The position numbers and the translations under genes are program-made. Below, in pieces: positions 1 to 21,188 of a DNA stretch of 21,188 nucleotides (position 1 is its first letter; each line of letters opens with the position of its first letter). The notes under the pieces are model-generated. The model had not been told where the DNA came from. It saw only the letters and a program-made list of their open reading frames with translations, and did no database searches. This DNA comes from a virus. The DNA lies in the IMG/VR virus record IMGVR_UViG_3300009428_000095, positions 1 to 21,188 of that record. One strand, written 5' to 3'.

Positions 1-1
1 A

Positions 2-151
2 GACGAGGCGAAGGTCTGCATCAACCACATCGGCTCACTAGATCAGAAGATTGGTTCCGCCCAGTTTAACCTGACGCAACTCCAAGGTGGTCGTGAGTTC
101 TTCATGGCTCGCTTGAAGGCCGATCTGGCCGCAGAACCAGAGGCTGAATAA
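2..151 (+). CDS. Small phage protein, 5' truncated (DUF6447-like)
   Basis: The reading frame is open from the window edge to TAA at 149-151 and gives 49 residues of a C-terminus. The visible part is a helix with the pattern SLDQKIGSAQFNLTQLQGG, then an alanine/acidic tail ending EPEAE. This resembles the C-terminal half of the short DUF6447-type phage proteins, in which a 'D-x-x-I-x-x-L-x-x-x-x-x-x-L-Q' helix precedes 'ARxxYxxAL'; I base that on remembered family pattern only. The start and N-terminus lie outside the window. It directly precedes the lysis cassette, so it is probably the last gene of an upstream virion operon. Function is unknown. Confidence 0.6.
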   Translation, partial: DEAKVCINHIGSLDQKIGSAQFNLTQLQGGREFFMARLKADLAAEPEAE

Positions 152-163
152 ACACTTTTCGCT

Positions 164-193
164 GGGCGGCGTGGGTTCAAAACCGTTCCGCCC
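164..193 (+). terminator. GC-rich hairpin between small gene and lysis cassette
   Basis: GGGCGG (164-169) pairs with CCGCCC (188-193), and inside it GGTT (174-177) pairs with AACC (181-184). It lies 12 bases after the stop of the preceding gene and 42 bases before the holin-like start. There is no T tract, so an intrinsic terminator is only one reading; a processing or stabilising hairpin is equally possible. Confidence 0.3.
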
Positions 194-235
194 CGTGCTA
201 CATTTACAAGATACAATTTGCTTAGGATCACAGAC

Positions 236-505
236 ATGCCAGACGACGCGAGACTAGCACGAATTGAAACCAAACTCGACGAAATGGGCAAGGCTATTGT
301 CTCACTTGCGCGTGTCGAGGAACGCATGGTCACGTTGTTTAATCGTCTGGACGCCATCGACAAAGACCGTGTGGCGCAGGGAGACCGCCTTCTCGCCGTC
401 GAGGAAAAGACTGGCAACAACGGCGCAAGCCTGCGGTTCGCGGAGCGTGTCTTCTGGATCGTGCTTGCGGCGGTTGTCACGTTTGCGTTTAAGGGGGGGG
501 TTTAA
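236..505 (+). CDS. Holin-like small membrane protein, one TM
   Basis: The product is 89 aa. Residues 1-60 are charged and helical with hydrophobic spacing typical of a coiled coil (ARLARIETKLDEMGK, VEERMVTLFNRLDAI). One hydrophobic segment at about 69-86 (ERVFWIVLAAVVTFAF) ends close to the C-terminus. This soluble-coiled-coil-plus-C-terminal-anchor plan is that of XhlA-like haemolysin/holin accessory proteins. The next gene is an endolysin, which fits a lysis role at the inner membrane. I chose ATG 236 because AGGA at 224-227 sits 8 bases upstream; a TTG at 218 is in frame but would place that site inside the gene. Whether it forms the lesion itself or assists another holin cannot be told from sequence. 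Confidence 0.7.
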   Translation: MPDDARLARIETKLDEMGKAIVSLARVEERMVTLFNRLDAIDKDRVAQGDRLLAVEEKTGNNGASLRFAERVFWIVLAAVVTFAFKGGV

Positions 506-506
506 G

Positions 507-1130
507 GTGCGAGCATATTCAAAAAGAAGTTTGACCAGCCTAAGTGGCATTCATTCAGACCTGCGCCGCGTCATTGACCGCGCACTTCAGGATAGCCCGC
601 TGGATTTCGCAGTGATCGAGGGTCTGCGCACTACGAAACGACAGGAGCAACTGGTCGCGTCCGGCGCATCCCAAACGATGAACAGCCGCCATTTGACTGG
701 ACACGCTGTTGACCTACTGCCGCTTGATCCGATTACGGGCAAGGGTGAGTTCGCTTGGCCGCTGTATGACCAGCTTGGCCCAGCCGTTAAGGTCGCAGCG
801 AAAAAAGAGGGCGTCCCGATAATTTGGGGCGGCGACTGGACATCGTTTAAAGACGGGCCTCACTTCGAATTAGACCGTCGCGTCTACAGCGAGGATAAGT
901 GGACGACAACAGAGGCACCTACACAGGGCCGCACAAGCGTAGCACAAAGTCGCACAGTGCAATCTAGTGTTGTGCAGGGTGCCACAGCCGTTGGCGGCGC
1001 TGTAGCGGCGTTAAGTTCTCTCGACGGGCCTGCGCAAATTGTCGTGCTAGGCGGCGCTGTCATCATTGCTGCCTTATCACTGTTTATTCTTAAAGAAAGA
1101 CTGCGGGCGTGGGCTTCGGGATGGCGTTGA
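507..1130 (+). CDS. Peptidase M15-type endolysin with C-terminal membrane anchor
   Basis: The product is 207 aa from GTG 507, which follows a G-rich ribosome site at 493-500 right after the previous stop. Residues 12-122 are a VanY/M15 zinc peptidase domain like the T5 L-alanyl-D-glutamate endolysin. The SRHLTGHAVDL motif supplies zinc ligands H62 and D69, and DGPHFEL supplies H119, with D116 in the position of the catalytic acid. Such enzymes cut the peptide bridges of Gram-negative peptidoglycan. Residues 128-155 are a Thr/Gln/Ser-rich linker, followed by a weakly hydrophobic stretch (155-170) and a clear TM segment (about 177-195) with a basic end. The membrane segment is not usual for this family and suggests a tethered, perhaps SAR-like, endolysin. 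The frame is open upstream to 264, but that part is the holin gene read out of frame. Confidence 0.85.
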   Translation: MRAYSKRSLTSLSGIHSDLRRVIDRALQDSPLDFAVIEGLRTTKRQEQLVASGASQTMNSRHLTGHAVDLLPLDPITGKGEFAWPLYDQLGPAVKVAAKKEGVPIIWGGDWTSFKDGPHFELDRRVYSEDKWTTTEAPTQGRTSVAQSRTVQSSVVQGATAVGGAVAALSSLDGPAQIVVLGGAVIIAALSLFILKERLRAWASGWR

Positions 1131-1357
1131 TTTTTGCAAAGATAAAGCTGTATCTGTACGCCGCTGGAGCAGTGTTAATCGCTGTCGCAGGGGCGTATTT
1201 TCGTGGAAAGTCCGAAGAGGCCGCAGCCGAAAATGAAAGGGAACTAAATGAGTACGTCGAAACCCGTAAGCGCATGGACGCCGTGGACAGTGGCAGCGAC
1301 CCTGATGATGCCCGCGCTTGGTTGCGCGCCCGTCAGCAGTCAGAACGCGATCTGTGA
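1121..1357 (+). CDS. Rz-like inner-membrane spanin (i-spanin) candidate
   Basis: The product is 78 aa. An N-terminal TM anchor lies at about residues 10-27 (LYLYAAGAVLIAVAGAYF). It is followed by a charged periplasmic helix rich in Glu, Arg and Ala (KSEEAAAENERELNEYVETR) and a hydrophilic C-terminus. This is the plan of Rz-type i-spanins, which reach across the periplasm and join an outer-membrane lipoprotein to fuse the two membranes at lysis. The start overlaps the endolysin stop by 10 bases. A GTG at 1109 in the same frame is possible, but ATG 1121 gives a start just before the anchor. A second reading frame opening at 1248 encodes the likely partner. Rz proteins diverge so fast that the call rests on topology and position. 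Confidence 0.65.
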   Translation: MALIFAKIKLYLYAAGAVLIAVAGAYFRGKSEEAAAENERELNEYVETRKRMDAVDSGSDPDDARAWLRARQQSERDL

Positions 1358-1478
1358 CGGAACTGTATCGCTGCGTGATACACACGCGGACGCTCTACTT
1401 GAAGACGGCACAGGGCGTGCGATGACAACGGGAGCGGCACTTATCGCCGCTATAGACGCCGCTTGCGGGGACACTTAG
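1248..1478 (+). CDS. Rz1-like outer-membrane spanin lipoprotein candidate
   Basis: The product is 76 aa in a different frame from the i-spanin, overlapping its last 110 bases and extending 121 bases past it. AAAGGGAA at 1236-1243 is a strong ribosome site for ATG 1248. The N-terminus has a short hydrophobic stretch (VAATLMMPALGC) ending in a lipobox-like ALGC, so C26 would be the lipidated residue. The rest, ICDGTVSLRDTHADALLEDGT and a final AAC, matches the remembered 'D...T..q....' pattern of small phage lysis lipoproteins. The lipobox is imperfect (Ala at -3) and the signal has only one Lys, so lipidation is a prediction. Position, frame overlap and composition make an o-spanin the best reading. 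Confidence 0.6.
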   Translation: MSTSKPVSAWTPWTVAATLMMPALGCAPVSSQNAICDGTVSLRDTHADALLEDGTGRAMTTGAALIAAIDAACGDT

Positions 1479-1488
1479 CGTAGTTGCA

Positions 1489-1530
1489 AATTGTTCGGCT
1501 TTATTTAAGAATTAGACAGCCCGAACAATT
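1489..1530 (+). terminator. Inverted repeat after the lysis cassette
   Basis: AATTGTTCGGCT (1489-1500) faces AGCCCGAACAATT (1518-1530): 12 pairs with one bulged base and a 17-base AT-rich loop. It starts 10 bases after the o-spanin stop and precedes the promoter of the virion operon. No T run follows, so it may be a terminator that relies on the stem, or a dyad for a regulator. Confidence 0.4.
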
Positions 1531-1549
1531 CTTCTGGTTAAAGCTAACT

Positions 1550-1578
1550 CTGGCGTAAACCGAACTTTTGTGTATAAT
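1550..1578 (+). promoter_or_regulatory. Candidate sigma-70-type promoter for the virion operon
   Basis: A perfect TATAAT lies at 1573-1578, preceded by TGTG. The -35 region with 17-base spacing is CTGGCG (1550-1555), which matches TTGACA at only three positions. Transcription would start near 1585, leaving a leader of about 15 bases carrying the AGGAGA ribosome site (1588-1593). Confidence 0.4.
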
Positions 1579-1599
1579 CTTCACATCAGGAGATTTGTG

Positions 1600-3714
1600 A
1601 TGCCGTTTACTAAACTTCAATTCCGTCCCGGTATCAACCGTGAAACCACGTCCTACTCGAATGAGGGCGGTTGGTTTGACATGGACAAGGTTAGGTTTCG
1701 CTTCGGATATCCTGAAAAGATAGGCGGCTGGGTCAAGCAGTCTGTTAAGAGCTTTCTGGGCACTTGCCGAGCCTTGCACCCTTGGGTCGCACTGGACGGC
1801 TCTAACTATTTAGGCGTCGGCACTCACCTGAAGTATTATATAAACGAGGGTGGTGGGTATTATGACATTACCCCTATACGAGCTACAACTGCCGCTGGAG
1901 ACGTAACGTTTTCTGCGAGTGCAAACACGATCTCAGCGAATGTAGGCTTTACAGATTCCGTCATATCCTTAACTTCGTCTTCTGGCTTTCCGTCATCTGG
2001 TAGAATCCAAATTGACAGCGAAATCATGACATATGCCAGCTTGAGCGGTAATAACTTAACCGGATGTACGCGCGGCCTTAACGATACGATTGCCGCGACA
2101 CACACTTCTGGCGCTGCTGTAGGTTGTGCAACTCTGGTTGTGACAGACAGCAATCACGGCGCTTTGGAAAACGACTTTGTAACTTTTTCCGCTGCTGTTT
2201 CTTTAGGTGGAACGGTCACGGCAGACATACTGAATCAAGAGTATCAAGTCACTCAGATAATAAGTGACAGCAGCTATGAGGTAGACGTTCGCACTGTCAG
2301 TACAATTAGCAGTATCACCACAACGAATGGACTAAACCCAACGTATGTGTTCGCAACGTCCGCAGACTCAGGGAATGGTGGCGGCTCTATCGTCGGCACA
2401 TACCAAATTAACACTGGTCTTGATACAACCATTACAGGAACTGGCTGGGGGGCTGGTTCGTGGAGCAGGGGCACTTGGGGTTCAAGTTCGTCTTTGCTAA
2501 CGTCGGGTCAAACTCTTCGTATATGGTCGCACGATAACTTTGGTGAGGACTTGTTGATTAACGTCCGTGACGGCGACATATTCTACTGGGACAAGACAAA
2601 CGGATTAGGAAGCAGAGCCGTTGAGTTGGCTTCTTTTGCGGGAGCCAATAAAGTCCCAACTGTTGCAAAGCAAATTATGGTTTCTGACCGTGATCGCCAT
2701 GTTATTGCTTTTGGTTGCGACCCTGAAACTGACCCCGGCGTTCAAGACCCTTTGCTAATTAGATTTTCAGACCAAGAAAACATTTTGCAATGGCAGTCGC
2801 TGATTGACAACACCGCTGGTGATTTGCGGATCGGTTCAGGCTCTGAGATCATAACTGCACTGGAAACTAGACAGCAAATTCTTGTGTTTACTGACACCTC
2901 TCTGCACGCGATGCAGTACCTTGGGCCTCCGTTTACATTTGGCATCAACTCGATCTCCGAAAACATCACTATTGTAAGCCCATTGGCGGCTATCGCAGTG
3001 GAGGACAATGTTTTCTGGATGGGCAATCAGGAGTTTTATGTTTACGGCGGTGCCGTTCAGCGCGTTCCATGCTCAGTACGTGATTATGTCTTCTCTAACA
3101 TCAATAACAGCCAGCTTGAGAAGGTCACTTCTGGACTGAACACTGCATTTTCTGAGGTGACTTGGTTCTATCCGTCAGCTTCGAGTAGCGAAAATGACAG
3201 CTACGTTACCTACAATTATGAACAGAAAATATGGTCTTACGGCTTAATGTCACGCACATGCTGGTTGAACAGAGGTGTGAACTTTAATCCGATAGCTGCT
3301 TCCCCAGACCATCACCTTTACTTGCAGGAGGTAGGCTTTGACGATGGTAGCGCAAGTCCAGCCACAGCAATATCGGCCTACATTGAAAGCAGTCAGATGG
3401 ACTTGGGTGAGGGCGATCAATTCGCGTTTATGCGCAGAATGATACCTGATTTGACATTTAGGGACTCTACTGCACAAAACCCTCAAGCGACAATGACGCT
3501 AAAAGTCAGGAACTTTCCCGGTGGAAACTACTTGGATTCAGACTCTAGGGCGGTTGTAAGGACTGCAAGCATACCTGTTGAGCAGTTTACAGAGCAAGTA
3601 TTTGTTCGGCTTCGAGGTAGGTCGTTTGCGTTCAGAATCGAAAGTGCAGACGCTGGTGTTGCATGGAGGCTAGGTTCGCCGCGTGTGGACATTCGGCCTG
3701 ACGGGAGGCGTTAA
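1600..3714 (+). CDS. Tail stabilisation/nozzle protein candidate (P22 gp10-like)
   Basis: The product is 704 aa. ATG 1600 follows AGGAGA by 6 bases; an upstream GTG at 1570 overlaps the TATAAT box and is less likely. The N-terminus, with FRPGINRETT and KVRFRFGYPEKIGGW, is a signature I associate with the 'phage stabilisation protein' (P22 gp10-like) family in marine podoviruses. In P22, gp10 closes the portal-tail channel and holds the packaged DNA. The body is rich in beta strands with recurring Trp/Tyr and Gly turns, as expected for a propeller. Residues about 100-190 look like an inserted Ser/Thr/Gly-rich domain (GRIQIDSEIMTY, CTRGLNDTIAATH) of a kind seen in several tail proteins. It heads the virion operon and is stop-start coupled to the next gene. 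A generic tail hub protein is the alternative. Confidence 0.6.
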   Translation: MPFTKLQFRPGINRETTSYSNEGGWFDMDKVRFRFGYPEKIGGWVKQSVKSFLGTCRALHPWVALDGSNYLGVGTHLKYYINEGGGYYDITPIRATTAAGDVTFSASANTISANVGFTDSVISLTSSSGFPSSGRIQIDSEIMTYASLSGNNLTGCTRGLNDTIAATHTSGAAVGCATLVVTDSNHGALENDFVTFSAAVSLGGTVTADILNQEYQVTQIISDSSYEVDVRTVSTISSITTTNGLNPTYVFATSADSGNGGGSIVGTYQINTGLDTTITGTGWGAGSWSRGTWGSSSSLLTSGQTLRIWSHDNFGEDLLINVRDGDIFYWDKTNGLGSRAVELASFAGANKVPTVAKQIMVSDRDRHVIAFGCDPETDPGVQDPLLIRFSDQENILQWQSLIDNTAGDLRIGSGSEIITALETRQQILVFTDTSLHAMQYLGPPFTFGINSISENITIVSPLAAIAVEDNVFWMGNQEFYVYGGAVQRVPCSVRDYVFSNINNSQLEKVTSGLNTAFSEVTWFYPSASSSENDSYVTYNYEQKIWSYGLMSRTCWLNRGVNFNPIAASPDHHLYLQEVGFDDGSASPATAISAYIESSQMDLGEGDQFAFMRRMIPDLTFRDSTAQNPQATMTLKVRNFPGGNYLDSDSRAVVRTASIPVEQFTEQVFVRLRGRSFAFRIESADAGVAWRLGSPRVDIRPDGRR

Positions 3715-4010
3715 TGTCGCGCAACCTTACACTTCCGTTCTTTCCAGTACCCCCAGAGCAATATGATCATCAATATTTTGCTGAGGTTTTGCGATCATTC
3801 TCCATATACATGCAAAACATGCAGAATCCCGGTGAGGGCCGTAACACGTTTACGGTCTTTACTAATTTGCAGACAGACGACTCCGGCCTAGAAGTCGGAA
3901 CAGTATTTAACCACGGTGGAGAATTGCGGGTTCCCGTAGTATATTCTCCATACGTTCAGGGATCACAAGCGGCAGGCTCTGTCGGAACAGCAACGGTGAC
4001 AATCACATGA
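3714..4010 (+). CDS. Small conserved virion-operon protein, function unknown
   Basis: The product is 98 aa. Its ATG shares one base with the preceding TAA (TAATG), so translation is probably coupled to the gp10-like gene. The N-terminus is LPFFPVPPEQYDHQYFAEVL. A helix then carries MQNMQNPGEGR, and the C-terminus is beta-like and ends in GTATVTIT. There are no cysteines, signal peptide or membrane segment. The small size and position directly after the stabilisation protein suggest a minor tail or connector component, but this rests on context only. Confidence 0.65.
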   Translation: MSRNLTLPFFPVPPEQYDHQYFAEVLRSFSIYMQNMQNPGEGRNTFTVFTNLQTDDSGLEVGTVFNHGGELRVPVVYSPYVQGSQAAGSVGTATVTIT

Positions 4011-4237
4011 CTGATACAATAATTACGATGTCAAACGGCTCTCAGTGGCGTCCATCTAGTAGCGCAGACACAGTTCATTGCATAAATTGCGAAAATCTTG
4101 TAGATACGCCTGAAGAAATTGCGTCCTACCCAGATGGTAACTGCCCAGATTGCGGTCAAAGTTGGACAGGATCGGAAAAAAGAAGTACAAATGTTCAGGT
4201 TACTATGCCTGAAGCCATTTCTGGATCAACGCTCTAG
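4007..4237 (+). CDS. Four-cysteine zinc-ribbon protein
   Basis: The product is 76 aa and begins inside the previous stop (ATGA overlap). Residues 25-49 form a zinc ribbon: HCINCENL (C25, C28) and NCPDCGQSW (C46, C49), two CxxC knuckles 17 residues apart. The flanks are Ser/Thr-rich and low in charge. A metal-bound fold of this size normally binds nucleic acid or stabilises a small protein interface. Its place between a tail protein and the ejection-protein set is unusual for a regulator, so it could be a virion or assembly component. The family is not recognised beyond the ribbon. Confidence 0.65.
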   Translation: MTDTIITMSNGSQWRPSSSADTVHCINCENLVDTPEEIASYPDGNCPDCGQSWTGSEKRSTNVQVTMPEAISGSTL

Positions 4238-4290
4238 TATTTTTCAGGAACACTTGGTAACTTGAGGCAGATAATCACGAGGTCAGCACG

Positions 4291-5307
4291 ATGCAAAACG
4301 CAGCACAATACGGGAGAAACGGCGACACAATGATGGCGCACCTCACTCCCGGTGAAACTGTCGTACCCGAACAAGTGTTGCAACAGAACCCTCAAGTGGC
4401 TCGCGGGCTTGGGCGTGCGTTCCAAGATGCAGGCGCTGATCCTAGCCGTTACGTTGTTGGCTCAGGCCAAAATAGCGTGAATCCCATGACTGGTCAGAAA
4501 GAGTTCTTTTGGGCTGAGATAGGTGATTTTCTAACAAAAGCTGTTTCAAACCCTTCAGTTCAGGGCGCACTTGGAAACGTCGCATTGCGTGCTATTCAGG
4601 GCAAAGACGTATCACTTCGTGACGCATTGCTTGGCGGTGCTATCGGCGGCGGACTTGGCGCTATGACAGGTCGTGGAACAGGAATCCCATTCTTGGACAA
4701 TATGATGTCTGGCGCTGATTCAGACTCAAACATGATGGCAAGAATGATGGGTGGTTCTGGCTCTGTAGACGCTGCACAGACGGCAGGAAACAATCTAGCC
4801 CGTGAGCAGGCAATGGAAGCAGCTTCTGGGGGCGTAGATCGCGCCGAGGGCCTTATGGGCATTGGTGACTTCTTTGGCATTGATGCCTCTGAAAATGGCC
4901 TTGGTCGTATGCTGAACTCCAAGTTTGGTGAGTCTATTGCGATGGGTCTTGGCTCTCAGTTGCTAGATTCCCTGTTCAGTGAGGACGTTGATCCAGACCC
5001 ATACGGCAATCTCGAACGATTCAATCGTGGCGCTGGGGAAAACCCGATTAACCTAAAGCCTCGCCCGCTTCCAGATCGTCGTGTCCCTGTTTACAGGAAT
5101 GAAGGCGGTCCTGCTTATTACCCTCGCAGAAACGGTGGTATTATGCCGAGTGAAGGATCAGGGACAAGGGACGATGTGCCAGCGATGTTGACTGCTGGAG
5201 AATTTGTGATGACTCGTGACGCTGTAAAAGGCGCTGGAAACGGCAGCTTACAGAGTGGAATTAACAAAATGTACGGCATGATGAATAACCTTGAGAGGAA
5301 AGCGTAA
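4291..5307 (+). CDS. Internal virion / ejection-type protein, 338 aa
   Basis: Not assignable to a named family with certainty. GAGG at 4279-4282 lies 8 bases before ATG 4291. The protein begins and ends with versions of one motif: AHLTPGETVVPEQVL (residues 16-30) and AMLTAGEFVMTRDAV (298-312). The second form, D-x-VPAMLT-x-GEFV, is familiar from C-termini of phage tape-measure-like proteins. Between them come NPMTGQKEFFW (64-74), a Gly/Ala-rich hydrophobic stretch GGAIGGGLGAMTG (115-127) and a methionine-rich region around 138-153. It is the first of four large Gly/Ala-rich genes after the tail gene, where P22 and T7 encode proteins ejected with DNA (gp7/20/16; gp14/15/16). That role is inferred from order and composition. 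Its stop overlaps the next start (TAATG). Confidence 0.6.
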   Translation: MQNAAQYGRNGDTMMAHLTPGETVVPEQVLQQNPQVARGLGRAFQDAGADPSRYVVGSGQNSVNPMTGQKEFFWAEIGDFLTKAVSNPSVQGALGNVALRAIQGKDVSLRDALLGGAIGGGLGAMTGRGTGIPFLDNMMSGADSDSNMMARMMGGSGSVDAAQTAGNNLAREQAMEAASGGVDRAEGLMGIGDFFGIDASENGLGRMLNSKFGESIAMGLGSQLLDSLFSEDVDPDPYGNLERFNRGAGENPINLKPRPLPDRRVPVYRNEGGPAYYPRRNGGIMPSEGSGTRDDVPAMLTAGEFVMTRDAVKGAGNGSLQSGINKMYGMMNNLERKA

Positions 5308-7433
5308 TGAGCGACTCTTCAGTAACCAGCACAACTATCCGTCAATTACCTGAGTACATGCAGGACTACGATGAGGCGTTGCTGGCGCAGATATTTGGAA
5401 CGCCAGACGAAGACGGTGTGCTTCAGGGCGGCATTATGGATGCGGAAGCGTATCCAGACCTGTTTAACGTACCAGATTACGTTCAGGCTGGTGAAGACCC
5501 GTTACAGACTGCGGTTTACAACACGTTTGACACAGATGCAGAGCGTCAAGCATTCATGGACCGCGCTAACCCATACTTTATGGACGCTGATGGCGAGGCT
5601 CGCTACCTTCCAGACGCGGCAGACCAGTTTTCGACAGGTGCGGATACAATCGCTGGTGCGCTTACTGATTATCTTCCAGCCGCTCAAGATTACATAGATG
5701 CTGGGACGGGCGGGGTAAACGCTCAAGGGATTTACGACTCTGAACTTGCAGGCGCTAAAAGCCGAATTGATAAGAGCACGCAAGCCTTCAACGCTGCGGG
5801 AAGAGGTAGTGATTTATATAAAGGCGCTACCAACCTTATTAAGGCTGGAGATGATTTATACAATGTCAACTCTAACGCGTACAATGCTGCCCGTTCTAGA
5901 ATTAAATCTGGGCAAGGCACATACGGTGTAAACGAGGGCAACCTTCGCAAGGGCACGGGAACTTACAATGTAAACAATAGTCTCTTCAACGAAGGCCGAA
6001 ACCTTACGCGTGGTGCTCAAGGCGAATACGCCCTTAGCGGTGGGCTTGGCGACGCACGCGATGCCTTGTCTAAAGCTGGTGAAGGCGAATTTGGAGCGCG
6101 TGAAGCGTTTGATCGCGGCACTGGACGTGCGTTCGAATTGGCGGAGCAGGGACTTGGAAAGTTTGATCCTACCTCAGCAACTCAGGCATTTATGGACCCT
6201 TACAAGTCCCAAGTCGTTGATGCGGCTATGGACAGAATTACTCGTGAAGGGGCGAAGCAACGTCAGGCTGACTCTGCAAAAGCAATTGGCGCAGGAGCGT
6301 TTGGTGGCTCTAGGGCTGGTGTTCAGGCTGCGGAAACACAACGTGCCATTGAAGAGACAAAGCAAAGCACCATCGCAAATCTGATGTCTCAAGGTTACGA
6401 CAAGTCACTAGCAAGTGCGATGTCCACAGATGAAGCGGCTCGTAAGCGTGCATTGCAGGCTTCTGGCCTGACAGGCGAACTAGGCGCTCGTGGTACAACC
6501 ATTGAGCAGAAATCTTATGAAGATGCAGCGAATCGTGGCCTAGCGGCTGCAAGCACTTCTGCTGGCCTTTCTCAGAGTGAAGAGCAATTGCGCGCATCGG
6601 CATTCGCAGATGCAAAAGCTCGCGGCCTTACAGGCGCTCAATTGACGAACGCTGTAGCAGAAACCATGAACAAACTTGGCATGTCTGCTTACGAATCAGG
6701 TGCCACACGCACCATGAATAGCGAGCAAATGATCAACAGCGCGAAGATGAAGGCGTATGAGGACGGTAAGGCGCGTGGACTCACAGGTGCGCAGCTTGAG
6801 ACTTCAGTTGCTAAGGCAGTTGAAGATGCTCGTCAAAGTTCATTTGAGGATAGAGAAAAGCGTCAGCTAATGGCTGGAAGCGAGCTTGCTGGCATTGCTG
6901 GAGACAGGCTTGGCACTGAGGCAACATCGTTTGAAAACGCTGAGGCCCGTATGTTGAAGGCGGCTGATCAATACCGTTCGATTGGACTTTCAGAAGCAGA
7001 GGCGAGAGCCAAATCGCAAGAGGACGAATACAAGCGCAATATGGAAGCTGGTCGCCTAACAGGTGGTCTTGGATCTACTGTAGGCCAACTTGGCGGCGCT
7101 CAGGCTGATATTGGCAGGGGCTACGGCGCATTGGCTGGAACGTCCGCTGACATTGGCTCTACATACGCGGGTATGGCTCCTGCTGACCTTAACTTCATGT
7201 ACGGCCTTGGCGGCAAGTCTCGTGAATACGATCAGCAGTACAACGATTACGAGCGTCAGAATGCGCTTAACTACACTCAGGAGACTCTTGCTCCGTATAG
7301 CTACGCTCAGAACTTCCTGACTGGTGCTCCATCTGCTTCCATGTATGGTCAGTTTACGTCACAACCGTCGCAAGCTCCCAATCCATTCCTTCAGGGTGTA
7401 GGCATGTACGCCACATACCAAGGCGCACAATAA
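5307..7433 (+). CDS. Large helical repeat virion protein, 708 aa (ejection-type candidate)
   Basis: The start is coupled to the previous stop, with AGAGGAAAG just upstream. Residues 1-140 are acidic and aromatic. Residues 143-262 are a glycine-rich repeat with Tyr/Phe at spacings that are multiples of seven. Residues 295-345 hold FMDPYKSQVVDAAMDRI and AIGAGAFGGSRAGVQ, a conserved block I remember from uncharacterised virion proteins of marine podoviruses. Residues 404-575 contain a second repeat set with aromatic residues mostly 29 apart, predicted to be a long helix. The C-terminus is Tyr/Gln/Gly-rich (SREYDQQYNDYERQNALNY). No enzyme motif and no membrane segment are visible. By position it would correspond to the middle internal virion proteins; a rod or fibre-like structural role is the alternative. 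Confidence 0.65.
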   Translation: MSDSSVTSTTIRQLPEYMQDYDEALLAQIFGTPDEDGVLQGGIMDAEAYPDLFNVPDYVQAGEDPLQTAVYNTFDTDAERQAFMDRANPYFMDADGEARYLPDAADQFSTGADTIAGALTDYLPAAQDYIDAGTGGVNAQGIYDSELAGAKSRIDKSTQAFNAAGRGSDLYKGATNLIKAGDDLYNVNSNAYNAARSRIKSGQGTYGVNEGNLRKGTGTYNVNNSLFNEGRNLTRGAQGEYALSGGLGDARDALSKAGEGEFGAREAFDRGTGRAFELAEQGLGKFDPTSATQAFMDPYKSQVVDAAMDRITREGAKQRQADSAKAIGAGAFGGSRAGVQAAETQRAIEETKQSTIANLMSQGYDKSLASAMSTDEAARKRALQASGLTGELGARGTTIEQKSYEDAANRGLAAASTSAGLSQSEEQLRASAFADAKARGLTGAQLTNAVAETMNKLGMSAYESGATRTMNSEQMINSAKMKAYEDGKARGLTGAQLETSVAKAVEDARQSSFEDREKRQLMAGSELAGIAGDRLGTEATSFENAEARMLKAADQYRSIGLSEAEARAKSQEDEYKRNMEAGRLTGGLGSTVGQLGGAQADIGRGYGALAGTSADIGSTYAGMAPADLNFMYGLGGKSREYDQQYNDYERQNALNYTQETLAPYSYAQNFLTGAPSASMYGQFTSQPSQAPNPFLQGVGMYATYQGAQ
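5817..6092 (+). repeat. Heptad-phased Gly-x-Tyr protein repeats
   Basis: Within the 708-aa protein the aromatic residues of the repeats DLYKG, DLYNVN, GTYGVN, GTYNVN, GEYALS and GEFGAR fall at residues 171, 185, 206, 220, 241 and 262. The steps are 14, 21, 14, 21 and 21, all multiples of 7. The DNA copies have diverged, so the repeat is old and kept at protein level. Confidence 0.6.
6516..7031 (+). repeat. 29-residue aromatic-phased helical protein repeats
   Basis: Units of the form [SA]-[FY]-[EA]-[DNS]-x4-R begin SYEDAANRG, AFADAKARG, AYESGATRT, AYEDGKARG, SFEDREKRQ and SFENAEARM, with a weaker EYKRNMEAG. Their aromatic residues are 404, 433, 462, 484, 513, 542 and 575: steps of 29, 29, 22, 29, 29 and 33. 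GLTGAQL occurs in two units. Repeats are clear in protein but diverged in DNA. Confidence 0.6.
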
Positions 7434-7445
7434 AAGAGGTCCATT

Positions 7446-9410
7446 ATGGCTGATCCGTATGCAAATTATGTCAAGGCAAACTTTATGCCAGATGGTTCTG
7501 GAGATTATACTGGAACTTCAGTTCTGGAAGGTTTGTTCGGCCTAGAAGGCCCTGAGTCTGGTGGGCAGTTTGTTAATATACCCAGCTTCGACTCTTCAGT
7601 GATGGGTGGAAGGCGCGAGGAAATGCTCGCAGCTTTAGAGGAAATGGGGCTTGGCGATCCTTCTGTGGTTGAGGGGATTAGGAGCAGGACTTCTAAAGAC
7701 AAGAGCCTATCAATTCCACTTGAGGGTCTTAATCCAGATGAGGGTGGGTTTTTCAGCACTGGAGGCCCATTCAAGTCGTTAAGCGGGGGGAAGTTTAACC
7801 TTGAGGGTGAAGACCTTGCGGGAATGGCAAGAGCGCGTCGTGAAATCCAAGATAATTCTATTGCTCCAAGATTTGATCAAGGCTTAGGAACAGGTAATCT
7901 CACTCAAGAGCAAATTTTGAAAGGTGAGGCTGAAAGAATTGCAGCAATGTCAGGCGATTCTTCTGTTTTTGATGAGTCTGGACTTGATGACATTGGCTCT
8001 TTTCTAGCATCACTAGACAACACAGAAGTAGAACCCACTGAAGCTCCGGTAGAAGAAGTCGATGACATCGACACTTTGATCTCTGAATCTGCTATGTCTG
8101 CTGAGGACAAACGGCGTATCGCTAGTAATGCTGCCGACGAGGAAGTAGTGATGGATCAATCGCTCACCCCAGTCGCCATTGAAAGTGGTTTTCAGGCTGG
8201 AATGCAGGACTACATGGCCGCGGCTGGAATTGATGACACTCCCAAAAAAGGCGAAACAAAAGAAGAGGCCCTTGAGCGTTACAAGAAAGAGTTCTCGGAC
8301 GCTACCGGAATAGACGCAAGTGGCAAAGTGGACAAAAGCCGTGCTCTTATGGCCTTCGGTCTTGCTCTTATGCAAAATAAAGCTGGCAAAGGCTTTAATC
8401 TTGGGAAGATTTTTACGTCAGTTAGCGAGGCTGGTCAGGCAGCGTTACCTGCGCTAGATAAGGCAACCGCAGACGCTAAAGCTGCAAGAATTTCTGCTGG
8501 TAAATACGCATTGCAACAAATCAAATCGGATGAAGACGCTTCTGCGGCTATAAACGCATCTAATTTAGCTTATGCAAGAGAAGTTGCGATGGAAGAGTTG
8601 AAGGCTGAAAACAAAATAAGAGAAGAGATAGCCAAGGCGGAATTAGAAGGTCAAGATTTTGACATAGGTCAGGGCGCTTACACTACTAAATGGAAAATTG
8701 GCAGTGAAGAGGTTGGTATCAGACGTGCGGTCAACCCTAAAAATCGCAGATCAATTTATGTAGACCCATCGTCTGTGGTAAATAGTGTTGCTGGTGCGTA
8801 CAATAAAACCCTGAATGGCCTTGAGACCATCAACCAGATGGGTAGCGTTATAGATATTTTAGATGAGGCCCAAAGAAACCCCGGCGGCACGACTGGAGCA
8901 CTTTTAATTGATAGGGCGCAAGGCGTTCTTTCCTCTATGGGTTTAGGGTCTCCAGAAGCATTCTTTACTGACGTTGACGCCCTCGTTGCGAGCGGAGAGC
9001 TTCCAAATGAATTCAAAGGGATGTCATTGGAGTCTAGTTCAGGCACGCTTCGCCGCGCTTTAATCTTGAGGTTTAAAAGATTTATGTCTCAAGAAACTGG
9101 AAACGGTATTTCAAATGTGGACGTAGAAAACCTTGAGGGTGCTTCTGGAAAGTTTGCTGCATTTACTAACGTAAATGAATCTCGCGCTGCACTTAGTGAG
9201 CTTAAAACCTTATTTACGGGATCGTTGAATACGTTAGATGCTGAGGTCGCAAGACTTAACGATCCCAAGCAGTATCTTACTTATGGCGAAGAGAATAACT
9301 ACCTGTATGATGAAACTATGGAGCAACTTCAGGCTTCTTTGAGTAAAAGATCACCTTGGAGAACGGCGACAACGCAAAACGGCGCGACTTCTTTTGATGT
9401 GAGGAACTAA
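7446..9410 (+). CDS. Internal virion / ejection-type protein, 654 aa
   Basis: Family not recognised with confidence. AGAGGT lies about 6 bases before ATG 7446. Residues 1-240 are acidic and probably loosely folded, with clusters such as EAPVEEVDDIDTL (200-211). Residues 299-335 (ALMAFGLALMQNKAGKGFNLG) form an amphipathic Gly/Ala-rich segment that could touch membrane. About 336-400 is a strongly predicted coiled coil rich in Ala, Lys and Glu. Residues 440-600 look globular and helical (NGLETINQMGSVIDILDEAQ). The tail around 601-640 has the leucine spacing of another helix. Size, coiled coil and place as third of four fit an ejection protein. There is no catalytic motif and no transglycosylase signature. 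It is separated by one base from the next gene. Confidence 0.6.
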   Translation: MADPYANYVKANFMPDGSGDYTGTSVLEGLFGLEGPESGGQFVNIPSFDSSVMGGRREEMLAALEEMGLGDPSVVEGIRSRTSKDKSLSIPLEGLNPDEGGFFSTGGPFKSLSGGKFNLEGEDLAGMARARREIQDNSIAPRFDQGLGTGNLTQEQILKGEAERIAAMSGDSSVFDESGLDDIGSFLASLDNTEVEPTEAPVEEVDDIDTLISESAMSAEDKRRIASNAADEEVVMDQSLTPVAIESGFQAGMQDYMAAAGIDDTPKKGETKEEALERYKKEFSDATGIDASGKVDKSRALMAFGLALMQNKAGKGFNLGKIFTSVSEAGQAALPALDKATADAKAARISAGKYALQQIKSDEDASAAINASNLAYAREVAMEELKAENKIREEIAKAELEGQDFDIGQGAYTTKWKIGSEEVGIRRAVNPKNRRSIYVDPSSVVNSVAGAYNKTLNGLETINQMGSVIDILDEAQRNPGGTTGALLIDRAQGVLSSMGLGSPEAFFTDVDALVASGELPNEFKGMSLESSSGTLRRALILRFKRFMSQETGNGISNVDVENLEGASGKFAAFTNVNESRAALSELKTLFTGSLNTLDAEVARLNDPKQYLTYGEENNYLYDETMEQLQASLSKRSPWRTATTQNGATSFDVRN

Positions 9411-9411
9411 A

Positions 9412-12288
9412 ATGCCTACCATTACAGTAGACACTTCTATCGGACCTGTGAATTTTGAGATCGAAGGGGATTCGCCAAGTCCTATAGAATCAACTAGAAT
9501 CAATCGCATTCTGGCAGAAGAGATACCTGAAATGGTTTCCGAACAAAGAGTCGCAAGCGGTGCGTCTTCAGGAGAGTCGGAATTTGACACTGAAACTGGC
9601 ATTACAAACAACAAGCTAAGGCGACAACTTGCTGGCGCTGAGACAGCCACAGAAGAAGAAAATGTTCTTGGTCGTTTTGGGTTTCGAGAAGGCGACTATA
9701 CTAGAGACAATCGTGGCAATTTAGCGATTACGCCAGAAGGCGCACTTTTGCTCGGCATAGAGACAAACAAGCCCATCATGATAGATGAAAGCGGCTTTAG
9801 CTTGTCTGACTTGCAAGACTTTGTGGGTGCTGCTGGAGAAGAAGTTGTTGGTGGTATTGGCGGCGCTATCGCTGGTCAAGCTGCTATTCCTATCCCCATC
9901 TTAGGCGCTGCTATTGGCGCTGCTATTGGTGCTGGGGGAGGTAAGCTAGTTGAAGAGGGTGTAGAGACTCTGCGCGGAACTCAGGAACAAACACTTGGTG
10001 AGGTTGGTAAAGACGCACTTGTCGAGGCGGCTATTGCTGGCGCAGGTGAGGGTATCTTTGGGGTTGTTGCTAAGGGCTTTGGTGCCGTTGCGGGGCGTGG
10101 ACGTGTTGGAAGTAAGCTAGACCCTCAGACTCAAACGGATGTAGCTACATCAATTGAATCTGGATACAAACCGTCTTTGTCAGCAATGGGCGCAAACTCA
10201 CTCGTTTCAAGGCAGCAAGCTCTAGCTGAAAAGGCTTTGGGAACTTCCAAGAGGCTTCGTGAGAACCACGATCAGGTCATGACGGACTTGGGGAAATTGC
10301 GCTCTTACGGCGCAGATGGTGGTGTTGATATTGAAGCTACTGCGACAATTTTGACCAATGCTGTTGAGGCTGGTGATAACTTCGTCTTGCAGTCTGAAAG
10401 GATGGCATCTGAGAACCTGCTCAAACATATGGATGACATAGCTGTCAGCATGGGCAAGGTAGCCAAAAAAGACGGCTCCTTGGACGCTGACATACAAAAC
10501 GCATTTGTGGGGGCTTATAAGGCTTTTGATGACAAGGTTAAGGAAAAGTATGCCAATATTGAAAACCTCACAAACAGTGCTCTTGGTGACACTGCCTTGT
10601 TCAACACTCGCGGCCTGAAAGCTGACGCTAAGTTGGAATTAGACAGGCTGGTCGCGGCTAAGTCAGGTAATCTTGGTAAGTCCAGAATGGCTGTTGATGA
10701 GCTAATGAGCTTGCCAGACGATGCTTCATTTACTCAAGTCTACAAAGCCCGAAAAGCTCTTAATGACACATGGATGGACAGCAATTATGGCTCTGCCAGT
10801 GTAAAGTTAATGAAGGACAAGTTTTTAGACAAATTAGATGCTTTTGCGAGTCCTGATGCCGTCAAGAATGCAGTCCGAAGAAAAGCTGCTCGTGATCTCA
10901 CTACAGACGAGAAGCGTCTAATGGTAACGGTAGCTAAGGAGATTCCCAAAGCCAGAGAATTCTTCCAGCGTGGCATGAATAGCTTTGAGAAAGTTCGTGA
11001 CGCTGCCAGCTTGAAGAGCCTGAATAGCGCCGTAAAGGAGGGGAATGAGTTAAACCCCAAAAACGCGTTCAAGCGACTAATTCAGAATGACAATCCAAAG
11101 CTCCTCAAAGATGCTCGTCAGGTTCTGAAAGACGACATGTTCGAGCCATTGCGCGAACGTGCTGCTGGAGAATGGATGCGCAAAGCAATGCAAGATTCAG
11201 GCTCAACACTTGACGCAACAAAAAAGTTTAGTGGCAGCGTATTTAAACAAAAGTTAGATGCCCTTGGTAGTACAGCCGATGAATTGTTTGGTTCACAAAT
11301 AGGTCAGGTTCGCAAGCTCGCAGATCAATTAGACTCTTTGTCCCTGACCAGAGTAGATAAAAATGTAATTGACGACTTTATCGCTTCAGGTGGTGATGTA
11401 GCAGGTGTTGGACTTCTAAAAGACGTAAGAGATATTCTTGCAGAAAAAGTGCAGTTTGACAAAGCTGTTCTGGCAAGAAAGCTACGGGCTGGGTCATTGA
11501 TGCCAGATGAGGCGGCTGATTTATTGGCAAGCCCGTCGGTAAAGGGCAACGATATAACGAAGCTATCAAAGTTCTTCGATAATGCACCACAAGAAATGGC
11601 CGAGATTAGATCGTACTACATGCAGAATCTAATAGGTGACTTCGAGTCCAGTTTCATGACTGATAAGAAGGCTTTTAGGGCGCTTGCAGATCGACTTGTA
11701 AAGGCCAAAAAGTCTGGAAAACTAGACGCTATTTTCCCCAAGGAAGAAGCAGATGCAATAGAGTTGTTTGGGAAAAACATGCAAGTTCTTGGAAAGTCTG
11801 CCGAAGGCGGTGATTTGGTCGCCGCAAACATTGCAGCAAATCCACTTGAAAACATAGGAACAATTGCGCGACTGGGCCTAGTAGGTCAAGTTCTTTCCAC
11901 TGGTCCGTTTTACACGTCATTCGCTGCTAAATACGGAAAAGAAGCAGCAAAGGAAAAGACAAAAAAAGGAAAGATGCAGGTGTTTCTAAATGTGCTAAAT
12001 GACACTTCTCAGTCATTTGCGAAACAATCTACCGCTCGTGGTGCATATGGCGTGGGTTCAGCGGTGTCTGACGAAACTGACTTCCAAGTTGACAGGATCA
12101 AAAGCTCCCTAGTGCCGTCTTCACCATCTGTAAGCCGAACAAGTGTTCCAGTTCCTGAAGTCTCCCCGGTAAACGATATGTCAGTTACGCCATCAAGCCC
12201 TCAAGGTTCCATCAGGGAACGCGTAAGGGATAACCCAGCACTAGCTGCGTCATTATTAGGCGGACTTGATAACGTTGGATTTCTCTAG
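9412..12288 (+). CDS. Very large virion protein with glycine-zipper segments, 958 aa (ejection-type)
   Basis: This is the largest gene of the window and last of the virion operon. Residues 1-135 are acidic. Residues 144-175 are a strongly hydrophobic glycine-zipper stretch (GGIGGAIAGQAAIPIPILG, then AAIGAAIGAGGG), and a second Gly/Ala-rich segment lies at about 203-228 (EAAIAGAGEGIFGVVAKGFG). Residues 240-870 are almost all charged helix with coiled-coil spacing. The last 70 residues are Ser/Pro-rich. Large helical proteins with membrane-active segments at the end of a podovirus virion operon (T7 gp16, P22 gp16) are ejected and help carry DNA across the cell envelope. That role here is inference. 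No lytic transglycosylase motif is visible. Its TAG (12286-12288) shares CTAG with the stop of the opposing gene. Confidence 0.65.
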   Translation: MPTITVDTSIGPVNFEIEGDSPSPIESTRINRILAEEIPEMVSEQRVASGASSGESEFDTETGITNNKLRRQLAGAETATEEENVLGRFGFREGDYTRDNRGNLAITPEGALLLGIETNKPIMIDESGFSLSDLQDFVGAAGEEVVGGIGGAIAGQAAIPIPILGAAIGAAIGAGGGKLVEEGVETLRGTQEQTLGEVGKDALVEAAIAGAGEGIFGVVAKGFGAVAGRGRVGSKLDPQTQTDVATSIESGYKPSLSAMGANSLVSRQQALAEKALGTSKRLRENHDQVMTDLGKLRSYGADGGVDIEATATILTNAVEAGDNFVLQSERMASENLLKHMDDIAVSMGKVAKKDGSLDADIQNAFVGAYKAFDDKVKEKYANIENLTNSALGDTALFNTRGLKADAKLELDRLVAAKSGNLGKSRMAVDELMSLPDDASFTQVYKARKALNDTWMDSNYGSASVKLMKDKFLDKLDAFASPDAVKNAVRRKAARDLTTDEKRLMVTVAKEIPKAREFFQRGMNSFEKVRDAASLKSLNSAVKEGNELNPKNAFKRLIQNDNPKLLKDARQVLKDDMFEPLRERAAGEWMRKAMQDSGSTLDATKKFSGSVFKQKLDALGSTADELFGSQIGQVRKLADQLDSLSLTRVDKNVIDDFIASGGDVAGVGLLKDVRDILAEKVQFDKAVLARKLRAGSLMPDEAADLLASPSVKGNDITKLSKFFDNAPQEMAEIRSYYMQNLIGDFESSFMTDKKAFRALADRLVKAKKSGKLDAIFPKEEADAIELFGKNMQVLGKSAEGGDLVAANIAANPLENIGTIARLGLVGQVLSTGPFYTSFAAKYGKEAAKEKTKKGKMQVFLNVLNDTSQSFAKQSTARGAYGVGSAVSDETDFQVDRIKSSLVPSSPSVSRTSVPVPEVSPVNDMSVTPSSPQGSIRERVRDNPALAASLLGGLDNVGFL

Positions 12289-12500
12289 TCGTCAATGACA
12301 GATGCCAATCCACCGATCCCTGAAGCCGCAGGGGTCGTGTAGGCAGGCTTGACACTAAGATGAATGTTCTCGTATGTTTCTTCGATCATACGCGCAAGCT
12401 GACGACCAATCGCACGATCCTCGTGATCTGCAATAGCTACCAGCTTATCATATGCGTCTATCGAAACGCCTACGGACTTGTATTTTCCGGGGTTTGGCAT
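12285..12500 (-). CDS. Ribbon-helix-helix (Arc/CopG-type) transcription regulator candidate
   Basis: This is the only leftward gene in the window. The product is 71 aa. Residues 7-14 (YKSVGVSI) fit the DNA-contacting beta strand, residues 15-28 (AYDKLVAIADHEDR) helix A and residues 31-44 (IGRQLARMIEETYE) helix B of the RHH fold. The last 25 residues are an Ala/Gly/Pro-rich tail. RHH proteins act as dimers or higher forms on short direct or inverted repeats, usually as repressors. GAAGGA sits 6 bases upstream of the ATG, and a TTGACC-17-TATACA promoter lies inside the divergent nuclease gene. It stands between virion and replication operons, so control of one or both is a natural guess. The operator is not evident. 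A structural or toxin-antidote role is less likely. Confidence 0.7.
   Translation of the reverse strand: MPNPGKYKSVGVSIDAYDKLVAIADHEDRAIGRQLARMIEETYENIHLSVKPAYTTPAASGIGGLASVIDD
12315..12336 (+). terminator. Strong hairpin just past the virion operon, inside the antisense gene
   Basis: GATCCCTG (12315-12322) pairs with CAGGGGTC (12329-12336): eight pairs including one G-U, closing a six-base loop. It begins 27 bases after the stop of the 958-aa gene. There is no T run. It could slow or end rightward virion transcripts, while also encoding residues of the leftward regulator. Confidence 0.35.
12349..12378 (+). promoter_or_regulatory. Candidate rightward promoter antisense to the RHH gene
   Basis: TTGACA (12349-12354, perfect -35) is followed after 18 bases by TATGTT (12373-12378, four of six). 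A transcript from about 12385 would cross the regulator gene in antisense and enter the DUF1064-type nuclease gene. It is placed correctly to start the replication operon, but the -10 is weak. Confidence 0.3.
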
Positions 12501-12518
12501 GGAGGTTCCTTCCCATAA

Positions 12519-12893
12519 ATGGCTTTCCCTAGTGTATATAATCCCAAGCTGCGTGGGTCAAGGCCCAAGTACGGAAATAAGAAAGTAACCATCCAAGGAA
12601 TCAAGTTCGATTCCAAGTGGGAGGGTGAGCGCTATCTGTACCTGAAGTCCCTCGAACGTGCGGGAACAATCAAAGACCTTGAGCTACAAGTTCGATTCAA
12701 CCTGATGGTTAATGATCAGAAGATATGCGCGTACATTGCCGACTTCTGTTACAACCGAGAAGACAACAACGGCGCTTGGCATTATATAGTAGATGACGCG
12801 AAGGGCGTTGAAACCCCTGAATTCAAGCTGAAAAAGAAGCTCATGAAGGCTTGCTTGGGCATAGATATTCTCCTTTCCAAAAAAAGTTCTTGA
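12519..12893 (+). CDS. DUF1064-type PD-(D/E)XK nuclease candidate
   Basis: The product is 124 aa. Residues 17-42 (KYGNKKVTIQGIKFDSKWE) hold the family's opening motif, with Glu35/Glu37 at the start of the core. IADFCY (73-78) supplies D75, and VDDAKG (91-96) supplies the D-x-K pair (D93, K95). This order of E, D and DxK is the PD-(D/E)XK nuclease pattern, and the whole protein matches my memory of DUF1064, which is often linked to Holliday-junction resolvase or recombination functions. EFKLKKKLMKA (101-111) is the usual closing helix. Exact substrate is unknown. GGAGG at 12501-12505 is 13 bases from ATG 12519, rather far, so initiation may be weak. It starts divergently, 18 bases from the regulator. 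Confidence 0.75.
   Translation: MAFPSVYNPKLRGSRPKYGNKKVTIQGIKFDSKWEGERYLYLKSLERAGTIKDLELQVRFNLMVNDQKICAYIADFCYNREDNNGAWHYIVDDAKGVETPEFKLKKKLMKACLGIDILLSKKSS
12533..12561 (-). promoter_or_regulatory. Candidate leftward promoter of the RHH regulator
   Basis: Read on the - strand, TTGACC (12561-12556) is followed by a 17-base spacer and TATACA (12538-12533). The start would be near 12526, giving a leader of about 26 bases with the GAAGGA ribosome site. It overlaps the first codons of the rightward nuclease gene, so the two units should interfere with each other. Confidence 0.5.
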
Positions 12894-12920
12894 CGCCACC
12901 CCATGTCATATGGTTATAGT
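12890..12920 (+). promoter_or_regulatory. Candidate promoter for the recombination/replication genes
   Basis: TTGACG (12890-12895; five of six) and TATAGT (12915-12920; five of six) are 19 bases apart, at the long end of the allowed spacing. The -35 overlaps the stop of the nuclease gene, and the predicted start near 12927 lies about 29 bases before the next ATG. The 62-base gap it sits in is one of the larger ones of the operon. Confidence 0.5.
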
Positions 12921-12955
12921 TGGGACTCTAGTAACCTAAGCGGAAAGGAAACGAC

Positions 12956-13354
12956 ATGAATAGTCATGAACTGTTTGAGCGTCGAAATGAGATCAAGCAA
13001 ATTGCATCTGAATTGCGCGTTGAGCTTAAAGATGTCGAGGAGCAGCTATCAGATGAATTTCTGCCAGCAGCAAAAGAAGTTTTGCGCAATAATGGCAAAG
13101 ACTTTGGCACTGCCCAGATTGCAGTAGGCAATCACAGGCTCAAGGTCACTGTTGGCAAGAAGGTCACATGGGATCAGGACAAGCTGCGTGACACGCTGAA
13201 CAATATGTCGCCAGAGAATGCGCAACATTATGGCAAGCTGACGTTTGCCGTGGAAGAGCGTAAATTTACAGCGGCTCCCCCTGTAATCAGGGAAGAGCTT
13301 GAAGATTGCCGCACAGTTGAAGTGGGCGCAGTCAAAGTAGAGGAGATTGAATAA
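12956..13354 (+). CDS. Unknown phage protein upstream of Sak4-like ATPase, 132 aa
   Basis: Not recognised. GGAAAGGAA (12942-12950) is a good ribosome site for ATG 12956. Residues 5-45 form an amphipathic helix with coiled-coil spacing (IASELRVELKDVEEQLSDEF). Residues 50-80 look like a beta hairpin (GTAQIAVGNHRLKVTVGKK). About 90-110 is a helix-strand (SPENAQHYGKLTFAVEERKF), and the tail is acidic. There is one Cys and no metal site. It is coupled by TAATG to the RecA-like ATPase gene, and the pairing suggests a partner or modulator of recombination or a host-nuclease inhibitor. Neither idea has direct sequence support. Confidence 0.6.
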   Translation: MNSHELFERRNEIKQIASELRVELKDVEEQLSDEFLPAAKEVLRNNGKDFGTAQIAVGNHRLKVTVGKKVTWDQDKLRDTLNNMSPENAQHYGKLTFAVEERKFTAAPPVIREELEDCRTVEVGAVKVEEIE

Positions 13355-14217
13355 TGGCTCTGCAAATCATCACAGCCGATCAGCGCCTTGCTGAAAAGAA
13401 AGGCCACAAGATTGTCGTATGTGGTTCAAGCGGTGTGGGTAAAACCACACTTGCTCGCACCCTCAACCCAGCAACCACCCTGTTCATGGACTTGGAAGCT
13501 GGAGATACGGCAATTGAAGGGCATCCTATCGACGTTGTGCGTCCTCGCACATGGGTGGAATGCCGCGACCTTGCGTGTTTCTTGGGCGGTGCGAATCCGT
13601 CACTGTCTGAAGACCAGCCATACGGCCAGTCGCATTATGATTATGTGGCCGCAATGTACGGTGATTCCTCAGACGTGTGGAGCAAGTACGATACGCTGTT
13701 TGTGGACTCTATCACTGTAGCGGGTCGTTTGTGCTTCCAGTGGTGCTTACAGCAGCCTGAGACGCGCTCTGAGCGGTCTGGTAAGGTTGATACACGCGCA
13801 GCCTACGGAATGCACGGACGCGAGATGATGTCGTGGCTCACGCACATCCAGCACATCCGATCAAAGAACGTGATCTTTGTTGGCATTCTAGACGAGATCA
13901 CTGACGATTATGGTCGCAAGCAATACAACATGCAGATCGAAGGTGCCAAGACTGGACGTGCATTGCCCGGTATTGTTGATGAAGTGATCACTATGGCAGT
14001 TCTGACAGGTGATCATGGGCAGTATCGTGCCTTTGTATGTCAACCTCTGAACGAATGGGGCTATCCAGCCAAAGACCGTTCTGGCAGATTAGACGTTCTC
14101 GAAGAGCCGCATCTTGGCAAGCTGATTGAAAAGATGAATAACGGCTCACCATTAACCGACAATGATCTAACATTTGTCGATCCCACAACTCAAACTTCTA
14201 GCGAAGGAGAAGCATAA
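13354..14217 (+). CDS. Sak4-type RecA-like ATPase (single-strand annealing/recombination)
   Basis: The product is 287 aa. Walker A is GSSGVGKTT (residues 24-32) and Walker B is YDTLFVDSIT (112-121). LFMDLEAGDTAI (43-54) follows the P-loop, as in the phage AAA_24/Sak4 group. KNVIFVGILDEITDDYGRK and the Gly-rich PGIVDEV come late, where the family has its sensor strands. It is shorter than bacterial RecA, with a bare ATPase core, which is normal for Sak4. These proteins are Rad51-like and promote annealing or strand exchange together with a phage single-strand-binding protein. Exactly such a gene follows, coupled by TAATG, and a Cas4-like nuclease lies downstream. The function is therefore well supported by both sequence and context. 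Confidence 0.85.
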   Translation: MALQIITADQRLAEKKGHKIVVCGSSGVGKTTLARTLNPATTLFMDLEAGDTAIEGHPIDVVRPRTWVECRDLACFLGGANPSLSEDQPYGQSHYDYVAAMYGDSSDVWSKYDTLFVDSITVAGRLCFQWCLQQPETRSERSGKVDTRAAYGMHGREMMSWLTHIQHIRSKNVIFVGILDEITDDYGRKQYNMQIEGAKTGRALPGIVDEVITMAVLTGDHGQYRAFVCQPLNEWGYPAKDRSGRLDVLEEPHLGKLIEKMNNGSPLTDNDLTFVDPTTQTSSEGEA

Positions 14218-14834
14218 TGCTTAATTTCAATAATGTACCCGTAGACGAAAACCCAATGAACCAAGAGTTCAGCCTAATCCCGAACGGCACAGTTGCTCGC
14301 GCAGTTGTCCTCGCTCAGATGGGCGACATTGAACTTCCTGAGTTCGGTCAGGGCCAATGGTTCAAGCGATCCGCAAGCACAGCGGCCAAGTGGATGAATC
14401 TTGAATTTGCCATTATTGGCGGTGAGTTTGATCGTCGCAAGTTCTGGCACAGCATCTTTGTTGATGGCGACAAGATTGGCCCAAGCGGTATGCCTCTTGC
14501 CAAAGAGATTGGCCTGCGCACACTCAAGTCAATTGTTGAAAGCGCACGTAACATTGATCCTGCGGATATGTCGCCACAGGCCCAGCAGAACCGCAACATT
14601 AGCGGAATGATGGACTTGAGTGGCATGGAGATTTGTGCCAAAATCGGCGTCAAGAAAGGCACAAACGGTTACAAAGACAGTAATCAGTTGATGGCCGCTC
14701 TTACGCCTAATAATAGTGAATTCCTGCCCCAAGGAAGCATCCCGCCGCAGCAAACACCCGCTGCCTCCACGTATGCTCCTCCACAAGCTCCTGCGCAAAA
14801 TAGCGGCGCAGTTCCTTCTTGGGCGCAGAAATAA
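14217..14834 (+). CDS. Single-stranded DNA-binding-like protein (DUF669-like)
   Basis: The product is 205 aa, coupled to the Sak4-like gene. Residues 15-100 have alternating strands with aromatic and basic residues (GQWFKRSASTAAKWMNLEF, GEFDRRKFWHSIFVDG), consistent with an OB-type fold. GMPLAKEIGLRTLKSI is a helix. GMEICAKIGVKKGTNGYKD returns to beta structure. From residue 170 the protein is a flexible Pro/Gln/Ala tail ending VPSWAQK. Proteins of the DUF669 kind occur next to Sak4-type recombinases and act as the phage SSB. The tail resembles the linker of SSB proteins but lacks the usual acidic tip, so host-partner binding may differ. Family assignment is from pattern memory and neighbourhood. 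Confidence 0.7.
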   Translation: MLNFNNVPVDENPMNQEFSLIPNGTVARAVVLAQMGDIELPEFGQGQWFKRSASTAAKWMNLEFAIIGGEFDRRKFWHSIFVDGDKIGPSGMPLAKEIGLRTLKSIVESARNIDPADMSPQAQQNRNISGMMDLSGMEICAKIGVKKGTNGYKDSNQLMAALTPNNSEFLPQGSIPPQQTPAASTYAPPQAPAQNSGAVPSWAQK

Positions 14835-14836
14835 CA

Positions 14837-14917
14837 TAGCGGCAAGGCCATTCCGCGCCTGCTAGAACACGGACGGGGGGCCGTGGCCGCTAATCCCCCC
14901 ATTTTACTATTCTAGCA
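14837..14917 (+). promoter_or_regulatory. Structured spacer with nested stems and possible pseudoknot
   Basis: The 96-base gap before the helicase holds three exact pairings. TGCTAGAA (14860-14867) pairs with TTCTAGCA (14910-14917). Nested inside, GGGGGG (14875-14880) pairs with CCCCCC (14895-14900) around a 14-base loop. TAGCGGC (14837-14843) is complementary to GCCGCTA (14886-14892) within that loop, which would make a pseudoknot. ATTTTACTATT follows the C run. It may be a terminator/attenuator, a translation control element for the helicase, whose own ribosome site is weak, or a replication signal. Confidence 0.5.
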
Positions 14918-14930
14918 AATAGGTATAATT

Positions 14931-16613
14931 ATGTTGCTCAGACCCTATCAAGAGGTAGCTGTCTCCGACGCATGTAAAGCGTTAGACAAGCACAAGAACA
15001 CTCTCGTTGTCGCTCCCACAGGTGCTGGCAAAACCATCATGCTTTCTGCTCTCGTTGGCAAACGCCACAAAAAAGGCAAACGCATTCTGGTCATCCAGCA
15101 CAGAGATGAATTGGTGACGCAAAACGAGGCTAAGTTCAAAAAGGTTAACCCGTACATCACTACAAGCATTGTAAACGGAACAGTCAAGCACTGGGACGGT
15201 GATGCCATTTTCTCGATGGTTCAAACAATGTCTCGTGATCGCAACCTGCGTGACCGACCTGTATTTGACATGGTTGTGGTCGATGAGGGCCACCATGCGG
15301 CTGCTGACACCTATCGTAAGGTCATCGACGCCGTTCGCATGGATAACGAAAACGCTGAGATCGTAGGCTTTACTGCAACGCCCAACCGTGGTGATGGCAA
15401 AGGTTTGCGGGAGGTGTTCAATAACTGCGCACACCAGATTGAAATGGCGACTTTAATCCGTGAAGGGTTTTTAGTCCGTCCAAAGTCATACGTTGTTGAC
15501 CTTGGCGTAAACGATCAACTCGACAGCGTGACCCGCCGTGGCAAAGAGTATGACATGGAAGAGGTCGCGGCCATTATGGATCGCCGCGTGATTAACGAGC
15601 GCATCGTAGACGAGTGGCAAGAGAAGGCAGGGGATCGCAAGACCGTTGTGTTCTGCTCAACAGTCGCTCACGCCGAACACGTCTGCGAGGCTTTCCTGCG
15701 CGCTGGGATCAAAGCTGATTTTGTGACAGGCGAAACGCCCAAAGACGAACGCGCTAAGATGCTGCACGATCTTGAGTTTGGCGACATGCAAGTGATCGTA
15801 AACGTCATGGTTCTGACAGAGGGCTTTGACGCGCCGCCAGTGGCTTGCATCGTACTAACGCGCCCATGCTCACAAAAGGGCACAATGGTTCAGATGATTG
15901 GGCGTGGACTGCGCATCGTTGATCCTGAGCTATACCCAAACACGATCAAGACTGATTGCGTGGTTCTGGACTTTGGCACATCAATCATTACGCACGGCGC
16001 TCTTGACGAGACAGCCAACTTGGATGGCGCTGTCAAAACAGGCGAGGAGGGCGAAGCTCCAACGAAAGTATGCCCTAATTGCGACAGCGAAGTTGCAGCA
16101 AACACGCGCACCTGTCCGATATGCGAACATGTGTTCGAGTCTAGAGAAAAGAGCGAACTATCAGATTTCGTAATGACAGAATACGATCTAATGCAGCTAT
16201 CCCCGTTCATGTGGATTGACCCGTATGGGTACGGCACTGCTATGATGGCTACAGGCTTTAACGGATTCTCTTTGGTCGGCAAGGTAGGTGACTACTGGAT
16301 CGCTATCGTGAAGGCTCAGACAGGACGTGCGCGAGTAGTGTCTATTGGTGAGAAGGTTCAAGCTATGGCTGCGGCTGATGACTTCCTGCGGGAGATCGAA
16401 GACAGCACGGCTGCGAACAAGTCTAAGCGCTGGCTGAACCAAGCCGCATCGCCAAAGCAAAAAGAATTACTGCGCAAGAACGGTGTGCAGGTAAGTGAAA
16501 TGGATTTCTCATGGACAAAGTACAAAGCTGCTTGTTGTTTGGGCTACTACTTTAACCGCAAACAGATTGATCAGATTATCGCAGATCAGCACAAGAAACT
16601 AATTGGAGAATAA
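14931..16613 (+). CDS. SF2 DEAD/DEAH-like helicase with C-terminal zinc ribbon
   Basis: The product is 560 aa. It opens with LRPYQ (Q-motif-like). Motif I is APTGAGKT (28-35), motif II DEGHH (118-122) and motif III FTATP (147-151). The second RecA fold has TVVFCSTVAHA (238-247), LTEGFDAP (295-302, motif V) and QMIGRGLR (321-328, motif VI with the arginine finger). A zinc ribbon follows, CPNC (381-384) and CPIC (395-398). The remaining 160 residues are an unclassified domain. It resembles phage and RecG/UvrB-like ATP-dependent DNA helicases of the 'type III restriction/DEAD' group. In a Sak4/SSB/nuclease operon it would unwind DNA for replication or recombination. Only AGG at 14921-14923 precedes the ATG, so initiation may be weak or controlled by the structured spacer. 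Confidence 0.85.
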   Translation: MLLRPYQEVAVSDACKALDKHKNTLVVAPTGAGKTIMLSALVGKRHKKGKRILVIQHRDELVTQNEAKFKKVNPYITTSIVNGTVKHWDGDAIFSMVQTMSRDRNLRDRPVFDMVVVDEGHHAAADTYRKVIDAVRMDNENAEIVGFTATPNRGDGKGLREVFNNCAHQIEMATLIREGFLVRPKSYVVDLGVNDQLDSVTRRGKEYDMEEVAAIMDRRVINERIVDEWQEKAGDRKTVVFCSTVAHAEHVCEAFLRAGIKADFVTGETPKDERAKMLHDLEFGDMQVIVNVMVLTEGFDAPPVACIVLTRPCSQKGTMVQMIGRGLRIVDPELYPNTIKTDCVVLDFGTSIITHGALDETANLDGAVKTGEEGEAPTKVCPNCDSEVAANTRTCPICEHVFESREKSELSDFVMTEYDLMQLSPFMWIDPYGYGTAMMATGFNGFSLVGKVGDYWIAIVKAQTGRARVVSIGEKVQAMAAADDFLREIEDSTAANKSKRWLNQAASPKQKELLRKNGVQVSEMDFSWTKYKAACCLGYYFNRKQIDQIIADQHKKLIGE

Positions 16614-16614
16614 C

Positions 16615-16911
16615 GTGGCTAAAATGGACAGAGATGAAATTCTATACGAAGCTGAGGCTTGCATAAGCCATGATCGCGCGGCTATTCACGGAAATGCAGA
16701 AGACAGCTTCCAAACCGTAGCGGAGGGCTGGAACTGGTGGTTAAGCAACCGCCAGCTTCCTGAAGACCCATTGTCGCCAGAGGACGTTGCCATGATGCTC
16801 GCGTTGTTCAAAATTGCGCGCATATCTGGCAATCCAAACCATGAAGACAGCTATGTGGATGCGATTGGATACCTCGCGCTTTGTGGCGAAATCTCGATCA
16901 AGGATCAGTAA
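16615..16911 (+). CDS. DUF6378-like small phage protein
   Basis: The product is 98 aa. I chose GTG 16615 because GGAG (16605-16608) is 6 bases away and the preceding stop is at 16611-16613; a TTG at 16603 is in frame but would put the ribosome site inside the gene. The pattern EAEACISHDRAAIHGNAEDSF, then WNWWL, then DVAMMLALFKIARI and HEDSYVDAIGYLAL, matches the DUF6378 signature 'A...I...R...YG...NF..iA..W' plus 'DVA..m...K.aR...np...DS..D..GY.A'. The function of this family is unknown. It is common in phage replication regions near nucleotide-metabolism or DNA genes. The paired His/Asp residues could bind metal, but this is not established. Confidence 0.7.
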   Translation: MAKMDRDEILYEAEACISHDRAAIHGNAEDSFQTVAEGWNWWLSNRQLPEDPLSPEDVAMMLALFKIARISGNPNHEDSYVDAIGYLALCGEISIKDQ

Positions 16912-17216
16912 TGCCACGCTTTGAGATGTATCTTTTCATAGTCGAAGCAGACGGGGGCAGGATAGAAAGCACCGAAGCTGAAGTGATTTGCTGGGTTAAA
17001 AACAGCAACGATATAGACGAGATTAAGGACGTAGCAAATAAAGTCATTGCTGAAAAAATAAAGACATCCGAGCGTGTGATCATGTTTGGAACAGCAATGG
17101 TTAAAGTGAGGGGCGAAGACATCATGGACTTGGGGTTTAGAAATAACGATCTTGATCCAGATGAAGTCAATAGCGTAATAAGTTTGATAACAGCAGAAGA
17201 GGGGTCAATACATTGA
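16911..17216 (+). CDS. Unknown small alpha/beta phage protein, 101 aa
   Basis: Not recognised. ATG 16911 overlaps the preceding TAA (TAATG), with AAGGAT upstream; a TTG at 16881 lies inside the previous gene. The fold looks alpha/beta: a strand (RFEMYLFIVEADGG), a second strand (AEVICWVKN), a long helix (DIDEIKDVANKVIAEKIK), further strands (ERVIMFGTAMVKVRG), then an acidic helix (DLDPDEVNSVISLITAEEG). There are no metal or nucleotide motifs. Its place inside the replication operon, translationally coupled on both sides, is the only clue to its role. Confidence 0.6.
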   Translation: MPRFEMYLFIVEADGGRIESTEAEVICWVKNSNDIDEIKDVANKVIAEKIKTSERVIMFGTAMVKVRGEDIMDLGFRNNDLDPDEVNSVISLITAEEGSIH

Positions 17217-17440
17217 GTAACATGGACGCAGCGCCAGAGCCGATGAAAGAACTGGCACACATATTGGGGATATTCGGTTGGAGTACAAGTTTTTCTGATC
17301 TTACAGAAGAGCAAGTCCACACCCTAATTTTTGGAATTCAAGAATCAAAACGTCTAGCAGCGGAGATAGCAATTGGAAAACTCGAAGAAACTTACTTTAA
17401 GTCAACAGGCACTTGGCCGTCTACCTCAATCCCATTCTAA
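17213..17440 (+). CDS. Unknown small protein, 75 aa, overlapping the Cas4-like gene
   Basis: Not recognised. TTG 17213 overlaps the previous TGA (TTGA) and has GAGGGG 8 bases upstream (17199-17204); ATG 17222 is the alternative but is 17 bases from that site. The protein is mainly helical: MKELAHILGIFGW, DLTEEQVHTLIFGIQESKRLAAE and IGKLEETYF. The last 22 codons overlap the start of the Cas4-like gene in another frame, so its tail (STGTWPSTSIPF) is constrained by that gene. Function is unknown. Confidence 0.5.
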   Translation: MSNMDAAPEPMKELAHILGIFGWSTSFSDLTEEQVHTLIFGIQESKRLAAEIAIGKLEETYFKSTGTWPSTSIPF

Positions 17441-18155
17441 GGTTGATCCCATTGCAGAGCAGATTACTGCGGCAGTGGACAAAGCAATTTTGGACGGCGA
17501 GAAAAAGAGAGAGCGCAGAAAGTATATCGGCGCATCAAGTATCGGTGACGAATGCTCACGCAAGATACAGTACCGTTACCTGAACTACCCAATTGACGAT
17601 AACAAGGCTTTTACGGCCCGTACACTGCGCATCTTTCAGTTTGGGCATGAGATCGAGGACTACGCATCAAAGTGGCTCAGAGACGCTGGTTTCGACCTGC
17701 GCACGGAAGACAAGAACGGTGGGCAGTTTGGTTTCTCTATCGCTGATGGTGAGATCAAGGGACACATTGATGGCGTTGTCTGTGATGGCCCCGTCGATAT
17801 GGCCTATCCTGCACTATGGGAATGCAAGTCCGCGAACGACAGCAAGTTCAAAGCGTTCGTAAAGCATGGCGTTGAGAAGGCGAACAAAACCTACGCAACT
17901 CAATTGGCGCTTTATCAAACGTACATGGATTTGAGCGAAAATCCCGCATTGTTTACAGTGGTCAACAAAAACACCTCAGAAGTGTATTACGAATTGGTGC
18001 CCTACAATGCGAAGCTGGCCCAAGAGGCAAGTGACCGCGCTGTCAATATCTTGACGGCTGCAAAGGCCAATGACATTCTGCCGCGTGTTGCTCAAAGCAA
18101 GGATTTCTTCTTATGCAAGTTCTGCGAGTTTCGTGAAACATGCTGGAAGGATTAA
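17373..18155 (+). CDS. Cas4/RecB-like PD-(D/E)XK exonuclease with probable Fe-S cluster
   Basis: The product is 260 aa. TTG 17373 is used as start because GGAGA (17362-17366) is 6 bases upstream and no ATG occurs early in the frame. Motifs in order are: GDECSRK (C61), FGHEIEDYASKWL (H92, E95), GHIDGVV (D133), LWECKS (E150, K152; the E-x-K core) and QLALYQ (Q177, Y181; the RecB-family QxxxY). The C-terminal cluster is CKFCEFRETC (C248, C251, C257). One N-terminal and three C-terminal cysteines match the four ligands of the Cas4/AddB 4Fe-4S site. Such nucleases trim DNA ends to give single strands, which fits the Sak4-like and SSB genes upstream. There is no CRISPR locus, so this is a phage recombination or replication nuclease. 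Its start overlaps the previous gene by 68 bases. Confidence 0.82.
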   Translation: MENSKKLTLSQQALGRLPQSHSKVDPIAEQITAAVDKAILDGEKKRERRKYIGASSIGDECSRKIQYRYLNYPIDDNKAFTARTLRIFQFGHEIEDYASKWLRDAGFDLRTEDKNGGQFGFSIADGEIKGHIDGVVCDGPVDMAYPALWECKSANDSKFKAFVKHGVEKANKTYATQLALYQTYMDLSENPALFTVVNKNTSEVYYELVPYNAKLAQEASDRAVNILTAAKANDILPRVAQSKDFFLCKFCEFRETCWKD

Positions 18156-18192
18156 AATATGGGGCGCGCTTGGTGGGCGGCACCCCATATTT
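18155..18192 (+). terminator. Perfect 10-bp inverted repeat
   Basis: AAATATGGGG (18155-18164) and CCCCATATTT (18183-18192) are perfect complements around an 18-base GC-rich loop. The left arm begins at the last base of the Cas4-like stop codon, and the primase gene starts 31 bases beyond the right arm. Only three T's follow, so termination would be partial; an mRNA processing site or operator is possible. Confidence 0.5.
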
Positions 18193-18222
18193 AGTAGTTA
18201 AGTCGTGGACAGGGACAAGATA

Positions 18223-20442
18223 ATGAACATTTTAAGTTTTGGCAAGACTGCGAGAGAGGTCGCAGAAAGAATTTCAAGTGAAGTTCCGCGTAGTGTGCAG
18301 TTGCAAGCACTGGTAGATACATACCCCGCAGGCGTCCGAAGAGGTAAGGAGTTTTTCATTGGATCGCTGAGAGGCGAGGCCGGAAAATCCTTGGTTATTA
18401 ACATTGATACGAGCAGTCCGTGGTTCTTGAGCGGCAAAGACTTTGAGTCAGGGGACGGCGTTGGCGGCATCTCAAAGATATTAAAAGAAGGCCGTGGATA
18501 TTCCCTTGCCGAAACCTTTGACCATTTCAAGGATTGCATCTCGCAGGACTACGTTGCTCCACCTGTCAACATTGTTAAGCCGAACAATCCAGTGAACTTT
18601 TCGGTGACGGCAACTCCACCGAATACTCCAGAGCCGCAGCAACCCGAACAAAAGCGGTCTATCAACCCCAGCACACCATTTGAGAGCGAATACTCCTACA
18701 CTGACGCTGACGGCGTAGTCCTCGTTACGGTTCGCAAATACTTTGATCGTGACGCAACCGGAGAAATTGTTCGGGATAGCGCCGGGAAGCCAAAGAAACA
18801 ATTCCGTCAGTTCATGGATGGCCGTCAAGGTATTCCTGAGCCTAGACCGCTCTACAATATCCCGAACATTTTGGGCGCGGATAAGATTATCTGGGTCGAA
18901 GGCGAGAAATGCGCTGACGCTCTGACTGAGCTAGGCTACGCAGCTACCTGTACTATCGGTGGCGCGGGTATGCTTTCTGAGAACACGGCGCAGAAGTTTG
19001 ATTTTACTCCACTGCGCAACAAGGAGGTCATTCTGTGGCCTGACAATGATGACGCTGGCAAGAAATTAGCGCGTATTGTCGAAGCTGGAGCGAAAGAAGC
19101 GGGTGCTAAAACCACGCTGACATTGAAAATCCCATCAACCAAAGAAGAAAAGTGGGATGCTGCGGACGCTCTTGATGAGGGCTTTGACATTGAAAAGTTT
19201 ATCAAGTCGCAAGAAAGCAAGATTAAGAAACCAATCTCCCTGCTTGATGACAGCCTGCTGATTGACAAATACTTCGTTGGTAAGCCACCAGAGCAAAAGT
19301 TTCTGATCGCTGACACAATCCCACTTGGCGTTCCATGCGTGTTTGCCGCTGCGGGTGACAGCGGTAAGGGTATGATGACGCTCGACCTCGCAATGAAGAT
19401 CGCATCCGGTACGCCAATGCAAAACTCGTTCGGTGGCACCGTGTCAGAACATGGCGATGTAATTCTGATTACTGCGGAGGATGATAAGGACGAGATGCAC
19501 AGACGTATTTCGCGCCTCGATCCTAAACGCGCTAGGGAAAGCTATGCTCACAAGCTGCGTGTTCTGCCGCTGCCAAACCTCGGTGGCGTATTTCCCATTA
19601 TGCAGAAGTTCGACAACAGCTATCTTATGGGCGAAGAGTTTTCACGCATCTATGACCAAATGCTAGAACTATCAGAATTAAAGCTAATCATCATTGACCC
19701 TATGGCATCGTTTGTTCACGCAGATGTAAACGCTGATCCGGCTGCGGGTGCTGCGTTCATGGGCTTACTCGCTCAGATGGCAACAGAAACTGGCGCAACT
19801 GTCATGGTAAATCACCACATGGCAAAGATCAAAGACAACGAGCCAATCACAACACCGGAGCAAGCGCGTAACCTTATTCGTGGTACGTCTGCTATCGTTG
19901 ATGGCGTCCGCTCTGCATTCGCAGTCTGGTCTGTTGATGAGGGCACAGGCAAGCAACGCTGTCGTGATCTTGGTGTGGAATACTCGCGTAATGCAGCGTT
20001 TGATGGCGCAGTCGTAAAGTCAAACGGCCCAGCCAACCGCGACATTCGTAACTTCATTCGTGATCCTAATACCGGATTGCTTGTGGATAGATCGGCTGAC
20101 CTGCGCTCACTGCTTATGTCTCAAGCGACAAGAGATCGCGTGGCTCACGTCGTAGACTATATTCGTATGCGTGAAAACGATGGACGCGCAGTTACCCTCG
20201 GAGGTGCGGACGATGGCGTTTATAACACCGCAGTCCTCACTCCGCCACAAGAGCCGTGCGTGATTGTTATCCAAGGACTCGGCGTAACAACTGTTAAGGA
20301 CACTGTTAAAATTGCGCTAACTCAGGGCCTCATTCGCAAATACTCACTGTCAACTGGCGGAACAGAAAAGTGGCTCGGCGTTGTCGGTGGCCCACTGTCA
20401 TGCGGTGAATACGAACGCCAGACAGGTAGAGATAATCTTTGA
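18223..20442 (+). CDS. TOPRIM primase fused to RepA/DnaB-like helicase
   Basis: The product is 739 aa from ATG 18223, with AGGGA 8 bases upstream; GTG 18205 is in frame without a clear site. Residues about 35-105 (WFLSGKDFESGDGVGGIS) resemble the end of a phage primase N-terminal domain, but no zinc-binding cysteine set is present. A TOPRIM-like fold follows: WVEGEKCADAL (224-234, metal-binding E) and LWPDNDDAGKK (271-281, the D-x-D). The C-terminal half is a RecA-type helicase: AAAGDSGKGMMT (375-386, P-loop), ILITAEDDKDE (414-424), LIIIDPMASF (488-497, Walker B) and VNHHMA (529-534). This is the AAA_25/RepA-like type. It should unwind the fork and lay primers. The P-loop has Gly where Ser/Thr is usual. 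A bifunctional fusion like T7 gp4 is the likely role. Confidence 0.82.
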   Translation: MNILSFGKTAREVAERISSEVPRSVQLQALVDTYPAGVRRGKEFFIGSLRGEAGKSLVINIDTSSPWFLSGKDFESGDGVGGISKILKEGRGYSLAETFDHFKDCISQDYVAPPVNIVKPNNPVNFSVTATPPNTPEPQQPEQKRSINPSTPFESEYSYTDADGVVLVTVRKYFDRDATGEIVRDSAGKPKKQFRQFMDGRQGIPEPRPLYNIPNILGADKIIWVEGEKCADALTELGYAATCTIGGAGMLSENTAQKFDFTPLRNKEVILWPDNDDAGKKLARIVEAGAKEAGAKTTLTLKIPSTKEEKWDAADALDEGFDIEKFIKSQESKIKKPISLLDDSLLIDKYFVGKPPEQKFLIADTIPLGVPCVFAAAGDSGKGMMTLDLAMKIASGTPMQNSFGGTVSEHGDVILITAEDDKDEMHRRISRLDPKRARESYAHKLRVLPLPNLGGVFPIMQKFDNSYLMGEEFSRIYDQMLELSELKLIIIDPMASFVHADVNADPAAGAAFMGLLAQMATETGATVMVNHHMAKIKDNEPITTPEQARNLIRGTSAIVDGVRSAFAVWSVDEGTGKQRCRDLGVEYSRNAAFDGAVVKSNGPANRDIRNFIRDPNTGLLVDRSADLRSLLMSQATRDRVAHVVDYIRMRENDGRAVTLGGADDGVYNTAVLTPPQEPCVIVIQGLGVTTVKDTVKIALTQGLIRKYSLSTGGTEKWLGVVGGPLSCGEYERQTGRDNL

Positions 20443-20492
20443 CAACTGTGGGAGTATATGGTAATTACACTACATCATATAGGAGAAATGAA

Positions 20493-20720
20493 ATGATTCA
20501 TGTATTTGAAACAAAAGCGCCGTCATTAGATCGCGCGCAAGAACTGGTCGGTGGATTAGTTGAGATGGTTCGATCACCAACTAACCCAGACATCCAAGTT
20601 CTCGTTAATGAAGAGGGGCTTCTAAAGGGGCTACCCTTCAACGAAGAGGCTTCAAAAATGTGCGACACAGGCATCTTAGGCGATGCAATCATCCTGAAAG
20701 GGGATGCCAAATGGACGTAA
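20493..20720 (+). CDS. DUF3846-like small protein
   Basis: The product is 75 aa. AGGAGA (20481-20486) sits 6 bases before ATG 20493, which decides the start over an in-frame TTG at 20439. The pattern LVGGLVEMVRS, then VLVNEEGLLKGLPFNEEAS, then GILGDAIIL matches the DUF3846 layout 'lvGG.iE.v' - 'v.NEeG.l.gLp.N..A' - 'i.G...i'. The family is widespread in phages and plasmids and has no known activity. It follows the primase-helicase gene after 50 bases and precedes two small nucleic-acid-binding candidates, so an accessory regulatory role is possible but unproven. Confidence 0.72.
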   Translation: MIHVFETKAPSLDRAQELVGGLVEMVRSPTNPDIQVLVNEEGLLKGLPFNEEASKMCDTGILGDAIILKGDAKWT

Positions 20721-20730
20721 AGGAAGCATC

Positions 20731-21024
20731 ATGAATATGCAAAAATACCAAGACACGTACAGGACGCTGTGGCTTGCGCAGAACGAGCGTGATCGGGAGA
20801 AAAGACCCAAGTTAAGAACGCCTCGGCTTGCCTCAACAGCGCACTACGGCAAGATGGGCGGCGCTCCGAAGGTCTTGGAACTTAGCCCGAAGGCTGTTCT
20901 GGTGAACAACATGCTGAACCAAGGCATGTCCACGGCGTCTATAGCCTTGATCTTCGGCACGTCAGAGCGCTCCGTTACTCAGATGAAGAGCAGGTACAAT
21001 CTTCCTAGAAAGAGTACAGCTTGA
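20731..21024 (+). CDS. Small helix-turn-helix protein
   Basis: The product is 97 aa. AGGA (20721-20724) is 6 bases before ATG 20731; an ATG at 20704 in frame lies inside the previous gene. Residues 1-45 are basic (NERDREKRPKLRTPR) and probably extended. Residues 54-90 form a helix-turn-helix: AVLVNNMLNQGM, STASIALIFGT, SERSVTQMKSRYNLP. The 'GMSTASIALIFGTSERSV' part has the small-residue turn and recognition-helix pattern of sigma-region-4/LuxR-like or Homeodomain-like HTHs. It is likely to bind DNA as a regulator or as a small packaging or replication factor. The target is unknown. Its stop overlaps the next start (TTGA). Confidence 0.7.
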   Translation: MNMQKYQDTYRTLWLAQNERDREKRPKLRTPRLASTAHYGKMGGAPKVLELSPKAVLVNNMLNQGMSTASIALIFGTSERSVTQMKSRYNLPRKSTA

Positions 21025-21188
21025 GTAAAAAGCGAAACTTTCGCTGCCCCGATTGTTGGCGGTGCTATCCAAATGCAGAGGCAGTGGAGCGACACCGGAC
21101 GAAAATGGAAGGCCGCTGCATCGACAGCGCGCCTGCATACGTCGCAGGCAGGATCAAACACGAACGGGCAAAGTATGCCGAAGCATTG
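21021..21188 (+). CDS. Zinc-finger protein, truncated by the window end
   Basis: TTG 21021 overlaps the previous TGA, and the frame stays open for 56 codons to the window edge. Residues 8-33 form a compact zinc-finger-like unit: RCPDCWRCY (C9, C12) followed by ERHRTKMEGRC (H25, C33), giving C-x2-C-x12-H-x7-C. Phage C2HC/C2H2-like fingers of this shape are common next to replication genes. The rest is basic and helical (AGRIKHERAKYAEAL). The start is inferred from overlap only, as no strong ribosome site is present (weak AGAAAGAG at 21007-21014). The C-terminus lies outside. Confidence 0.55.
   Translation, partial: MSKKRNFRCPDCWRCYPNAEAVERHRTKMEGRCIDSAPAYVAGRIKHERAKYAEAL

Follow-up and report, generated by a model that had tools for sequence, protein, structure and literature searches.

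What is encoded in the short gap that separates an ssb-like gene from a helicase gene in an uncultured marine phage, and on which of its neighbours does it act? This gap belongs to a virus record with podovirus-type genes (IMG/VR record IMGVR_UViG_3300009428_000095, positions 1 to 21,188; hereafter, "the window" refers to this whole stretch of 21,188 bases). It runs from 14835 to 14930, i.e. about 90 bases between the end of the ssb-like gene (14834) and the start of the helicase gene (14931). An original prediction had placed a nested hairpin with a possible pseudoknot there, and had proposed that it regulates the helicase, forms a stable RNA or marks an origin.

Genes flanking the gap

The gene upstream of the gap (14217–14834, + strand) encodes an SSB-like OB-fold protein of phrog_2300 (PHROG match, E = 1.6e-26), and its TAA stop lies 1–2 bases 5' of the element described below. 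The AlphaFold model of the product (pLDDT 77) was compared with the PDB, where the top match was the OB-fold of PrgE (E = 2e-5), followed by RPA and bacterial SSBs. The gene adjoins a Sak4 gene, and phages with Sak4 often have their own SSB (PMC5928155). From these OB-fold matches and this association, we infer that the phrog_2300 protein is probably a phage SSB. The 5' neighbours are, in order, a DUF1064-type resolvase, a phrog_2480 protein, the Sak4 annealing protein and the phrog_2300 protein. Downstream, the gap is followed by an SF2-type DNA helicase gene (14931–16613, + strand; phrog_16, E = 4.5e-103), then by DUF6378, PD-(D/E)XK and primase-type genes.

For the helicase gene, only a weak ribosome site had been described. 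Read directly in the leader (14918–14930, + strand), it is AATAGG, with 7 bases between the end of its AGG (14921–14923) and the ATG, and is thus modest rather than absent. The region from 14901 to 14930 is about 80% A+U. No terminator or promoter was found on the + strand between 14100 and 15100, and the gap was therefore not retained as an intrinsic terminator or promoter. The GC skew of the window is slightly negative at 14001–15500 only. Elsewhere, at 12285–12500 on the - strand, an ORF of 71 amino acids (MPNPGKYKSVGVSIDAYDKL...) lies among plus-strand genes and possibly encodes a small repressor-like protein.

Complementary strands and crossing helices

The three exact complements of 8, 6 and 7 bp reported within 81 bases were all recovered in place. 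The 7-bp complement associates TAGCGGC (14837–14843) with GCCGCTA (14886–14892), the 8-bp complement TGCTAGAA (14860–14867) with TTCTAGCA (14910–14917), and the 6-bp complement GGGGGG (14875–14880) with CCCCCC (14895–14900). When the segment was dinucleotide-shuffled 20,000 times, a non-overlapping set of 8+7+6 exact complements arose only 5 times, and no 81-base position of the 21-kb window other than 14837 presents one. Two further stems were identified: CACGG/CCGTG (14868–14872 with 14881–14885), whose loop holds the G-run, and AGGC/GCCT (14845–14848 with 14857–14860), within the 5' part.

Taken together, these strands delimit an element extending from 14836 to 14917 on the + strand, as are all its parts. 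It opens with the 5' strand of helix P1 (TAGCGGC, core CGGC) and continues with hairpin P1a (AGGC-CATTCCGC-GCCT, 14845–14860) and a CTAG-containing strand (GCTAGA, 14861–14866). The stem-loop P3 follows (CACGG-AC-GGGGGG-CCGTG, 14868–14885), the G-run of its loop being the 5' strand of the pseudoknot helix. Then come the 3' strand of P1, the C-run, which forms the 3' strand of the pseudoknot helix, and a last CTAG strand (TCTAGC, 14911–14916), the 3' strand of helix P2. When only nested folds are allowed, the gap is unremarkable (z = -0.58), because the helices cross and the best structure is pseudoknotted. The hairpin and the pseudoknot of the original prediction are thus strongly supported, but as interlocked helices with a topology resembling that of the hepatitis delta virus (HDV) ribozyme, not as one nested hairpin.

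Presence in relatives

Using the helicase and ssb-like proteins as queries against IMG/VR, we obtained several hundred overlapping loci. One copy of the element was found in each of the 386 (overlapping) loci that include the helicase preceded by 140 bases or more; the loci without the element are those cut off by contig ends. Part of the loci had been collected by scanning for a pattern of the element and are biased, but the protein-based sets agree. Ten longer records, of 32–56 kb, also contain one copy each. In all, 62 distinct variants of the element were found among relatives, and a covariance model scores the copy in the window at 100–112 bits (E about 1e-21 to 1e-29).

In all variants, the element begins 0–4 bases past the stop of the ssb-like gene, and a ribosome site always lies 3' of it. 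This ribosome site belongs either to the helicase gene or to a PD-(D/E)XK ORF inserted between the element and the helicase gene (59 of 386 loci). Translation past the ssb stop, by a programmed frameshift or by readthrough, was considered and rejected: the gap lengths of 97–107 (without insertion) break the frame, and the element of some relatives, e.g. L008, contains in-frame stops.

The inserted ORF (Pfam PDDEXK_14, PF24579) is small, has its own ribosome site and is located just past the 3' CTAG copy. The insertions, which concern about 15% of the loci (among them L025, L220, L274 and L325), occur in both clades and sit beside near-identical empty versions (L325 vs. L268, L274 vs. L256). 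This ORF looks like a free-standing homing endonuclease.

No close relative was found among annotated phage records. Among more distant relatives, the element is absent from the Manatee Spring podovirus (helicase 37%), whose gap has a terminator-like hairpin, and from AcaML1 and Wolbachia WO, in which the ssb-like gene is followed by almost no gap. The element therefore seems to be restricted to the phage group studied here. A scan of a genome collection gave a single host-side match, on a contig in a Rhodobacteraceae MAG, which is a weak hint of the host.

Covariation and conservation

Pairs were counted in an alignment of 37 rows built with a covariance model (A7), MAFFT alone misaligning the 3' strand of P1. 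Standard pairs represent 97.9% of the pair cells. Changes on both sides concern 7 pairs and 22 cells, compared with a mean of 2.4 cells after shuffling, and none of 500 shuffles reached 22. In controls where the partners were slid, pairing was far lower than with the true partners. Four helices are backed by compensatory changes, namely P1, P1a, P3 and the pseudoknot helix in which the P3 loop pairs with the C's further downstream. In P1, GC changes to AU and CG to UA, and the core CGGC/GCCG is replaced by TGGC/GCCA, CGAC/GTCG or CGC/GCG (the latter in L383). P1a appears as RGGC/GCCY in clade I, with G-U, A-U and G-C alternatives, as CAGGT/ACCTG in clade II, and also as AGGCT/AGCCT and others. 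For P3, 13 perfectly complementary helices occur among the 62 variants, and in clade I four of the five pairs change on both sides. The pseudoknot helix varies from 5 to 7 bp, in the versions G6/C6, G5/C5, GGGGAG/CTCCCC, GAGGGG/CCCCTC and GGGGGAG/CTCCCCC. Compensatory changes and presence in relatives, on which the original prediction had made itself depend, were thus both found, the element being in all relatives with sufficient sequence.

Read on the + strand, the alignment contains 24 G-U cells and no A-C cell, which indicates an RNA of the + strand. Mean identity is 0.84 in the element vs. 0.50 at the third codon positions of the ssb-like gene. In the helicase gene, conservation at the third codon position is slightly higher over the first 10 codons (0.62 vs. 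about 0.45) and not further in. On the basis of these sequence comparisons, the gap almost certainly encodes a conserved structured RNA.

These data also bear on a role as DNA, either as a folded single strand in replication (origin, primase site) or as the target of a DNA-binding protein. Replication and recombination genes surround the element, and the STAXI motifs found near SSB genes were once proposed to act as single-stranded DNA (PMC2864571). However, the G-U and A-C counts point to + strand RNA, the element is single copy with no iteron-type repeats noted, and a stop codon and a ribosome site enclose it closely. A DNA role is thus extremely improbable, and the proposal that the gap marks an origin found no support and was rejected.

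CTAG strands and possible alternative folds

Each element has three CTAG-type strands, at its 5' end, middle and 3' end (14837, 14862 and 14912 in the window). The 5' copy of the window is ATAG instead of CTAG, the sole such variant. The middle copy, which never varies, can pair with the 3' copy, forming P2 and the HDV-like topology, or with the 5' copy, forming the alternative stem P0, which is preferred in clade II when only nested folds are allowed. It was required by our search expression, but the gap lists from the protein-based sets show it too. No covariation of the CTAG pairings was observed among the 62 variants; for P2, this is because the CTAG strands are invariant. The sequences are consistent with P2 (CTAG/CTAG).

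The 3' copy is invariant in most variants, and as a partner it is kept in 58 of 62. It is degenerate or lost in L218, L382, L387 and L389, where the 5' and middle copies stay, and P2 is lost in L382, L387 and L389. Such a loss is what would be expected of mutually exclusive pairings, though it is not proof of them. An elaborate reading would be an undescribed RNA class, i.e. a double pseudoknot of HDV topology with three self-complementary CUAG strands, the middle one pairing either with the 5' copy, near the ssb stop, or with the 3' copy, near the following ribosome site. The change from one fold to the other would be driven by ribosomes at the ssb stop, or by bound SSB, and would so set the SSB:helicase ratio. 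We consider this switch unlikely.

Another pairing was noticed by eye in clade II (e.g. L354, L368, L379, L408 and L409), where the P1a loop complements the ribosome site of the helicase gene (ACUCC/GGAGU), the two sides differing jointly in L379, L408 and L409 (UCCAC/GUGGA). Loop swaps between members gave nearly the same energy, 16 of 200 being as good, and no such match was found in clade I. This pairing is therefore only a lead.

Comparison with known RNA families

No match was found in Rfam 15 at the gathering score, nor up to E = 10 for positions 14750–15000 or up to E = 1 for four divergent relatives. A limited search of papers revealed no description of the element.

In topology, the closest likeness lies with HDV-like ribozymes, namely the P4-less minimal ones and the theta ribozymes of phages. 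They share with the element the strand order P1, P2, P3, P1.1, P3', P1', P1.1', P2' and a nested double pseudoknot with P4 absent, and both occur in Caudoviricetes. A self-cleaving ribozyme related to this group, cutting the message between ssb and helicase, would account for the order and crossing of the helices, which are those of minimal phage ribozymes (PMC10879173). However, HDV-like ribozymes need J4/2 to begin with a catalytic cytosine (PMC10879173), and this position is not conserved in the element. The stretch from the C-run to the 3' CTAG copy has no common C or CNRA, and in L397 (CCCCCC-AAATTTCTAG) it is without any C. Moreover, the helix formed by the loop, which would correspond to P1.1, has 5–7 bp instead of 1–2, with G in the loop strand. 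The element also differs by the extra hairpin P1a, by the lack of a nearby tRNA and by the loss of P2 in some members, and neither the window nor the four divergent relatives match the Rfam ribozyme models. Because the catalytic cytosine position is not conserved, we did not file the element under HDV-like ribozymes in spite of the fitting topology, and a cutting activity is very improbable.

Three other systems show a likeness of context. The operator of T4 gene 32 also concerns a phage gene of the SSB family, with a pseudoknot a few tens of bases before a ribosome site. In T4, this pseudoknot nucleates the binding of SSB, which spreads over the A+U-rich ribosome site (PMC3014915); in the window, the leader in between is A+U-rich, clade II leaders clearly less so. 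However, the T4 operator lies ahead of ssb, whereas the element follows ssb and precedes the helicase gene or the PD-(D/E)XK ORF in all loci; the element has a larger fold and an unrelated sequence, and its binding by SSB is putative. The STAXI motif (RF01728) is also a pseudoknot RNA near SSB-type genes, but it consists of two or three tandem pseudoknots in Enterobacteriales, whereas the element occurs once per locus and record and has no Rfam match. Finally, the L17 downstream element and other 3'-UTR regulatory RNAs are structured and directly follow the gene of a nucleic-acid-binding protein; their structure and host are unrelated to those of the element, which is followed at once by the next gene's ribosome site. 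We class the element as a new phage pseudoknot RNA element.

Possible functions at the ssb-helicase junction

We consider it likely that the element acts in cis on its own mRNA. The opposite case, in which it would be excised or separately transcribed and work in trans as a small RNA (e.g. against host defence, or on RNA polymerase), could draw on a sequence conservation beyond the need of a roadblock and on the single copy per genome. However, no + strand promoter or terminator-like site surrounds the element, and it is always exactly at the ssb junction and nowhere else in the records examined. The proposed stable RNA is therefore kept only as an improbable rival, acting in trans.

The reading that we favour, with a probability of roughly 45%, is that of a conserved + strand RNA in the ssb-helicase mRNA, acting in cis, with a translational operator or insulator as its most likely role, and perhaps bound by SSB. 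It is favoured because the layout in the window, with a knot and then about 80% A+U, resembles that of the T4 gene 32 operator, although the gene that follows is here the helicase gene. Since a ribosome on the ssb stop would cover the 5' strand of P1, the full fold would form only after this ribosome leaves. The completed knot would then lie immediately 5' of the ribosome site, some 30 bases from the next start codon; in the window, about 30 bases separate the end of the C-run from the helicase start. That the main effect is on the translation of the next ORF has, in our view, somewhat less than an even chance. The SSB protein would be a plausible ligand by analogy with the T4 gene 32 operator, but we hold its being the actual one as doubtful. 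As counterpoints to an operator, the A+U-richness of the leader does not extend to clade II, where it is clearly lower, and the CTAG pairings never covary.

Regulation of the helicase, as first proposed, is a plausible idea, but a link to the helicase alone is unsupported, as the element hugs the ssb stop and stays when an ORF is inserted. Since the PD-(D/E)XK ORF intervenes in 59 loci, direct control of the helicase would not hold for all of them. The ssb stop is so close that an effect on the upstream message can be argued as easily. The main rival is thus a 3'-UTR element of the ssb-like gene, whose knot would shield the ssb message from 3' exonucleases or separate the messages (retroregulation), with little direct effect on the helicase. 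Consistent with it are the distance of 0–4 bases from the stop in all variants, the swappable downstream partner and the very stable G-C pseudoknot (about -12 kcal/mol for the G6/C6 stack). Moreover, a phage precedent for 3' elements regulating upstream genes is mentioned by Weinberg et al. (PMC2864571). However, a simple GC hairpin would suffice for such a role, while the conserved loops, the CTAG copies and the complex fold suggest specific recognition, and no cleavage site was identified. Overall, this rival appears rather unlikely.

The structure of the element is near certain, and its function is probably to help control the making of replication proteins, as inferred from its position and likenesses. 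In these uncultured marine phages, it would represent a second pseudoknot, an unrelated one, tied to an SSB-like gene. Even without an operator role, it would remain a strongly conserved RNA of HDV-like topology with no Rfam family, and hence a defined RNA to probe. The covarying set of 62 variants is large enough to serve as the seed of a covariance model and of a family entry.
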